DNA of 64,000 bases, taken from contig QCHF01000001.1 in the NCBI GenBank assembly GCA_003279605.1, forward strand, positions 214,075 through 278,074. Reading direction: 5' to 3'. Shown in pieces: positions 1-64,000 of the stretch. Origin of the DNA: SAR86 cluster bacterium AG-390-O18 (GTDB taxonomy: Bacteria; Pseudomonadota; Gammaproteobacteria; Magnimaribacterales; AG-339-G14). The notes beneath the pieces are model-generated. The model had not been told where the DNA came from and made no database searches. It worked only from the letters and a program-made list of their open reading frames with translations. Position numbers and translations under genes: made by a program. Within the stretch, counting starts at the first letter, position 1. Each line of letters starts with the position of its first letter.

Positions 1-1678
1 TTTGGTAAGGCTTTTTACCTTGATTCTTAGAATACTTAGATCTCTTATTGGATTTTTGAGATTTTTTCTTTGGCTTGTTGTTCTTAAAAAGTTCTAAAAT
101 TCTTTTAAATAAAGATTTTTTTGGTCTGCGTGATCTTTTAATATTTAAAAGAGGCTTTTCTTCAGAAGTTTTCTTCTTACTTTTCTTTTCAAAATGATCA
201 GCAACAGAAATACTTGATCTATTTTTTTCAGGATCTATAACCTTGCCATCTTTTATTCTTATAACCTCAAATCTGGAATCGGGTCTGGTTGCATCAGAAA
301 TTACAACAAGTTTTACGCTGCTTCTAGCTTCAATATCATTCAAGCGAATTCTTCTTTCATTTAGAAGTAATGCAGACATATCAGGAGATACAATTGCTCT
401 TACTTCACTGGTTTTTTCTTTACTGGATTCTTCTTCGAGCAATCTAAGAACTGCAGTAGAGAGGGTATTGATATCTTGAGTCCATCTTTCTTTTAAAGAT
501 GATCTAAGTCTTTGCCTTGATAGTTCGAGCAATCCAAATCTAGAAATACGTCCAATTTGAACTCTGGCTCTATCTTCAGAAAGGGCCTCTCTCATGGCGT
601 CTTCTACAGCACGCTTATTTTCGAGTTTCATCATATCGATAAAATCAATTACAACTAACCCTCCAATATCTCTTAGCCTCAATTGTCTCCCTATTTCTTC
701 ACAGGCTTCTATATTAGTTTTAACTGCAGTTTCTTCAATATCCTTACCTGAAGTAGCTTGAGAAGAGTTTATATCTATTGCAACAAGTGCCTCCGCATCA
801 TCTATGACGATTGACCCACCAGATGTAAGCTTTACTTCTCTTTGATAAGCAGTCTCAATTTGCGATTCAATTTGATATCTGGTGAAAAGGGGGAGAGTGT
901 TTTCGTACTTATTGAGAAGTTTAGCTTGATCAGGCATCACGCGTTCAACAAATTCAGAAGCTTCTTCAAAAGCTTCTTCGGTATCAACCCAAATTTCTTC
1001 GATATCTTCTTTTAGATAATCTCTTAAAGCTCTAATAATAATATCGCTTTCTTTAAAAATTAAAATTGGACTATTTTTTAAAGTATTTGCTTCACTGATG
1101 CCTTCCCAAACTCTTTGCAGGTATTCTAAATCCCATTTGAGATCTTCAAGATCTCTTCCTTCTCCAGCAGTTCTCACTATTAATCCCATAGATTCAGGAA
1201 CATTTAAGGATGAAATTCTTTCTTTAAGTTTATCTCTCTCTTTGCCTTCTAATCTTCTAGAAATTCCCGCTGCTTTTGGGTTGTTAGGCATTAACACTAA
1301 ATATCTACCAGCTAGGCTAATATTAGTTGTAAGAGCTGCTCCTTTATTGCCTCTTTCATCTTTTTCAACCTGAACAAGAATTTCTTGATCTTTTTTTAAA
1401 CAGTCTGAAATAGATAGTCTTGAATTACGATTTTGTTTTTCAGGATAAAATTGAGGAGAAATTTCTTTGAAAGGTAAAAAACCATGTCTTTCTGCCCCAT
1501 AGTTTACAAAAGCAGCTCCTAGACTCGGTTCAATTCTGCTAACTCTACCCTTATATATATTTCCTTTTCTACGGATTTCACTGATATTTTCAATATCTAA
1601 ATCGTACAAAAGATTTCCTTCAGTTATTGCGACTCTCAGTTCTTCTGGCTGAGTAGCATTGATAAGCATTCTTTTCAT
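1..1678 (-). CDS. rne: Ribonuclease E, N-terminal 559 residues (C-terminus beyond window)
   Basis: Endoribonuclease that starts mRNA decay and processes rRNA and tRNA precursors. My translation of the minus strand begins MKRMLINATQPEELRV and runs off the left edge. It shows the S1-type RNA-binding segment (NYGAERHGFLPFKEI), then both catalytic metal-binding aspartates in VAIDINSSQATS and VVIDFIDMMK, then ISRFGLLELSRQRL. The zinc-link CPxCxGxG that normally follows is absent: RSSLKERWTQDINTLS runs straight into VLRLLEEES. After the catalytic half comes a Lys/Arg-rich tail containing SLFKRILELF, a plausible amphipathic membrane-anchoring helix as in E. coli RNase E. The start is supported by an AGGTGA ribosome site (complement of 1683-1688). 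It is divergent from rluC, as in many gammaproteobacteria. Identity is certain; the missing zinc link is the oddity. Confidence 0.95.
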   Translation of the reverse strand, partial: MKRMLINATQPEELRVAITEGNLLYDLDIENISEIRRKGNIYKGRVSRIEPSLGAAFVNYGAERHGFLPFKEISPQFYPEKQNRNSRLSISDCLKKDQEILVQVEKDERGNKGAALTTNISLAGRYLVLMPNNPKAAGISRRLEGKERDKLKERISSLNVPESMGLIVRTAGEGRDLEDLKWDLEYLQRVWEGISEANTLKNSPILIFKESDIIIRALRDYLKEDIEEIWVDTEEAFEEASEFVERVMPDQAKLLNKYENTLPLFTRYQIESQIETAYQREVKLTSGGSIVIDDAEALVAIDINSSQATSGKDIEETAVKTNIEACEEIGRQLRLRDIGGLVVIDFIDMMKLENKRAVEDAMREALSEDRARVQIGRISRFGLLELSRQRLRSSLKERWTQDINTLSTAVLRLLEEESSKEKTSEVRAIVSPDMSALLLNERRIRLNDIEARSSVKLVVISDATRPDSRFEVIRIKDGKVIDPEKNRSSISVADHFEKKSKKKTSEEKPLLNIKRSRRPKKSLFKRILELFKNNKPKKKSQKSNKRSKYSKNQGKKPYQ

Positions 1679-1889
1679 AGTTTCACCTCATGAAAGTACT
1701 TAAATATAAAATGTAATACCCCTACAAAGAGGTTTTATTGGAAATAAACTTAAGGTTTTACGCCCTAGCTACCTAATTTTATTAAATTCTTATATTTAAA
1801 CTAAATTAAAATTCTTGCCCTAAAATAATTTTAAAAAGGGTCTTTGAAGCGTATTCTAGAGAAAATATTCAAAGAAATCTAAATTATTT

Positions 1890-2804
1890 ATGCCTGAAGT
1901 AAAAAAAATAATTATTGATGAAAATGTTACTGGTCAAAGATTGGATAATTTTCTATTAAATGATTTAAAGGGTGTTCCAAAATCCAAGATTTATTCAATT
2001 ATCAGAAAAGGTGAAATCAGAGTAAACAGTAAAAGAAAAAAACCTTCATATAAATTAGTAACTGGTGACGAGGTAAGAATCCCCCCGATTAAGACTTCAA
2101 TAAGAGAAAATCAATTTGTTCCTACAAATATTATTTCTTTACTAAAAGATTCAATAGTGGAAGAAAATGATGATTACATTGCAATAAACAAACCTGAAGG
2201 TATTGCCTCGCATGGCGGAAGCGGTATATCAATTGGTGTAATAGAAACGATTAGAAACTTTGGTAAGGCTTACAGAGATGCAAAATTGGTTCACAGATTA
2301 GATAAAGATACATCGGGTTGCCAAATAATTGCTAAAAATAATAAATTTTTAAGACGCTGTAATAAGTTGATTTCGGAAAGAAAAATTATAAAAACCTATC
2401 AAGCTATTGTTTATGGAAATTGGATTCATAACGATGGCTTGTATGAAATAAATATAAAAAAAAATATGCTTTTCGGTAAAGAAAGGATGGTAAAGATTTC
2501 AGAGGGAGGAAAAATTGCTAAAACTTTTTTTCAAGCCATTGAATCGTCTAGCCATTTTTCACTCATTCAATGTGAATTGGTTACTGGGCGAACTCACCAA
2601 TTGAGAGTTCATCTTTCGTATCTAGGATTTCCAATTGTAGGAGATAATAAGTATGGATTAAAAGATATCAGGCTTTCAAAAGATTCGAGTTATAAAAAAA
2701 GGATGTATCTTCATGCAAACTCTTTTATTTCAAAAGATTTAAATATTCATTTGAACGTAAAGTCTCCAAAAGAGTTTAAAAAAATACTTAAAAATGATGA
2801 ATAA
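1890..2804 (+). CDS. rluC: 23S rRNA pseudouridine synthase RluC
   Basis: RluA-family pseudouridine synthase, which in E. coli modifies 23S rRNA at 955, 2504 and 2580. The 304 residues begin with an S4 RNA-binding domain (about 12-70; QRLDNFLLNDL, KGEIRVNSKRKKP). The catalytic motif HRLDKDTSG follows, with the nucleophile Asp138, and then GRTHQLRVHLSYLGFPIVGD. Length is normal. RluC rather than RluA or RluD is chosen because of the S4 domain and the position divergent from rne and just upstream of rpmF, the usual gammaproteobacterial order. The 211-base gap to rne must hold both promoters, but no convincing -35/-10 pair was seen there. Confidence 0.92.
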   Translation: MPEVKKIIIDENVTGQRLDNFLLNDLKGVPKSKIYSIIRKGEIRVNSKRKKPSYKLVTGDEVRIPPIKTSIRENQFVPTNIISLLKDSIVEENDDYIAINKPEGIASHGGSGISIGVIETIRNFGKAYRDAKLVHRLDKDTSGCQIIAKNNKFLRRCNKLISERKIIKTYQAIVYGNWIHNDGLYEINIKKNMLFGKERMVKISEGGKIAKTFFQAIESSSHFSLIQCELVTGRTHQLRVHLSYLGFPIVGDNKYGLKDIRLSKDSSYKKRMYLHANSFISKDLNIHLNVKSPKEFKKILKNDE

Positions 2805-2839
2805 ATACACAAATTGCCCTAGAATTGCGTTTCTGAATT

Positions 2840-3046
2840 ATGGCAGTACAAAAAAGTAAGGTATCCAGAGCAAGAAGGGGCGCAAGGCGCTCTCACAATG
2901 CTTTAAAAAAAGAGGCTCTATCTTTAGATCCTGTTACTGGTGAAAAGCACCTAAGACATCATATGACAAAAGATGGTTTCTTTAAAGGAAGAAAAATTTT
3001 GGATATAAAAACAAAGGAAGATTCAACAGAAGACTCTCCTAGTTAG
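2840..3046 (+). CDS. rpmF: 50S ribosomal protein L32
   Basis: Small basic protein of the large ribosomal subunit, 68 residues. The N-terminus MAVQKSKVSRARRGARRSHN and the DPVTGEKHLRHH segment are diagnostic of L32. The C-terminal 15 residues are acidic and Ser/Thr-rich, slightly longer than usual. The DUF177 gene (yceD) that often precedes rpmF is missing, and the gene is followed after 3 bases by fabG. The plsX, fabH and fabD genes that usually intervene are not here. Confidence 0.95.
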   Translation: MAVQKSKVSRARRGARRSHNALKKEALSLDPVTGEKHLRHHMTKDGFFKGRKILDIKTKEDSTEDSPS

Positions 3047-3049
3047 TTT

Positions 3050-3781
3050 GTGTCAAAAAAAACCGTTTTAATAACCGGAGCTTCAAGAGGAATAGGTAAA
3101 GCTATTCTTGAATCTTTTAATGATGACTATTTTATTGTTGGAACTGGGACTTCTGAATCTAGCGTTCAAAGTATCTTAGAAAATATCAATTCAATGAATC
3201 TCGAAGGAGATTCCTTTAAATTAGATCTAGGTGATAGAGACTCAATAAAAGAATTAACTTCCTTGCTTGATTCTAAAGAAATTCATCCTGATATTTTAAT
3301 TAACAATGCTGGAATAACCAGAGATAACATTATGTTAAGAATGCAAGAAGTTGAGTGGGATAACGTAATTGATGTTCACCTCAACGGGCAGTATTTACTC
3401 ATTAAATCTTTTATTAAAAAAATGGTTAAGAATAAGTGGGGCAGAATAATAAATATTTCTTCCACGTCAGCTGTTCTAGGGAACAAAGGGCAGGCTAACT
3501 ATGCTGCGGCAAAAGCAGGAATTGAGGCAATGTCTAGATCATTGGCTAGAGAATTAGGCTCAAGGAACATAAATGTAAATTGTGTTGCTCCAGGCTTTAT
3601 AGAAACAGATATGACAAAAGAAATTTCAAAAGGAAATGAAGATTTTTTAGCCTCTCAAATTCCTCTTGGGAGATTGGGTAAACCTATTGAAATTGCTGAA
3701 GTTGTGAATTTTTTAGCTTCGGATCAGGCAAATTATATTACCGGACAGACTTTACATGTTAATGGCGGTCTATATATGTAA
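3050..3781 (+). CDS. fabG: 3-oxoacyl-[acyl-carrier-protein] reductase FabG
   Basis: NADPH-dependent reductase of the fatty-acid elongation cycle, converting 3-oxoacyl-ACP to 3-hydroxyacyl-ACP. The 243 residues form a classical short-chain dehydrogenase: cofactor-binding TGASRGIG near residue 10, the NNAG motif, catalytic Ser in NISSTSAVLG, and YAAAK with the catalytic Tyr and Lys. The C-terminal ITGQTLHVNGG is typical of FabG. The start is GTG at 3050, three bases after the rpmF stop, so translation is probably coupled. FabG rather than another SDR is assigned because acpP and fabF follow. Confidence 0.94.
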   Translation: MSKKTVLITGASRGIGKAILESFNDDYFIVGTGTSESSVQSILENINSMNLEGDSFKLDLGDRDSIKELTSLLDSKEIHPDILINNAGITRDNIMLRMQEVEWDNVIDVHLNGQYLLIKSFIKKMVKNKWGRIINISSTSAVLGNKGQANYAAAKAGIEAMSRSLARELGSRNINVNCVAPGFIETDMTKEISKGNEDFLASQIPLGRLGKPIEIAEVVNFLASDQANYITGQTLHVNGGLYM

Positions 3782-3847
3782 CTTGACTTGCACAAAATTG
3801 TTGCATAAATAATTACGATTATTATGAAAAAAAATTTTCTAAAGGTA

Positions 3848-3853
3848 TATAAT
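3848..3853 (+). promoter_or_regulatory. candidate -10 element for acpP
   Basis: The 99-base gap between fabG and acpP contains a perfect TATAAT 28 bases before the acpP start. An ATGAAA at 3824-3829 is the only -35-like match at about 18 bases, which is weak. A separate TTGACT (3783-3788) has AT-rich but non-consensus sequence at -10 distance. A dedicated promoter would suit the very high expression expected of ACP, but this is a sequence-only guess. Confidence 0.35.
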
Positions 3854-3880
3854 TCACTCAATTTTTAAATAGAGGTTCAT

Positions 3881-4114
3881 ATGAGCAGTACTGGAGATAG
3901 AGTTCGTAGGATAGTTTGCGAACAATTAGGAGTCGGCGAAGAAGAAGTAACTCTTTCAGCTAGCTTTATCGATGATCTAGGAGCAGATTCATTAGATACT
4001 GTTGAATTAGTGATGGCTTTTGAAGAAGAATTTGAAATCGAAATTCCTGATGAAGAGGCAGAAAAGATAGCTACTGTTGAGGATGCAGTAAACTATATAG
4101 ATTCTGCAGAATAA
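3881..4114 (+). CDS. acpP: Acyl carrier protein
   Basis: Carries growing acyl chains on a 4'-phosphopantetheine arm during fatty-acid and lipid A synthesis. It is a 77-residue acidic four-helix protein; Ser37 in [18 protein letters not shown] is the attachment site. Length matches E. coli ACP. An AGAGG ribosome site lies upstream (3871-3875). It sits between fabG and fabF in the standard order, with its own possible promoter upstream. Confidence 0.97.
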
Positions 4115-4126
4115 GTTTTTTTAAAT

Positions 4127-5365
4127 ATGTCAGAACAAAGACGGGTTGTCGTAACTGGTCTTGGCATTGTTTCTCCATTAGGAAATGACCTTGATTCTAC
4201 TTGGTCAAATATTATAAACGGTAAAAGTGGTGCTGGACGTATAACAAAATTCGATCCAATAGAATTTTCTACTACTTTTGCTGCAGAATTAAAAGGATAC
4301 GATGAAGTCTCAGGATTATCCCCTAAAGAAATAAGACGAATTGACCCATTTATCCAATATGCCCTTACCGCATCAGATCAAGCAATAAAAGATGCTGATT
4401 TATCTCTAGAAAATATTGAGAAGACAAGAATCGGAGTTTCTATTGGGTCTGGCATTGGCGGCTTGGGTAGTATCGAAGATAATGCCTTAATTCTCAAAGA
4501 TAAAGGCCCAAGAAAAATTTCACCGTTTTTTGTACCAGGTGCAATAATCAATATGGCATCTGGAAATGTTGCAATTAAATATAATTTACAAGGACCTAAT
4601 ATTTCTATTGTATCTGCATGTTCTAGCGCTGGTCACAGTATAGGTTATTCAGCAAGGACCATTTCTTATGGCGATGCAGATATTATGATTACTGGCGGAG
4701 CAGAAGCTGGAATTACTCCTCTAGGGCTGGCAGGATTTAATGCTGCTAAAGCACTTTCAACAAATAACGATAACCCAGAGCAAGCGAGTTGTCCTTGGGA
4801 CAAGAAAAGAGACGGATTCTTATTAGGTGAGGGCTCGGGAATATTAATTTTAGAAGAACTAGAATCGGCAAAAAGAAGACAAGCTAAAATCTATGGCGAG
4901 GTAGTAGGTTTTGGACAAAGCGATGATGCATATCATATTACTGCGCCCGCTGAAGATGGGAGAGGCGCCTATAATGCAATGATTAATGCTTTGAATGATT
5001 TTAAAAAAGGTCACGACAAGATTGATTATATAAATGCTCATGGCACATCTACTCCTCTAGGTGATGTAATAGAAGCCAAAGCAATAGCAGAAATATTTAA
5101 AGGCAGAGAAAATTTATCTGTAAGTTCTACCAAATCAATGACTGGCCATTTATTGGGTGCGGCAGGAGCAATTGAAGCTATTTTTTGCCTCCTTGCAATG
5201 AGAGATTCTGTAATTCCTCCAACAATAAATCTGCATGATCCTGATAATGAATTCAATCTTGACTTAACTCCCAACAAATCAAAAAATAAAGAAGTTAATT
5301 TTTCTATGAGTAATTCTTTTGGTTTTGGCGGGACAAATGTATCCTTAATCTTTAAAAAACTTTAG
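4127..5365 (+). CDS. fabF: 3-oxoacyl-[acyl-carrier-protein] synthase II FabF
   Basis: Condensing enzyme that elongates acyl-ACP with malonyl-ACP; in E. coli it also controls the cis-vaccenate level. At 412 residues it is full length. The thiolase-fold catalytic triad is visible: Cys165 in SACSSAGH, His305 in NAHGTSTPLGD and His341 in GHLLGAAGAIE. The Gly-rich SFGFGGTN tail is present. FabF is preferred to FabB because of length and position next to acpP. The stop codon overlaps the GTG start of mltG by one base, indicating translational coupling. Confidence 0.95.
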   Translation: MSEQRRVVVTGLGIVSPLGNDLDSTWSNIINGKSGAGRITKFDPIEFSTTFAAELKGYDEVSGLSPKEIRRIDPFIQYALTASDQAIKDADLSLENIEKTRIGVSIGSGIGGLGSIEDNALILKDKGPRKISPFFVPGAIINMASGNVAIKYNLQGPNISIVSACSSAGHSIGYSARTISYGDADIMITGGAEAGITPLGLAGFNAAKALSTNNDNPEQASCPWDKKRDGFLLGEGSGILILEELESAKRRQAKIYGEVVGFGQSDDAYHITAPAEDGRGAYNAMINALNDFKKGHDKIDYINAHGTSTPLGDVIEAKAIAEIFKGRENLSVSSTKSMTGHLLGAAGAIEAIFCLLAMRDSVIPPTINLHDPDNEFNLDLTPNKSKNKEVNFSMSNSFGFGGTNVSLIFKKL

Positions 5366-6285
5366 TGAAATACTTATTTTTTTTGATATTTTCTTTGAAT
5401 ATCATTTTTTATATTTTTTTAATTTCTAAGCCTTTAAATATTGAATCAGAATTTTTAATTGAAAAAGGAAATAAGTTAAGTGAGATCTTTACCGGTTTAG
5501 AAGAAAATAAAATCTACTTTCCTAAAACGATCAAACTAATTTTTAATATTTCAGGAACAGATAAAAAAATTTATTTAGGAAAATATAAAATTGATGTTGA
5601 TGATTCTTTAATTGATATTTTTAATAAGATTTATTTTGGGAAGATAATCTTAAAAAAATTTATTGTTCCTGGTGGATCAAAAATAAGCGACTTATTTTCT
5701 AAAAAGATTATCAACAGATATTGTCAAACTATAAATTTCCAAAACGGATGCGAATTAGAAGGCTATATAAAACCAGATATATATTTTTACGACAGAGAAA
5801 GTGAATTATTTTCTATTTTAAAAAACTCTATAGACCAGCAAATTATTGATCTAAATAAATCTTGGGAAGAGCGAAATATTAAATTAAAAAATTATTCTAA
5901 AAAAGACATTTTAATTATTGCTTCAATTTTAGAAAAAGAATCTTGCGCAAATGAGAGAGAAATAATTTCAGGAGTTATTTATAACAGGCTCAAAAAAAAT
6001 ATGCTTCTACAAATGGATTCAACAACAATATACGGTTTAAAAGATTTTAACGGTGACTTAAAGAAGAAAGATTTGAGAGATTCTTCCTTATATAATACTT
6101 ATATGCATAAAGGGTTGCCTCCAGGTCCAATTTCTAATCCATCTAAAAACTCAATATTTGCCGCTGCTCAGCCAAAAAATCATGACTATTTATATTTTGT
6201 GGCTAAAGATAAATGCAGTCATGAATTTTCAACTGATTATGATGATCATGTGAAAGCAGTAAAAACATATCAACTAAGTAAATAA
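5365..6285 (+). CDS. mltG: Endolytic murein transglycosylase MltG (YceG-like)
   Basis: Inner-membrane enzyme that cleaves nascent glycan strands and so ends their growth. The 306 residues begin with one membrane-spanning segment (about 1-22) and then a periplasmic domain. The conserved ASILEKES (residues 186-193) carries the catalytic glutamate, followed by GVIYNRLKKNMLLQMDS and the C-terminal GPISNPS and YLYFVA blocks of the YceG family. The start is GTG, overlapping the fabF stop by one base, and the stop overlaps the tmk ATG (TAATG). Somewhat shorter than E. coli MltG, mainly before the catalytic domain. Confidence 0.92.
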   Translation: MKYLFFLIFSLNIIFYIFLISKPLNIESEFLIEKGNKLSEIFTGLEENKIYFPKTIKLIFNISGTDKKIYLGKYKIDVDDSLIDIFNKIYFGKIILKKFIVPGGSKISDLFSKKIINRYCQTINFQNGCELEGYIKPDIYFYDRESELFSILKNSIDQQIIDLNKSWEERNIKLKNYSKKDILIIASILEKESCANEREIISGVIYNRLKKNMLLQMDSTTIYGLKDFNGDLKKKDLRDSSLYNTYMHKGLPPGPISNPSKNSIFAAAQPKNHDYLYFVAKDKCSHEFSTDYDDHVKAVKTYQLSK

Positions 6286-6896
6286 TGTTTATTACTTTAG
6301 AGGGCAGTGAGGGAGCAGGAAAATCTACTCTGATAGAGCGCTTAAAAAAATATTTTCTAAACAACAATATAGAATTTATTTTCACAAAAGAACCTGGCGC
6401 TACTGAAGAGGGTAAAGAATTAAGAAAAATTCTTCTAGACAAAACTATAATGTTAGATCCGTTATCGGAAACCTTTCTTCTCCTTGCGGATAGACTTGAG
6501 CATGTCAGAAAAATTATAAATCCAGCTTTAGAAAAAAATAAAAATGTTCTATCTGATAGATACCTTGATTCTACTTATGCTTACCAAGGAGCAGGAAGAA
6601 AAATTAATCAAGATGAATTAGATCAACTTATTAAACCGCTAAAATTTCCTGAACCAGATTTGACGATTTATTTAGATTTGCCTGTGGAAGAAGGACTTAA
6701 AAGAGCAAGAGGGAGAGATAAGCTTGATAGATTTGAAGAAGAAGATATTGATTTCTTTGAAAGAATTAGAAATTCATATTTAAAGGCTGCTCAAAAAAAT
6801 TCTCATCGTATATTCACAATAGACTCAACTAATAGTGAAACTAAAGTTTTTGAATTAGCAAGAGACTGTATAGAAAAAAAATTGAATGAAAGCTGA
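6285..6896 (+). CDS. tmk: Thymidylate kinase
   Basis: Phosphorylates dTMP to dTDP for DNA synthesis. The 203 residues show the P-loop GSEGAGKST (about residues 7-15), TKEPG, and the DRYLDSTYAYQGAGR motif that binds dTMP. The ATG overlaps the mltG stop, and the last 11 bases overlap holB. The mltG-tmk-holB order is standard in gammaproteobacteria. Confidence 0.95.
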   Translation: MFITLEGSEGAGKSTLIERLKKYFLNNNIEFIFTKEPGATEEGKELRKILLDKTIMLDPLSETFLLLADRLEHVRKIINPALEKNKNVLSDRYLDSTYAYQGAGRKINQDELDQLIKPLKFPEPDLTIYLDLPVEEGLKRARGRDKLDRFEEEDIDFFERIRNSYLKAAQKNSHRIFTIDSTNSETKVFELARDCIEKKLNES

Positions 6897-7806
6897 TTTT
6901 TTTAATAAAGAATTTGACTCACAGAATATTTCGCATGCTTATCTTTTTGAATGTAAGCCTTCAAAAGAATTAAATGAAGAAATAAATAATTTAATCAAAA
7001 AAATTCTTTGTTTGGATAAACAAAAAGACTTTATGTTTTGTGATTTATGCAGTTCATGCAAATCTTTCAATGGTAATACCAACCCAGATTTTTTAGAAAT
7101 ATTTCCAGATGAAGATTTAAAGAGTAAAACTATTGCCTTATCAACTCTTAGAGGAGACACAAAAAAGAACAGAGGCGTAATTAATATAATGAGTGAAACC
7201 GCATTACTATCAGATGCAAAATTAATAAAAATTAATGAAGCAGAGTTACTTAGTGAACTGGCCCAAGATCATTTACTAAAAATACTGGAAGAGCCTCCAG
7301 AAAATTCATATATTTTTTTACTTTCTTCCAGGCCATCTAAATTAATGCCAACTATTCTCAGCAGGGTAACTAGAATAAAAATCGATTCTTCATATTTTGA
7401 AAATGAAGATATAAAAAATAAATTGGATCCGTTATTTTATGAAATTTTATTTAAAGAATTTGATCCCTCTTCTATCGACGAGGAAGAAATAGAAAAACTG
7501 AAATCTATATATGCAGAAACGATTGACTCAATAGAAGAGTTCAACTTTTCAAAAACTAAAGTTTTAGATCTTTGGAATGATGATTACCTAAATTTTAGAT
7601 TAAATATTTTGAAGCAAAATATATTCAATGTTATATCAAATAAATTTAAGGATAGCGGTTTTAAAGATACTTCTGCAATTTCTACACTTGATCAAGAGAG
7701 GCTTTTCTTATTTTTAGAAGAAATCATTTCGCTTCAGGCATTATTAGTTAATAAAGTACCTATAAATAAAAAAGTTCAATTAGATGCTATTTTTGATTTT
7801 ATTTAA
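6886..7806 (+). CDS. holB: DNA polymerase III subunit delta'
   Basis: Clamp-loader subunit that helps load the beta sliding clamp. The 306 residues have the expected start (SHAYLFE), a zinc-module set of cysteines (Cys42, Cys52, Cys55, Cys58), HPD-like NPDFLEIFPDE, and the conserved LLKILEEPPENSYIFLLSSRP followed by ILSRVTRIKI. There is no intact Walker A, as expected since delta' does not hydrolyse ATP. It overlaps tmk by 11 bases. The pilZ-domain gene that often follows holB is absent; instead the 3' end overlaps a convergent membrane-protein gene by 4 bases. Confidence 0.9.
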   Translation: MKADFFNKEFDSQNISHAYLFECKPSKELNEEINNLIKKILCLDKQKDFMFCDLCSSCKSFNGNTNPDFLEIFPDEDLKSKTIALSTLRGDTKKNRGVINIMSETALLSDAKLIKINEAELLSELAQDHLLKILEEPPENSYIFLLSSRPSKLMPTILSRVTRIKIDSSYFENEDIKNKLDPLFYEILFKEFDPSSIDEEEIEKLKSIYAETIDSIEEFNFSKTKVLDLWNDDYLNFRLNILKQNIFNVISNKFKDSGFKDTSAISTLDQERLFLFLEEIISLQALLVNKVPINKKVQLDAIFDFI

Positions 7807-8474
7807 TGATTGGATTTATATAAGACCAAGATAGGAAATGAAATTAGACATATTTGTATGTATATTGCCAAGCTGCTTGAAATTATTGTATAGGTTTGCG
7901 AAATTTGACTTTGGTCCTCATAGCTAACTGAAATTGCAGATAAGAAAGTAATAGTTAAAATTGTAATAAACCAAAAAAAGCTTGCCATAAGAATGCATTG
8001 AAAAAAGTTTAACTTTGATTTTTCCCAAGAAAGATTGAGGGAGTCTAAAACTGTTCTATTCTCTAAAATTGCAAAATAATTCACAAATAGAAGTAATCCA
8101 GCAATCAATATTCCAGGGACTATAAATAAAAGCAGGCCAATCCCAATACATAGGGTAGAAATCAAAGAAAGTATCAAAACTTTTAATAAGAACTGCCATG
8201 AAATAGCGTAATAAACCAAAAAATCTCTATTATTGTTTTCAATCAAGTCATTGGCTATAAAAATAGCAATAATAGTTAAGAGAGGAGAAATTAAAAAATT
8301 ATTAATTAGCAAGATAGAAATATCATAATTAGAGATTCCATCTGACAAGCTTGATGAGGAGACAATACTTGCTAAGAAACCAAAAAGAAAAATTAATGGA
8401 AGAATCTTAATAGTAAAATTCAATCCAAATCTTTTGTAATAATCAAATCCTTTAGATATTGCTTGAAGTGTCAT
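7803..8474 (-). CDS. YciC/UPF0259-like integral membrane protein
   Basis: A 223-residue, very hydrophobic protein with about six predicted membrane spans. The pattern LLFIVPGILIAGLLLF, then ILENRTVLDSLNLSWEKSK, resembles the repeated unit of YciC-type and GDPD-membrane-domain families, where a PGI(Y/L) turn precedes a helix with an amphipathic SLxxSW segment. Function is unknown in these families. It is convergent with holB (4-base overlap) and divergent from the glutaredoxin gene with only 21 bases between starts. Family assignment is tentative; membrane topology is clear. Confidence 0.6.
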   Translation of the reverse strand: MTLQAISKGFDYYKRFGLNFTIKILPLIFLFGFLASIVSSSSLSDGISNYDISILLINNFLISPLLTIIAIFIANDLIENNNRDFLVYYAISWQFLLKVLILSLISTLCIGIGLLLFIVPGILIAGLLLFVNYFAILENRTVLDSLNLSWEKSKLNFFQCILMASFFWFITILTITFLSAISVSYEDQSQISQTYTIISSSLAIYIQICLISFPILVLYKSNH

Positions 8475-8495
8475 AAAATTAATAAGAGGTTAATT

Positions 8496-8723
8496 ATGAT
8501 AGAAATCTGGTCTAAACCGCAATGTCCATTTTGCGACAAAGCAGAAAATTTATGCAAACAAAAAAACTTTGAGTATAAGAAATATATGCTGGATGTAGAT
8601 TTTACTAGGGAACAATTGTTTGAAAAATTTCCTTCCGCGAGAACATTTCCACAAATTACTGTTAACGGTGAATTAATCGGTGGCTATACTGAATTTGAAG
8701 CAAAAGTAAGATCTGAAGAATAA
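8496..8723 (+). CDS. Glutaredoxin
   Basis: Small thiol-disulfide oxidoreductase, 75 residues, with the dithiol active site Cys10-Pro-Phe-Cys13 in SKPQCPFCDKAENLC, the TFPQITVNGELIGGYTEF block (cis-Pro and glutathione-binding Gly-Gly) and a length typical of GrxC-type proteins. I place the start at ATG 8496, preceded at seven bases by AGAGG. The longer reading frame from 8463 would overlap the divergent neighbour and lacks a ribosome site. Probably co-transcribed with the symporter gene that follows without a gap. Confidence 0.9.
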   Translation: MIEIWSKPQCPFCDKAENLCKQKNFEYKKYMLDVDFTREQLFEKFPSARTFPQITVNGELIGGYTEFEAKVRSEE

Positions 8724-10364
8724 TTGGAAACCCTAAACAGCTATATTCTTTTAGTAGATAGCTACTTCGGAAGTGCTACTTGGTTTCCTTTGCTTTTACT
8801 CTCGGTAGGTATTTTTTTTACAGTATATTTAGGAGTTCCTCAATTTAAATATTTTTTAAGAGGGTGGAAAATTTTATTTTCATCTGGAAAAGGTAATGAA
8901 GGTCAAACATCTCCTTTTCAAGCTTTAAGCACAGCCTTATCTGGAACTGTTGGGACAGGAAACATAGGAGGTGTAGCGATGGCTATTTTTATTGGCGGTC
9001 CCGCAGCATTGTTTTGGATGTGGATTACTGCATTCTTAGGTATGACTACTAAATTTGTTGAAGTAACTCTTTCTCATCATTATCGATTAAAAAACAAATC
9101 GGGAGAAATATTTGGGGGACCAATGCTATATATGGAAAAAGGCCTAAACATGAAATGGCTTGGAGTTATTTTTACATTTTGTCTTTTAATAAGTACTTTT
9201 GGCTCAGGCAATATGCCTCAAATTGATAATATTTCCAGCACAATTGAATCAAGTTTTGGATTGGATCCATTGTATACATCCATAGTCATGAGCATTTTAG
9301 TTGGTATGGTAATAATTGGAGGTATTAAAAGAATTGCTCTTATTGCTGCTTCAATAGTTCCCCTCATGGCATTTGTATATTTGGTAGGTGGATTAAGCGT
9401 ACTTGTTTCTAATTTTGAAAATATAATTCCATCCTTTACGGTAATAATTTCTGACGTCTTTAAGGGCTCTTCAGTAGCTGGTGGCTTTCTGGGAGCATCT
9501 TTTTCTTTGGCATTCACTTATGGAGTTGCTAGAGGCTTATATTCTAATGAGGCTGGCCAAGGATCTGCACCGATTGCTCATGCAACTTCAAAGACTAAAC
9601 ATTCCGTAGAAGAGGGCTTTGTTTCTATTTTAGAGCCTTTCATTGATACATTGATAATTTGTACTTTAACTGGCTTAGTTATTTTATCTTCAGGAGTTTG
9701 GACGGAAAAATTTAATAATAACTTTGAAAGATCATCTATGTATGTAATCGAAGGCACTCAAGAAGAAAAAAAAGATGCAATTGAATTATTAAAATTTATA
9801 TCTGGCGAGCCTTCATCTTTAAAAAGTTTCTCAGGAGAATTAGTTATCCAAGAAGGAAAAATCCTGCAAGATGTAACTGTAATTAATAATAGATCCATAG
9901 CAGAAGATGTTTTAGTGTTAAAAAATAATACTCCATACTCTGGGTCTTTATATTACAAAAACAATGAATTTGATTCTGAATTTATATTCACAGGTAAGTC
10001 TTTAGTGAAATCTGCAGTTTTAACAAGCAAGGCTTTCAATAAAGGTTTTTTTGGTAATTATGGAGAATACATCGTATCTATAGGATTATTGCTATTTGCG
10101 TTTTCTACGGTAATAACATGGGCATATTATGGTGATCGTTGCACTGCTTATCTTTTCGGAGAATCAGCAATAATTTATTACAGACTGATTTATATTTTTG
10201 CTTTTTTTATAGCAGGTAGCGGTTTTCTCGATACAGAAATAATATGGAATTTTGCCCTAATTACAGTTGCTGCTAGTACCTTGCCAAACCTAATTTCGAT
10301 ATTTCTATTAAGAAATAAAATGAAAACCTTAGTATCGTCTTACCAAAATTCAGACAATGACTGA
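8724..10364 (+). CDS. Sodium:alanine symporter family (AGCS) transporter with a central insertion
   Basis: Inner-membrane Na+-coupled amino-acid importer. N-terminal family blocks are clear: FQALSTALSGTVGTGNIGG, GGPAALFWMWITAFLGM, TYGVARGLYSNEAGQGSAP and the C-terminal FAFSTVITWAYYGDRC. At 546 residues it is longer than the usual 440-480: about 100 mostly hydrophilic residues lie between SSGVWTEKF and SAVLTSKAF, which are nearly adjacent in ordinary family members. The start is TTG directly after the glutaredoxin stop; no other start lies before the conserved N-terminus. It overlaps the downstream flavoprotein gene by 8 bases. The transported substrate cannot be told from sequence; alanine or glycine is typical. 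Confidence 0.88.
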   Translation: METLNSYILLVDSYFGSATWFPLLLLSVGIFFTVYLGVPQFKYFLRGWKILFSSGKGNEGQTSPFQALSTALSGTVGTGNIGGVAMAIFIGGPAALFWMWITAFLGMTTKFVEVTLSHHYRLKNKSGEIFGGPMLYMEKGLNMKWLGVIFTFCLLISTFGSGNMPQIDNISSTIESSFGLDPLYTSIVMSILVGMVIIGGIKRIALIAASIVPLMAFVYLVGGLSVLVSNFENIIPSFTVIISDVFKGSSVAGGFLGASFSLAFTYGVARGLYSNEAGQGSAPIAHATSKTKHSVEEGFVSILEPFIDTLIICTLTGLVILSSGVWTEKFNNNFERSSMYVIEGTQEEKKDAIELLKFISGEPSSLKSFSGELVIQEGKILQDVTVINNRSIAEDVLVLKNNTPYSGSLYYKNNEFDSEFIFTGKSLVKSAVLTSKAFNKGFFGNYGEYIVSIGLLLFAFSTVITWAYYGDRCTAYLFGESAIIYYRLIYIFAFFIAGSGFLDTEIIWNFALITVAASTLPNLISIFLLRNKMKTLVSSYQNSDND

Positions 10365-11460
10365 TGTAGTCATAATAGGTGGAGGCGTAATAGGTCTCGC
10401 CATTGCAAAAGCAGTAAGTCAATCTGGCTTTGAAACAATAGTATTAGAAAAAAATGATAGAGCTGGAGATGATACGTCTTCTAGAAATTCTGGAGTTATT
10501 CATGCTGGAATATATTATCCAGAAGATTACCTAAAAACTTCTCTTTGCATAGAAGGCAACAAACTATTGTATAGATATGCAATAGACAAAAACATTCATC
10601 ATAAAAAATATGGTAAGTGCATCATAGCTTCTAGCGAGTTTGAAATAGCTAAGCTAGAGAATATATTAAAACAAGCAAAAAGAAATAATGTAGAAATTTA
10701 TGAGGCTGATATAAGAAAGGTTAAGGAAGACAATCCAGGATTAATCTTTAAAAAGGCTCTCTTTTCGCCTAGTTCAGGCGTTATAGATGTTCCTGAATAT
10801 GTAACAGCCTTAGAAGGAGACATACAGCATTTCGGAGGACTTGTGTCCTTAAACACCTCTTTTCTTAATGCAAAGAAAGAAAATGGAAAATTTAGGATTA
10901 ATTGTGAAAGTGATCAAAAATTTTCTATCTCCTCAAAATTCTTGATCAACTGTAGTGGGCTAAACAGTGAAGATAATTTATCAAGCATCAAGGGTATTCA
11001 AAAAAAAGATATTTATAAAAATTATTATGCAAAGGGACATTATTTTAAATATTCTGGTAAAACACCTTTTTCAAACCTTATCTACCCTATATCAGACCAA
11101 CATAGCTTGGGCATACATGTTGGTTTTGATTTAGCAGGTGGTATGAGATTTGGCCCAGATATAGAATTCGTTGATAAAATAGATTATTCCTTTGATGAAA
11201 ATTTAAAAGATAAATTTTTGAATTCTATTATTCAATATTGGCCTGAAATTAATCCAGACAAATTGCATCCTGACTATACTGGAATTAGGCCAAAAATCAC
11301 CAAGCCAAATGAAACCATGCAAGATTTCAGCATCCAAACGAAAAAACAACATGGATTAGATAGATTTATAAATCTTCAAGGGATTGAAAGCCCAGGGCTT
11401 ACATCTTCATTAGCAATTGGAAAATACGTTAATAATTTTTTGATGCAAGGTGAGAAATGA
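10357..11460 (+). CDS. lhgO: L-2-hydroxyglutarate oxidase-type FAD-dependent oxidoreductase
   Basis: DAO-family flavoenzyme. E. coli LhgO oxidises L-2-hydroxyglutarate to 2-oxoglutarate and passes electrons to quinone. The 367 residues begin with the dinucleotide-binding VVIGGGVIGLAIAKAVS and carry SSRNSGVIHAGIYYP, the substrate/FAD signature of this subfamily, with YAKGHYFKYSG and DYTGIRPKI later. Its start overlaps the transporter by 8 bases and its end overlaps convergent ptrB by 32 bases. The family is well supported; the exact substrate is inferred. Confidence 0.82.
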   Translation: MTDVVIIGGGVIGLAIAKAVSQSGFETIVLEKNDRAGDDTSSRNSGVIHAGIYYPEDYLKTSLCIEGNKLLYRYAIDKNIHHKKYGKCIIASSEFEIAKLENILKQAKRNNVEIYEADIRKVKEDNPGLIFKKALFSPSSGVIDVPEYVTALEGDIQHFGGLVSLNTSFLNAKKENGKFRINCESDQKFSISSKFLINCSGLNSEDNLSSIKGIQKKDIYKNYYAKGHYFKYSGKTPFSNLIYPISDQHSLGIHVGFDLAGGMRFGPDIEFVDKIDYSFDENLKDKFLNSIIQYWPEINPDKLHPDYTGIRPKITKPNETMQDFSIQTKKQHGLDRFINLQGIESPGLTSSLAIGKYVNNFLMQGEK

Positions 11461-13465
11461 AACTTAATTCCTCGGCAGTTTCTTTTAGAGATTCCAGTCT
11501 ACCGCTTTTTCCGGCATGACCCCCAATAAGGTTCATTTTTAATAAAATTGGATTATTAGAAGTAGAAAATTCTCTCAGTTTTGGAACATATTTAGCTGGT
11601 TCAAAATACTGGACTTGTGAATCAAACAAGCTTGAAGTAACCAGTACTGATGGGTAGGGCTTCGATTCAATATTGTCATATGGAGAATATTTTTTAATGT
11701 AAAAATATTCTTTTCTATTTGATGGATTACCCCACTCCTTATACTCAAAAGTTGTTAAAGGGATGCTTTCATCAGACATTGTTGTTAGTACATCAACAAA
11801 AGGAACTGCAGAAACAATACCCTTGTACAAAGTAGGTTCCATATTTATTATCGCACCCATTAAAAGGCCGCCGGCACTTCCTCCCATAGCAAAAGTTTTT
11901 TCTTTATTGCCGAAATCTTTTTCATGTAATCCTTTTGTACAGTCTATGAAATCAAAAAAGGTATTCATTTTATTCATCATTCGACCTTGGTCATACCATT
12001 CCCTTCCTAAATCTTGTCCACCGCGAATGTGAGCAATTGCAAATATAAATCCTTCATCAACCAAAGGGAGAAATGATAATTTAAAAGATGGTTCAACGAT
12101 TAATCCATAGGAACCATAGCCATACATTAGTAAGGGAGCTGATTTTAAAGTTACTCCTCTTTTGTAAATGAGTGATACAGGAATTTTTTGTCCATCTCTA
12201 GCTTTGATTAATAGCCTCCTAGTTTCGTATGAACTCTCTTTAAAATCATTAAATTTTTGTTGCCATACTTTACTTTTCCTGTCTGATAAAAAACTTTGAG
12301 AATATATTGTTGAAGGAGTTATCAAACTCGAATAAACATACTTGAAAGAATTTGAATTGTAATTTGGGTTGGAAACAAGATTAGCAGCATAAGAAGAATC
12401 TTGAAATTTAATGTAACTTTTACGATTATTTTTTCTATCGATTATAGTTAATTGAGGCAAACCATTTCTTCTAGTTTCAAGAACGATCTTATTTTTAAAT
12501 ATTTGGAAATCTTCCAAAAGTTCATTTTCATTATGTCCTACAAAGAGATTCCAATTTTTTTCATCTTTATTAGATAAGGGAGCTTTGTACAAAGCAAAAT
12601 TTTTCTGATTGTTTTTATTACTAAGGATAAAAAACTCTTCTGGAGAGTCATCTATGTAATATAGATGCTTATTTTTTCTCTTATGAAAAATAGTTAAAGT
12701 TGAGTCATCTTTCTCAAGATCCAAAATTCTAAATTCATTAGACTCAGTTTTTGATATCTGCAAGAACAATCTTTTTTTTGTTCTACTTAAAGAAATACTT
12801 AAATTAAACTCTTTATCCTTTTCTCTATAAATAAGAACATCTTTACTAGACTTAGTATTCAATTTATGAAAAAAAAGAGAATCAGTTATAAGAGTCTTAG
12901 GATCTTTTTTTAAATAATAATATCCATTAGAGTTAGTATTCCAAACTACTCCACCTGTTGAGCCGCATTCATTAGTTTCAAGAATTTTATTTTTAATTAA
13001 GTCTTTGATTATTATTGAATATTCTCTTCTACCATTTGTATCTTCGCCATAAGCGATGAATCGATGATTTCTTGAGGGCTGTATTCCTGAAATGGAATAA
13101 TATTTTTTACCTTTGGCTAATTTATTAACATCTAGAATTAATTTTTTTTTCTTTTTATAAATTCTAAAATATTTTCTGTGTTCTGAAGAAATTCCAATTG
13201 TAGAGAAATATTTATAGCCGTCTATTTCGGAGGGATAGCTGATATCAAGCTTTGGAAGTCTTTTTTTATAGGACTGGAATATTTTTTTTGCACTAACGCG
13301 ATTAATATCAAACCATTTGTTTGAATAGCTATTTTCTTCTTTTAAGTAATTAATAACCTTCTTGTTTTTTCTGCTGTCATCTCTTAACCAATAATAGCTA
13401 TCAATTCTTTCATCTCCATGAGCTAATAATTTTTTTTTGATTTTTTTTGGTACAGGAGGTTTCAT
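11429..13465 (-). CDS. ptrB: Oligopeptidase B (prolyl oligopeptidase family S9A)
   Basis: Serine peptidase that cleaves short peptides after Arg or Lys, cytosolic or periplasmic depending on species; no signal peptide is seen here. At 678 residues it is full length: N-terminal cap (HGDERIDSYYWLRDDSR), a central beta-propeller, then the alpha/beta-hydrolase domain with nucleophile Ser530 in AMGGSAGGLLMG, an Asp in SSLFDSQVQYFEP and the His in NLIGGHAGKSGR. The YGSYG and IRGGQDLGREWYDQGR blocks are typical of the family. The start ATG matches the usual N-terminus. Transcribed alone, convergent with lhgO. Confidence 0.9.
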   Translation of the reverse strand: MKPPVPKKIKKKLLAHGDERIDSYYWLRDDSRKNKKVINYLKEENSYSNKWFDINRVSAKKIFQSYKKRLPKLDISYPSEIDGYKYFSTIGISSEHRKYFRIYKKKKKLILDVNKLAKGKKYYSISGIQPSRNHRFIAYGEDTNGRREYSIIIKDLIKNKILETNECGSTGGVVWNTNSNGYYYLKKDPKTLITDSLFFHKLNTKSSKDVLIYREKDKEFNLSISLSRTKKRLFLQISKTESNEFRILDLEKDDSTLTIFHKRKNKHLYYIDDSPEEFFILSNKNNQKNFALYKAPLSNKDEKNWNLFVGHNENELLEDFQIFKNKIVLETRRNGLPQLTIIDRKNNRKSYIKFQDSSYAANLVSNPNYNSNSFKYVYSSLITPSTIYSQSFLSDRKSKVWQQKFNDFKESSYETRRLLIKARDGQKIPVSLIYKRGVTLKSAPLLMYGYGSYGLIVEPSFKLSFLPLVDEGFIFAIAHIRGGQDLGREWYDQGRMMNKMNTFFDFIDCTKGLHEKDFGNKEKTFAMGGSAGGLLMGAIINMEPTLYKGIVSAVPFVDVLTTMSDESIPLTTFEYKEWGNPSNRKEYFYIKKYSPYDNIESKPYPSVLVTSSLFDSQVQYFEPAKYVPKLREFSTSNNPILLKMNLIGGHAGKSGRLESLKETAEELSFISHLASKNY

Positions 13466-13520
13466 AATTTCATTAATTTACAGATATACTAAATTATTAT
13501 AAATCTTTAGGGAGTTTTAA

Positions 13521-14471
13521 ATGGGAACTACAGTAGAAGCAAATAATATAAATATTTGGTATGAAGAATTCGGAGATAAAAGTAATGAAACCATTCTTTT
13601 GATCATGGGAGCCAACGCAAATTGTATGCAATGGGATCAAGAGTTTATTGACCGATTAGTTGCAAACAATTTTCATATAGTTAGATTTGATAACAGAGAT
13701 GTTGGCAAATCCACTTGGTTTGGAAAAGAACCGGTATTCAATAAATTTTTAAAACTTCTGCCAAACTTTCTTTTGAGAATTATTGTCAACAGTATTTTTG
13801 GTTTAGCCGTTGACGACAAAGGTAGATTTAAATTTAACAATCCTAATCCTGAATATAACTTATCTGATATGGCAAAAGACGCAGCATCCTTATTGGAAGT
13901 TCTAAATATAAAAAAAGCACATATTATTGGAGCCTCAATGGGGGGCATGATTACTCAAATCTTAGCTTTGGATCATCCAGATAAGGTTTTGACTATCACC
14001 CCAATTATGACTTCTCCCGGGATGCAAAACGATTCTTTATCGGGTCCTACTGAAGAATTGCTTGAGGCCTATAAAAAATCTTTTGTACATAATGTTAGAG
14101 GTAGAATTGAAGACGGGGTGGTTGAAATTTATCGACAGCTGACTGGATCGCGTTTCCCATTCGATGAACAAAAATTTAGAGATAAGTTAAAACCTGTGAT
14201 ATCGCATGGTAATAATCCTTTTGCGTTGCATGTCGATGCAGTAGGTGCAAGTCCTGATAGAACCACTCGACTTCATGAAATTAAAGTTCCTGCACTTATT
14301 ATTCATGGAACAGAAGATGCAATCTTACCTTTGGATCACGGAATAGCGGTTGCCGATGGTATTAAAGATTCAAAGCGAATGATTATGGAAGGAGTAGGCC
14401 ATGAAATACCTGAAGAATTGCTTCCTGAAATAGTAAGTGAAATTGTTGAAAATATTAAAAGAGTTTCTTAA
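13521..14471 (+). CDS. Alpha/beta-fold hydrolase
   Basis: A 316-residue alpha/beta hydrolase with oxyanion-region MGANANCMQWD, nucleophile Ser139 in GASMGGMITQILAL, a probable acid in HGTEDAILPLDHG and catalytic His in GVGHEIPEE. The fold and the FDNRDVGKS block recall the 3-oxoadipate enol-lactonase / aclacinomycin-methylesterase group, but substrate cannot be assigned. A GGAG-type ribosome site precedes the ATG (TTTAGGGAG). It converges with the TetR gene with 2 bases between stops. Unlike the dehalogenase genes nearby, its nucleophile is Ser, so it is not a dehalogenase. Confidence 0.82.
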   Translation: MGTTVEANNINIWYEEFGDKSNETILLIMGANANCMQWDQEFIDRLVANNFHIVRFDNRDVGKSTWFGKEPVFNKFLKLLPNFLLRIIVNSIFGLAVDDKGRFKFNNPNPEYNLSDMAKDAASLLEVLNIKKAHIIGASMGGMITQILALDHPDKVLTITPIMTSPGMQNDSLSGPTEELLEAYKKSFVHNVRGRIEDGVVEIYRQLTGSRFPFDEQKFRDKLKPVISHGNNPFALHVDAVGASPDRTTRLHEIKVPALIIHGTEDAILPLDHGIAVADGIKDSKRMIMEGVGHEIPEELLPEIVSEIVENIKRVS

Positions 14472-14473
14472 AT

Positions 14474-15049
14474 TTAGCTTAAATACTTTTTCGTATTTAA
14501 AATAAAAATTTCTTTTATTTGTTTATCGTCTAAACCTTGAACAACGTTTAATCTCAAAAAGAAAATAAAAGAAATACATTCAAATATTATTTCTCTTTCA
14601 GGCTTCTTTTTATTTTGAATTTCAGGAAGAATCGAATATACGAAATCTCTTAAAATTTGATTCCAAGAAAATATATTTTTTCTTAAATTTTTATCCCTCC
14701 ATATATTACGAAGATTCCAACGGATAATATTTTGATTTTTTACGTAGAAGTTAATTAGAGTAGAAGAAACATTTTCAATTCTTTTTTCTAAATTATCTGC
14801 TTTATTTATTACAGAAAAGGCGTTGGTAAATTCTTCGCCAAGTTTCAGATCTAAACTTTCTTGAAGAGATTCTTGATCTTTGAAATGGCGAAAAATTGTC
14901 CTCGATCCTACTTTTGCCTCTTTCGCAATAGAATTAAAGGACATATTTTCTATATTGCCTTTACGTGCAATTTTTATAGCAGTGTTTAAGATGTGATCTG
15001 TGGTAGATTCACTTCTTAATTTTCTTCCATCTTTTTTTAACTTATTCAT
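14474..15049 (-). CDS. TetR/AcrR-family transcriptional repressor
   Basis: A 191-residue regulator. The N-terminal DNA-binding domain (about residues 14-62) contains NMSFNSIAKEAKVGSRTIFRHFKDQESL, the usual TetR helix-turn-helix with R-T-I-F-R-H-F in the recognition helix. The rest is a divergent helical ligand-binding domain. It is divergent from the exported dehalogenase gene, and the 93 bases between them hold a perfect inverted repeat plus a degenerate copy over the -35 box. I infer it represses that promoter and probably its own. The ligand is unknown, perhaps a halogenated, nitro or fatty compound handled by the operon. Confidence 0.88.
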   Translation of the reverse strand: MNKLKKDGRKLRSESTTDHILNTAIKIARKGNIENMSFNSIAKEAKVGSRTIFRHFKDQESLQESLDLKLGEEFTNAFSVINKADNLEKRIENVSSTLINFYVKNQNIIRWNLRNIWRDKNLRKNIFSWNQILRDFVYSILPEIQNKKKPEREIIFECISFIFFLRLNVVQGLDDKQIKEIFILNTKKYLS

Positions 15050-15054
15050 ATTAA

Positions 15055-15109
15055 TATGACAGTGAAACTGTCATAAGTAATTGACACATATACTGTCATA
15101 TTCTATATT
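15055..15109 (+). promoter_or_regulatory. Promoter with two overlapping probable TetR operators
   Basis: A perfect 9-base inverted repeat with 3-base spacer lies at 15055-15075 (TATGACAGT, GAA, ACTGTCATA). A second, degenerate copy with the same geometry follows at 15080-15100, its right arm again ACTGTCATA. The left arm of the second copy overlaps a perfect -35 box TTGACA (15081-15086). After 17 bases comes a near-consensus -10, TATATT (15104-15109), and then AAGGAGG (15128-15134) and the ATG at 15143. This is a textbook repressible promoter. The first repeat begins 5 bases upstream of the TetR start codon, so autoregulation is likely. Confidence 0.75.
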
Positions 15110-15142
15110 CAATTTATATTTTAAAGCAAGGAGGAATAGTAT

Positions 15143-16243
15143 ATGCAGTCAATCTTAGGTTTCTTCATTTTCGTAATATTGAATTTTTGTTTCTCCATAA
15201 ATATTTATGGAGATGAAATTAAAGAGGGCGTTTTAAGAACTCCTGATGAAAGATTTGATAATCTGAAAGATTATCCTTTTAAACCTAATTATATGATGAT
15301 CGATGGATTGCGAATTCATTACCTTGATGAAGGTCCAAAGGATGCTGATCCAATATTTCTCCTTCACGGTGAACCTGCATGGAGTTATTTGTTTAGAAAA
15401 ATGATACCTGTACTTACTTCACAAGGTCATAGAGTGATAGTTCCAGACTGTATTGGTTTTGGTAAATCGGATAAGTTTATTTCAAAATATGACTATTCTT
15501 ACAAGCATCATGTTGAGGTAATGAAGGAATTAGTTCAAAGACTAGATCTTAAGAATGCTACTTTTTTTGGCCAAGACTGGGGCGGGTTGGTAGGTTTGAG
15601 AGTAGTCGCTGAATTACCGAATCGTTTTAGCCATGTAGTTGTTTCAAATACAGGAATGGTTGCTCGATCTGGGATAACAGCATGGCTATTTGAAAAATTT
15701 GTTCAATTCAGGGTTTGGTGGATTGGACCAATTACTTTTGAAGAGCTAATGGTAAAAGCCAAAGAAGCACTAACGATTGAAAATCCTTCACCATTTACAG
15801 GAATTTCAATGTTTAGTAATTGGATAGCTTATTCATATTATGCAGAGGACATGAATATTTCTGGAATCATTAAAAATTTTGGCGGAATAGATTTATCAGA
15901 AGAAGAAGCTTATGCATATGAAGCTCCTTATCCTTCGGGTTTATACAAAGCAGGAGCTCATGTTTGGCCTTATCTTATTCCAACTCAACTACCTGAGAAT
16001 GAAAAATTGTGGAAAAAAGTATATGAAAAATGGGACAAACCTTTTTTAGTAGCATTTGGAGAAAATGAACGAATTACTCTTCCCATGAAGGCTGACTTCC
16101 TAGAACGTATTCCAAACCCAACTGTTATAACTTTAGGTGGAGCAAGTCACTTTGTACAGGAAGAAGTTGGTCCTGAACTCGCACAAATTATTAGTGATTT
16201 TATTCAAGGAAAACCAGTAAAAGATTTGCCAGCTAAAAATTGA
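15143..16243 (+). CDS. Exported haloalkane dehalogenase-family protein (subfamily I type)
   Basis: A 366-residue alpha/beta hydrolase resembling DhlA-type haloalkane dehalogenases, which hydrolyse carbon-halogen bonds. A signal peptide (about residues 1-22, hydrophobic core FFIFVILNFCF) predicts a periplasmic location. Family marks: LLHGEPAWSYLFRKMIP, nucleophile Asp145 with halide-binding Trp146 in FGQDWGG, and His336 in GASHFVQEE. The catalytic acid, Asp in DhlA, aligns with Glu309 in FGENERITL, so classical activity is not assured. It has the strongest ribosome site in the region and sits directly behind the TetR-covered promoter. No physiological halogenated substrate can be named. Confidence 0.8.
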   Translation: MQSILGFFIFVILNFCFSINIYGDEIKEGVLRTPDERFDNLKDYPFKPNYMMIDGLRIHYLDEGPKDADPIFLLHGEPAWSYLFRKMIPVLTSQGHRVIVPDCIGFGKSDKFISKYDYSYKHHVEVMKELVQRLDLKNATFFGQDWGGLVGLRVVAELPNRFSHVVVSNTGMVARSGITAWLFEKFVQFRVWWIGPITFEELMVKAKEALTIENPSPFTGISMFSNWIAYSYYAEDMNISGIIKNFGGIDLSEEEAYAYEAPYPSGLYKAGAHVWPYLIPTQLPENEKLWKKVYEKWDKPFLVAFGENERITLPMKADFLERIPNPTVITLGGASHFVQEEVGPELAQIISDFIQGKPVKDLPAKN

Positions 16244-16347
16244 AGATTTCTATCTAGATTTAAAAGCAGACTATCTCGCTCTCCTTATCTTTAATAAAGT
16301 TGTTATAAATTTGGTAAGATATTTTTTTTGAATTTAGGAGTATCTTT

Positions 16348-17373
16348 ATGTCAGATAATATAAAGCTTATAGGAAATGTAGCATCACCCTATACCAGGAA
16401 GATGGTTGCATATCTAAGATATAAAAGAATTCCTTATGAAGTAATTTGGGGTCAGCCAGAAGATGTTCTTAAGGAGATGAAAATTGAAGCTCCAAAACCT
16501 GTCCTTTTACCAGTATTTATATTGGATCGAAATGGCCAAGCTACTGCAGTAACCGACTCAACACCGCTTATAAGAGAGTTTGAAGAAAAATACCCGGGTA
16601 GGTCAGTTCTTCCCAAAGATTCAGCTCTTAATTTTATAAATTTTGTCTTGGAAGACTTTGGCGATGAATGGTGTACAAAATTTATGTTTCACTATAGGTG
16701 GCATTTTGATGAAGATGCAGATAATGCAGGAACCATTTTGCCTTTAGGGATAAATAGTACATTGCTAGATGATGAGCTGGCCTTCTTTAAAGAGCATTTT
16801 ACAAAAAGACAAATAGATAGACTATGGGTTGTAGGTTCTAATGATGATACTGCAGAATTTATAGATAAAAGCTATAAAAATATACTTTCAATTTTTGAAG
16901 AACACTTTAAAAAGCAACCTTTCCTCCTTGGCAACTTTCCTTCATCATGCGATTTTGCAGTTTATGGACAATTTACTCAATTAGTAGGCTTTGATCCTAC
17001 ACCCAGAAAAATAGCCTATGACATATCACCTAGAACGGTTGCATGGGTAAGCACATTAGAGGATAGGAGTGGGTTAGATTTCGCTGAGGAAAATATCTCC
17101 TTAGATTCTCTTAGCGACTCAATCCATGATCTCTTTAAAGAACTGTCTACGTCCTATGTTCCAACTATGATAGAAAATCATAAAGCTATTAGCAAAGGCG
17201 AAAAAGACTGGTCCGTAGATCTAGTGGGTTATCCTTGGAAACAGAAATCTTTTCCTTATCAAGCAAAGTGCCTCGACTGGATCAGAGACGAATTTAGGAA
17301 TCTAGATAATGAAAATCAGGAAAAAGTTTTAGATTTTTTAACGGCAACTAATTGCCAATCTTTAGTGGAGTAA
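16348..17373 (+). CDS. Glutathione S-transferase-like protein
   Basis: A 341-residue protein with a thioredoxin-fold N-terminus (LIGNVASPYTRKMVAYLRYKR, then PVLLPVFILDRNG and an ESxPL-like TDSTPLIREFEEKYPG) and a long all-helical C-terminal part (FLLGNFPSSCDFAVYGQFTQL). This is GST architecture, although about 100 residues longer than a typical GST. Possible roles are conjugation or peroxide detoxification with glutathione; the substrate is unknown. The 104 bases upstream show no clear promoter or hairpin, so it may be read through from the TetR-controlled promoter. An AGGAG site precedes the ATG. Confidence 0.8.
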   Translation: MSDNIKLIGNVASPYTRKMVAYLRYKRIPYEVIWGQPEDVLKEMKIEAPKPVLLPVFILDRNGQATAVTDSTPLIREFEEKYPGRSVLPKDSALNFINFVLEDFGDEWCTKFMFHYRWHFDEDADNAGTILPLGINSTLLDDELAFFKEHFTKRQIDRLWVVGSNDDTAEFIDKSYKNILSIFEEHFKKQPFLLGNFPSSCDFAVYGQFTQLVGFDPTPRKIAYDISPRTVAWVSTLEDRSGLDFAEENISLDSLSDSIHDLFKELSTSYVPTMIENHKAISKGEKDWSVDLVGYPWKQKSFPYQAKCLDWIRDEFRNLDNENQEKVLDFLTATNCQSLVE

Positions 17374-17375
17374 TT

Positions 17376-18305
17376 ATGAATAGAATAACTGAAATGTTGG
17401 GTTGCAAATATCCAATCATTCAATCCCCAATGGGCTGGATTGCAAGGAGTCAACTAGCTTCCGCTGTATCAAATGCTGGAGGATTTGGCATTATCGAAAC
17501 ATCATCTGGAGAAGTAGATCAGTGTAAAGATGAAATAAGAAAAATGGCTTCTCTTACGAATAGTCCATTTGGTGTAAATCTTCCAATTTTATTTCTTTCC
17601 GATGAAAGTATGTTGGAGGTAGTAATTGAAGAAAATGTTAAATTTGTTACCACCTCTGCAGGAGATCCAGCAAAATATATTCATAAGCTCAAGGAAGCAG
17701 ATATCAAAGTATTTCACGCAGTTCCAAGCCTAGCAGGAGCTTTAAAAGCAGTAGATGCAGGTGTAGATGGATTAGTTGTTGAAGGAACAGAAGGAGGGGG
17801 ATTTAAAAGTCCCGAAGAAGTAGGTTTGCATGTTTTGATTCAATCTATACGTAAGCATACTGATTTACCTATTGTAGCTGCTGGAGGAATTGTTGATGGA
17901 ATTGGTATGGCTGCTGCTCTTGCTGCAGGTGCAGATGGGATACAAATGGGAACAAGATTTGTTTCCTCTCTAGAAAGTCCAGTTCATGAAAACTTTAAAG
18001 GGGCAATCGTAAATGGCTCTGAACAAGGTACTTACATACTTAATAAGAAAGCAAAACCTTGTATAAGAGCATTAAAAACAGAATTAACAGATAAGATTTA
18101 TGAAGAAGGTTTAATGGATATGTCTGCTCTTAGCGGAATAAAAGATTTATATTTTGGAGGTGATATGAATGCGGCACCTGCTTTAGCTGGCCAGTCTATT
18201 GGCCTTATAAATGAAGTTTTACCAGTAGAACAAATAATAAAACAAACCATGCAAGAATTTAATTCTGTCTGTGATTCTTTGTCTAACTCTAAATTTGAAA
18301 TATGA
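17376..18305 (+). CDS. Nitronate monooxygenase-like flavoprotein
   Basis: A 309-residue TIM-barrel FMN protein of the NMO/2-nitropropane dioxygenase/FabK group: PIIQSPMGWIARSQLASAVSNAGG at the start (residues 13-36), VVEGTEGGGF near 134-143, and phosphate-binding AAGGIVDGIGMAAALAAGADG then MGTRF. The histidine of the GGH motif used by class I enzymes is Phe143 here, so the activity is uncertain. I set the start at ATG 17376, three bases after the GST stop with GGAG upstream; an upstream in-frame start at 17352 lies inside the GST gene. It ends in an ATGA overlap with the next dehalogenase gene, implying coupled translation. Confidence 0.8.
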   Translation: MNRITEMLGCKYPIIQSPMGWIARSQLASAVSNAGGFGIIETSSGEVDQCKDEIRKMASLTNSPFGVNLPILFLSDESMLEVVIEENVKFVTTSAGDPAKYIHKLKEADIKVFHAVPSLAGALKAVDAGVDGLVVEGTEGGGFKSPEEVGLHVLIQSIRKHTDLPIVAAGGIVDGIGMAAALAAGADGIQMGTRFVSSLESPVHENFKGAIVNGSEQGTYILNKKAKPCIRALKTELTDKIYEEGLMDMSALSGIKDLYFGGDMNAAPALAGQSIGLINEVLPVEQIIKQTMQEFNSVCDSLSNSKFEI

Positions 18306-19390
18306 AAATTTTAAGAACTCCGGATAGTGCCTTTAAGAATATAAAAAATTACCCTTTTGAGCCTCACTACACAACAATAAAAACTCATGATGGCTCAGAT
18401 TTAAGAATCCATCATATAGATGAAGGCCCAAGAGAAGGCCCAATTCTTCTAGCAATGCATGGTCAACCAGTTTGGAGTTATTTATATAGCAGAATGATTC
18501 CTTATCTTACAGATGCAGGAATAAGAGTTATTGCTCCTGATCTTCCAGGATATGGAAAATCTGATAAACCTGCTTCAAGAGAAGACTATTCGTACCAGAG
18601 ACAAGTTGATTGGATGACTGATTGGTTGAATGCTAATAATTTTAAAGATTTAACTTTTTTTGGCCAAGATTGGGGAGGATTAATAGGGTTGAGAGTTGTT
18701 ACTAATGAACCAGATAAATTTCTTAGAGTTGCTATGGGGAATACAGGTTTACCCTATAATCCAGATGCACCTCAAGAAGTTATAGATAAAGTAAAAGCTT
18801 TTAGAGAAAGCAGTATTAAGCTAACGCCTTTTTCTATGATGAAAGAAGTAAGAAAAATGGATGGAGCTAATTTAGCTGGAAATGAAAAGGAAAGTAGTCC
18901 TGCTTTAAAATTTATGTACTGGCAAAAATTCTGTTGGGATACTGAAGATTTGCCAATCGGTTTTCTAATGTCTGGTCAGATGGATAATAATTCTTCTCTT
19001 AAAATGATAATTTATTATCTCTTTACAAGATTAGGCTTAAGGAAATTTTTTCCTTTTAGAACTTATCTTGATAAAGCATACGAAGCTCCTTTTCCGAATT
19101 CATCATTTAAAATGGGGCCAAGAGCCATGCCAAGTCATGTTCCTACAATCCCAGATCAGTCTCTGAATTCAGTAAGAGAAGCCAGAGAAATTTTTAAAAA
19201 TTGGAATAAACCTTTTTTAAGTGTGTTTGCAGGAGATGATCCAGTAACTAATGGTGCTGAGAGGGATGTTTTAAATATGTGTCCGAATGCAAAAAGTGCG
19301 CCTCACATAGGAGGAGGGCACTTTTATCAATGGACAAGGCCCAAAGAACTATCTGAGTTATTAACTAATTTTATAAAAAAAGACCATTGA
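18302..19390 (+). CDS. Haloalkane dehalogenase-family protein (subfamily I type), cytoplasmic
   Basis: A 362-residue DhlA-like hydrolase without a signal peptide, so presumably cytoplasmic. It shows AMHGQPVWSYLYSRMIP, nucleophile Asp123 and Trp124 in FGQDWGG, catalytic acid Asp313 in AGDDPVTNG and His340 in GGGHFYQW, i.e. a complete triad. It is homologous to the exported enzyme 2 kb upstream, sharing an N-terminal (I/V)LRTPD..F.N.K.YPF motif. Coupled by ATGA overlap to the nitronate-monooxygenase-like gene. The natural substrate is unknown; family members may also act as epoxide or ester hydrolases, but the Asp nucleophile excludes a serine esterase. Confidence 0.83.
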   Translation: MKILRTPDSAFKNIKNYPFEPHYTTIKTHDGSDLRIHHIDEGPREGPILLAMHGQPVWSYLYSRMIPYLTDAGIRVIAPDLPGYGKSDKPASREDYSYQRQVDWMTDWLNANNFKDLTFFGQDWGGLIGLRVVTNEPDKFLRVAMGNTGLPYNPDAPQEVIDKVKAFRESSIKLTPFSMMKEVRKMDGANLAGNEKESSPALKFMYWQKFCWDTEDLPIGFLMSGQMDNNSSLKMIIYYLFTRLGLRKFFPFRTYLDKAYEAPFPNSSFKMGPRAMPSHVPTIPDQSLNSVREAREIFKNWNKPFLSVFAGDDPVTNGAERDVLNMCPNAKSAPHIGGGHFYQWTRPKELSELLTNFIKKDH

Positions 19391-19392
19391 TT

Positions 19393-19848
19393 ATGTTCTC
19401 TATGCTTTTTCCAAAGTCTGCAGATAATAATTTCTTAGGCTTTAAGTTAGTTTTTTACATATTTATTCCTTTTTTATTGTTAATGACATGGCGTTCTATA
19501 ATTCATATGTCTTTTGAGGAATTTGGATTACACGGTATCGCCAATGTCAAAGTATTAACTGGCAATCCAGACCCAATGCCACTTATATATGCTTTTTTTT
19601 CTGTTTGGGGCTTAATTCAACTAATCTTTTGTGCTTTTGCATGGGTAGTAATTATTAGATACAGATCATTAACACCTTTAATAATATTAGCTTTTTTAAT
19701 TGAATGGTCTGTAAGAGTATTTACTTCCAGTGCGGTTGTTAATAACCCGATTTATTCTGACGGCATAACGCCTGGAATGGTTTATGCACCTTATATAACT
19801 TTATTTTTATTTCTTCTTTTTGTTTTTTCTTTGATCAAAAGAAATTGA
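19393..19848 (+). CDS. Small four-helix membrane protein, unknown function
   Basis: A 151-residue protein with about four membrane spans (around 19-35, 67-90, 94-112 and 128-148) and a short loop with NPDPMPLIYAFF. I do not recognise a family. I prefer ATG 19393 to the in-frame TTG two codons earlier, which overlaps the dehalogenase stop. No good ribosome site is seen, fitting coupled translation from the upstream gene. Its position suggests membership in the TetR-controlled operon. Confidence 0.7.
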   Translation: MFSMLFPKSADNNFLGFKLVFYIFIPFLLLMTWRSIIHMSFEEFGLHGIANVKVLTGNPDPMPLIYAFFSVWGLIQLIFCAFAWVVIIRYRSLTPLIILAFLIEWSVRVFTSSAVVNNPIYSDGITPGMVYAPYITLFLFLLFVFSLIKRN

Positions 19849-19915
19849 CCTAATTTGATACAAAATTACCATTTTATCTCTTGTAATATTTATATAAATA
19901 TTTTGGGAGAAAATA

Positions 19916-20608
19916 ATGAAAAATATAAAAATATCTTTTTTAATTCTTTTAAGTTCAATATTTTCATTAAATCTTAGTGCTGTTCCAGAAGGAGCGTTTA
20001 CGACGCTTATGGTTCAAGCAAAAGATATTGATAAGTATGTTGATTTTTTAAAAGATAATGTAGATTTTGATAACTTTGGTTCTGAACAGGTTGGTTATTG
20101 CAAAACTAGGACAGGACAGAGCTACGAAGGACAAATGTTCATCTTCAATGCTTTTACTAGTGTTGAGAAAGCCATTGGTTTTATTGAGACATATGATCCA
20201 GCAAGTGCTAATTTTGATCTTAAACAACTAAGAACTATCAAATATTCCTCAGCTTTTAAACCTCTTAAGGACTTTGAAGCAAGAGATGGTTATCACAGAC
20301 TTTGGAGAGTCAAGCTTAATGACTGGCAGGCTTTTTCAAAGTCAATGACAAAACTTCAAAAAGAACTTGATGCAACAGGTCACAATATGATGATTGGCGT
20401 ATTTGCTCAACTTGGTGGTGGATTTGCTGAAACCGGAATGTTTCATTTAAGAACTATTACTGAAACAGCAGCTGAAACTGGAAAAATCATTGATGAATAT
20501 TTCAGAGGAGCAGATTGGGCTGCTACTTGGGATGATGCCCAGCAATACATAGTTGAAGAAGTTGAAGAAACTTTTGAGTATTGTGAAACCATTTATACAA
20601 GAAATTAG
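19916..20608 (+). CDS. Exported protein of unknown function (two-unit alpha/beta-barrel-like)
   Basis: A 230-residue protein with a clear signal peptide (residues 1-22, ending LNLSA). The mature part reads as two successive alpha+beta units, each beginning with a strand (FTTLMVQAK; HRLWRVKL) followed by a helix, in the manner of dimeric ferredoxin-like barrels (EthD or ABM type). That fold is inferred by eye only. Cysteines occur at GYCKTR and near the end in FEYCETIY. Preceded by GGGAG and followed after 9 bases by another exported protein of similar build. Confidence 0.72.
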   Translation: MKNIKISFLILLSSIFSLNLSAVPEGAFTTLMVQAKDIDKYVDFLKDNVDFDNFGSEQVGYCKTRTGQSYEGQMFIFNAFTSVEKAIGFIETYDPASANFDLKQLRTIKYSSAFKPLKDFEARDGYHRLWRVKLNDWQAFSKSMTKLQKELDATGHNMMIGVFAQLGGGFAETGMFHLRTITETAAETGKIIDEYFRGADWAATWDDAQQYIVEEVEETFEYCETIYTRN

Positions 20609-20617
20609 AGGCAAGTT

Positions 20618-21349
20618 ATGAAAAACAAAATAATTTATTTAATTCTTTCCGGATTATTGTCTTTTAATTTATTTTCAGATGAGAACACCTTACGACCTGG
20701 TAGTGGTGTTTATGAGTTTCACTTTTTCAACGTAACTAATCCAGCAGGGTTTGTAGATGCTATCGAGGCCTTTGATTCTTCATCATGTGCAGCAAAGTGG
20801 AGAAATGAATCTGGAGCAAATGTAGGCCTATATTCTCGAATGGGTGGAGGACATTCTCATATAATTCTTGTTGCCTATGAAGATTATGACAAAATGCAAT
20901 TAGGTCAAAATATTTTTGCTTCTTGCACAGCTTCTTCAGAAATGAATGTAGCCTTTGCTAAAACTTCAGTAAGTGAAGATTACTATAATTATGTTACTGA
21001 GTTAGTTTTAGAGGCTGGAGATTGGAGATTGAATACAGTTTTTTCTAACATTGAAGTCAAGGTAAAAACTGGAAGTCAGGCATCTTATCTTGAAGCATAC
21101 AAACAACTTACAGATTCTACTGCAGATTCTTTTGGTTCGTATGGTATTAACAGAGTAGTTTATGGCAACAAATACGTATCTCATATGTTGTATAACGGAT
21201 CTAATTCTATTCAAGAACTAAATGGTGCTCTGGATGAAGTATACGCTTCAAATGAATTCAAATCTTTCAATAGAAAGGTTGGAAACATCAGAAAGTTGAT
21301 AAACTCAACACTTGCTCAATTGGTTAAAGCATATCCAGCTGAAAGATAG
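20618..21349 (+). CDS. Exported protein of unknown function, companion of the preceding gene
   Basis: A 243-residue protein with a signal peptide (residues 1-20, ending FNLFS). As in the upstream protein, the mature part seems to consist of two similar alpha+beta units: strands YEFHFFNV and NIEVKVK, each followed by a helix and later a glycine-rich or hydrophobic strand (GGGHSHIILVAYE; VSHMLYNG). Two cysteines (SSCAAK, ASCTAS) lie in the first unit. Function unknown. It is the last gene before a strong hairpin terminator, so it probably closes the operon that starts at 15143. Confidence 0.72.
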   Translation: MKNKIIYLILSGLLSFNLFSDENTLRPGSGVYEFHFFNVTNPAGFVDAIEAFDSSSCAAKWRNESGANVGLYSRMGGGHSHIILVAYEDYDKMQLGQNIFASCTASSEMNVAFAKTSVSEDYYNYVTELVLEAGDWRLNTVFSNIEVKVKTGSQASYLEAYKQLTDSTADSFGSYGINRVVYGNKYVSHMLYNGSNSIQELNGALDEVYASNEFKSFNRKVGNIRKLINSTLAQLVKAYPAER

Positions 21350-21356
21350 TTGATCT

Positions 21357-21384
21357 ATAAGCCGCTCATAAACGAGCGGCTTAT
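21357..21384. terminator. Strong hairpin terminator between convergent genes
   Basis: Perfect 11-base stem ATAAGCCGCTC / GAGCGGCTTAT with a 6-base loop, followed by TTTTCTG on the plus strand. It begins 8 bases after the stop of the last exported-protein gene and lies 17 bases from the 3' end of the convergent Anbu gene, so it can serve both. It is the most GC-rich short palindrome noticed in the window. Confidence 0.85.
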
Positions 21385-21400
21385 TTTCTGAAAAAAAATT

Positions 21401-22138
21401 TTAACTATTATTTTCCCAGTGAAATTTTGGTAGTTTTTTAACTCCCTTGTCTATTTGTTTAGCCCAAATATCAGATAATTCTTTAAAGAAAGGGGAATCT
21501 AGTTTTAATTGCTCTTGAAAATTTAGGTTTATTTGATTTTTTTTAAAGACAATTAAATCAATTGGAGGCCCAACTGTTAAGTCTGACCTCATTGTCGAAT
21601 CAAGAGATAGAAGAGCAACTCTAGCTGCATCTCCTATGGATATGTCAGGATGAATCATCCTATCTAAAATAGGCTTTCCATATTTAGTTTCTCCAATTTG
21701 CATATAAGGTTGCTCATCTGACATATATATATGATTTCCTTCTGGATAAACCAGCATTAAATTAGGCTCTTGACCTTTAATTTGTCCTCCTACAATGAAA
21801 TGAGAACCTAAAATGATACTATTTTGAGATGGATTTTCATTAGCTACTGACTGATATTCAACATTCAACTCTCCTACATAAGCAGCTACATCATCTAAAT
21901 CTTCACAGGTATTTAAACTCCTTGATACATCTTCTGATGTTAAATCTTTCTCTATCCGATGATAAACAGCTTGTGAAGTTGCAAGATTTCCAGAAGTTAA
22001 GATAACAAAAGCTCTATCACCAACATTAAAAGTAAACATTTTTGAATAAGTACTGACATTATCTAAACCAGCATTAGTTCTGGAGTCAGAAGCGAAGACT
22101 AATCCTTCTTCTATTTTGATTGCTACACAATAGGTCAT
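21401..22138 (-). CDS. Anbu-type proteasome-like peptidase
   Basis: Bacterial proteasome homologue of the Anbu (BPH) family, an Ntn-hydrolase related to HslV. The 245 residues begin MTYCVAIKIEEGLVFASDSR, where Thr2 becomes the N-terminal nucleophile after removal of Met. Later blocks TSGNLATSQAV and ISIGDAARVALLSLDSTMRS are typical. In other bacteria Anbu genes sit beside circularly permuted ATP-grasp, Alpha-E and transglutaminase genes (the peptide-amidoligase context of Iyer and colleagues). The first two are here on the opposite strand, starting 35 bases away; the transglutaminase is not. Substrate unknown. Confidence 0.88.
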   Translation of the reverse strand: MTYCVAIKIEEGLVFASDSRTNAGLDNVSTYSKMFTFNVGDRAFVILTSGNLATSQAVYHRIEKDLTSEDVSRSLNTCEDLDDVAAYVGELNVEYQSVANENPSQNSIILGSHFIVGGQIKGQEPNLMLVYPEGNHIYMSDEQPYMQIGETKYGKPILDRMIHPDISIGDAARVALLSLDSTMRSDLTVGPPIDLIVFKKNQINLNFQEQLKLDSPFFKELSDIWAKQIDKGVKKLPKFHWENNS

Positions 22139-22173
22139 CTTGGGCTATAAATTGGACCTCAATAATATTATAG

Positions 22174-23655
22174 ATGAATGTTATATTGAGTTTTGTTAAA
22201 TATACAAATAACAATATGAAATTAAAGTGGTCGAATTATGAATTGGCTAAGTCTTTTGACGAATATATAAATTCTGAAAATAAAGTACGAGCTCATATCA
22301 GAAAAATTGGTAACTTTTTTGAATCCTTATCTCTAACAGAGCTTCAAGAACTTAATAGTTCTGCCGAATCCGCAATCAAATCTCTCGGTATTAATTTTCG
22401 TGTTTATTCTGATACAGGCTCAGAGGAAAGGAGTTGGCCTTTGGATTTTATTCCCAGAATTATCAAAAAAAAGGAATGGGAAGAAGTAAGTAAAGGACTT
22501 ATTCAAAGAACAAAGGCATTAAATTTGTTCATAGAAGATTGCTACAACGAACAAAAGTTCTTAAAACAAAGTTCAATGAATGAAGATCTTATACTTAAAT
22601 CAAAAGCATATTTTTCTTTTTGTAAAAACGTAAAGTTACCTAATTCAGCTTGGTCTCATATTTGCGGTTCGGATTTGATAAAAGATATAAAGGGTAATTT
22701 TCACGTCCTAGAAGATAATTTAAGAATACCCTCAGGGGTTTCATATATGCTTGAAAATAGATATGTTATGAAAAGAGTTTTTCCTGATCTTTTTTCTCAT
22801 TACGGAGTATCTAGAATTGATGAATATCCTCTTCGTTTGTATGAAACGCTTTTAGATTCATGCTTTGGAAAAACTAAGTCCCCAGAAATAGTTTTACTTA
22901 CTCCTGGAATTTATAACTCAGCTTATTATGAACATTCTTATCTGGCTCAACAGATGGGAATAGATTTAGTAGAGGGAAGGGATCTGATTGTAAAAAATGG
23001 ATTTGTTTACAAAAAAACAATAGAAGGCTTATCAAAAATTGATGTGATCTACCGAAGGGTAGACGATGCTTTTTTAGATCCTGAAGTTGGAAATCCAAAA
23101 AGCGTTCTTGGAGTCAAGGGATTAATCAAATGTTGGAAAAATAAAACAGTATCTATCGTTAATGCGCCTGGATGTGGTATCGCGGACGATAAAGCAGTGT
23201 ATAGATACGTTCCAGAAATGATCAACTTTTATTTGGATGAGGAATGCATTCTTCCCAATATTAAAACTTATCTTATGAGTAATAAGAAAGATAGAAATTA
23301 TGTTTTTCAGAATATTAAAAAAATGGTCATAAAGCCTGTCGCTGAAGCAGGAGGTTATGGAATAGTTATTGGTAAAACCTTAAACAATGAAACAGAAGAA
23401 GAGATTAAAAAAAAGGTTTTAGGAAATACAAAAAATTATGTCGCTCAACCATTAATTGATCTATCCACAACACCAACTTTTAGTAGAAATGAAATTTCTC
23501 CACGTCACTTAGATTTAAGACCCTTCATCCTTTCAGGAAAAAAAACTTACGTAACAGTGGGCGGATTAACCAGAGTAGCATTAAAAAAAGGATCAACTGT
23601 CGTTAATTCTTCCCAAGGAGGAGGCAGCAAAGATACTTGGATAGTTGAAACATAA
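22174..23655 (+). CDS. Circularly permuted ATP-grasp family protein
   Basis: Predicted peptide-bond-forming ligase (493 residues from the first ATG; a second in-frame ATG at 22216 would give 479, and neither has a clear ribosome site). Blocks seen: PRIIKKKEWEEVSKGLIQR near 89-107, ENRYVMKRVFPDLF, GRDLIVKNGFVYKK, VIYRRVDDAFLDPE, VKPVAEAGGYG-like IKPVAEAGGYGIVIG (ATP-binding loop) and LDLRPFILSG near the C-terminus. It overlaps the Alpha-E gene by one base (TAATG). The family is thought to make or attach peptide tags; that role is inferred from genome context, not shown here. Confidence 0.87.
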   Translation: MNVILSFVKYTNNNMKLKWSNYELAKSFDEYINSENKVRAHIRKIGNFFESLSLTELQELNSSAESAIKSLGINFRVYSDTGSEERSWPLDFIPRIIKKKEWEEVSKGLIQRTKALNLFIEDCYNEQKFLKQSSMNEDLILKSKAYFSFCKNVKLPNSAWSHICGSDLIKDIKGNFHVLEDNLRIPSGVSYMLENRYVMKRVFPDLFSHYGVSRIDEYPLRLYETLLDSCFGKTKSPEIVLLTPGIYNSAYYEHSYLAQQMGIDLVEGRDLIVKNGFVYKKTIEGLSKIDVIYRRVDDAFLDPEVGNPKSVLGVKGLIKCWKNKTVSIVNAPGCGIADDKAVYRYVPEMINFYLDEECILPNIKTYLMSNKKDRNYVFQNIKKMVIKPVAEAGGYGIVIGKTLNNETEEEIKKKVLGNTKNYVAQPLIDLSTTPTFSRNEISPRHLDLRPFILSGKKTYVTVGGLTRVALKKGSTVVNSSQGGGSKDTWIVET

Positions 23656-24566
23656 TGTTAAGTAGAAGTGCCAAACATCTTTACTGGTTAGCTAGATATA
23701 TTGAACGAACTGAAAATATAGCTAGGATGATAGACGTTAATTTAGAATTAATTCTAGATTACCCCGTAGATCATTCACTCAACTGGAAACCATTAATCGA
23801 TACTCTAGATGCAAATCAATACTATGAAAATAAATACAAGAAATATAACGAAGATAATGTTTTAAATTTTCTTTTTGAAGGAAATAATAATACTAGCTCA
23901 TTAAAAAATTGTCTGGACATGGCTAAATATAATATTGAAACCGTTAGGGATGATTTACCAAAATCTGCAAGCATCAGTTTGAACCATCTTCATGATCATA
24001 TCTTCAATGTAACTTATTTAAAGATCCACAAAAGAAAAAGGTTACCTTACATAACAAATATAGTAGATCTTACCCAAGAATTTTTTAGTTCTATAAATGA
24101 TAATCTTTCGAGGGGATATGAATTTGAATTTATAAGATTAGGTAGATTTTTAGAGAGAATTGATATGATATCGAGAATCATAGATTGTCTATGTATTACG
24201 AAAAGCGATAAAAAGACCTATGATTTTTCTACAATGGAGTGGATAAGTTTGTTATCAATTTTGTCTGCTCAAGACGCATTTAGGAAGGTCTCGAAAGGAG
24301 AGGTTGATAGAGAAGAAGTAATAAATTTTCTCTTACAAGATGATAGTTTTCCTAGATCAATAACAAGATGCCTTTCAGTATTAAGACTTTGTTTAGACAA
24401 CCTCCCTAAAAATGAAAAGATAATCCTTAAGTTAAGAACATTAAGACTAAGATTTGATACAGCCTCATTTGAAAACTTTGATGATAATAAATTACATACA
24501 TTCCTAGATAGGTGTCAAAAGGATCTTATTTCAATAGATAAGCTAGTAGAAAAAACATATTTTTAA
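23655..24566 (+). CDS. Alpha-E domain protein
   Basis: A 303-residue, almost entirely helical protein of the Alpha-E family. The N-terminus MLSRSAKHLYWLARYIERTE and the later FEFIRLGRFLERIDMISRI are the paired conserved helices with the Glu and Arg residues that name the family. It always accompanies circularly permuted ATP-grasp ligases, here translationally coupled by a one-base overlap, and may be a partner or second catalytic component. No biochemical function is established to my knowledge. Confidence 0.87.
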   Translation: MLSRSAKHLYWLARYIERTENIARMIDVNLELILDYPVDHSLNWKPLIDTLDANQYYENKYKKYNEDNVLNFLFEGNNNTSSLKNCLDMAKYNIETVRDDLPKSASISLNHLHDHIFNVTYLKIHKRKRLPYITNIVDLTQEFFSSINDNLSRGYEFEFIRLGRFLERIDMISRIIDCLCITKSDKKTYDFSTMEWISLLSILSAQDAFRKVSKGEVDREEVINFLLQDDSFPRSITRCLSVLRLCLDNLPKNEKIILKLRTLRLRFDTASFENFDDNKLHTFLDRCQKDLISIDKLVEKTYF

Positions 24567-24639
24567 TCATTTTATGGATAGGGAAGGCCCTTAAGCTTAA
24601 TAAATATCGTATATTAATGTTCGTATAATATATATTATG

Positions 24640-25191
24640 TTAAATTAAATAAAGGACAAAGGCATACGTATTAATAACAAAAACACCCAAGATAGCTTGA
24701 AGATTTCTGTCTATTTCATATTTTTTTCCTAAAATTTTAATAAAAACTGGTGGTACTCCATTAATATCATTGAGTTCTCCATCAAATAGTTTTAAGCCGA
24801 TGGCTGTTGCCAAAAAAGAAAAAATCCATAGATAGTTCAACAATATAACAATCAAATGCATTAATGGAGAATAGAAAAACCACATCAAAACAAGTGATAA
24901 TAATGCATTGATTATCATTGCGTTTACTTGCCAAACTAAGTGAAAACGAGCATGCCCAGTCCAAAGAGGATTTGTAGCATGAGATTCATTAAAATCTATT
25001 AAGGGAGTAATCGTTCCAAATCCTATGCAGATTAGTGTTAATAAGATCTTCGATATAAATAAGATTTCAAATTCTGTAAACAAAATTGCATAAACAGACC
25101 AAATTAAAGATAAACCTATTAAAATTCCAAAATATTCCTGAGCTTTTAACGCAAAATTGAAAGCCTTACTTCTTTGATTTGGATCAAACAT
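24640..25191 (-). CDS. Five-helix membrane protein, unknown function
   Basis: A 183-residue protein with about five membrane spans and the conserved-looking hydrophilic segment HATNPLWTGHARFHLVWQV, rich in His, Trp and Arg, between spans 2 and 3. That segment recalls a family of small bacterial membrane proteins that I cannot name with certainty. It is divergent from the LinB-like dehalogenase gene (67 bases apart), so the two may share regulation. The 73 bases between it and the convergent Alpha-E gene are AT-rich and show no convincing terminator. Confidence 0.7.
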   Translation of the reverse strand: MFDPNQRSKAFNFALKAQEYFGILIGLSLIWSVYAILFTEFEILFISKILLTLICIGFGTITPLIDFNESHATNPLWTGHARFHLVWQVNAMIINALLSLVLMWFFYSPLMHLIVILLNYLWIFSFLATAIGLKLFDGELNDINGVPPVFIKILGKKYEIDRNLQAILGVFVINTYAFVLYLI

Positions 25192-25258
25192 TTACTCTTT
25201 AAAATTTTTATTTCATTAATAATATATAATTTAATTATCTTATAAGGAGAAAAGAATA

Positions 25259-26116
25259 ATGACAAAGAAATATAAGGAAATTTTAGGAAAACAAGTGGCT
25301 TATCTTGATGAAGGCTCAGGACAATCAATAGTTTTTCTTCATGGAAATCCAGCCTCTTCTTTTTTGTGGAGAAATATTACTCCTTTTGTTAAAGATCTAG
25401 GAAGAGTTGTTGTTCCAGATTTAATTGGAATGGGCGATTCTGAAAAACTTGAAGGAATAGATAATCCTGATTATCAATACCATGGACAATACAAATATCT
25501 ATCTTCATTACTAGATGAATTAGATTTAGGTGAAGAAATTAATTTAGTTATACATGATTGGGGTTCTGCAATGGGATTTCATTATGCAAGAGAAAATGCT
25601 AATAAAATAAAATCGATTACTTTTATGGAGGCAATCGTAATGCCACTAACTTGGGATCAATGGCCAGAAAATGCAAGAAACATTTTTCAACTAATGCGTT
25701 CAGATGTAGGAGAAGAAATTGTTCTTGAAAAAAATATTTTTGTAGAAAAAATCCTCTTAAATGATTCTGCGGATGGTTTTACCGATGAAGAAAAGGCTGA
25801 ATACATTCGTCCCTTTAAAAATGCAGGTGAAGATCGTCGCCCTACTCTTACTTGGCCAAGACAAATTCCTGTAGACGGTTCTCCTCAGGCTGTAATTGAT
25901 GAAGTAATAAAGAATGGAGAATTTCATAAAGATTCAAATATCCCGAAACTTTTCATTAATGCCGATCCTGGAAGCATTCTTGTTGGCGAACAAAGAGAAT
26001 TTGTTCGAAGCTGGAAAAACTTGCAAGAAGTAACTGTGAAAGGAAATCATTTTATTCAAGAACATTCTCCCAATGAAATAGGAACAGCTATAAAAGATTT
26101 TTTAGATTCTTTGTAA
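25259..26116 (+). CDS. Haloalkane dehalogenase, subfamily II (LinB/DhaA-like)
   Basis: Hydrolyses haloalkanes to alcohol and halide. The 285 residues align end to end with LinB as I remember it, and every catalytic residue is present: halide-binding Asn30 (FLHGNPASS) and Trp101, nucleophile Asp100 (VIHDWGSAMGF), catalytic acid Glu124 (FMEAIVMPL) and His264 (GNHFIQEHSP). The cap region RRPTLTWPRQIP is also typical. No signal peptide. It is preceded by AAGGAG (25244-25249) and a TATAAT (25225-25230) without a good -35. Activity as a true dehalogenase is likely; substrate range is unknown. Confidence 0.92.
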   Translation: MTKKYKEILGKQVAYLDEGSGQSIVFLHGNPASSFLWRNITPFVKDLGRVVVPDLIGMGDSEKLEGIDNPDYQYHGQYKYLSSLLDELDLGEEINLVIHDWGSAMGFHYARENANKIKSITFMEAIVMPLTWDQWPENARNIFQLMRSDVGEEIVLEKNIFVEKILLNDSADGFTDEEKAEYIRPFKNAGEDRRPTLTWPRQIPVDGSPQAVIDEVIKNGEFHKDSNIPKLFINADPGSILVGEQREFVRSWKNLQEVTVKGNHFIQEHSPNEIGTAIKDFLDSL

Positions 26117-26120
26117 AAAA

Positions 26121-29100
26121 TTAATTAGCCCAAGAATGAAATGGACAACCATTAGCTGAAGTATCTGATTTATCTTTTATTCCATCCACTACACATGGAT
26201 TGGCATTATTTAAGACATTTGTAGGTTCAGCACCAATAGAGTTAGAACTAGAACCATTATAAGGACTTACATCTCTTAAAATTGAATCGCTTTGAATAGT
26301 AGCTGAATTATCATAAGGAATATCAGAAATGCCACCACCAATTAACTCTAAAGCTACGGCTTTGTCCATTGGTAATAAATATACTTGCCCTTTAAGAGGC
26401 CTTATTTTATAAATATTACCAGTTCCTACTTCTGTAACTTCTTGACCTGGATAAATTTGAAATCTATCTACATTCCTATGAGTTGCTGTCCAGGCTCCTC
26501 CAGCGGTAACCTTAGTACCTGTACCAATGTCATATCTATCATGAGGAATACCTCTTATTCTATTTCCATCTCCCTCAAAATATAATCTATATTTCTTACC
26601 ATGTTCAGATGTCGGATAATTTGAAGTTGCCGGAATCGTTAAAATTAATACTTTAGGTGGATCAAAACTTACAACAGAATTTCCTTCCATTAAATTATAA
26701 GTTGGGGCAACTCTTAGCTTTAATGAGTAATATTCCTCAACAGAACCATCAAATATTTTTGAAAAACAGTATCTTTTTTCTTGTGATTGAGCTTGATTCC
26801 ACCCTGGTCTATATTCGTATTCATTATTTGCATTGCCAAAATCGTTAAAAGTTTTAGTGCATTCCGCTTTATCCAATTCTTGTTGAGTCATCATCAAACC
26901 ACCTTGGAGACCCCAGCCTACCGGAATGGTGCCTTTCCAATGAGAAGACCTAGCACCAGTCAAATAAGTATTAAGGTTAGCTTGTGCGGCAACTGAATTT
27001 TTATTGGTTGCATTAAAAGTTAATTCATCTGCACCAACAAAGACTGTATTATTGGAAATGGTATATGTTATTTTTTCACTATCTCTGATTCCATCCTGAT
27101 AAGTATTTACAGCATTATTTTTTGTGTAATCAACAGTAGAATCATGATTCCAATCATATTCAAGAGCTCCAGATCCATTAACTTCAGAAGATTTAATATA
27201 TGGTCCAACATTATAATAAGGGCTAGAAAAAGGACTTCTGTTTGCGTTTCCTGAAATACTTGTTTTTTCCCAACTTTGATTCGCATCAGATTTTATTGCT
27301 GCAGCAGCAGTAAAAATAGATTCATAAGAAGAATTTACTGCACTTGGTGACATACATCTTGCTATACAGTAAAGATTTGTAGGCATGGATGTTAACGGTA
27401 CACTTTGAATGAGGATATTTCTTACTCCATTGGCCTTCAAATTAGAACTAGGATTTGCTAGAGAATTTCTTTTTATTCTTAGTATCTTTTTTGTATCAAT
27501 ATTCAGTAAAACCATGCTTTTTACATGCGTATAAGCTCCAAAGGTTTTAGCCATATTAGAAATCCATTGACTATTCTCAAATTGAATTACATCAGATCCA
27601 GTTAAAACTGTATAAGAACAGTTATCTGCATTACAAACTGCGGATACATTAAATACAAAACCCCCTACTGTATTTGCGTCTCCATCCAAACCATTAAGTG
27701 TTGAATCGTAATAACCCACGTATTCTTTTTTAAAAGTACAGTTATTATTATTTTTGTCTTTATTGTCTATGCCGCAGAATCCTAGATTTTTAAATTCGGT
27801 ATTCCAATAAGGATCTTGTACCCACATAAGTACTCTGTGTTTGTTATATTCACTTAAACTTCTATAACTAATATTAATTTTTTTAGCAGTAAGAAAGTTT
27901 TGATTTACGGTGTACGATTTAGCTTTTTCAAGAGCCGTTGCATTAGGATTGTTGTTTCGCCAAATAGTGTTATTTGAAATATAGTTTTTGTATTTGTGAT
28001 CTAACCAAACCCCATTAGGACCTGCATAAGCATACATTTGATTATTTGGAAAATCATTTGTTCCAGATGCTGTTGCAGTTATGGAAAAGGCTTTGTTAGT
28101 TAAATCAACTTTTGCTCCGCTAGAATCATAAAGTCGATAGTGATCTACTACTCTTAAAGCTGTAGCAGGATTTACATCAAAACATTTTTCATCAATTCCA
28201 TATCCTGGATCAATGTAATTTGTTTTTATCCAAGCAGTAAAATCATTAACACCAGCTATTATACTAGATACATCTGATAGTTTTCTGGGTCCAGCTTTAT
28301 TACCAGCACCTAACCAATCGTATACGCTTCCTTTATCTGCCCCAACAGTAGGAGCAATGTATTCCAACATATTTGCGTATTCATATTTTTGACAATAAAC
28401 CCTTTTTGAGGTGTCTATATAAAATCGATAACCAAGACTCCAAGGCCAACCGTTCCCAGAAATTGTAGGTCTAAAAATTTCAAAAAGACCTTTAGAAACT
28501 GTACCAGTTGATGTCAGAGTTAAGTTATATGAATCACTACCAGAATTAGCAACATAGTTAATAGTAGAATCATTTATTTCAACTCTACCCATTCCAGTAG
28601 TTTTATTTATAGCAGATGCTCCGCTTAAACCCAAAAACTCCCATAAAGGTTCGATACCAGTCCAATCCTTTGGATTTGTAATTGTAAAGTCTAAAGTAAG
28701 GTTTCCGTATTTTGTACAGTCTGTTCCTTCAACCATACCAGCAGCTAATCTAGCAGCTGTGCATGGAAGTTTTGAGATTGTGAAATCATAAAAGAAAGAA
28801 GTTGGTGGCCTATTTCTATAGTCAGTACTTCCAGAATTAACATTAGACCAAATTTTTGCTTTTAATGGAGCAGTCAATGATGCTTTTGTTACATCAAATA
28901 TTGCATTGTTATAATTTACATCTGTAAAAGAATTTATCTCAGATTCTTCTTGAGTTTCAACACTACTAGTTGTTCTTGATGAATCTGTAGCACTTGAGCT
29001 TTCGCCAAATTTTTTAGTACACAAATCACTTCTTGTAAGAACTTTGTATGGACCTTTATTTAGCAATGCCCCTCTAGATATACCATTACTAACAAAACAC

Positions 29101-29231
29101 ATAAAACGATTCACGGTAGACAATGCTGTATTTAAGTCTTGGCCTTGAACATAGAAGTCAGTTTCATCATTTGCGAAATCTGAGGCAATTAAATTAAGCG
29201 GAAACAATAATATAAGAAATAATTTTTTCAT
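26121..29231 (-). CDS. Giant exported protein, copy B (paralogue of 29456-32410), unknown function
   Basis: A 1036-residue protein with a signal peptide (residues 1-16, ending NLIAS). It is rich in Asn, Ser, Thr and Gly, has no membrane spans after the signal, and looks like a beta-rich extracellular or cell-surface protein. It is a diverged paralogue of the 984-residue protein upstream; both share an N-terminal FYVQGQDLN / YYVPGILAN segment with two cysteines, a YCQK motif, LYCIARCM versus LLCIREC, an EF-hand-like DxNxD segment (YDWNHDSTVDY), and a C-terminal KKYRLYFEGDG / KKFKLKFEGYG block. It starts 8 bases after a 44-residue lipoprotein gene with no clear ribosome site, suggesting coupling. 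I recognise no known domain. Confidence 0.85.
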   Translation of the reverse strand: MKKLFLILLFPLNLIASDFANDETDFYVQGQDLNTALSTVNRFMCFVSNGISRGALLNKGPYKVLTRSDLCTKKFGESSSATDSSRTTSSVETQEESEINSFTDVNYNNAIFDVTKASLTAPLKAKIWSNVNSGSTDYRNRPPTSFFYDFTISKLPCTAARLAAGMVEGTDCTKYGNLTLDFTITNPKDWTGIEPLWEFLGLSGASAINKTTGMGRVEINDSTINYVANSGSDSYNLTLTSTGTVSKGLFEIFRPTISGNGWPWSLGYRFYIDTSKRVYCQKYEYANMLEYIAPTVGADKGSVYDWLGAGNKAGPRKLSDVSSIIAGVNDFTAWIKTNYIDPGYGIDEKCFDVNPATALRVVDHYRLYDSSGAKVDLTNKAFSITATASGTNDFPNNQMYAYAGPNGVWLDHKYKNYISNNTIWRNNNPNATALEKAKSYTVNQNFLTAKKINISYRSLSEYNKHRVLMWVQDPYWNTEFKNLGFCGIDNKDKNNNNCTFKKEYVGYYDSTLNGLDGDANTVGGFVFNVSAVCNADNCSYTVLTGSDVIQFENSQWISNMAKTFGAYTHVKSMVLLNIDTKKILRIKRNSLANPSSNLKANGVRNILIQSVPLTSMPTNLYCIARCMSPSAVNSSYESIFTAAAAIKSDANQSWEKTSISGNANRSPFSSPYYNVGPYIKSSEVNGSGALEYDWNHDSTVDYTKNNAVNTYQDGIRDSEKITYTISNNTVFVGADELTFNATNKNSVAAQANLNTYLTGARSSHWKGTIPVGWGLQGGLMMTQQELDKAECTKTFNDFGNANNEYEYRPGWNQAQSQEKRYCFSKIFDGSVEEYYSLKLRVAPTYNLMEGNSVVSFDPPKVLILTIPATSNYPTSEHGKKYRLYFEGDGNRIRGIPHDRYDIGTGTKVTAGGAWTATHRNVDRFQIYPGQEVTEVGTGNIYKIRPLKGQVYLLPMDKAVALELIGGGISDIPYDNSATIQSDSILRDVSPYNGSSSNSIGAEPTNVLNNANPCVVDGIKDKSDTSANGCPFHSWAN

Positions 29232-29239
29232 TTTTTTAT

Positions 29240-29374
29240 TTAATCAATATTCAATGGTTCAATTGCTTCTATATCTCCCTCAAGTCCGGTTATAGGAGGT
29301 GCTGAGTTATTAGAACCCGAGCCACAAGAGATAAAAAGAAGTATAAATACGGAAAGAATTAAGACGTTTTTCAT
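29240..29374 (-). CDS. Tiny lipoprotein paired with the giant exported protein B
   Basis: A 44-residue reading frame beginning MKNVLILSVFILLFISCGSG. It has a hydrophobic signal segment and a lipobox-like FISC ending at Cys17. The residue after Cys is Gly, not Asp, which favours outer-membrane sorting. The mature part is only 28 residues, ending in an acidic IEAIEPLNID. A weak GGTGA ribosome site lies upstream. Its pairing with the giant gene 8 bases downstream repeats the arrangement at 32594-29456, which supports it being real. Confidence 0.65.
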   Translation of the reverse strand: MKNVLILSVFILLFISCGSGSNNSAPPITGLEGDIEAIEPLNID

Positions 29375-29403
29375 AAGATCACCAAAGATTATCTTTATTC
29401 TTT

Positions 29404-29440
29404 AAAAAAAACTCCCTTGAGTCAAGGGAGTTTTTTTTTT
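29404..29440. terminator. Bidirectional intrinsic terminator between the two giant-protein cassettes
   Basis: Nine-base stem ACTCCCTTG / CAAGGGAGT (29411-29419 and 29423-29431) with a 3-base loop, flanked by a run of seven A before and ten T after, so it has a U-tract whichever way it is transcribed. It lies just after the stop of the 984-residue gene and before the small lipoprotein gene, and separates the two cassettes into distinct transcripts. On the minus strand TTGACT inside the hairpin is 17 bases from AAGAAT, a possible weak promoter for the second cassette. Confidence 0.85.
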
Positions 29441-29455
29441 CTCATTAGAACCTTT

Positions 29456-32410
29456 TTAATTTGAAGGAGGTGTATGCACTGTTTTTCCGTGAATTACTGA
29501 AGGATCTGTGCTGTTTGCACTTGGTAATGTTGTTGCAGGCACAGTACCAATGGAATTTGTTCCAGAAAATAAGTTCTGAATATTACTTGCAGGTGGTAGA
29601 TCGCTCGCTAACTTAGAGTAATTTACTCCAGCAGGAATGGCTCCTAATTTAAGTAAATATTCATCCCCTCTTAGAGCTCTGATTTTTAAGTCATCTCCCC
29701 CACTTAGGTTAGTAAGAACGGTAGCATCAGGTATTACAAATTCATGTACATATCGGTAACACTGGTTCCATCCACCATCAACATATCTACCTAAAATAGC
29801 GCCTGTACAGGTATTTACTACTCGTCCAGGAATATTATGCAGCTCTCCGTAACCTTCAAATTTCAGTTTGAATTTTTTTCCAGCAAGATCTGTGTTAGGA
29901 AAGTTGTAAGTTATTCCATTTGCAGGGACAGTAAATAAAACTGATTGCGGTGGCGAGACATTAACATATTGACTAGAAGTATCGTTATACAGTCTATAGT
30001 CAGGCATTTGTCTAACTCTGATATCATACATCGTCGCAACTGCTCCTTCCCACATTTTGTAGTCACAATAATAAGAGGTTGCTCCGGTAGCATGAACTGC
30101 TGCATCATTTGCTTTAGCTTTAAACTTAACATCGTAACCCCTTGCATTACCACCTGAAACATCGCAATGAAGAGCTGCTTTATTAGTATCTGAATTAATC
30201 ACAGCTCTCATATGGAAAGCATGACCAAAGTTATTTGTCCAATTATTACCGTAAGTATGAGGCTTCATGTAATAACGATAATTTTGTAATGAGTCGCCAT
30301 GCTGTCTAGCATCTACTTTTTGTCCATTTGCAAGAGAATATTCTATGTAAGTATTTCCTGCAGTACCGTCTCTGAGTTTATTGGTTCCAGCAACATTCAC
30401 AATTGTATATTGAGGAGCATCAGCAACTTTTATTCCGCCAATATTATTATAGTTACCAGCTGCAATATCTGACTCTCCCCCATCTTGGTCACCATTACCA
30501 TTTGAGTCGTAATAAACTGTAGCTGTCCACCAGTCTCCTACATTTTTGTAAGGAGTAACGTTTAAAGCTCCTGGATTACTTGAATTTTGAACTGCAGTAA
30601 AAGCTGCATCAATAGCAGTATTTATATTAGAGGCATCAAGACATTCTCGAATGCAAAGTAAACCTGTTGCATTGTCGCCAGTATTAGTTATTTCTGTTGC
30701 CAATTGATCGATATTTATTCTTTCTTCTGTTCTTGTTCTAACTTGAGAGGAAGGCGTTGTTGAGTCAGGGTCACCAAAAGCAGCAAAAGGCACTGTGTAA
30801 CTTTGATGAGAATCGGGATCCCAAAAATGCATCCTTCTATTCCACCCTGAGTCAGTCATTTGCTGTGTCCAATTTACCGCCGTAAATGAGAAAGAATTAT
30901 CCAATTCAAAAGGCATTATTCTTGCTCCCCAATCCATTCCATGAGTTACAGTAAAAGTTACAGTAGAGCCACTCACAGTAATTGTTCCAGAGTATTCAGG
31001 ACAGTGACCTTGTGCAGCATTACAATTACCGGCATTCGGAAAATTAAGATTTCCTAGCTTTGTTTGAAAAGTACTTCCGTCTCTGAAATTATTTGCATAA
31101 AACTGAAAAGAAACTCCACCAAGTTGGTCTAATGAAAGATACTGACGAGTTCTTTTTACAATTTCATAGTAATTTTTTCTTAAATTGTATGAATTGTTAT
31201 CGCTGGAATTTCTTTTATTTTTAAATACAGTTGAGTCAGCTACATTTACCCTATCAGTAGGATTAACATGCACTCCCCAATAGCTGGCATGAGACCAAAT
31301 TGGAGCAGAAAGTGAACCATTATCTGTAGTATTTGCTTCCAAGGACATGGAAGGAGTAGTTAAATCTGCTCTTGAACCATTAGAATTTTTATAAGTACCG
31401 TACTCATAAACAACTCTTTTCGCTGCAGACCTTCTAGTATCCCAGCAATGTTCCCCAGTTATAGTGGCTGCTGTTCCTCCATCAGTATCAACAAATCCCC
31501 CTCCGTTTTGAGCATTGGTTATAGCCGTTGCTAGATTAGTTTCAGAGATTGCTGCACCTTCTGTCCAGAGACCATTACCCCCTTGGGTATATTCATTAGC
31601 ACTAAAAAATTTTTGGCAGTATCTATCTGCCCCTTCATTAACTTGTACTTGATGTGTGACAGCATAAGTTGTCATTCCTCCGCCACCGGCGATACGAAGA
31701 AGTGTTTGCATAAATCCTTGAATATTGTTGGCATCAGCCAAGTCCGCAATAATTACTCTGTCTGGACCTTGCATGCCTGTTTCACGATACTGGATAGTGG
31801 TGTTATTAACGCTTAAATAACCTTTATTTATCGATATACCAGCTGTGGAAAGTCCAAGTGCGTTGTGAATTTGTTTATTTCTAAGATCATATCGCATGGT
31901 AAAAGTTCCAAAACGATTGGTGCTGCTTTTATCTGCAGATACCTTTGTAGATAAATAGGCAGTTGTTGGAACTACGGTATCGTTTTGGCCCATTTGCAAT
32001 TCAATATCCACCCAGCCTTTTCCTTGTACTTCATTTCCAGAAGTTTCCCCTGTATAAATGCCAGTGGTATATTCAGTAGCGTCAACAGTATTTCCTGTTC
32101 CAGCTCCACCACCGCTAGCTGATGAACCTGTTGCAGATGCTGCTTCAGAAGCCGCATCAGCACCGCTTGCAGACTCACACTTAGCTTCGTCAGTTAAAGC
32201 CTTATAAACTCCTTTATTCACAAAAGTAGAAAAATTAATACTCTCCATAAAACATAAGAGAAAATTAACTTGGCTCATTGCATCATTAGCAAGTATGCCA
32301 GGTACGTAATAATCTACTTCTGCAGCATCATCAGTGTAGTCGTCTGTAAAAGTTAAATTAGCAAACAATATAAAAGTAAAAGTTGTATAAAACAGCGTTA
32401 TCGATTTCAT
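29456..32410 (-). CDS. Giant exported protein, copy A (paralogue of 26121-29231), unknown function
   Basis: A 984-residue protein with an N-terminal signal peptide (about residues 1-22) and no later membrane span. A low-complexity Ala/Ser/Gly linker (about 80-110) separates a short N-terminal cysteine-containing segment from the main beta-rich body. The body has RYCQKFFSANEY, an EF-hand-like calcium-loop candidate (DSNGNGDQDGGESD), LLCIREC and a C-terminal KKFKLKFEGYGELHNIPG block, all with counterparts in the 1036-residue paralogue. An AAGGAA site precedes the ATG, 19 bases after the stop of a 54-residue lipoprotein gene. A surface or adhesive role would fit the composition but is a guess. 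Confidence 0.85.
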   Translation of the reverse strand: MKSITLFYTTFTFILFANLTFTDDYTDDAAEVDYYVPGILANDAMSQVNFLLCFMESINFSTFVNKGVYKALTDEAKCESASGADAASEAASATGSSASGGGAGTGNTVDATEYTTGIYTGETSGNEVQGKGWVDIELQMGQNDTVVPTTAYLSTKVSADKSSTNRFGTFTMRYDLRNKQIHNALGLSTAGISINKGYLSVNNTTIQYRETGMQGPDRVIIADLADANNIQGFMQTLLRIAGGGGMTTYAVTHQVQVNEGADRYCQKFFSANEYTQGGNGLWTEGAAISETNLATAITNAQNGGGFVDTDGGTAATITGEHCWDTRRSAAKRVVYEYGTYKNSNGSRADLTTPSMSLEANTTDNGSLSAPIWSHASYWGVHVNPTDRVNVADSTVFKNKRNSSDNNSYNLRKNYYEIVKRTRQYLSLDQLGGVSFQFYANNFRDGSTFQTKLGNLNFPNAGNCNAAQGHCPEYSGTITVSGSTVTFTVTHGMDWGARIMPFELDNSFSFTAVNWTQQMTDSGWNRRMHFWDPDSHQSYTVPFAAFGDPDSTTPSSQVRTRTEERINIDQLATEITNTGDNATGLLCIRECLDASNINTAIDAAFTAVQNSSNPGALNVTPYKNVGDWWTATVYYDSNGNGDQDGGESDIAAGNYNNIGGIKVADAPQYTIVNVAGTNKLRDGTAGNTYIEYSLANGQKVDARQHGDSLQNYRYYMKPHTYGNNWTNNFGHAFHMRAVINSDTNKAALHCDVSGGNARGYDVKFKAKANDAAVHATGATSYYCDYKMWEGAVATMYDIRVRQMPDYRLYNDTSSQYVNVSPPQSVLFTVPANGITYNFPNTDLAGKKFKLKFEGYGELHNIPGRVVNTCTGAILGRYVDGGWNQCYRYVHEFVIPDATVLTNLSGGDDLKIRALRGDEYLLKLGAIPAGVNYSKLASDLPPASNIQNLFSGTNSIGTVPATTLPSANSTDPSVIHGKTVHTPPSN

Positions 32411-32429
32411 TTTAAATTCCTTAGTTTAA

Positions 32430-32594
32430 TTAGTCTGTTGTTTGTACAGGATCTACCTGACCTGCAAAGTTACCTGTTGGTGTGCTTCCATAAGAGTTAG
32501 TGTTGGAATTGGTGTTAGAGCCACCATATCCTCCACCGCCACCACAACTTATTAGCAAAATTGATAGCGTGAAAATTGTAAATAATTTATCCAT
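32430..32594 (-). CDS. Tiny lipoprotein paired with the giant exported protein A
   Basis: A 54-residue lipoprotein, MDKLFTIFTLSILLISCGGG, with a good lipobox LISC at Cys17 followed by a glycine run and an Asn/Thr/Ser-rich tail. The start at 32594 is chosen because AAGGAG (complement of 32605-32610) sits ten bases upstream; an in-frame upstream start at 32672 would give a non-signal N-terminus. It opens the transcript that contains the 984-residue protein. The mature tail contains NSYGSTP, reminiscent of NSIGTVP and NSIGAEP near the ends of the giant proteins. Confidence 0.8.
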   Translation of the reverse strand: MDKLFTIFTLSILLISCGGGGGYGGSNTNSNTNSYGSTPTGNFAGQVDPVQTTD

Positions 32595-32619
32595 AAATAT
32601 GTGTCTCCTTTGTAATTTA

Positions 32620-32647
32620 TTTATACTATTTTTTCTTGATCTTGCAA
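32620..32647 (-). promoter_or_regulatory. Candidate promoter of lipoprotein/giant cassette A
   Basis: On the minus strand TTGCAA (32647-32642) is separated by 16 bases from TATAAA (32625-32620), 25 bases before the lipoprotein start codon. The match is moderate (4/6 and 5/6). Confidence 0.45.
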
Positions 32648-32655
32648 ATATTTTT

Positions 32656-32763
32656 TTAAACAAAATAGTCAACTATTGCAGCGATTATTGCTAAAAATAT
32701 ATTGACAATTACTATTACCAATAACAGTCCTTTCAAATTAAATTTTTTATCTTTCTTCTCCAT
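32656..32763 (-). CDS. Possible 35-residue single-span membrane protein
   Basis: Reading frame beginning MEKKDKKFNLKG followed by an unbroken hydrophobic helix (LLLVIVIVNIFLAIIAAIV) and a short tail DYFV. A basic N-terminus followed by one transmembrane helix is typical of small membrane proteins. No ribosome site is evident and the frame is short, so it could be chance. It is divergent from infA, 24 bases away. Confidence 0.35.
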   Translation of the reverse strand: MEKKDKKFNLKGLLLVIVIVNIFLAIIAAIVDYFV

Positions 32764-32787
32764 AAGGCATAATTATGGACAATATTT

Positions 32788-33006
32788 ATGGCAAAAGAAG
32801 ATTTAATTGAGATGTCAGGCGAGGTTATCGATACCATGCCAAATACTACCTTCAAAGTAAAATTAGAAAATGATCATGTCATTACCGCTCACATTTCAGG
32901 AAAAATGAGAAAAAATTACATTCGAATTCTTACTGGGGATAAAGTTAAAGTTGAAATGACCCCTTATGATTTATCCAAAGGCAGAATAACCTTTAGAGAA
33001 AAATAA
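32788..33006 (+). CDS. infA: Translation initiation factor IF-1
   Basis: 72-residue S1/OB-fold protein that binds the ribosomal A site during initiation. Sequence [20 protein letters not shown], then [19 protein letters not shown], matches bacterial IF-1 at full length. It converges with clpA (2 bases between stop codons), the same arrangement as in E. coli and Pseudomonas. Confidence 0.97.
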
Positions 33007-33008
33007 AA

Positions 33009-35258
33009 CTAAGAGGTTAGTTCTTTTTCTTCGTGAGGAAGAAATTTAATATCTAAATTTTCTTTTTTAACAGAAACCTTTGCAACTCCACCCTCCTTGG
33101 CTAATTCACCAAATAAAATTGACTCGGCTAATTTTTGTTTTATTTCATCTTGGATGAGTCTTTGCATTGGACGAGCGCCCATTTTTTCATCATAACCTTT
33201 ATCTGCAAGCCAGGATCTTGCTTTATTATCAACTTCAAGCACTACTCTCTTTTCATCCAGTTGAGCTTGGAGCTCTGTTAAAAATTTATCTACCACTGTA
33301 TGAATAACTTCTGTTTTTAATGCACCAAACTGTACGATGGAAGTTAATCTGTTTCTGAATTCTGGACTAAAAGCTTTTTTAATAGCTTCAGAGCCATCAG
33401 AGGTATTATCTTGTTTTTGGAATCCCATTGATTCTCTTGCCATCTCCAATGCGCCTGAGTTAGTTGTCATAATTAAGACACAATTTCTAAAACTAGCTTG
33501 TCTACCATTGTTATCGGTCAACGTGCCATGGTCCATTACTTGTAAAAGAACATTGAATACCTCGGGATGAGCTTTTTCAATTTCATCGAGAAGTATTACC
33601 GAGTGAGGGTTTTTTGTAACCGCCTCAGTAAGCAGACCTCCTTGGTCATACCCAACATATCCAGGAGGGGCTCCAATTAATCTTGAAACAGTATGTCTTT
33701 CCATATATTCAGACATATCAAACCTAATTAACTCAACGCCAAGAATTTTTGCTAACTGACGAGATACTTCAGTTTTCCCAACTCCTGTTGGGCCTGAAAA
33801 TAGAAAAGAGCCTATAGGTTTTTCTTCTTCACCTAAGCCAGCCCGGGACATCATTATTGAGTTAGATAATTTATGTATGGCTTCGTCTTGACCAAAAATG
33901 ACTCGCTTGAGATCTTCTTCTAACTTTCCTAAAGAAACTCTATCTTTTGTGGACACACTCTTTTCAGGAATCTGAGCCATTAAAGATATTACTCTTTCTA
34001 CGTCTTGCTCATTTACTGTTTTTCTTTTGATGTTTAGATTTAGCCTCAATCTAGCCCCAGCTTCATCAATAACATCTATTGCCTTATCAGGTAAAAATTT
34101 ATCATTTATATGTTTTGCTGAAAGCTCAGCAGCTGCTTTTAAAGCTGCTTTTGAATATTTTAAATCATGGTGCTGTTCATATTTTCTTTTCAAACCTTCA
34201 AGTATTTTTATAGTTTCTTGGACTGAAGGCTCGACAAGGTCAACTTTTTGAAACCTTCTAGACAAAGCTCTATCCTGTTCAAATATGGTTCTATATTCTT
34301 TAAAGGTTGTTGACCCTATAAATTTTATTCCTTCTTTACCTAAAACAGGTTTTAGCAAATTAGATGCATCCATAACTCCTCCGGAAGTAGCACCTGCTCC
34401 TATTATGGTATGAATTTCATCTATAAATAGAATGGCATTTGGAATAGATGAAAGCTCTTTTAAAATTCCTTTAAGCCTCTTTTCAAAATCTCCTCGATAT
34501 TTAGTTCCAGCTAGCAAAGATCCCATATCCAGGGAATAAATGACACTTTCCTGTAAAGACGGAGCGGCAGTTTTTTCGACAATATTTTTAGCAAGACCTT
34601 CTATTAATGCAGTTTTACCAACACCAGACTCACCAACTAAAATTGGATTATTTTTAGACCTTCTTGCAAGAATTTGGGAAATTCTTTCAATTTCTTTATC
34701 CCTTCCAACTAAGGGATCAATTCGATTAGCTTCAGCTTCCTGATTAAGATTTTGCGCATACTTACCGAGATAACCGGATTCATTAGATGTTGAGGATTCT
34801 TGAGAAATATCTTCAAACGCTTCGTCTTCAGTCACCCCTTCTCCATGACTCATGTATGAAACTGCATCTAGCCTTGTCATGCCTTGCTTTTTAAGAAGAT
34901 AAACACTATGACTTTCTTTTTCACTGAACAAGGCAACTAAAATATTAGCTCCTGTTACCTCACCGGTTCCTGAAGATTGAACATGAAAGACAGCTCTTTG
35001 AATAACCCTTTGAAATGATAAGGTTGGCTGAATTTCAACAGCATCATCTTTTTTTTCAGGACAATTTTTTGAGATAAATTCTTTTAGCTCCGCCTCAAGA
35101 ATATCAATGTTTATGTCACAAGCTAAAAGAACATTCAATGCATCCTGATTATTCAAAATGCAAAGCAACAAATGTTCAGTAGTTACGAATTCATGATTAT
35201 TTTCATGTGCAAATTTAAAAGCATTGTTAAGACATTCTTCTAGATTTTTTTCTAACAT
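33009..35258 (-). CDS. clpA: ATP-dependent Clp protease ATP-binding subunit ClpA
   Basis: AAA+ unfoldase that feeds substrates, including ClpS-delivered N-end-rule proteins, to ClpP. At 749 residues it is full length: N-domain ([20 protein letters not shown]), first AAA+ module with [13 protein letters not shown] and [12 protein letters not shown], second with [12 protein letters not shown] and [12 protein letters not shown]. Its ATG overlaps the clpS stop by one base. No clpP is in this window. The IGF-type ClpP-docking loop region lies near QKDNTSDG; I did not resolve the tripeptide. Confidence 0.96.
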
Positions 35259-35608
35259 TAGTCTTCCTCATCTATTGGTTCAATATCACTTACTAAAGGA
35301 TGTTCATTCTGTTTAGCAAAATTATTAATTTGATTGGATTTTGTCTCGGCTACTTCTTTAGTATATATACCACAAACGCCTTTTCCTTTTGTATGAACGG
35401 CTAGCATTATTTGGGTGGCCTTCTCTTTATCATAACTAAAGAATGTTTGAAGCACATAGATAACAAACTCCATTGGAGTGAAATCGTCATTCAATAAAAT
35501 GACTCTATATAACGAAGGCTTCTTTAATTTTGGTTCTTCAAGTTCTATAAGTGAAGAAGAATTGGATTCAAAGTCCTCGGATTTACTATTAAGCCTGATA
35601 TCTATCAT
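35258..35608 (-). CDS. clpS: ATP-dependent Clp protease adaptor ClpS
   Basis: Adaptor that recognises N-degrons and hands them to ClpA. The 116 residues contain [18 protein letters not shown], the conserved hydrophobic binding pocket, then [21 protein letters not shown]. The N-terminal 32 residues are acidic and variable as usual. It is the first gene of clpS-clpA. The cspD gene found beside it in many relatives is missing; icd follows directly on the same strand upstream. Confidence 0.95.
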
Positions 35609-35625
35609 TCATTTAAAAAGATTTA

Positions 35626-36885
35626 TTATGACATTCCATTACAAATTTGTTCTGCAAACTCAGAACATTTTAGTAATTTTGCTCCTGTCATCAATCTTTC
35701 TAAATCATAAGTTACTAACTTATTCTTAATTGCCCAACTTATACCTTTGATAATATTTTCTGAAGCTTCGTGCCAACCCATGTGATTGAGCATCATTTCT
35801 GCAGATAAAATCAAAGAGGCTGGATTAACTTTATCTAAACCAGCATACTTAGGTGCCGTGCCATGCGTAGCTTCAAATAGAGCAACTTTGTCACCTAAAT
35901 TCGCTCCTGGAGCTAAGCCTAAGCCTCCTACTTTTGCAGCTAAAGCATCAGAGATAAAGTCACCATTTAGGTTCATTGTCGCTATTACGTCATAGTCTCC
36001 TGGACGAATTAAAATTTGCTGAAGAAAATTATCTGTGATGATGTCCTTTAAAATAATTAATCTTTTTGTAACTGGATTTCTAAAACTCATCCACTCACCA
36101 CCATCCAGAGACGTGGCACCAAATTCTCTAGCGGCTAAAGAGTAACTCCATTCTTTAAAAGAACCTTCGGTATATTTCATTATATTACCTTTATGAACGA
36201 TAGTTACCGACGAGCGATCATTATCTATTGCATATTGAATTGCTTTTCTTACGTGTCTTTCAGTTCCTTCTTTTGAAATGGGTTTGATTCCAATACCACA
36301 AGCATCTTCGAATCGTATGTTTTTTACATTCATTTCTTTAGTGAGGAAATTAATTAGTTTTGTAGCTTCATCTGAATTTGCTTCAAATTCTATTCCAGAA
36401 TAAATATCTTCAGAGTTTTCTCGAAAGACAATCATGTCCGTTGTTTCAGGTATTACAACAGGGCTTGGCACTCCATCAAAGTATCTTATTGGCCTCTGAC
36501 AAACATATAAATCTAATACTTGTCTCAATCGAACGTTTAAAGATCGAATTCCTCCTCCGATAGGTGTTGTCAAAGGCCCTTTTATTCCTACAACGTATTT
36601 CTCCAAGGCATCTATGGTTTCATTTGGAAGCCATTCATTTTCACCATACACACTCAAAGACTTTTCCCCGCAAAATATTTCCATCCAGGCAATTTTTCTT
36701 TCTCCGTTGTAAGCAAGGTTAACTGCATGATCAACTACTTTGATCATCGCTGCAGTTACATCTGTGCCAATGCCATCTCCTTCGATAAATGGAATTATCG
36801 GATTAGAAGGAACATTTAATTCACCTGAATCATTTACTGTAATTTGTTCCCCATCTTCTGGAATTTCTATGTGTTTATAAGCCAT
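35626..36885 (-). CDS. icd: NADP-dependent isocitrate dehydrogenase
   Basis: TCA-cycle enzyme converting isocitrate to 2-oxoglutarate and NADPH. The 419 residues match E. coli Icd in length and order: [25 protein letters not shown] (the Ser equivalent to E. coli Ser113, the AceK phosphorylation site), [27 protein letters not shown] and [11 protein letters not shown]. No aceK is seen near. Because aceA is 2.5 kb away, the two enzymes that compete for isocitrate are neighbours. It diverges from mnmA with 62 bases between starts. Confidence 0.96.
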
Positions 36886-36947
36886 AAGAGTTATTAAAGT
36901 CCTTTGAAGCGCGGTATCATAGCATTTTTTACTTATCTATAAAAATT

Positions 36948-38006
36948 GTGAAAGTCTTAGTAGGTTTATCGGGTGGAGTTGATTCTTCAGTTGCAGCTTT
37001 CCTTTTAAAGCAGGAAGGTTTCGATGTTACAGCTGGATTTATGAGAAATTGGGAAGACGATGATGGCAGTCCATATTGTAGCGTCAAAGAAGATTTTATA
37101 GATGCTGCACAAGTTGCAGACAAATTAGGCATAAATTTAGTGCAAATGAATTTTGCAAAAGAATATAAAGAAAAAGTCTTCAGTTATTTTCTAAACGAAT
37201 TAAATAATGGAAAAACCCCTAACCCTGATATTTATTGCAATAAATTTATTAAATTTAAGGAGTTTACTGATTATGCTAAGAAAAATGATTTTGATGCTGT
37301 GGCAACAGGACACTATTCTAAGGTACAGGTAATCGATAAAGAATATTTCTTATGTAAATCTTATGATCAAAATAAAGATCAAACTTACTTTTTAAGTCAG
37401 GTTGAAAAAGATATTTTTGCAAATATTAAATTCCCTCTAGGAAACCTTTTAAAAAAAGATGTAAGAAAGATAGCTAAAAAAGAAAAACTAATTACTTATG
37501 ACAAAAAAGATAGTACCGGTATATGTTTTATTGGCGAAAGACCTTTTCCAGAATTTTTAAAAAAATATCTTCCAGAGGATCATGGAGAAATTGTTGATCA
37601 AAATAATGAAGTTATAGGAGAACACAAGGGCTTATATTTTTATACTATTGGCCAAAGACAAGGCCTTGGAATTGGAGGCTTAAAAAATAAAGCAGAAAAA
37701 GCTTGGTACGTCGCACAAAAAGATTTTTCAAAAAATAAATTAATAGTTGTTCAAGAAAATAATCATCCTTTGTTGTTCAAACAAAAACTTTCAGTTTCCA
37801 ATATTAATTGGTTGAAACAGCCATCTTCGAATAAAGTTTCGGCAAAAATTAGGTATCGCCAAAATGACCAAGAATGCGAAATTGACCTAAAGGGAAATAA
37901 GGCTAAAGTTTTTTTTAAAGAACCACAAAGAGCAGTAACCCCAGGACAATTTATTGTATTTTATGAAGATGAAATATGTTTAGGTGGAGGCGAGATAGAT
38001 ATATAA
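36948..38006 (+). CDS. mnmA: tRNA-specific 2-thiouridylase MnmA
   Basis: Adds sulfur to U34 of tRNA Lys, Glu and Gln. The 352 residues show the PP-loop GLSGGVDSSVAAFLL (about 6-20), the catalytic cysteine in YCNKFIKFKEF (C102 equivalent) and the second in DSTGICFIGER (C199 equivalent). C-terminal beta-barrel motifs VTPGQFIVFYE and LGGGEI are present. The start is GTG at 36948. In relatives hflD lies between mnmA and purB; here purB follows after 17 bases and hflD is absent. Confidence 0.95.
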   Translation: MKVLVGLSGGVDSSVAAFLLKQEGFDVTAGFMRNWEDDDGSPYCSVKEDFIDAAQVADKLGINLVQMNFAKEYKEKVFSYFLNELNNGKTPNPDIYCNKFIKFKEFTDYAKKNDFDAVATGHYSKVQVIDKEYFLCKSYDQNKDQTYFLSQVEKDIFANIKFPLGNLLKKDVRKIAKKEKLITYDKKDSTGICFIGERPFPEFLKKYLPEDHGEIVDQNNEVIGEHKGLYFYTIGQRQGLGIGGLKNKAEKAWYVAQKDFSKNKLIVVQENNHPLLFKQKLSVSNINWLKQPSSNKVSAKIRYRQNDQECEIDLKGNKAKVFFKEPQRAVTPGQFIVFYEDEICLGGGEIDI

Positions 38007-38023
38007 TCCTCTTTTGAAAATTA

Positions 38024-39397
38024 ATGCCCAACGATAATCTTCTTTCTATTACTCCCATTGATGGGAGATATGAATCTCAAACAAAATTTCTTTCAAGTTA
38101 TTTTAGTGAATTTGCTTTGATTAAAACCAGAGTAGAAGTTGAAATTGAATGGCTACTCCTAATATCAAAAAATAAATCTCTTAAATTTATTCCTGAAGTA
38201 TCAAGCAGTCAGCAAAAAAAAATAGTTAATATTTTTAAAGATTTCTCTATCCAGGATGCTAGACAAGTTAAGAAAATTGAAAAGAAAACAAATCATGATG
38301 TTAAAGCAGTCGAACTTTTCATTGTTGAGAAATTAAAGAAATTAAACCTCAGTAAACTGTGTGAATTCGTTCATTTTTGTTGCACTTCTGAAGATATCAA
38401 TAACCTCTCCTATTCGCTTATGTTGCAAAGATTTATAAGCAATGAATTTTTACCTGAAGTTAATTCTTTACAGAAAAATTTAAATTCTTTAGCAAAGAAA
38501 TATTCCAAAGTATCAATGTTAGCCTTTACTCATGGCCAACCTGCTTCTCCGACTACACTTGGTAAGGAATTTTCTAATTTTAGTTACAGAATAAAGTTTC
38601 ATACAGATTTAATTAAATCTATGAAGCAAAAAGGTAAATTTAATGGAGCATCTGGAAATTATAATGCTCATATCATTGCCGAAAAGAAAGTAAATTGGGA
38701 AGCGCTATCCAAAAAATTTGTTAATTCTCTTGGTTTAGATTTTTCGAGCCATTCAACTCAGATTGAACTTAAAGATGCTTTAGCATTTCAGTTAGCTAAT
38801 ACACATAATTTAAACAACATTTTAATTGATTTTGCACAAGACATTTGGCTCTTAATATCAAAAAATTATCTAAAGCAAAATTTAAAAGCCGGAGAAGTTG
38901 GCTCCTCAACCATGCCTCACAAAGTTAACCCTATAGATTTTGAAAATGCAGAAGGAAATTTATCTATTTCAAATGGCTTATTAATTGCTCTAAAAAATAA
39001 AATTCAAATATCAAGATTACAAAGAGATTTGTCGGATTCAACTGTTTTAAGGAATATTGGCTCGTTATTTGCTTATATTATTATTAGCTTGAATTCCTTA
39101 AAAAAAGGCATCGCTAAAATTGAACCTAATAAAGAGTTAATGCTTAAAGACCTAGATAATAGTTGGGAAATTCTAACTGAAGCTATTCAAACTATTCTTA
39201 GAAAAAACAGTATTGAAGACAGTTATACAAAAATTAAATCCATTTCACGTGGAAAAAAGCTTGATTATCATTCTTACATAAAGATAATTGACGACTTAAA
39301 ATTAAATAAAGCAGATAAGGAACTTCTTTTAAGCCTTACTCCAAAAAAATACATTGGATTGGCAGATAAATTAGCTAAATCTTCTTTTAAATCCTAA
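38024..39397 (+). CDS. purB: Adenylosuccinate lyase
   Basis: Cleaves SAICAR and adenylosuccinate in purine synthesis. The 457 residues contain TPIDGRYESQTKFLSSYFSE, HFCCTSEDINNLSYSL, FTHGQPASPTTLGKE with a catalytic His, and the signature GSSTMPHKVNPIDFENAEG carrying the catalytic serine loop. Length and motif order match E. coli PurB. The ATG lies 17 bases after mnmA, most likely the same transcript. Confidence 0.95.
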   Translation: MPNDNLLSITPIDGRYESQTKFLSSYFSEFALIKTRVEVEIEWLLLISKNKSLKFIPEVSSSQQKKIVNIFKDFSIQDARQVKKIEKKTNHDVKAVELFIVEKLKKLNLSKLCEFVHFCCTSEDINNLSYSLMLQRFISNEFLPEVNSLQKNLNSLAKKYSKVSMLAFTHGQPASPTTLGKEFSNFSYRIKFHTDLIKSMKQKGKFNGASGNYNAHIIAEKKVNWEALSKKFVNSLGLDFSSHSTQIELKDALAFQLANTHNLNNILIDFAQDIWLLISKNYLKQNLKAGEVGSSTMPHKVNPIDFENAEGNLSISNGLLIALKNKIQISRLQRDLSDSTVLRNIGSLFAYIIISLNSLKKGIAKIEPNKELMLKDLDNSWEILTEAIQTILRKNSIEDSYTKIKSISRGKKLDYHSYIKIIDDLKLNKADKELLLSLTPKKYIGLADKLAKSSFKS

Positions 39398-39407
39398 GGG
39401 GCATAAT

Positions 39408-41012
39408 ATGTTTGATTACAAAAAAACCGTTAAAGAATATGAGGATCTAAAAAACCAAAATCCTAATATTTATAAAAATATCAATCCTGTATCTGCTGCA
39501 AGAATGAGATTGCAAAATAGATTTCATACCGGACTAGATATTGCTCAATACACTGCTGACATCATGCATGCAGATATGGCTGATTACGATAAAGATACTA
39601 GTATTTATACTCAGTCTTTAGGTTGTTGGCATGGTTTTACTGCTCAACAAATGATGATGGAAATCAAACGATCACATACAACAACTTCTAAGAGATATGT
39701 TTATTTAAGTGGTTGGATGATTGCTGCCTTAAGATCAGAATTTGGTCCTCTTCCTGATCAAAGCATGCATGAAAAAACTGCAGTTCCTAATTTGATCAAA
39801 GAAATTTATACCTTTTTAAAGAGAGCTGACTCTGTTCAGCTTCAACATTTGTTTAATGAACTAGAAGAAGCAGAGGCTGCAGGGAATAAAACTGATGACA
39901 TTATTAAAAGAATTGATAATTTTGAAACTCACGTTGTTCCTATCATAGCTGATATTGATGCTGGATTTGGTAATGAAGAGGCAACTTACTTGCTTGCAAA
40001 AAAGATGATTCAAGCTGGCGCTTGTGCTATTCAGATTGAAAACCAAGTATCCGACGAAAAACAGTGCGGTCACCAAGACGGAAAGGTAACTGTTCCACAT
40101 GAAGACTTTTTATCTAAGGTTAATGCTGTTAGATATGCATTCTTAGAGTTAGGTATTAAAAATGGAGTTATAGTGGCTAGAACTGATTCCTTGGGCGCAG
40201 GTTTAACTCAAAAAGTTCCAGTTTCTAAAGAACCTGGGGATCTTGCAGATCAATACAACAGTTTTCTTGAATCTCATGAAATCAATGATTTGAGTGAATT
40301 AGAAGATAATGATGTGACCATTCATCAAGGAGGAAAGCTAGTTCAACCGGTAAGACTGCCTAATGGCCTCTATCAATTTAAAAAGGATACTGGATTTGAT
40401 CGAGTAGTACTGGATTGCATAACTAGTCTTGAAAATGGTGCTGATCTTTTATGGATTGAAACTGAAAAACCAAATGTTCAACAGATTGCGGAAATGGTTT
40501 CTGCTATTAGAGAAAAACAACCGCAGGCAAAACTTGTTTACAACAATTCTCCGTCATTCAATTGGACTTTATCTTTTAGAGAACAGGTTTACAAAGAATG
40601 GGTAGAAGCCGGAAAAGACGTTTCAAATTATCCTGATCCTGCTAAAGATCCAAAAGGTCTGATGGATGAAAAATTTGATGATTCAGAGCTTGCAATTGAA
40701 GCTGACAAATTAATTCAAAATTTCCAAAAAGATGCCTCAAGAGAAGCAGGAATTTTTCATCATTTGATAACTTTACCTACTTATCATGAAACAGCCTTGG
40801 GTACATCAGTGCTATCTGAAGGATACTTTGGTGATCAAGGTATGTTGGCATATGTCAAAGAAATACAAAGACAAGAAATCAGACGTGACATGTCTTCTGT
40901 TAAACATCAGGACTTAGCTGGTTCAACTGTTGGGGATACTCACAAAGAATATTTCTCTGGAGATAATGCCCTTAAAGCTGGCGGTGAAGACAATACAATG
41001 AATCAGTTTTAA
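39408..41012 (+). CDS. aceA: Isocitrate lyase (Pseudomonas-type)
   Basis: Splits isocitrate into succinate and glyoxylate, the first step of the glyoxylate shunt used for growth on acetate and fatty acids. At 534 residues it belongs to the longer class found in Pseudomonas rather than the 434-residue E. coli form. DIDAGFGNEEATYLLAKKM and the catalytic loop SDEKQCGHQDGKVTVPHEDF, with Cys in KQCGH, are intact. A good AAGGGG site precedes the ATG. Its last 4 bases overlap the stop of nqrM on the other strand. No malate synthase gene is in this window. Confidence 0.94.
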   Translation: MFDYKKTVKEYEDLKNQNPNIYKNINPVSAARMRLQNRFHTGLDIAQYTADIMHADMADYDKDTSIYTQSLGCWHGFTAQQMMMEIKRSHTTTSKRYVYLSGWMIAALRSEFGPLPDQSMHEKTAVPNLIKEIYTFLKRADSVQLQHLFNELEEAEAAGNKTDDIIKRIDNFETHVVPIIADIDAGFGNEEATYLLAKKMIQAGACAIQIENQVSDEKQCGHQDGKVTVPHEDFLSKVNAVRYAFLELGIKNGVIVARTDSLGAGLTQKVPVSKEPGDLADQYNSFLESHEINDLSELEDNDVTIHQGGKLVQPVRLPNGLYQFKKDTGFDRVVLDCITSLENGADLLWIETEKPNVQQIAEMVSAIREKQPQAKLVYNNSPSFNWTLSFREQVYKEWVEAGKDVSNYPDPAKDPKGLMDEKFDDSELAIEADKLIQNFQKDASREAGIFHHLITLPTYHETALGTSVLSEGYFGDQGMLAYVKEIQRQEIRRDMSSVKHQDLAGSTVGDTHKEYFSGDNALKAGGEDNTMNQF

Positions 41013-41167
41013 TCGACTGTTTTACCACAAACCTTACAAGTATCACCTTTTTCTAAATAAATTCCTCCACAGCTTGGTTGGAGGGGTTTATTTTTAAGAA
41101 TAACCCCTATCGACATTCCGGCTATTGAAAGAATGACAATAAATATGGCTAATAAGGCTGTAATCAT
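41009..41167 (-). CDS. nqrM: NqrM-like (DUF539) Na+-NQR maturation protein
   Basis: A 52-residue protein: one membrane helix (residues 3-24, MITALLAIFIVILSIAGMS) then a short cysteine-rich tail with Cys33, Cys44 and Cys47 in PSCGGIYLEKGDTCKVCG. This is the layout of NqrM, which is required to deliver iron for maturation of Na+-NQR. A cysteine at position 33 is, as I recall, the essential one in the Vibrio protein. It starts 4 bases after the apbE stop, at the end of the nqr operon, which is the expected place. It is shorter than the usual 70-80 residues. Confidence 0.82.
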   Translation of the reverse strand: MITALLAIFIVILSIAGMSIGVILKNKPLQPSCGGIYLEKGDTCKVCGKTVD

Positions 41168-41171
41168 TTAA

Positions 41172-42017
41172 CTATTGTAACAATTCTTTCCATTGTTTTG
41201 ATTCAAAAGATTGTATTTTTTCATCATTTTTGAAGATGAGTAACGCGGGAATACTATTATCTCTAATATTATTTTTAATTAGATCGACTTTTCCCAATGC
41301 AAATAAACCGGTTGCAAGAGCATCAGCATAAGCAGTTGATTTTTTATCCAATACTGAAATAGAAAGCACGTCTTGATCAATCTTATTGCCTTCAATTCCA
41401 ACAATATGTCCAGGATTTCTGTAATTACCTGAGGTAGCAATTGAAAGGCTTTGTTTAATTTCAAAAGGCTTAAATATGCCTGGTTGATTTGGTAAAGGAT
41501 TCTCAATTCCTATTTTCCAAAAATTTTTATTTTTCATCCCTTCTGCTCTAATTTCACCACCAATATTTATAAAAAAATTTTCAATATTTAATTGTTTTAA
41601 TTTAGAAGAAACTTTATCTACCGCATAACCTTTTGCAACTGCATTAAAGTAGTCGTAATTATTAAACAATATAAATCCTTCAACAGTTTTATTTGCCTTT
41701 ACTGAAATTTTTACAACCTCTTGAAAATAATTTTTAATTTCTTTATTGAATAAATCAGTATTTTTATTTTCTCTTTTAAATGACACCAAAGAATCATTTT
41801 TGTAAGTTGAACAACATTGATTGATAGAAACAAAAATATTATTTATTTCGTCATTAACTCTTTTAAGGTTGTGGTTAGACTCTTCAAACTTTATATCGTA
41901 AAACGTCCCAAAAGCTTGGCCAGATATAGAAAGAATCTCATTGTTACTGGAACAAGCTCCTAAAAAGAAAAGAAAAAATAATAGAGATTTTTTAAAAATA
42001 TTAGCTACCAAAATCAT
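41172..42017 (-). CDS. apbE: FAD:protein FMN transferase ApbE (lipoprotein)
   Basis: Attaches FMN covalently to threonines of NqrB and NqrC. The 281 residues start with a lipoprotein signal ([11 protein letters not shown], Cys at 22), so the enzyme is anchored facing the periplasm. Conserved blocks: [34 protein letters not shown] and the metal-binding [15 protein letters not shown]. It is shorter than the usual 320-350 residues. The start overlaps nqrF by 17 bases, and nqrM follows. Target motifs of type Dxx(S/T)(G/A)AT are visible in both NqrB and NqrC of this operon. Confidence 0.9.
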
Positions 42018-43227
42018 CGAACATTATGTTTTCTGGTTCTACACCTAGACTATCAAGCATTTTGAATGCTGCTGACATCATCATAGGAGGACCACAAAGA
42101 TAATATTCACAATCTTCTGGCGAGGAGTGATGTTGTAAGTATTCGTCATATAAGACATGACTAATAAAACCTGTTAGACCATCCCAATTATCTTCGGGCA
42201 ATGGATCGGATAAAGCCGCATGCCAAGTAAAATTTTCAAAGTCTTCTGACAACTTATCGAACTCTTCAACATAAAACATTTCTTTTAGACTTCTTGCTCC
42301 ATACCAAAAACTTATTTTTCTTGAAGAGTTAATTGTAAGAAGCTGATCGAAAATATGAGATCTCATTGGAGCCATACCAGCTCCTCCTCCAATGAAGACC
42401 ATTTCAGCATCGGTTTTTTTAGCTTTAAATTCTCCAAAAGGACCAAAAATGGTGAGTTTGTCTCCTGCTTTTAGATTGAATAAATAAGAAGAGGCCTCCC
42501 CAGGAGGAACTAACATGCCTGGTGGCGGTGAAGCGATTCTGATGTTAAATTTCATAATCCCTTTTTCTTCAGGATAATTTGCCATTGAATAAGCTCTTAT
42601 GACTTCTTCTTTTACTGTAGAGACATTGTTGAATACCTCAAATCTATCCCAATCGGATTGGTATTCATCTTGAATATAAAAATCTTTGTAATCAGCTTTA
42701 TAAGGCGGAATTTCCATTTGAACATAGCCACCAGCTTCAAAACCAACATCTTCTCCTTCAGGAAGCTCAAGAACTAATTCTTTGATAAAGGTAGCAACAT
42801 TATCATTGGATTTAACCGTGGTTTCCCATTTTTTAACGCCAAAAACCTCTTCCGGAATGGTTATTTTCATATCGCTTTTAACAGGAACCTGACAAGAAAG
42901 ACGCCAGAAGTCTTTTTTTTCTTTATTGTTAAAGTGACTTTCTTCGGTGGATAAAATTGAACCACCTCCATCAAAAACTTGGCAACGACATTGAGCACAT
43001 GTACCGCCTCCTCCGCATGCCGAAGAAAGAAAAAGATTGTTTTCTGCTAGGGTTTGTAAAAGTTTACCTCCTGCAGGGACAGTAATTTTTTGAGTAGGAT
43101 CATCATTGATTTCAATAGTTACATCACCCGTTGAAACCAATTGAGATCTTGCCAAAAGGATAATAGCAACCATGACGTTTACAATAACTGTAAAAGATAA
43201 AATACCTAAAACTATTTCAGTAATCAT
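42001..43227 (-). CDS. nqrF: Na+-translocating NADH:quinone oxidoreductase subunit F
   Basis: NADH-oxidising subunit of Na+-NQR. The 408 residues have an N-terminal membrane helix (about 5-26), a [2Fe-2S] domain with [17 protein letters not shown] plus a fourth Cys in [10 protein letters not shown], an FAD domain with [11 protein letters not shown], and an NADH domain with [12 protein letters not shown] and [11 protein letters not shown]. All cofactor ligands are intact. It overlaps nqrE by one base and apbE by 17 bases. It takes electrons from NADH to FAD and then the iron-sulfur centre before passing them to the membrane subunits. Confidence 0.97.
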
Positions 43228-43838
43228 TATAAAATGATGCCTCCAAACGACATAAATCCAAAGCTCATCAAACCAACAATTATAAAAGTAGAACCTAGTC
43301 CTTGAAGCCCTTCAGGCATATCGCTATATTTTAATTTTTCTCTTATGCCCGCAAGTATTGTGATTGCTAATGCCCAACCAACTCCTGCTCCTAAACCATA
43401 AGCAACACTTTCTCCAAAATACAAATCTTTTTCTACCATAAAAAGCGATGCTCCAAGAATTGCACAATTAACTGTGATTAGGGGTAAAAATATACCTAAA
43501 GCGTTATAAAGGACTGGAACATATTTATCTAAAAACATTTCTAATATTTGAACACAAGCAGCAATCACGCCGATATAGCTGATTAATCCTACAAAGCTTA
43601 AATCAACATCTGAGAGACCCGCCCAAGCAAGCGCTCCATCTCTTAAGATGTAGTTATAAATTAAGTTATTGATAGGCACAGTGATTGCTAATACAACAAT
43701 TACAGCAATTCCCAAGCCAATTGCAGCTTCAATTTTTTTAGAAATAGCAATGAAAGTACACATTCCTAAAAACACAGATAAAGCTAGGTTTTCTATAAAA
43801 ATGGCATTGATGAAAATATTTAAATAATTTTCTATCAT
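43227..43838 (-). CDS. nqrE: Na+-translocating NADH:quinone oxidoreductase subunit E
   Basis: 203-residue, six-helix membrane subunit, homologous to NqrD with inverted topology. Helical motifs [18 protein letters not shown] and [14 protein letters not shown] carry the paired cysteines (CT and NCAI) that coordinate the membrane iron centre shared with NqrD. Overlaps nqrD by 4 bases and nqrF by 1. Confidence 0.96.
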
Positions 43839-44530
43839 GATGCGACCTTTGATGAAGGTGTCGGTGGAGGATTTGGTACTACTTCAGGTGAATTCTGAGA
43901 CATTTTGAATTCTGGTTCTTCGATTTGATCTTTTTGCCATGCTCTTAAGGCCCATATGATTAAGCCAATCAATATGAAGGAAACTGGAGGCAGTAGAAAA
44001 AAGTTATTAGGCACATACCAACCACCATTTTGTACCAGAGGAAAAATTTCATATTCCAAAATTGTTCCGGTGCCAAATAATTCTCTAATTGTGCCTAGAA
44101 TTATCAAGATAACGCTATAGCCCAATCCATTGCCAAAACCATCAAGAAAAGATACTCCTGGAGGGTTTTGCATTGCAAAAGCTTCAGCTCTCCCCATCAC
44201 AATACAGTTGGTAATTATTAAACCGACAAATACAGATAAAGTCTTACTTGTTTCGTAGTCATAAGCTTTTAATGCTTGATCAACCAATATTACTAAGGAA
44301 GAAATGATTGTCATTTGTACAATAATTCTTATATTCGACGGAGTAATATTTCTTATCATGGAAATAAAGAAATTAGATAAGCTCACCGTAACTGTTAAAG
44401 CTACACACATTATTAAAGTTGGATAAAGTTTACTGGTAACTGCCAAAGCAGAACAAATACCAAGCATTTGCAAAGCAATGGGATTCTCTTTGAATACAGG
44501 TCGAAATAATATTTCAGAATATTTAGACAT
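43835..44530 (-). CDS. nqrD: Na+-translocating NADH:quinone oxidoreductase subunit D
   Basis: 231-residue membrane subunit that pairs with NqrE around an intramembrane iron centre. Contains [15 protein letters not shown] and [16 protein letters not shown], the cysteine motifs matching those of NqrE. The C-terminal tail after the last helix is unusually Pro/Ser-rich ([15 protein letters not shown]). Overlaps nqrC by 8 bases. Confidence 0.96.
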
Positions 44531-45299
44531 CTATTTTTTGTAAATTATTAATAAAGTTTAAAAAACCATCGTTACCCATCCAATAGGCTATCAAGTTACT
44601 TACTCCATTACAGGTCAAGGTAGCTCCGGATAGCCCATCAATCTCATAATTGAAGTTATTACTAGATTTCAACACACTTCCTTTGATTACTTTTAAGGAA
44701 ACTTCACCGTTTTCTTGATATATTTTTTTTCCTTTCCATAAAGCTTTCCATTTGGGATTATCAATCTCAGCGCCAAGTCCAGGAGTTTCTTTGTGTTCGT
44801 AGAATTCCAAGCCAGCAACGGTATTAAAATCTCCTTCAATAGCCAAGTAACCATAAAGGATTCCCCATAAACCATATCCTCTAACCGGCAGAATTAAAGT
44901 GTTTATTTCATTATCTTTGTATTCAATGTATATCTTTGAGTATTTTTCTCTTTTTTTAATTGAAGCTACGTCTTCCTCTGCCGATAGAAATTTATATTTT
45001 CCATCCTCTCTAAGTTCTTTAGCTAGTTCATAAGATTCTGGATTTATGTCTACAATTTCGCCTTTATCTAAATCTATAATTAAAGTTTTTATGTTTGACA
45101 TAGCATTTTCTACAGAACCATAGATTTTTTCTAAACCTGCAGATGAAACAATCTTTTTTTGCATATCTAAAACAACATTATTTTCTTGAACAGATCTCAG
45201 TTGAATAGCAATAAACGAAATAATAGCGCTGCATAACAAACAAAGGCCAATTCCAACTAATGTTATATTTAAGGTGCTATCTTTATTAATTTTAGGCAT
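44523..45299 (-). CDS. nqrC: Na+-translocating NADH:quinone oxidoreductase subunit C
   Basis: 258-residue subunit with one N-terminal membrane helix and a periplasmic FMN domain. The covalent FMN site is [15 protein letters not shown], where the Thr after GA is the attachment residue used by ApbE. Also visible: [16 protein letters not shown]-type [12 protein letters not shown] and [11 protein letters not shown]. Overlaps nqrB by 8 bases. Confidence 0.96.
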
Positions 45300-46506
45300 T
45301 TTGAAGAGCTAATCTTTTTTTAATATTATTTTGAACCACAAAATGATCGATTAAAGGAGCTAATAAATTTCCAAATAAAATGGCAAGCATCATGCCTTCA
45401 GGAAAGGCTGGATTTAAGACTCGAATTAAAATAACCATCACACCAATGATGAATCCATAAATCCATCTACCCGTATTGGTGTGTGACCCGGAAACAGGTT
45501 CAGTTGCCATGAACACCAAACCAAAAGCGTATCCTCCAATTACCATGTGCCACCAAAAGGGCATAGAAAACATAGGATTGGTTTCACTGCCAACAAAATT
45601 GAATAAATAACTTGTAAAGATTGTACCTATGGCTATGCCTAGAACTATGCGCCATGAAGCAACCTTTGTATAAAGGAGAATCGCTAGACCTACTAATATT
45701 GCTAAGGTTGAAGTTTCTCCGATGGAACCAGGTATAAAGCCAAGAAAAGCATTGTTCCATGTATAGGCAAGGCTTTGATAGCCATCTTGAGCTGCTGTTC
45801 CTAATATTGTTGCTGCTGTGAATCCATCAACCGCAACCCAGGACATATCACCTGACCAAGATGCTGGATAAGCAAAATACAAAAATGCCCTACCCGTTAG
45901 AGCGGGATTTAAAAAGTTCTTACCAGTACCGCCAAAAATTTCTTTACCTATTACTAATCCAACGGCAATACCCAAAGCACATTGCCAGAGAGGAGCATTA
46001 GGCGGACAAGATAGCGCAAATAATACTGTTGTAACAAAGGCACCCTCACTTATTTCATGTCTTCGTACGAGAGCAAAAATTAATTCACAACCTATTCCGA
46101 CCGCAAATACTACGATATATATAGGAATAAAATAAATAGCTCCATAGACCAAGCAATCCATAAAGCTATTTGGATTTAGAGAGGTAAAGAAAGTAATTAA
46201 TGGCCAATGCCAGTCTTTCTCAAAAGTAGCATTGGCAAGAGTTAATTGTTCAATTGCATTAAGTGATTGATACCCAAGGTTATACATTCCGGCAAACATT
46301 GTCGGAAAAGTTGCAAGCCACACCACAACCATAATCCTTTGAATATCGGAACCATCTCTAATATGAGTTAATCCTTTTGTTTTTTTATCGGATGAATAAA
46401 AAAGATTTTCTATAACATCAAAGATTGGAAAGTAATAAGAAAGACCCCCTTTTCCTTGAAAAGAAGGTTTGATTTTATCAAGAAAATTTCTTAATGGATC
46501 TTTCAT
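45292..46506 (-). CDS. nqrB: Na+-translocating NADH:quinone oxidoreductase subunit B
   Basis: 404-residue polytopic subunit that binds covalent FMN and riboflavin and carries the sodium path. The FMN attachment motif is DGFTAATILG, fitting the ApbE consensus. Further family blocks: SEGAFVTTVLFALSCPPNAPL, FGGTGKNFLNPALTGRAFLYFAYP and ATEPVSGSHTNTGRW. The 78 bases between nqrA and nqrB contain no obvious hairpin, so the operon is likely continuous. Confidence 0.96.
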   Translation of the reverse strand: MKDPLRNFLDKIKPSFQGKGGLSYYFPIFDVIENLFYSSDKKTKGLTHIRDGSDIQRIMVVVWLATFPTMFAGMYNLGYQSLNAIEQLTLANATFEKDWHWPLITFFTSLNPNSFMDCLVYGAIYFIPIYIVVFAVGIGCELIFALVRRHEISEGAFVTTVLFALSCPPNAPLWQCALGIAVGLVIGKEIFGGTGKNFLNPALTGRAFLYFAYPASWSGDMSWVAVDGFTAATILGTAAQDGYQSLAYTWNNAFLGFIPGSIGETSTLAILVGLAILLYTKVASWRIVLGIAIGTIFTSYLFNFVGSETNPMFSMPFWWHMVIGGYAFGLVFMATEPVSGSHTNTGRWIYGFIIGVMVILIRVLNPAFPEGMMLAILFGNLLAPLIDHFVVQNNIKKRLALQNA

Positions 46507-46584
46507 CTCTAAGATTTAAACGCAATTTTAATGATTTCAGGGAGTCAATTTAGTTTTTAGAAGATATTCTTCTATATTATGCTT

Positions 46585-47931
46585 TTATCCATCCTTTTCT
46601 ATTTTTTCTAAAATATTTCTAAGGATTAATCCGTAATCATATTTGCTTGGACAACTATAAGTACAAAGAGATAAATCTTCTTCATCCAATTCCAAAATAC
46701 CCAGGCTTTGAGCCAATTCTGTATCCTCAGTTACTATTGCTTTAAGGAGCTGAGTAATCATTAAATTCATCGGGAAAATATCTTCATAGATGCCAACAGG
46801 AACAATTGCTCTAAAGCCCCCGTTTAAGGCTGATGTAAGATTATATTTATAATTTTTTATTGCCGAAGTAAGAAACATTCTCAAGGATGAATGTTTTTTT
46901 ATTTCAGGTCTTAACCAATTCAAAAATTCACGATCATCTTGATTGACCTCTCTAATGACAGTGAGTTGATTAGAGAAACTAGATATATAAGCAAGTGGTC
47001 CTTCACAAATGTGACCGCATAATACAGAACCGGAAATCAATCGATTATCCTCCTCAAACAATTTTCCTGCTGTAAGTTCTTCAACGCATGCACCAAAATT
47101 TGTTAAAACGATTTCTGGATTAAATACCTGAGGACCTGAAATAGATATGTATTTTTCGTTTGATTGGTAGCCTGTGAGAACAGTTTTTCCTATTTTTATT
47201 AATTCTTGATATCCAATAGTCCAAATTTGATTAGTTAATGAAGCAGGAGAAATTTTATGAATTTGTGTTCCTACAAGTCCTATAGGATGTGGTCCTGAAA
47301 AAATATGGTAATTGATCTTTTCTGATCTAAATAAATCTAAAGTGTTATTTTCAGAAATTCCAACATTAATACTCTCTTTAGGAAGATGGGAAATAACTTC
47401 CAACCCTTTATTAAAAGCTTCAATGTTTTCTCTAATTACCAATGTTGGATCAAAAGACAAAGGGTTTGAATCTATCAGCGAAATAAAGATTTTATTGGGT
47501 AGGGAACCAACCAAAGGAACTTTAGAAAAAGGCCTGGTTCTAAAAAGACTTAGCAAACCAAAGTTATTAAGAAAATTTAAAACTTGGCCATCGGATTTAT
47601 CAAATGTTGTATCAACTTCAAAAGAAGCATCATCATTACTCTTTTCTATGACCATTGAAAGAAAAGACCTTCTATCTCCTCTATTGATTTCTGAAATCGT
47701 TCCATTCACTGGAGATAAGTGAAAGTATCCCGGATTTTTTTTATCTTCAAAGAGTTTTTCTCCTTGAGTGACTTGTTGTCCTTCAGACACAAACATCGTA
47801 GGTCTAATACCGTGAAAATCTTTTCCAATAATAGCGATCCTTGAAGTTAAATTTGTAACTTCTGGCAAAACTTGATGGTTAATTTCCCCCTCAAGAGATA
47901 AATTCAATCCCTTTGTAATTTTTATAGTCAT
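46585..47931 (-). CDS. nqrA: Na+-translocating NADH:quinone oxidoreductase subunit A
   Basis: 448-residue cytoplasmic subunit involved in quinone binding; first gene of the operon. Blocks seen: MTIKITKGLNLSLEGE, KDFHGIRPTMFVSEGQQVTQGEKLFEDKK (residues about 36-64, lipoyl-like fold), SGPHPIGLVGTQIHKI and SYPSKYDYG-like YSCPSKYDYG near the C-terminus. Length is normal. Its ATG lies one base after the GAPDH stop, so transcription may begin upstream of gap. Confidence 0.95.
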   Translation of the reverse strand: MTIKITKGLNLSLEGEINHQVLPEVTNLTSRIAIIGKDFHGIRPTMFVSEGQQVTQGEKLFEDKKNPGYFHLSPVNGTISEINRGDRRSFLSMVIEKSNDDASFEVDTTFDKSDGQVLNFLNNFGLLSLFRTRPFSKVPLVGSLPNKIFISLIDSNPLSFDPTLVIRENIEAFNKGLEVISHLPKESINVGISENNTLDLFRSEKINYHIFSGPHPIGLVGTQIHKISPASLTNQIWTIGYQELIKIGKTVLTGYQSNEKYISISGPQVFNPEIVLTNFGACVEELTAGKLFEEDNRLISGSVLCGHICEGPLAYISSFSNQLTVIREVNQDDREFLNWLRPEIKKHSSLRMFLTSAIKNYKYNLTSALNGGFRAIVPVGIYEDIFPMNLMITQLLKAIVTEDTELAQSLGILELDEEDLSLCTYSCPSKYDYGLILRNILEKIEKDG

Positions 47932-47932
47932 C

Positions 47933-49420
47933 TTACAAAAATAAAGGTAATCGTAGATATTTAATACCAGCCATTTTCTTTAAGACTCGAAGCAATTGGA
48001 CACAGTAACCAAGCTCATTATCGTACCAAGCGTATATGACTATATTCTTTTTGTTACATATTGTTGCTTGTGAATCTACAACACATCCAAACCTACTTCC
48101 AATAATATCGGATGAGACAATTTCTGGAGAATTTGTATAATCGATTTGATCTTTATAAATACTGTGAAAAGCTGTTTTTCTTAAAAAATCATTTAGCTTT
48201 TCAATGGTTGATTCTTTCTCAAGGTAAAGGTTTAAAATTGCCATCGATACATTTGGAGTAGGGACTCTTATCGCATTTGCCGATAATTTTCCTTCTAATT
48301 CAGGGAGGACTTGAGATACGGCAGTGGCAGCTCCAGTTTCTGTTAAAACCATATTTAAAGCAGCACTTCTACCACGTCTAGCTTTGTCGTGATAATTATC
48401 AATTAAATTTTGATCATTAGTATAAGAATGAACAGTTTCAACATGACCATTATCAATACCATATTCTTCGGATATCGCCTTTAATAAAGGAACAATTGCA
48501 TTAGTAGTACAGGAGGCAGCGCCTAAAATTTTATCCTTATCTATAATATCTTTATGATTTACACCATAAACTATATTTTTTAATTCACCCTTGGTTGGAG
48601 CTGTAAGCAATACTTTTGAAATCCCCTTAGATTTAAGATGCTTTGAAAGTCCTTTTTTATCCCTATAAACTCCAGTGTTATCTATTAAAATTGCTTTATC
48701 GATATTATGGTTAGAATAATCAACTTCATCTGGACTGTTGGCATAAATAAACTTTACTGGATTGCCGTTCATTACAAGAGTATTTGATTCTTCATCCACC
48801 CTGATTGTTCCTTTGAAAGGACCATGAACAGAATCTCTGCGCATTAATTCCGCTCTTTTGAAAAGATCTTCTGATTTAGATTCTCTTACAACTACTGCTT
48901 TTAGAGAAAAAGTCTCACCAGCTCCCGTATCCTCGAGAATTAATCTTGTAATCAATCTACCTATTCTTCCAAAGCCAAATAAGACTACATCTTGAGGTTT
49001 TTTTAGTACTGGAGTATGAATTCCAATAGCTTTCTTGACTTGATCTTTTACAAATTCATCAATATTTTGCCCATGATCATCAAACATAAAAGCTGCGGCT
49101 AATATACCTATATCTATTTGTGCTGGCCCCAGATCAAGTTTATCTAAACTAGCTAAAATCATTGATGTTTCGTACTCACTTAGTTCGTTTTCCTCAACTT
49201 CTCTTACAGCTCTATGAGCTTGCATTATTTCTATAACCGAAAGAGAAATTAAAGGATTTCCATATAATAAAATTCGAACATTTTTATCTCTATGGAATTT
49301 ACCAATGATAGGAATCATTGATTCAACAAGTGACTGTCTTTCGATCCAGTTCTCTAGATAATTATCCGGTTTTGCTCTATCCCTCTTATCAGGATTAGAG
49401 TCAGATTTTATTGCTGTCAT
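47933..49420 (-). CDS. Glyceraldehyde-3-phosphate dehydrogenase, long form
   Basis: NAD(P)-dependent GAPDH with an extra N-terminal domain of about 135 residues (ENWIERQSLVESMIPIIGKF), as in the 480-490-residue Pseudomonas enzyme encoded beside nqr and mfd. The Rossmann motif FGFGRIGRL begins near residue 148. The catalytic Cys304 sits in ASCTTNAIVPLL, with HSYTNDQNLIDNYHDKARRGRSA following. 495 residues in all. Whether it works mainly in glycolysis or gluconeogenesis cannot be told. The same gap-nqrA adjacency in Pseudomonas indicates ancestral linkage. Confidence 0.92.
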   Translation of the reverse strand: MTAIKSDSNPDKRDRAKPDNYLENWIERQSLVESMIPIIGKFHRDKNVRILLYGNPLISLSVIEIMQAHRAVREVEENELSEYETSMILASLDKLDLGPAQIDIGILAAAFMFDDHGQNIDEFVKDQVKKAIGIHTPVLKKPQDVVLFGFGRIGRLITRLILEDTGAGETFSLKAVVVRESKSEDLFKRAELMRRDSVHGPFKGTIRVDEESNTLVMNGNPVKFIYANSPDEVDYSNHNIDKAILIDNTGVYRDKKGLSKHLKSKGISKVLLTAPTKGELKNIVYGVNHKDIIDKDKILGAASCTTNAIVPLLKAISEEYGIDNGHVETVHSYTNDQNLIDNYHDKARRGRSAALNMVLTETGAATAVSQVLPELEGKLSANAIRVPTPNVSMAILNLYLEKESTIEKLNDFLRKTAFHSIYKDQIDYTNSPEIVSSDIIGSRFGCVVDSQATICNKKNIVIYAWYDNELGYCVQLLRVLKKMAGIKYLRLPLFL

Positions 49421-49423
49421 TTA

Positions 49424-50551
49424 TTACAAAGCAGAATATCTTTTTAGATGATAATCAGTATTTCCAAAAATTGCTCTTATTGTCGTTAAACGTTTAAAGT
49501 AATGTCCAATATTAGTTTCATCAGTTACGCCCATTCCACCATGCAGCTGAATTGACTCTTCTCCAACATGTTTAGCAGAGATGCCAACTTGATATTTCAG
49601 AGCCGAAACTGCTTTCTTAGCATCATCTGACTTGTCAGTTAGCTTTGCCGCACACATCAAAAGCAAAGATTTTGTTTGTTCGTAAGCCATGAAAGTATCT
49701 ACCATTCTGTGTTGTAGCGCTTGAAATGAACTTAGAGTCTCACCGAATTGCTCTCTTGTTTTAGTATATTCTAAAGTTATTTCATTCATTTTTTCCATAA
49801 TGCCAAGTGCTTCAGCCGAAATAGCTAATGTCGCTAAATCAATTACTTCTTCAAGTGCAGAAAAAGCAGTTCCTTCACTTCCCAACAAGGAAGATGCAGG
49901 AATAGAAACATTTTCAAGCGTTATCTCTGATGCTTTAGACCCATCAACGTTTGAATAGTTTCTTAAAGATACACCTTTTGCAGATGGATCAACTACAAAT
50001 AAAGACAGACCTTCTTTATCAAGCTGATTTCCAGATGTTCTTGCGACTACGATAATGTTATTGGAGGATGGACCATTCATTACCACTGCTTTGTAACCAT
50101 CAACAATGTAATTATCACCATCTTTTTTAGCAGATGTAATGACATCATTTAAATCAAACCTGCTTTGTGGTTCAGAAAATGCTAAAGACATTTGAATTTC
50201 ACCAGAAATAATTTTTGGTAAAAGTTCTGCTTTTTGTTCATCAGATCCTAATTTGCTAATTAAGCCACCTGCCAGAACAATATTTGGGATATAAGGTTCA
50301 ACAACCAGGCCTCTTCCAAGAGACTCCATAATAACCATAAGATCAATTGGGCCTCCATTATAACCACCATCTGCTTCTGAAAAAGGCATTCCTAACCATC
50401 CTAGATCTGCGAAGGTTTTCCAAAAATCTGAGCTATAACCTAATTCAGAATTGATATTTTTTTGTCTTACATCGAAAAGATAATCTTTATCTACAAACGC
50501 AGTAATACTATCTTTTAGAAGTTGTTGTTCTTCAGATAATGAGAAATCCAT
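49424..50551 (-). CDS. Acyl-CoA dehydrogenase-family protein (small-subunit type)
   Basis: A 375-residue acyl-CoA dehydrogenase-fold protein resembling small subunits of paired enzymes such as pimeloyl-CoA dehydrogenase PimD. It starts MDFSLSEEQQLLKDSI and has SLAFSEPQSRFDLNDV, TREQFGETLSSFQALQHRMV and LHGGMGVTDETNIGHYFKR. At the canonical catalytic loop it reads FGNTDYH instead of YEGT, and the alternative base position (LATLAISAEA) lacks the Glu-Arg pair, so it may be non-catalytic. It begins one codon after its large-subunit partner's stop, supporting an obligate pair. Confidence 0.85.
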   Translation of the reverse strand: MDFSLSEEQQLLKDSITAFVDKDYLFDVRQKNINSELGYSSDFWKTFADLGWLGMPFSEADGGYNGGPIDLMVIMESLGRGLVVEPYIPNIVLAGGLISKLGSDEQKAELLPKIISGEIQMSLAFSEPQSRFDLNDVITSAKKDGDNYIVDGYKAVVMNGPSSNNIIVVARTSGNQLDKEGLSLFVVDPSAKGVSLRNYSNVDGSKASEITLENVSIPASSLLGSEGTAFSALEEVIDLATLAISAEALGIMEKMNEITLEYTKTREQFGETLSSFQALQHRMVDTFMAYEQTKSLLLMCAAKLTDKSDDAKKAVSALKYQVGISAKHVGEESIQLHGGMGVTDETNIGHYFKRLTTIRAIFGNTDYHLKRYSAL

Positions 50552-51745
50552 TTATATACCTAAAACAGCCTTAGCAATAACATTTCTTTGGATTTCATTA
50601 CTTCCGCCATAGATTGAAACTTTTCTATAGTTTAAGTAATGAGGCATAACATTGGCTGCAAAATCAGGACCAATTCTTCCTTCATTAGAAATTAAATCGT
50701 CTTCCGACATAAAAGGATGAGCATAGTATCCAAGAGCTTCTACAAACAAGTCAGATAGACCTTGTTGTAAATCAGTACCCTTAATTTTTAGTATGGATGA
50801 TTCAGGTCCTGGATGACCGCCTTTTGACATCGCGGCCAAGGTTCTTAATTCGCTGTATTCTGCCGCTAACAAATCAATCTCTAGTTTGTTGAGTTTATCC
50901 ATAAATAAATCATCATCTTTTAAGAAACCTTCACCTAATGGAAGTTCTGAAGTTATTTCTCTAAGTCTTCTAATTTCTCTTTTTAGAGCAGGAATACCTC
51001 CAATACCAGTTCTTTCGTGAGCTAAAAGGAATTTTGCAATATTCCAACCTGCACCCTCTTCTCCAATTAAGTTTTCAACAGGAACTTTGACATTATCCAG
51101 GTATACCATGTTGACTTCATGAGAACCATCAATGGTGATGATAGGCTTTACTTCAACTCCTGGGGTTTTCATATCAATAAGCAGAAAACTTATTCCTTGT
51201 TGCTTAATATCAGTAGTTTCTGTTCTAACTAAACAAAATATCCAATCAGCATGTTGCGCCATGGTTGTCCAAGTTTTTGTCCCATTAACAATGTAATGAT
51301 CGCCATCTTTTACAGCTTTTGTTTTGAGTGATGCTAAATCAGAACCAGACCCCGGTTCTGAATAACCTTGGCACCACCAAACATCATTATTAATTATCCC
51401 TGGAAGAAATCTGTCTTTTTGTTCTTGAGTTCCAAAAGTATAAACCACTGGACCACACATACTTACTCCAAAAGGAACAAGAGTTGGAGTATTAGCATCA
51501 GCTAACTCATTTTGAAAGATATGTTTTTGCGTAATAGACCAACCAGTTCCGCCATATTCTTCAGGCCAATTTACTGCGAACCAACCTTTTTTACTCAGGA
51601 TTCTTTGCCAATTTTGGATATCATCTTTTGAAACAGGAATCCCATTATCCATTTTGTTTTTAATATCAGCAGGATAATTCTCTGCGATAAATGATCTTAC
51701 TTCGCCTTGAAATTTAAGATCTTCTTCTGAAAAAGATAAATTCAT
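50552..51745 (-). CDS. Acyl-CoA dehydrogenase-family protein (large-subunit type)
   Basis: A 397-residue flavoprotein close to large subunits of heteromeric acyl-CoA dehydrogenases (PimC-like). Blocks: GWFAVNWPEEYGGTGWS, CQGYSEPGSGSDLASLKTKA (FAD/substrate binding), and C-terminal YGGSNEIQRNVIAKAVLG. The canonical base position of medium-chain enzymes (YEG) is YGG here, but LLAHERTGIGG offers a Glu at the isovaleryl-CoA dehydrogenase position. It passes electrons to ETF, whose genes are 6-7 kb away. The acyl substrate is unknown; branched, dicarboxylic or sterol-derived chains are possible. Confidence 0.87.
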   Translation of the reverse strand: MNLSFSEEDLKFQGEVRSFIAENYPADIKNKMDNGIPVSKDDIQNWQRILSKKGWFAVNWPEEYGGTGWSITQKHIFQNELADANTPTLVPFGVSMCGPVVYTFGTQEQKDRFLPGIINNDVWWCQGYSEPGSGSDLASLKTKAVKDGDHYIVNGTKTWTTMAQHADWIFCLVRTETTDIKQQGISFLLIDMKTPGVEVKPIITIDGSHEVNMVYLDNVKVPVENLIGEEGAGWNIAKFLLAHERTGIGGIPALKREIRRLREITSELPLGEGFLKDDDLFMDKLNKLEIDLLAAEYSELRTLAAMSKGGHPGPESSILKIKGTDLQQGLSDLFVEALGYYAHPFMSEDDLISNEGRIGPDFAANVMPHYLNYRKVSIYGGSNEIQRNVIAKAVLGI

Positions 51746-51826
51746 TTAAAACCTCTTTATAGTCTTATTCTTAGAAGTCAGTATTATACACAAACATTTA
51801 TCTGTTAATACGTAGTAAAAATCATT

Positions 51827-54760
51827 ATGGAAATAACATTTGGTTATCAAAAGAACTTGGTAATTTGTAGTAATTCAGAGCTTCTAAAAAGAACTTGGTC
51901 TAATTCCACAAATAATGAAAAAATCTTAATTCCTGATCTAGAGGTATTACCCTATGATAATTTTTCTCCACATTCTGAGATTTCATCAAAAAGATTGATA
52001 GCCTTAAGAGATTTAATAAAAAAGGATTCAATTACAGCCTACTCTACAATTCCTGCCCTTTTTCAGCCATTTTTTGATAAAGCAAGTATCAATACTCTAT
52101 ATTTTGAATTCAAAGAAAATCAAAAAATTGATAGAAATGAGCTCATTTCAAATTTAATAGAAAATGGATATGACTCAGCAGATTTAGTTATGAAACCCTC
52201 CAGTTATGCCTTGAGAGGTTCTGTGATGGATATATTTCCATCCAATAGTAATTATCCTGTCAGGATAGATTTGGATGACGATTTGATTTCAAGTATTTCT
52301 ATTTTTGATACCGACACACAGAAAACTTTAAGGAAAATAAATTCATTCATTGTTAGACCATCACGAGGTTTTGTTTTAAATATAAATTCTATAAAGATAT
52401 TTAAAAAAAATTGGCGTTCTAGGTTTAAAGACGATGGTGAAGTTTTTGAAAGCGTTATTAAAGGAAAATTTATATCAGGCATAGAATTTTATTCTTCTCT
52501 TTTCTATGATGAAAAACCTTCTTTAAAGGATTATCTCAACGACTTTAATATCTTTATCGTTGGAGACGTTAAATCAGAATCTAAAAATTATTGGGAATTA
52601 ATAAATAATAGATACGAGGAGTTTCTAGGCGACGACAATAGACCAATCCTGAAGCCTGAAGAAATCTTTAATTCGCTGGATGAAATTAATAACTTAATTT
52701 CCGAATCTGAAAGAATAGACTTACCAAAAGCATTTTTTAATAAATCTTTAGATTTAGTTTTTAAAGATTCTTCTTCTAATTCAGAGCAATTAGAAAGAGA
52801 TTTTGACTCTTTATTAAATTTTAAAAAAGATGAACTTGTTGTTCATGCAAATCATGGTATTGGAAAATTTTTAGGTCTAAAAAATCTAAATAATACAGAA
52901 TGCTTTTTAATAGAGTATCAAAACAATGAGTTACTTTATGTACCAGTAAATTCCATATCTCAAATTACTCCCTACATTGGCGTAAAAGATATTCCTTTAG
53001 ATTCTTTAAGCAAAAAGAAATGGAGTGAAAAATCTCAAAAATCTAAACTAAAAGCTTTTGATATTGCTTCAGAAATTTTAGAAGCTGAAGCCAAAAGAAA
53101 TTTAGAAGAGTCACAAAAAGTATCACTTAATACAAGTGAATACGAAAAGTTTTGCGATACTTTTAAATTTACAGAAACTCCCGATCAAGAAAGGGTCATC
53201 AGAGAAGTCATTTCTGACTTACTTTCAGATAAGCCGCAGGATAGATTAATTTGTGGTGAGGTAGGATTTGGTAAAACTGAGGTAGCATTGAGAGCCTCTT
53301 TCATAGTGGCTCAAAATGATTACCAGGTTTGTATTCTTGCACCAACAACCGTATTGGCTAAACAGCATTTTGAGTTATTCAAAGATAGATTCAGCGAATT
53401 TCCTTACAGGACTTGTCTCCTCACTAGAGAGCAAACAAAAACAGAAAAAGCAGATATATACAAAAAAATTAAAGAAAATTATTACTCAATAATTATCGGT
53501 ACTCATGCCCTATTCAATAAAGAGATTTCTTTTAATAATTTAAATCTCCTTATTATCGATGAAGAGCATAAATTTGGCGTCAGACAAAAAGAACAAATAA
53601 GATCTTTAAAAACTGGTATTAATGTCATCTCTCTTTCCGCAACTCCAATTCCAAGGACGTTAAATCTTTCTTTATCTAAGGTTAGAGATATCTCTTTAAT
53701 AACTACTCCTCCATTAGGACGTAAAAGTGTTAAGACAATTGTCTCGAGATATTCAAAAAGCCTTGTTTTTGAAGCCATTCAAAGAGAATTTTATAGAGAC
53801 GGACAAGTTTTTTATCTCTTAAACAATGTAAGCATGTTAGAAGAAAAGAAAAAAGAAATTTCAGATAGATTTCCAGGTAAAACAATCGCTTTTGCTCACG
53901 GGCAACTTAGACCAAAAGAGTTAAGTAAAATCATGCAAAGATTTATTAAGAAAGAAATTGATTTGCTTGTTTGCACAACGATTATTGAAAGCGGGATTGA
54001 TATAGAGAACGCAAATACTTTAATTGTAGAGGAATCGGAAAATTATGGATTGTCTCAACTTCACCAAATTAGAGGAAGAGTTGGAAGATCGCAAAGAGAG
54101 GCTTATGCCTATTTTCTCCTTAACGAAACTAAAGAATTAAAAAATAAGGCGTCAGAAAGAATTGAAGCTCTGCAAGAGAATGAATCACTTTTATCTGGAT
54201 TTAGCTTAGCAATGAGAGATCTAGAAATAAGAGGAGCTGGTGAGTTGTTAGGAGAAAAGCAAAGCGGACCTATAGATGTAGTCGGCTTAACTTTATTTTC
54301 AAAAATGATTGAAAGTGCTATTAAAATTTTAAAAGGAGAAAAGATTATAGATCAATCCGATATAGATATTGATATTGGCATCTATGGATTCATTCCAGAA
54401 GAAATCATTCCTCAAGCGGAATTAAGGTTGAGTATTTATAAAGAAATATCATCTATAAAAGAAAATAAAAATCTAGAACAAAATAAAAAGGATTTTATCG
54501 ATCGTTTTGGCAATTTAACTTTTGAAATCACTAATCTTTATGAATTATCAAAGCTAAAGAACATTGCTAGGAAATTAAATATTTTAGGTATCAAATATCG
54601 AGATGAAAATTTTTCTTTAAAATTAACAGATGATTCAAGACTTATTCCTCCATCCTCAAAAATAAGAGAAATCAAGTTAAGCGCTAAAGATATTAAAAGT
54701 GATCGTCTAACCTTTATAATGTCAAAATTAGAAAGTTTCCTTGATAAGAATGAAATATAA
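51827..54760 (+). CDS. mfd: Transcription-repair coupling factor Mfd, shortened
   Basis: Translocase that displaces stalled RNA polymerase and recruits UvrA to template-strand lesions. Domain order: UvrB-like region (LPYDNFSPHSEISSKRL near 41, GSVMDIFPSNSNYPVR), RNA-polymerase-interacting domain (HANHGIGKFLGL and ELLYVPVNSISQITPYIG), helicase motor with GEVGFGKTEVALRA, DEEH, SATPIPRTLNLSLS, GRVGRSQREAYAYFLL, and a C-terminal regulatory domain (ELRLSIYKEI, IDRFGNL). At 977 residues it is about 170 shorter than E. coli Mfd: the first 30-40 residues and nearly all of the domain between the UvrB-like part and the RID are missing. Motor motifs are intact, so it is probably functional. Confidence 0.94.
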   Translation: MEITFGYQKNLVICSNSELLKRTWSNSTNNEKILIPDLEVLPYDNFSPHSEISSKRLIALRDLIKKDSITAYSTIPALFQPFFDKASINTLYFEFKENQKIDRNELISNLIENGYDSADLVMKPSSYALRGSVMDIFPSNSNYPVRIDLDDDLISSISIFDTDTQKTLRKINSFIVRPSRGFVLNINSIKIFKKNWRSRFKDDGEVFESVIKGKFISGIEFYSSLFYDEKPSLKDYLNDFNIFIVGDVKSESKNYWELINNRYEEFLGDDNRPILKPEEIFNSLDEINNLISESERIDLPKAFFNKSLDLVFKDSSSNSEQLERDFDSLLNFKKDELVVHANHGIGKFLGLKNLNNTECFLIEYQNNELLYVPVNSISQITPYIGVKDIPLDSLSKKKWSEKSQKSKLKAFDIASEILEAEAKRNLEESQKVSLNTSEYEKFCDTFKFTETPDQERVIREVISDLLSDKPQDRLICGEVGFGKTEVALRASFIVAQNDYQVCILAPTTVLAKQHFELFKDRFSEFPYRTCLLTREQTKTEKADIYKKIKENYYSIIIGTHALFNKEISFNNLNLLIIDEEHKFGVRQKEQIRSLKTGINVISLSATPIPRTLNLSLSKVRDISLITTPPLGRKSVKTIVSRYSKSLVFEAIQREFYRDGQVFYLLNNVSMLEEKKKEISDRFPGKTIAFAHGQLRPKELSKIMQRFIKKEIDLLVCTTIIESGIDIENANTLIVEESENYGLSQLHQIRGRVGRSQREAYAYFLLNETKELKNKASERIEALQENESLLSGFSLAMRDLEIRGAGELLGEKQSGPIDVVGLTLFSKMIESAIKILKGEKIIDQSDIDIDIGIYGFIPEEIIPQAELRLSIYKEISSIKENKNLEQNKKDFIDRFGNLTFEITNLYELSKLKNIARKLNILGIKYRDENFSLKLTDDSRLIPPSSKIREIKLSAKDIKSDRLTFIMSKLESFLDKNEI

Positions 54761-55574
54761 ACTATCTCTGTTCCTTACACTTTTTTCGATAAACTTAATT
54801 TCAGAAGAGCAGCTTTACTTGGTTGATTTAATTTTAATCAAATACCTTCCTGAATTTGAAACTAATGAAAAGTTTCTTTCTCCAGAACTCGATATCCCAG
54901 ATAATATAATTTTCCTTACCGAGTTTCCTTATCCCAAATTAGAAATTAATTCGTTACCGTTTAATCTTGAATATAGATTTCAAGACTTATTTATGTCCGT
55001 AAAAATCGAAGAAGAGTTAGATTTATCTATTTCTGAAGATGAAGTCCCAAGTAATATTGGAGCTATTCCAACCCTAGGGGTAAAAAAATCTGTATTTGAA
55101 ATTGATTCTGCCAGAGAATTTTCTCTATCAACTGAAGTTTCTAAAATTGCAAGAAGTAGAGACTTTAGGGTAATTTCTACAAAATCATGGTTCCAAAATA
55201 TAAAGGATAAAAGTGCATCTGAGCTTATTTTTATCGATAGTGATTTTTTTAAGGGGACAAGGATATTTGGTTTTTTTCAACTCTACAAAGAACGTTTTTT
55301 ACACTTCAATACAAAACTATATCTTTCTGAATTAGATCCTTTATTTACTCAAGATGAAAGATTAATGCTTGGAAAAAATGTTTTCAATGAAGAAAAAGAG
55401 CTAGATATATATGAAGAAAAAAATCAAAAAGTTCTCTACGAAGTCGTGCACTCAAAAAAATTTCGAAGTGGTGAGCTACACTATGTAGATCATCCAAAAT
55501 TTGGGATGCTTATAAAGCTTACTAAAGCTCAGAAAGAGATTTCTTCTCCTGATAGTGTTTTAACAAAGAATTAA
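54750..55574 (+). CDS. CsiV family protein (peptidoglycan-binding, exported)
   Basis: A 274-residue protein with a signal peptide (MKYKLSLFLTLFSINLISEE). Its body matches the CsiV pattern: a starting strand (LYLVDLILIKY), RIFGFFQLYKERFLHFN, and the C-terminal SKKFRSGELHYVDHPKFGMLIKL. In Vibrio, CsiV binds peptidoglycan and activates LpoA-dependent PBP1a; the same role here is inference. I place the start at ATG 54750, overlapping mfd by 11 bases; the in-frame TTG at 54741 would put Met-Ile-Arg before the signal. The mfd-csiV order is common in gammaproteobacteria. The 3' end overlaps sbcB by 53 bases. Confidence 0.8.
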   Translation: MKYKLSLFLTLFSINLISEEQLYLVDLILIKYLPEFETNEKFLSPELDIPDNIIFLTEFPYPKLEINSLPFNLEYRFQDLFMSVKIEEELDLSISEDEVPSNIGAIPTLGVKKSVFEIDSAREFSLSTEVSKIARSRDFRVISTKSWFQNIKDKSASELIFIDSDFFKGTRIFGFFQLYKERFLHFNTKLYLSELDPLFTQDERLMLGKNVFNEEKELDIYEEKNQKVLYEVVHSKKFRSGELHYVDHPKFGMLIKLTKAQKEISSPDSVLTKN

Positions 55575-56937
55575 TAATTTCCAATTTATCCTGTTCTTTA
55601 TTTTCTTCTGCCTCAATTTTTAATGAGTTGGTTCTTGAAATTGCTTTCTCCAAAGTCATTTTCCAAGGTCCATTTGTTAAAAGTCGCTCCTTTAAAAATT
55701 CATGATAATTATCCTGTTCTTTATTAGAGGAAAATTCAGGTTTTAAATAGTTGATGAGCCTTTGAGAGAGCTCTCTATACCTTTCATCTTCAAACCCATT
55801 TAGGAGTTTTGCTTTTTCTGCCCAAGTAGATATTTCAAATCTTTCCATCCAAAGTTTGTCACTATTTGAGGGAAATCTCTCATATACCTTTTGTTCTATA
55901 TATTTGTTAGGAGGATATTCTCTTTGATTGATAGATAATAATTCACAAATTCTATTTTGAAAGTCTGTATTCTCAATTACTTGCTGAGCCCTTGATTCTA
56001 ACAATTTTAGTGGTGAGTCAAGAAATTCTTCGATATTTGTAATTTTGTCTGCTGGCATCAAAGGTATGCTTTTATTTATTGAAATTGTTTTAAGCCCTCC
56101 CCCGGCTCCAAATTGTTCCGATAATTCATAATCTGACATATCAAACATTTTTTTTGGATCAAAATATAAATCTATCAACGCAACCTGATTAGGTTGATTG
56201 GGATTTTGTCCACACGAAATTACAGGATAGATGTATTTTTTCTTCCGATAGATTTCACCTAAAATAGAGAAAGGATTGGACTTAGTCAGCTCAATATTTC
56301 CATTTTTTGAAGATCCTTTTACAGCTGCATCTAATGCTTCAAGCGCATGCTTTTTAATTTTTTTCATCAAATTAATCATCAGCATACAATCAACAATTGC
56401 ATCGTGAGCATTTTCTACGGAAATATTATTCTCTTTAGCTAAATCAGTTAATTTCAAGCTTATATTTTTATCCTCATCTTGAGGAACTTTTATTTTTGAA
56501 CTATAAAAATTTCCAATTATCTGAAATAGACTCATGAGATCAAGTCTGCGATTACCATTTGTGTTGGTTATATAGGGCTCAAAAAGATTCCAATAAAACT
56601 GCCTTCTAACAAGTTCTTCGTCAAATCGATGGCCATTATATGAGACGAATATTAAGTTTTTCTCTTTTCCCCACGATAACCATTTATCTCTTAATTCTTT
56701 CATCATCTCAAAATGAGAGTGACCTGATTCAAGACATTCGATTTGTTTATGTACCAAAAATGCATCTGGAGAAGGAACTATCCATGGAAGAACTTTCGAA
56801 CTCAGGTTAAGCTCTTCGAGTACGTTGAAATTACTATCCGTTAACACACATCCAATCTGAATGATTTGAGAGAAATTTATATCTAGCCCAGTTGTTTCCG
56901 TATCATAGAAAACATAAAGATCGTCTGATCCAACCAT
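55522..56937 (-). CDS. sbcB: Exodeoxyribonuclease I
   Basis: 3'-to-5' single-strand DNA exonuclease acting in recombination and mismatch repair. The 471 residues match E. coli ExoI in length. The DEDD nuclease residues are visible in FYDTETTGLD, SYNGHRFDEELVRRQFYWN and VENAHDAIVDCMLMI. The C-terminal SH3-like and helical domains follow. Convergent with csiV, the coding ends overlapping by 53 bases. Confidence 0.94.
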   Translation of the reverse strand: MVGSDDLYVFYDTETTGLDINFSQIIQIGCVLTDSNFNVLEELNLSSKVLPWIVPSPDAFLVHKQIECLESGHSHFEMMKELRDKWLSWGKEKNLIFVSYNGHRFDEELVRRQFYWNLFEPYITNTNGNRRLDLMSLFQIIGNFYSSKIKVPQDEDKNISLKLTDLAKENNISVENAHDAIVDCMLMINLMKKIKKHALEALDAAVKGSSKNGNIELTKSNPFSILGEIYRKKKYIYPVISCGQNPNQPNQVALIDLYFDPKKMFDMSDYELSEQFGAGGGLKTISINKSIPLMPADKITNIEEFLDSPLKLLESRAQQVIENTDFQNRICELLSINQREYPPNKYIEQKVYERFPSNSDKLWMERFEISTWAEKAKLLNGFEDERYRELSQRLINYLKPEFSSNKEQDNYHEFLKERLLTNGPWKMTLEKAISRTNSLKIEAEENKEQDKLEIINSLLKHYQEKKSLSEL

Positions 56938-56975
56938 TTTTAAATTATAAGGGAAACAAACGTCAAATTTAGACG

Positions 56976-57560
56976 TTATTTGTAAAATGCATTATCTTTA
57001 AAAGAATGATCTGTAGAGTCAATTATTTCCGTTATCTCAGGAATGTTATCTTTTAAAGTCTTTTCAACCCCATTTTTAAGAGTAAGGTCAACCATGCCGC
57101 AACCTTGACAGCCACCACCGAATCTCAAAACAGCTTTGCTTGAATCAATAACCTCTACAAGGCTTACTTCACCTCCATGAGACGCAAGCGAGGGATTTAT
57201 CTCACTATATAAATAATAATTTATTTTTTCTTCTATAGAACTATCTTCTTTCAAACTCGGTACTTTTGCATTGGGAGCTCTGATTGTAAGTTGTCCACCA
57301 AATTTATCAGGATGATAATCAACCTTACAATCTTCTAAAAAAGGAAGGCTTTCATTTTCAAGATAAACAGAAAGATCTCCAACTTCCATTAAGATATCAT
57401 CATCATCCTCTTCGCCGACTTTACAATAAACAATACATGTTTCGGCCCTCAAAGTTCCGGGGTCAGAAACGAAAATTTTAATGTTTGTTTCTTCTTCTTG
57501 ACTATTAAGTAAGTCTTGAAGGTAAGTTACAGCAGAATCTGAGATTGTAACCACAGACAT
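56976..57560 (-). CDS. nfuA: Fe/S biogenesis protein NfuA
   Basis: Carries and delivers [4Fe-4S] clusters to target enzymes under stress or low iron. The 194 residues combine a degenerate A-type N-terminal domain (about 1-95) with the NifU-like C-terminal domain holding the cluster ligands Cys-X2-Cys in RFGGGCQGCGMVDLTLKNGVE. It ends just downstream of etfA on the same strand (3-base gap), suggesting co-transcription with etfBA; ETF-QO, encoded next to them, itself needs a [4Fe-4S] cluster. Confidence 0.93.
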   Translation of the reverse strand: MSVVTISDSAVTYLQDLLNSQEEETNIKIFVSDPGTLRAETCIVYCKVGEEDDDDILMEVGDLSVYLENESLPFLEDCKVDYHPDKFGGQLTIRAPNAKVPSLKEDSSIEEKINYYLYSEINPSLASHGGEVSLVEVIDSSKAVLRFGGGCQGCGMVDLTLKNGVEKTLKDNIPEITEIIDSTDHSFKDNAFYK

Positions 57561-57563
57561 ATT

Positions 57564-58493
57564 TTATATTTTTGACTCCATTTCAGGTAAAGCGGTAAAT
57601 AAGTCTGCAACTAATCCATAATCTGCAACTTGAAAGATAGGCGCATCTTCATCCTTGTTAATTGCAACAATAACTTTGCTGTCTTTCATTCCAGCTAAGT
57701 GCTGAATTGCACCTGAAATACCAACAGCAATATATAGATTAGGAGCTACTATTTTTCCAGTTTGACCTACTTGATAGTCGTTAGGAACAAATCCTGAGTC
57801 AACTGCTGCTCTTGAAGCTCCTATAGCTGCACCCAATTTATCTGCTATACCTTCAAGTAAAGTAAAGTTATCCCCATTTTGCATACCTCTCCCTCCTGAA
57901 ATAACCACTTCAGCTGCTGTTAGTTCAGGACGGTCTGATTTAGCCAATTCTTCTTTGATAAATTCAGATATACCAGCATCATTTACTTCTTCTAATTTTA
58001 AAATTTCGGCACTACTAGAACCTTTAGTGGCTGCATCAAATGCAGTAGTTCTGACAGTGATTACTTTTTTTGAATCCGATGATTGGACAGTAGCTATACA
58101 ATTTCCAGCATAAATCGGTCTTTGAAAAGTATCTTCTGACTCAACCGAACTGATATCTGAAATTTGAGCCACATCCAAAAGGGCAGCAACTCTTGGCATA
58201 TAATTTTTACCATTAGTAGTTGCAGGAGCCAAAATCGAAGAATATTCATCGCTAACGTTTTTGATTAGGTTTGCGATATTTTCTGCAAGAAAATTTTCAT
58301 ACTCTTTTGAATCAATATACAAAACTTTTGAAATTCCTTCACAGGTAGCTGCTTCTTCAGCAACTGAGTTACAATCTGAACCGGCAACTAGCACATGAAT
58401 ATCACTATCCAGCTTCGAGGCTGCGCTTATTGTGTTTTGTGTTGAGATCTTTAGCTCTTTGTTATCGTGTTCTGCTATTACTAATGCTGTCAT
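57564..58493 (-). CDS. etfA: Electron transfer flavoprotein alpha subunit
   Basis: FAD-binding subunit of ETF, which collects electrons from acyl-CoA dehydrogenases. The 309 residues end with the characteristic FAD domain: [42 protein letters not shown], and [26 protein letters not shown]. Overlaps etfB by 4 bases (ATGA). Confidence 0.96.
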
Positions 58494-59242
58494 GAAATCA
58501 CCTTTGCTTCATTTTTTAATTTTTCAACCAATTGGTCGACAGATTCAACAATTATACCCGCCTCTCTTTCTGGAGGAGGAGAAACTTTCAAAGTAGAAAT
58601 TCTTGGATTTAAATCTACTCCGAGATCGTCAGATTTAATAACTTCTAAGGGTTTTTGCTTTGCTTTCATTATATTTGGTAAAGAGGCATATCTTGGTTCA
58701 TTAAGTCTTAAATCAGATGTAACTACTGCAGGTAAGTTGATAGAAATAGTTTGAAGACCACCATCTACTTCTCTTGTAACGACTGCCTTTTCTCCTTCAA
58801 TTTTAAGCTCTGAAGCGAAAGTTGCTTGTGGATAATTCATCAGAGCAGCTAACATTTGTCCGGTTTGATTATTGTCTCCGTCAATAGCTTGCTTACCCAT
58901 GATAATAAGATTTGGAGATTCTTTCTCAACGATAGCCTTAAGGACTTTTGAGATACCTAGAGGTTCAACTTCTAGATCAGTTTCAACTAAAATAGCTCTA
59001 TCTGCTCCTAAAGCAAGAGCTGTCCTAAGTTGTTCTTGGGTATTTTCAGCTCCAACAGTCACTGCAATGATTTCAGTAGCAGAACCAGCTTCTTTAAGTC
59101 TTACAGCTTCTTCAACTGCAATTTCACAGAAAGGATTTATAGCCATTTTTACATTGTTAAGGTCTACGCCCGATTCGTCAGCTTTTGGCCTAACTTTTAC
59201 GTTGTAATCAACAACTCTTTTTATTGGTACTAAAATTTTCAT
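58490..59242 (-). CDS. etfB: Electron transfer flavoprotein beta subunit
   Basis: AMP-binding subunit that pairs with EtfA. The 250 residues begin [18 protein letters not shown] and contain [36 protein letters not shown] and the recognition-loop region [19 protein letters not shown]. First gene of etfB-etfA-(nfuA). It is divergent from the ETF-quinone oxidoreductase gene with 135 bases between, so all ETF functions could be controlled from one intergenic region. Confidence 0.96.
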
Positions 59243-59297
59243 ATATTACCCTTATAATGGTTAGTGGAATAACTCAAGAAGCATATATTCTATAGGA

Positions 59298-59313
59298 TGA
59301 TGACTTTTCATCA
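59298..59313. promoter_or_regulatory. Possible operator between etfB and ETF-QO genes
   Basis: Perfect 6-base inverted repeat TGATGA / TCATCA with a 4-base CTTT spacer, near the middle of the divergent intergenic region. A fatty-acid-responsive regulator binding here could control both directions, but the arms are short and no regulator gene is adjacent. Confidence 0.3.
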
Positions 59314-59377
59314 AAGTATTAAAATATTACTAATTAAATGGGTTATATCTTAATAATTAGCCTACATGAGATGAATT

Positions 59378-61048
59378 ATGAATGAACAGGTTGAAAGAGA
59401 TGTCATGGAATATGATGTTCTCATTATTGGCGGAGGCCCTTCAGGGCTATCTTCAGCCATTAAAGTTAAGCAATTAGCAAGCGCTGAAGGAAAAGATGTT
59501 TCTGTGTGTGTTCTTGAAAAAGGCTCTGAAATTGGTGCTCACATTCTTTCGGGAAATGTATTTGAACCCACCGCATTAAACGAATTAATTCCTGATTGGA
59601 AAGAAAAAGAAGCACCTTTAAATTCTCCTGCAACTAAAGATATTGTCAAATTCATGATTTCTGGAAATTCTTCTATCAACATACCATTTCCTAGTTTTTT
59701 GATTCCAACATTTAACAATCATGGAAATTACGTAATGAGTTTGGCTAATTTTACAAGATGGTTAGCCTCACAGGCTGAATCTTTAGGAGTTGAAATTTTT
59801 CCTGGATTTACGGCTGCCGAAGTGATTTTTGAAGAGAATATCGTAAAAGGAGTTCTTACTGGTGAAATGGGAATTTCTAAAGATGGCGAAAAGAAACCTT
59901 CTTATCAGCCATCTATGGAACTTAGAGGCAAATATACTGTATTCGCAGAAGGTTGCAGAGGACATTTAGGTAAGCAGTTAATTAAAAAGTACAATCTAGA
60001 TGAAAACAGAGACCCTCAGCATTACGGAATTGGCTTTAAAGAAATATGGGATATTGCTCCTGAAGATCATAAAGAAGGAACTGTAATGCATACTATGGGT
60101 TGGCCAAGTAATGGAACTATTTCAGGATCTTATTTTTATCACGGGGAAAACAATCAAGTCTATCTTGGTTACGTAGTTCCATTGGATTATGATAATCCAC
60201 ATTTAAGTCCATTCGATGAATTCCAACAATGGAAACAACATAAAGATATTAAAAAGATTCTCGAAAAAGGAAAAAGAGTTGCCTACGGAGCAAGAGCATT
60301 AATAAAAGGCGGTTATCAATCAAGACCAAAAATGTCTTTTCCTGGAGGGTTATTGGTTGGGGACAACGCTGGTACACTTAATTTTCCAAAAATTAAGGGT
60401 ACTCATACAGCAATGAAGTCAGGAATGATTGCAGCCGAGACGATTTACGAAGCTCTTTTAAAAGATTCAGTCGGTGAAGATTTGATTTCATATGAAGAGA
60501 AATTTACAAATTCTTGGGTAAATAAAGAATTGCATAAAGCTAGAAACTGGGGACCTTTTTTACACAATGGATTGAAATGGGGTTTCAAGGGGCTATTGGG
60601 TGTTGCCTTAGCTGCGGTTGATCAATTTATCTTTAGAGGCAAACTTCCATTTACATTAAATCACCCTACTCCTGATTACGCGTGTTTAAAAAAAGCTTCT
60701 GAGTCTAAGAAAATAGATTATCCAAAACCCGATGGCGTTGTAAGTTTTGATAAATTGTCTTCTGTGTTTCTTTCTAATACCAACCATGAAGAAGATCAGC
60801 CTTGCCATTTAACCTTAAAAGATGCTTCTATTCCTATTTCCGTCAATCTTCCTGATTACGACGAACCAGCTCAAAGATATTGTCCTGCAGGAGTATATGA
60901 AGTTATTGAAAAAGACGGGGAACAGAAATTTCAGATTAATGCTCAAAATTGTGTGCATTGCAAAACATGTGATATCAAGGATCCAAGTCAGAACATTGTT
61001 TGGGTAACCCCTGAAGGTATGGGTGGGCCTAATTATCCAAATATGTAA
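59378..61048 (+). CDS. Electron transfer flavoprotein-ubiquinone oxidoreductase
   Basis: Membrane-associated flavoprotein that passes electrons from reduced ETF to ubiquinone. The 556 residues contain the FAD motif VLIIGGGPSGLSSAIK (residues 14-29), EKGSEIGAHILSGNVF, GCRGHLGKQLIKKYNL, and a C-terminal [4Fe-4S] ferredoxin-like domain with RYCPAGVYEV and NAQNCVHCKTCDIKDPSQNI. Full length with all four cluster cysteines. The start ATG is the first of two nearby Met codons. Its stop codon lies inside the following hairpin terminator. Confidence 0.95.
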   Translation: MNEQVERDVMEYDVLIIGGGPSGLSSAIKVKQLASAEGKDVSVCVLEKGSEIGAHILSGNVFEPTALNELIPDWKEKEAPLNSPATKDIVKFMISGNSSINIPFPSFLIPTFNNHGNYVMSLANFTRWLASQAESLGVEIFPGFTAAEVIFEENIVKGVLTGEMGISKDGEKKPSYQPSMELRGKYTVFAEGCRGHLGKQLIKKYNLDENRDPQHYGIGFKEIWDIAPEDHKEGTVMHTMGWPSNGTISGSYFYHGENNQVYLGYVVPLDYDNPHLSPFDEFQQWKQHKDIKKILEKGKRVAYGARALIKGGYQSRPKMSFPGGLLVGDNAGTLNFPKIKGTHTAMKSGMIAAETIYEALLKDSVGEDLISYEEKFTNSWVNKELHKARNWGPFLHNGLKWGFKGLLGVALAAVDQFIFRGKLPFTLNHPTPDYACLKKASESKKIDYPKPDGVVSFDKLSSVFLSNTNHEEDQPCHLTLKDASIPISVNLPDYDEPAQRYCPAGVYEVIEKDGEQKFQINAQNCVHCKTCDIKDPSQNIVWVTPEGMGGPNYPNM

Positions 61049-61078
61049 AAGGCCAATTTTAAATCAGCCTTTTACATA
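61042..61078. terminator. Bidirectional hairpin terminator overlapping the ETF-QO stop codon
   Basis: Perfect 12-base stem TATGTAAAAGGC / GCCTTTTACATA with a 13-base AT-rich loop. The TAA stop of the ETF-QO gene lies in the left arm. The convergent exported-protein gene ends 5 bases further on, so one hairpin can end both transcripts. Confidence 0.75.
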
Positions 61079-61082
61079 AAAT

Positions 61083-61460
61083 TTATTTCGATGAAGTAGT
61101 AATAAAGGTCATAAAAGATTCTTGGCAAGTATAAACAGACTGATATAACTCACCGAAAGTTTGTCCATCTTTTGATGAAGTAAACCATTCAATAGCTTTA
61201 CCGTAATCTTCTGCTGTAGGTGAAATTCCTATCCAATTTACAGATCCTGGCTTAATAGGAATTTGTTGAAAGCCAGCATGAGCTTTGTAAGAATTCGATA
61301 AGCCAGCTTTTTTTAAATATGTAGAAAACGTATCCATCATATTTGATAAGTCTTCTAAAGTTTTACCTTTATTGATTTGGCATTCATAAATTTCAACAAC
61401 AGGACCGCTAAAGCCGATTGATGATAATCCCAACATTACAATAAAAATTAGTTTTTTCAT
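61083..61460 (-). CDS. Exported protein of unknown function, single alpha/beta-barrel-like unit
   Basis: A 125-residue protein with a signal peptide (residues 1-18, MKKLIFIVMLGLSSIGFS) and a mature part that looks like one alpha+beta unit: strand VVEIYECQI, helix, then strand WIGISPTAEDYGKAIEWF and a final CQESFMTF helix. It resembles the second half of the two exported proteins at 19.9-21.3 kb, including a cysteine near the C-terminus. Function unknown. A ribosome site AAGGAG precedes the start (complement of about 61465-61470). Confidence 0.7.
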   Translation of the reverse strand: MKKLIFIVMLGLSSIGFSGPVVEIYECQINKGKTLEDLSNMMDTFSTYLKKAGLSNSYKAHAGFQQIPIKPGSVNWIGISPTAEDYGKAIEWFTSSKDGQTFGELYQSVYTCQESFMTFITTSSK

Positions 61461-61513
61461 TTTTTCTCCTTATGTAGTTAAATATGCTTTGATATTAATA
61501 TAGTTAAAAAAAT

Positions 61514-61816
61514 ATGAAAAATTTAGTTATCGTTGAGTTCCCAGCAAAAAAAGAAAAATTTGAAGATTTAAAAAATACTCTTAAAGAAGCATTAGTAGAC
61601 ACCAGGGCTTTTGAAGGATGTATTTCCATAGATACTTATGAAGATATCTCAACAAGTACTATCTATTTGATAGAAGATTGGGAATCATTGGATAATCATT
61701 TGAACTATGCAAATTGGCGAGCAGAAACAGGATTGGCTGATGTCTTAGAGCCCTTGCTTGAAGGAGGGGCAGCTAGTTTAAAAATGATTAGATGCGGAGA
61801 AAAATTAGATATTTAA
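61514..61816 (+). CDS. ABM-domain (putative quinol monooxygenase-like) protein
   Basis: A 100-residue cytoplasmic protein with the antibiotic-biosynthesis-monooxygenase fold: strand MKNLVIVEFPAKK, helix FEDLKNTLKEAL, TRAFEGCISIDTYEDI, then YLIEDWESLDNHLNYANWR, the E-x-W-x-s-x-x-x-l-x-x-H pattern of the family. Related proteins degrade quinols or act as stress-linked detoxifiers; the exact role is unknown. It is divergent from the small exported protein (53 bases) and convergent with the DUF1285 gene. Confidence 0.8.
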   Translation: MKNLVIVEFPAKKEKFEDLKNTLKEALVDTRAFEGCISIDTYEDISTSTIYLIEDWESLDNHLNYANWRAETGLADVLEPLLEGGAASLKMIRCGEKLDI

Positions 61817-61817
61817 T

Positions 61818-62384
61818 CTATATGACTTTGCCTAAAGAAAAAACGTCATCACCGGAAATAATTTCTAATTCGTGAGTTTTGGAATTTAATTTAGCTTCCT
61901 CGACCAATTGATAAAAAACATTTCTGCTGATCAAAGCTTCCAAATTTTTTCTAACTAAAATATAGGGCGAAGGCTCTTGAGTATCTTCATTAATTTCAAC
62001 TCTAAGAGGGTTCTCATTACTTAATGTAACAATATCATCTACATTGGTTTGAAATAAAAAAACTCCTTTGCCATCTATTACTTCTTTATTAAAAGTCTTT
62101 ATTACAAATGGCTTGTCTTCAACTTTAAGTTGAATTTTTTCGACGGGAGTTACGAGGTAATAAAAACCATCATCATCAAATCTAATAACGGTACTGAAAA
62201 GCTTAACCATTTTTTCCCTTCCTATTGGAGAGTTTTTAAAAAACCATTTTCCGTCTCTTGTAATCTTCATATCAACATTTTCACAAAGAGGCGGATTCCA
62301 TTTTTCTACTGGTGGCAATTCATTATTTTTTTGAGCCTCTAAAATGGATTGAAATAAGGAACTGGTATTTATTTCTTTAGTCAT
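61818..62384 (-). CDS. DUF1285 family protein
   Basis: A 188-residue protein with the conserved PPVEKWNPPLC and ITRDGKWFFKNSPIGREKMVKLFSTVIRFDDDGFYYL segments that define DUF1285 (given here in two parts of the same region). Cytoplasmic, function unknown. Its ATG overlaps the murB stop by 4 bases, so it is co-translated in a kdsB-murB-DUF1285 operon. Confidence 0.85.
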   Translation of the reverse strand: MTKEINTSSLFQSILEAQKNNELPPVEKWNPPLCENVDMKITRDGKWFFKNSPIGREKMVKLFSTVIRFDDDGFYYLVTPVEKIQLKVEDKPFVIKTFNKEVIDGKGVFLFQTNVDDIVTLSNENPLRVEINEDTQEPSPYILVRKNLEALISRNVFYQLVEEAKLNSKTHELEIISGDDVFSLGKVI

Positions 62385-63370
62385 AAAATTATTGTAGGTT
62401 CTTCTTCCAACCTAATATTGTATTTAGTCAAAACTATAGTCTTTATTTTATTCTTTAACTTTAAGATTGAATTTGGCTTTTTATCTTCGTTGATTAACAC
62501 TAAAGAATGTTTTTTTGAGACTCGTGCTTTATTAAGTTGCAATCCTTTAAGATTACATCTTTCAATAAGCCATGCAGCAGAAACTTTTATTAATGCGTTA
62601 TGTTTATAAAATTTTATATCAGCCTCCTTTGCAATAAGTCTTTTTAAATCTTTTTTCTCGATTAATGGATTTTTAAAGAAACTTCCCACATTTGGCTTTG
62701 TTAGATAGTTTTCTAATTTCTGGTTACGAATTTTTAAAACAATTTCTCTTAGTTCAGATGCTTTCTTAAACCTATAAACTTTTAAATCTTGATATGAATT
62801 ATTTGCGATAAATTTATTTTTTAATTTAAAAAAGACATTTTTAATAAATAAATGTTTATTTTTTTTAAAAACTGAATTTCTATAATCAAAATTACAATTT
62901 ATTTTATTTAGAGTTTCAACATTTCCCGTCCTAAAATTAAAAACTTCAATGTGTTCGATATAATTAGAAATTTCTTCTCCATAAGCGCCAATATTTTGAA
63001 TTGGACCAGCTCCAACGGTTCCAGGTATACCTGATAGATTTTCTAAACCATAAAGAGAATTTTTGATACAAAACGAAACAAACCTATCCCATTTGTAGCC
63101 ACTGGAAACTTTTACTTTATTTTTATATATCTTTTTTTCTTTTTTATATAAATTTTTAATGATGAGCCCATCAAAAGGTTTTGTAAAAACAACATTAGTT
63201 CCCTCCCCCAATATTAGGAATTTAATTTTGTTTTTCTTTATAAATTGAAAAGCTTCTTTTATATCAGAATCTGTTTTGCATTCTATGTAGTATTTTGCTT
63301 TTACAGATATCTGTAGAGAATTAAACTTACTAAGATTTTTATTTGTAACTACTTTTTTTTGCAATTTCAT
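62381..63370 (-). CDS. murB: UDP-N-acetylenolpyruvoylglucosamine reductase MurB
   Basis: NADPH- and FAD-dependent enzyme making UDP-N-acetylmuramic acid for peptidoglycan. The 329 residues show FLILGEGTNVVFTK, the FAD motif NLSGIPGTVGAGPIQNIGAYG, catalytic Ser in NVGSFFKNPL and catalytic Glu in RLEEEPTI at the end; the E. coli-type (type I) layout. Sequence is Lys- and Asn-rich with low G+C even for this window. It overlaps kdsB by 32 bases, longer than the usual 4. The murB-kdsB association is shared with Pseudomonas. Confidence 0.93.
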   Translation of the reverse strand: MKLQKKVVTNKNLSKFNSLQISVKAKYYIECKTDSDIKEAFQFIKKNKIKFLILGEGTNVVFTKPFDGLIIKNLYKKEKKIYKNKVKVSSGYKWDRFVSFCIKNSLYGLENLSGIPGTVGAGPIQNIGAYGEEISNYIEHIEVFNFRTGNVETLNKINCNFDYRNSVFKKNKHLFIKNVFFKLKNKFIANNSYQDLKVYRFKKASELREIVLKIRNQKLENYLTKPNVGSFFKNPLIEKKDLKRLIAKEADIKFYKHNALIKVSAAWLIERCNLKGLQLNKARVSKKHSLVLINEDKKPNSILKLKNKIKTIVLTKYNIRLEEEPTIIL

Positions 63371-64000
63371 TAGCTTTTTTTAGATCATCTTCTGTGTCAA
63401 CACCCAAATGAATTTTTGATACTGATTTGATTGCATTTATCGTTATTCCATTATCTAAGGCTCTAAACTGTTCTAGTTTATATTTCTTTTCATTATCGGT
63501 TGGCTTCCAAGATACAAAACTTTTCAAAGTCTTATATTTGAATGCGTAAATTCCTTGATGAATAAATATATTATCCTCAAGAGATGTTTCTCTAAAAAAG
63601 TTTAATGCAATTCCATCATTAACCAATATTTTTACTTTATTTGAATCTTCTAATTCACCTAAAGATTTGAGATCGCTGTAAAGAGTTGCCATTGTTATTT
63701 TTTCATTGGAAACTAAATCAAAAAGGTTGTTTATATCCTCTGGATTAATAAAAGGTTCATCGCCCTGAACATTAATGATTACATCATTATCACTCAAATC
63801 AATCTTTGAAACAGCCTCATTCACTCTATCGGTGCCAGAATGATGATCTGAAGAGGTCATAACTACATTATCGTTTGAAAATAAGTCATAAATTTTCTTT
63901 GAATCTGTAGCTACTTGAACTATATCTGCTGATGTTTTTAATCCGGCTTCAAAAGTCCAATTAATCATCGGCTTGTTCAATATCAACCTCAGGGGCTTCT
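63339..64000 (-). CDS. kdsB: 3-deoxy-manno-octulosonate cytidylyltransferase KdsB (N-terminus beyond window)
   Basis: Activates KDO to CMP-KDO for lipopolysaccharide inner-core synthesis. About 220 residues are visible; the reading frame stays open to the right edge (KPLRLILNKPMINWTFEAG), so the true start is outside. Motifs: TSSDHHSGTDRVNEA, INVQGDEPFINPEDI, and the C-terminal GVDTEDDLKKA. Presence implies the cell makes KDO-containing LPS. First visible gene of the kdsB-murB-DUF1285 set. Confidence 0.92.
   Translation of the reverse strand, partial: KPLRLILNKPMINWTFEAGLKTSADIVQVATDSKKIYDLFSNDNVVMTSSDHHSGTDRVNEAVSKIDLSDNDVIINVQGDEPFINPEDINNLFDLVSNEKITMATLYSDLKSLGELEDSNKVKILVNDGIALNFFRETSLEDNIFIHQGIYAFKYKTLKSFVSWKPTDNEKKYKLEQFRALDNGITINAIKSVSKIHLGVDTEDDLKKANEIAKKSSYK

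What the first reader, a model, noticed from the sequence alone, without database searches (positions are those of the whole stretch)
26121..32594. Tandem two-gene cassettes: tiny lipoprotein plus roughly 1000-residue exported protein, seemingly undescribed
Seen: two consecutive cassettes on the minus strand, each with a 44-54-residue lipoprotein (lipidated Cys17 in both, ISCG in both) directly followed (19 and 8 bases) by a giant signal-peptide protein. The giant proteins are paralogues with matching cysteine, YCQK and FEG(D/Y)G blocks, yet too diverged for a recent duplication. A bidirectional terminator separates the cassettes. Known: I recognise no domain in either giant. Inference: a co-evolved surface pair, the lipoprotein acting as outer-membrane anchor, chaperone or secretion aid for the giant. 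This is my best candidate for an undescribed system.
Basis: partly seen in the sequence, partly recalled or inferred. Interest (0 to 1): 0.75.

Follow-up and report, generated by a model that had tools for sequence, protein, structure and literature searches.

The report
Split lipoprotein anchoring giant exported protein
Marine SAR86 bacteria carry an undescribed family of roughly 1000-residue exported proteins, each made together with a tiny lipid-anchored partner that probably holds it to the cell envelope; distant relatives make anchor and protein as one chain, so the pair looks like a single lipoprotein split into two genes.

Summary
In detail: two cassettes, each a 54- or 44-residue lipoprotein (Cys17) followed after 19 or 8 bases by a 984- or 1036-residue exported protein. 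The genome is a SAR86 bacterium. The pair is a real, conserved unit: 54 of 56 informative homologues in the SAR86 order have a lipoprotein ORF immediately upstream (counted by hand). That lipoprotein varies from 44 to 888 residues, some with cupredoxin-like or bacterial-Ig domains, but nearly always ends in one short tail motif, about [LV]P-x-x-[IV]-[DE]-x-[VI]-[ET].

The SAR86 pair is therefore best read as a split lipoprotein whose lipid anchor and docking strand are encoded apart from the body. In sampled own-genome DNA no other lipoprotein bears the tail.

No library (Pfam, NCBIfam, PHROGs, PDB sequences, Foldseek) recognises the giant. An AlphaFold2 run on a stop-read-through fusion did not place the tail, so physical docking is inferred, not shown. 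What the body does remains unknown.

The parts
32430..32594 (-). Lipoprotein 2 (54 aa): signal peptide with lipobox Cys17, Gly/Ser/Asn linker, C-terminal tail
   Evidence: orthologues
32433..32474 (-). Conserved tail of lipoprotein 2, GNFAGQVDPVQTTD
   Evidence: motif model; last 12 codons in six orthologues: 55 synonymous against 8 non-synonymous pairwise differences
29456..32410 (-). Giant 2 (984 aa): Sec-type signal peptide, eight invariant Cys, mostly beta body, conserved C-terminal PSVIHGKTV
29404..29438 (.). 16-pair hairpin between the cassettes, terminator-like on both strands
29240..29374 (-). Lipoprotein 1 (44 aa): lipobox Cys17, short linker, tail
29243..29287 (-). Tail of lipoprotein 1, GLEGDIEAIEPLNID
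   Evidence: motif model (13.7 bits); no differences in the tail codons against L098
26121..29231 (-). Giant 1 (1036 aa): diverged paralogue of giant 2 with the same eight Cys

Best explanation
Each cassette encodes a split lipoprotein. The small protein is exported and lipidated on Cys17; its Gly/Ser-rich stretch is a flexible leash, and its last 10-15 residues are a docking strand that completes the fold of, or clamps onto, the giant body, which is exported by its own signal peptide and stabilised by disulfides. The giant is thereby held to the membrane, most likely the outer membrane (no Asp at +2), without being lipidated itself. Shown: conserved adjacency, lipobox, conserved tail, fused counterparts. 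Inferred: physical docking, strand geometry, outer-membrane or surface location. The function of the body is unknown; an envelope or surface structural, binding or adhesion role is my guess only.
For: 1) Adjacency: 54 of 56 informative SAR86-order homologues, bodies about 780-2450 aa, have a lipoprotein-type ORF directly upstream. 2) The lipoprotein can be 44-92 aa, about 160-180 aa with a cupredoxin-like insert (my reading; no Pfam hit), or 349-888 aa (one with Big_9/cadherin), yet nearly all end in the same tail. 3) Fusions: at least 13 homologues in other Gammaproteobacteria read Cys-linker-motif-linker-body in one chain, e.g. CGGGG..GVVLPSEMSVVTS; a motif model built only from split tails scores in them, combined shuffle p 3.5e-9, related sequences so not independent. 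4) Fused and split forms interconverted: at least 3 changes on the tree, 2 forced by starred branches. 5) The tail is no general lipoprotein signal: of 15 lipoproteins in 464 kb of the own genome only the two cassette ones bear it, 24.6 and 13.7 against 3.1 bits for the next. 6) The tail is under purifying selection, 55 synonymous against 8 non-synonymous differences, while the linker drifts.
Against: AlphaFold2 on a read-through fusion of lipoprotein and giant left the tail at pLDDT about 25 without secondary structure; the alignment there was shallow and a signal peptide lay between, so I count this as inconclusive. Two SAR86 giants (L088, L091) and one short homologue (L164) have no upstream lipoprotein, so the partner can be lost. 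Four long fused proteins of another class (L168-L171) show no tail motif by pattern. Two SAR86 tails fit the motif model only weakly or out of register (L105b, L080). In several fused chains the motif match alone is not significant.
Confidence: 0.62

Rival explanations
1. The lipoprotein is an assembly or folding factor, as LptM is for LptD: it binds the cysteine-rich giant during maturation through the tail, and anchoring is secondary.
For: Giants have eight invariant cysteines; LptM is a small lipoprotein that promotes oxidative maturation of LptD (PMC10567701).
Against: In fused homologues anchor, motif and body form one permanent chain, which fits a stoichiometric subunit better than a catalyst. 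No outer-membrane barrel fold was recognised with confidence.
Confidence: 0.17
2. The tail is a sorting or surface-export signal read by an export machine, for instance the type II secretion system, and not a contact with the giant.
For: The tail is short and C-terminal; the genome encodes a GspD secretin; in one distant genome the body gene lies behind what reads like a gsp operon (L164).
Against: No other lipoprotein sampled in the genome has the tail; in fused forms the motif is internal; GspD also occurs in relatives without giants.
Confidence: 0.1
3. The giant is an outer-membrane beta-barrel and the lipoprotein a plug or accessory subunit, as LptE is for LptD.
For: The model has a long antiparallel meander (residues 114-288), and the second-look alignment lists BtuB, FhuA, AlgE and LptD (Z up to 7.8).
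Against: Those Z-scores are at the level the tool calls background; Foldseek found nothing at E 0.001 or better. The chain ends without the usual C-terminal aromatic beta-signal, and fused homologues are N-terminally lipidated.
Confidence: 0.08

Closest known systems
VirB7-VirB9 (TraN-TraO) of type IV secretion systems
   Same: A 45-65-residue lipoprotein whose short segment after the lipidated Cys winds around a larger partner's beta-sandwich and adds a strand; needed for partner stability; the Xanthomonas VirB7 carries an extra domain (PMC3093366).
   Different: Here the conserved segment is mostly C-terminal, the partner is a 780-2450-residue stand-alone protein with no secretion genes recognised beside it in the window, and fused single-chain forms exist.
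LptM/LptE with LptD
   Same: A small lipoprotein pairs with a large disulfide-bonded outer-membrane protein.
   Different: LptD is a barrel with known families; no such family or confident fold is found here.
Donor-strand complementation in chaperone-usher pili
   Same: The inferred idea that a strand supplied by another chain completes a beta fold.
   Different: No chaperone or usher seen next to the cassettes; the FimA hit is 14.7 bits against a cut-off of 30.

Membership tests
VirB7/VirB9 (type IV secretion) | Short lipoprotein of 45-65 residues with lipobox next to a larger exported partner | tested here: met
VirB7/VirB9 (type IV secretion) | Partner matches a known VirB9 family | tested here: not met
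   Pfam and NCBIfam show no such hit for either giant
VirB7/VirB9 (type IV secretion) | Other virB genes nearby | not tested
   Only flanking genes at 21401-33006 were scanned: proteasome-type, ATP-grasp, Alpha-E, hydrolase, IF-1
Type 1 fimbrial subunit (FimA) | Match above Pfam gathering score | tested here: not met
   14.7 bits against cut-off 30
LptM/LptE-LptD-like | Giant is an outer-membrane beta-barrel | tested here: inconclusive
LptM/LptE-LptD-like | Conserved disulfide-forming cysteines in the large partner | tested here: met
   Eight invariant Cys over 41 members; bonds themselves not tested
Lipoprotein with separate anchor (split lipoprotein, proposed here) | Single-chain homologue with lipobox, motif and body | tested here: met
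Lipoprotein with separate anchor (split lipoprotein, proposed here) | Tail physically docks on the body | tested here: inconclusive
   Tail unplaced in AlphaFold2 read-through fusion

The most novel reading that the evidence does not exclude
A modular surface-display system in which a lipoprotein was repeatedly divided into a separately encoded lipid anchor plus docking strand and a giant body, so that different anchor modules (bare linker, cupredoxin-like, Ig/cadherin) can be paired with different bodies in tandem arrays, each pair insulated by its own tail.
Probability: 0.35. Interest if true: 0.75.

Novelty: new variant of a known kind. Interest (0 to 1): 0.6.

Why it matters
SAR86 is an abundant, uncultured surface-ocean lineage with genomes near 1.2 Mb, yet some of its members spend several kilobases on tandem copies of this pair. 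A protein family absent from the libraries searched, with a testable docking rule, would add a named component to the SAR86 cell envelope, and the fused/split comparison gives a natural experiment on how a lipid anchor can be outsourced to a separate gene.

Tried and rejected
Pfam, NCBIfam, PHROGs and PDB-sequence searches of the giants: nothing above cut-off. Foldseek against PDB and viral models: no match at E 0.001 or better; VIA-align second look: best Z 7.9, at background level. AlphaFold2 of the lipoprotein-giant read-through fusion: tail not placed. tblastn of a distant split homologue against plasmids: no match. Paper searches for SAR86 with lipoprotein or metaproteome gave nothing whose title or abstract concerns this family; none of those papers was opened. 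Gene neighbourhoods of distant homologues were listed as ORFs only, without a family scan of the neighbours, and by eye show no constant partner other than the lipoprotein. The idea that the tail is a general lipoprotein signal was dropped.

Full report
Observation. Lipoproteins of 54 and 44 residues, both with Cys17 in ISCG, precede proteins of 984 and 1036 residues by 19 and 8 bases. The two giants align over their whole length at 23% identity, E 7e-35. A hairpin at 29404-29438 lies between the cassettes.

Where it is from. The window lies in a 1.28 Mb assembly of three contigs. All 19 loci found with the giant-2 alignment in named genomes are SAR86 cluster or, in one case, an unnamed gammaproteobacterium MAG.

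The family. Searches of 61 relatives found the giants in 28 (giant 2) and 17 (giant 1) genomes, often in arrays of two to four; with a family alignment, 41 of 203 genomes of the order have it. Eight cysteines are invariant over 41 full-length members. On the tree the giant-1 and giant-2 types fall in separate, well-supported clades, so the duplication is old. No library recognises them.

The lipoprotein. I counted by hand, from the upstream listings SAR86-order homologues whose upstream side could be read; 54 have a lipoprotein-type ORF directly upstream. In some of these the lipobox is cut by a contig end or was not matched by my pattern, and the call rests on the tail. The two exceptions are one paralogue type (L088, L091). 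The lipoproteins range from 44 to 888 residues. Those of about 160-180 residues hold what I read as a cupredoxin-like domain, though Pfam gives no hit; one of 591 residues holds a Big_9/cadherin match. What they share is the last 10-15 residues.

The tail. A motif search over 36 tails gives the consensus LPGQIDVVETQ, with the strongest columns at P, Q, I, V and E; two tails (L105b, L080) were placed out of register by it. Among six orthologues of lipoprotein 2 the last 12 codons show 55 synonymous and 8 non-synonymous pairwise differences, while the linker cannot be aligned. In 464 kb of the own genome (the window plus 400 kb of sampled stretches), 15 ORFs look like lipoproteins and only the two cassette ones carry the tail.

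The fusions. Class- and phylum-wide searches found shorter homologues. In many of these the body is itself a lipoprotein and the motif follows the lipidated Cys and a Gly/Ser linker, then a second linker leads to the body. Others (L150, L156, L163, L167) keep a small separate lipoprotein 9-14 bases upstream or overlapping. Scanning 13 fused N-termini with the model from split tails gives a combined shuffle p of 3.5e-9; the sequences are related, so this is not a strict probability, and individually about half are not significant. Split and fused states change at least three times on the tree, two of them forced by starred branches. Four long fused proteins of another class lack the motif by pattern.

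Interpretation. Because the motif is kept both at the end of a separate lipoprotein and inside a single chain, I infer that it is a structural element of the body, and that in the split form it docks back, so that the lipid holds the giant. This step is inference. AlphaFold2 gave a fair model of giant 2 (pLDDT 79.4, pTM 0.58, mostly beta), but a read-through fusion of lipoprotein and giant from a relative left the tail at pLDDT about 25. The last residues of the giant, with invariant V972 and G975, are also below pLDDT 50, which could mean they need a partner; that is speculation. No fold match was found.

Known things it resembles. VirB7-VirB9 is the closest in working: a short lipoprotein segment winds around a beta-sandwich and adds a strand (PMC3093366). 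LptM and LptE with LptD are a second parallel (PMC10567701). Membership in either is not claimed. The genome has a GspD secretin, so type II secretion of the giant is possible, but nothing links the two directly.

Limits. The paper searches were by title, abstract and term counts; apart from passages of the VirB7 paper I opened none. Neighbours of the distant homologues were listed as ORFs and not scanned against family libraries; family scans of neighbours cover the genes flanking the cassettes in the window and a few proteins beside SAR86 giants in relatives.

Noticed in passing
L066:3247-4980(-), L069:1987-3693(-), L080:6471-8165(+): Lipoproteins of about 570 residues lie downstream of the giants in several SAR86 genomes; they contain HEYFH (HExxH, metallopeptidase-like) and end in a region with a weak plastocyanin-type match in two of them.
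   Followed up: partly
window 21401-24566: Proteasome-type protease, circularly permuted ATP-grasp and Alpha-E genes side by side, resembling the known Anbu-type cluster.
   Followed up: partly
L071:914-2638(-), L101:14202-15926(+): A 574-residue protein with a weak match to the giant family (E about 4e-9), concentrated at the N-terminus by eye, near the giant in one SAR86 genus.
   Followed up: no
L164:1378-7043(-): A 513-residue homologue follows genes that read like a gsp (type II secretion) operon and precedes two near-duplicate lipoproteins of about 600 residues; no family scan was run on these neighbours.
   Followed up: no
L125:5837-13198(+): A 2453-residue member of the family with cadherin domains inserted.
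   Followed up: no
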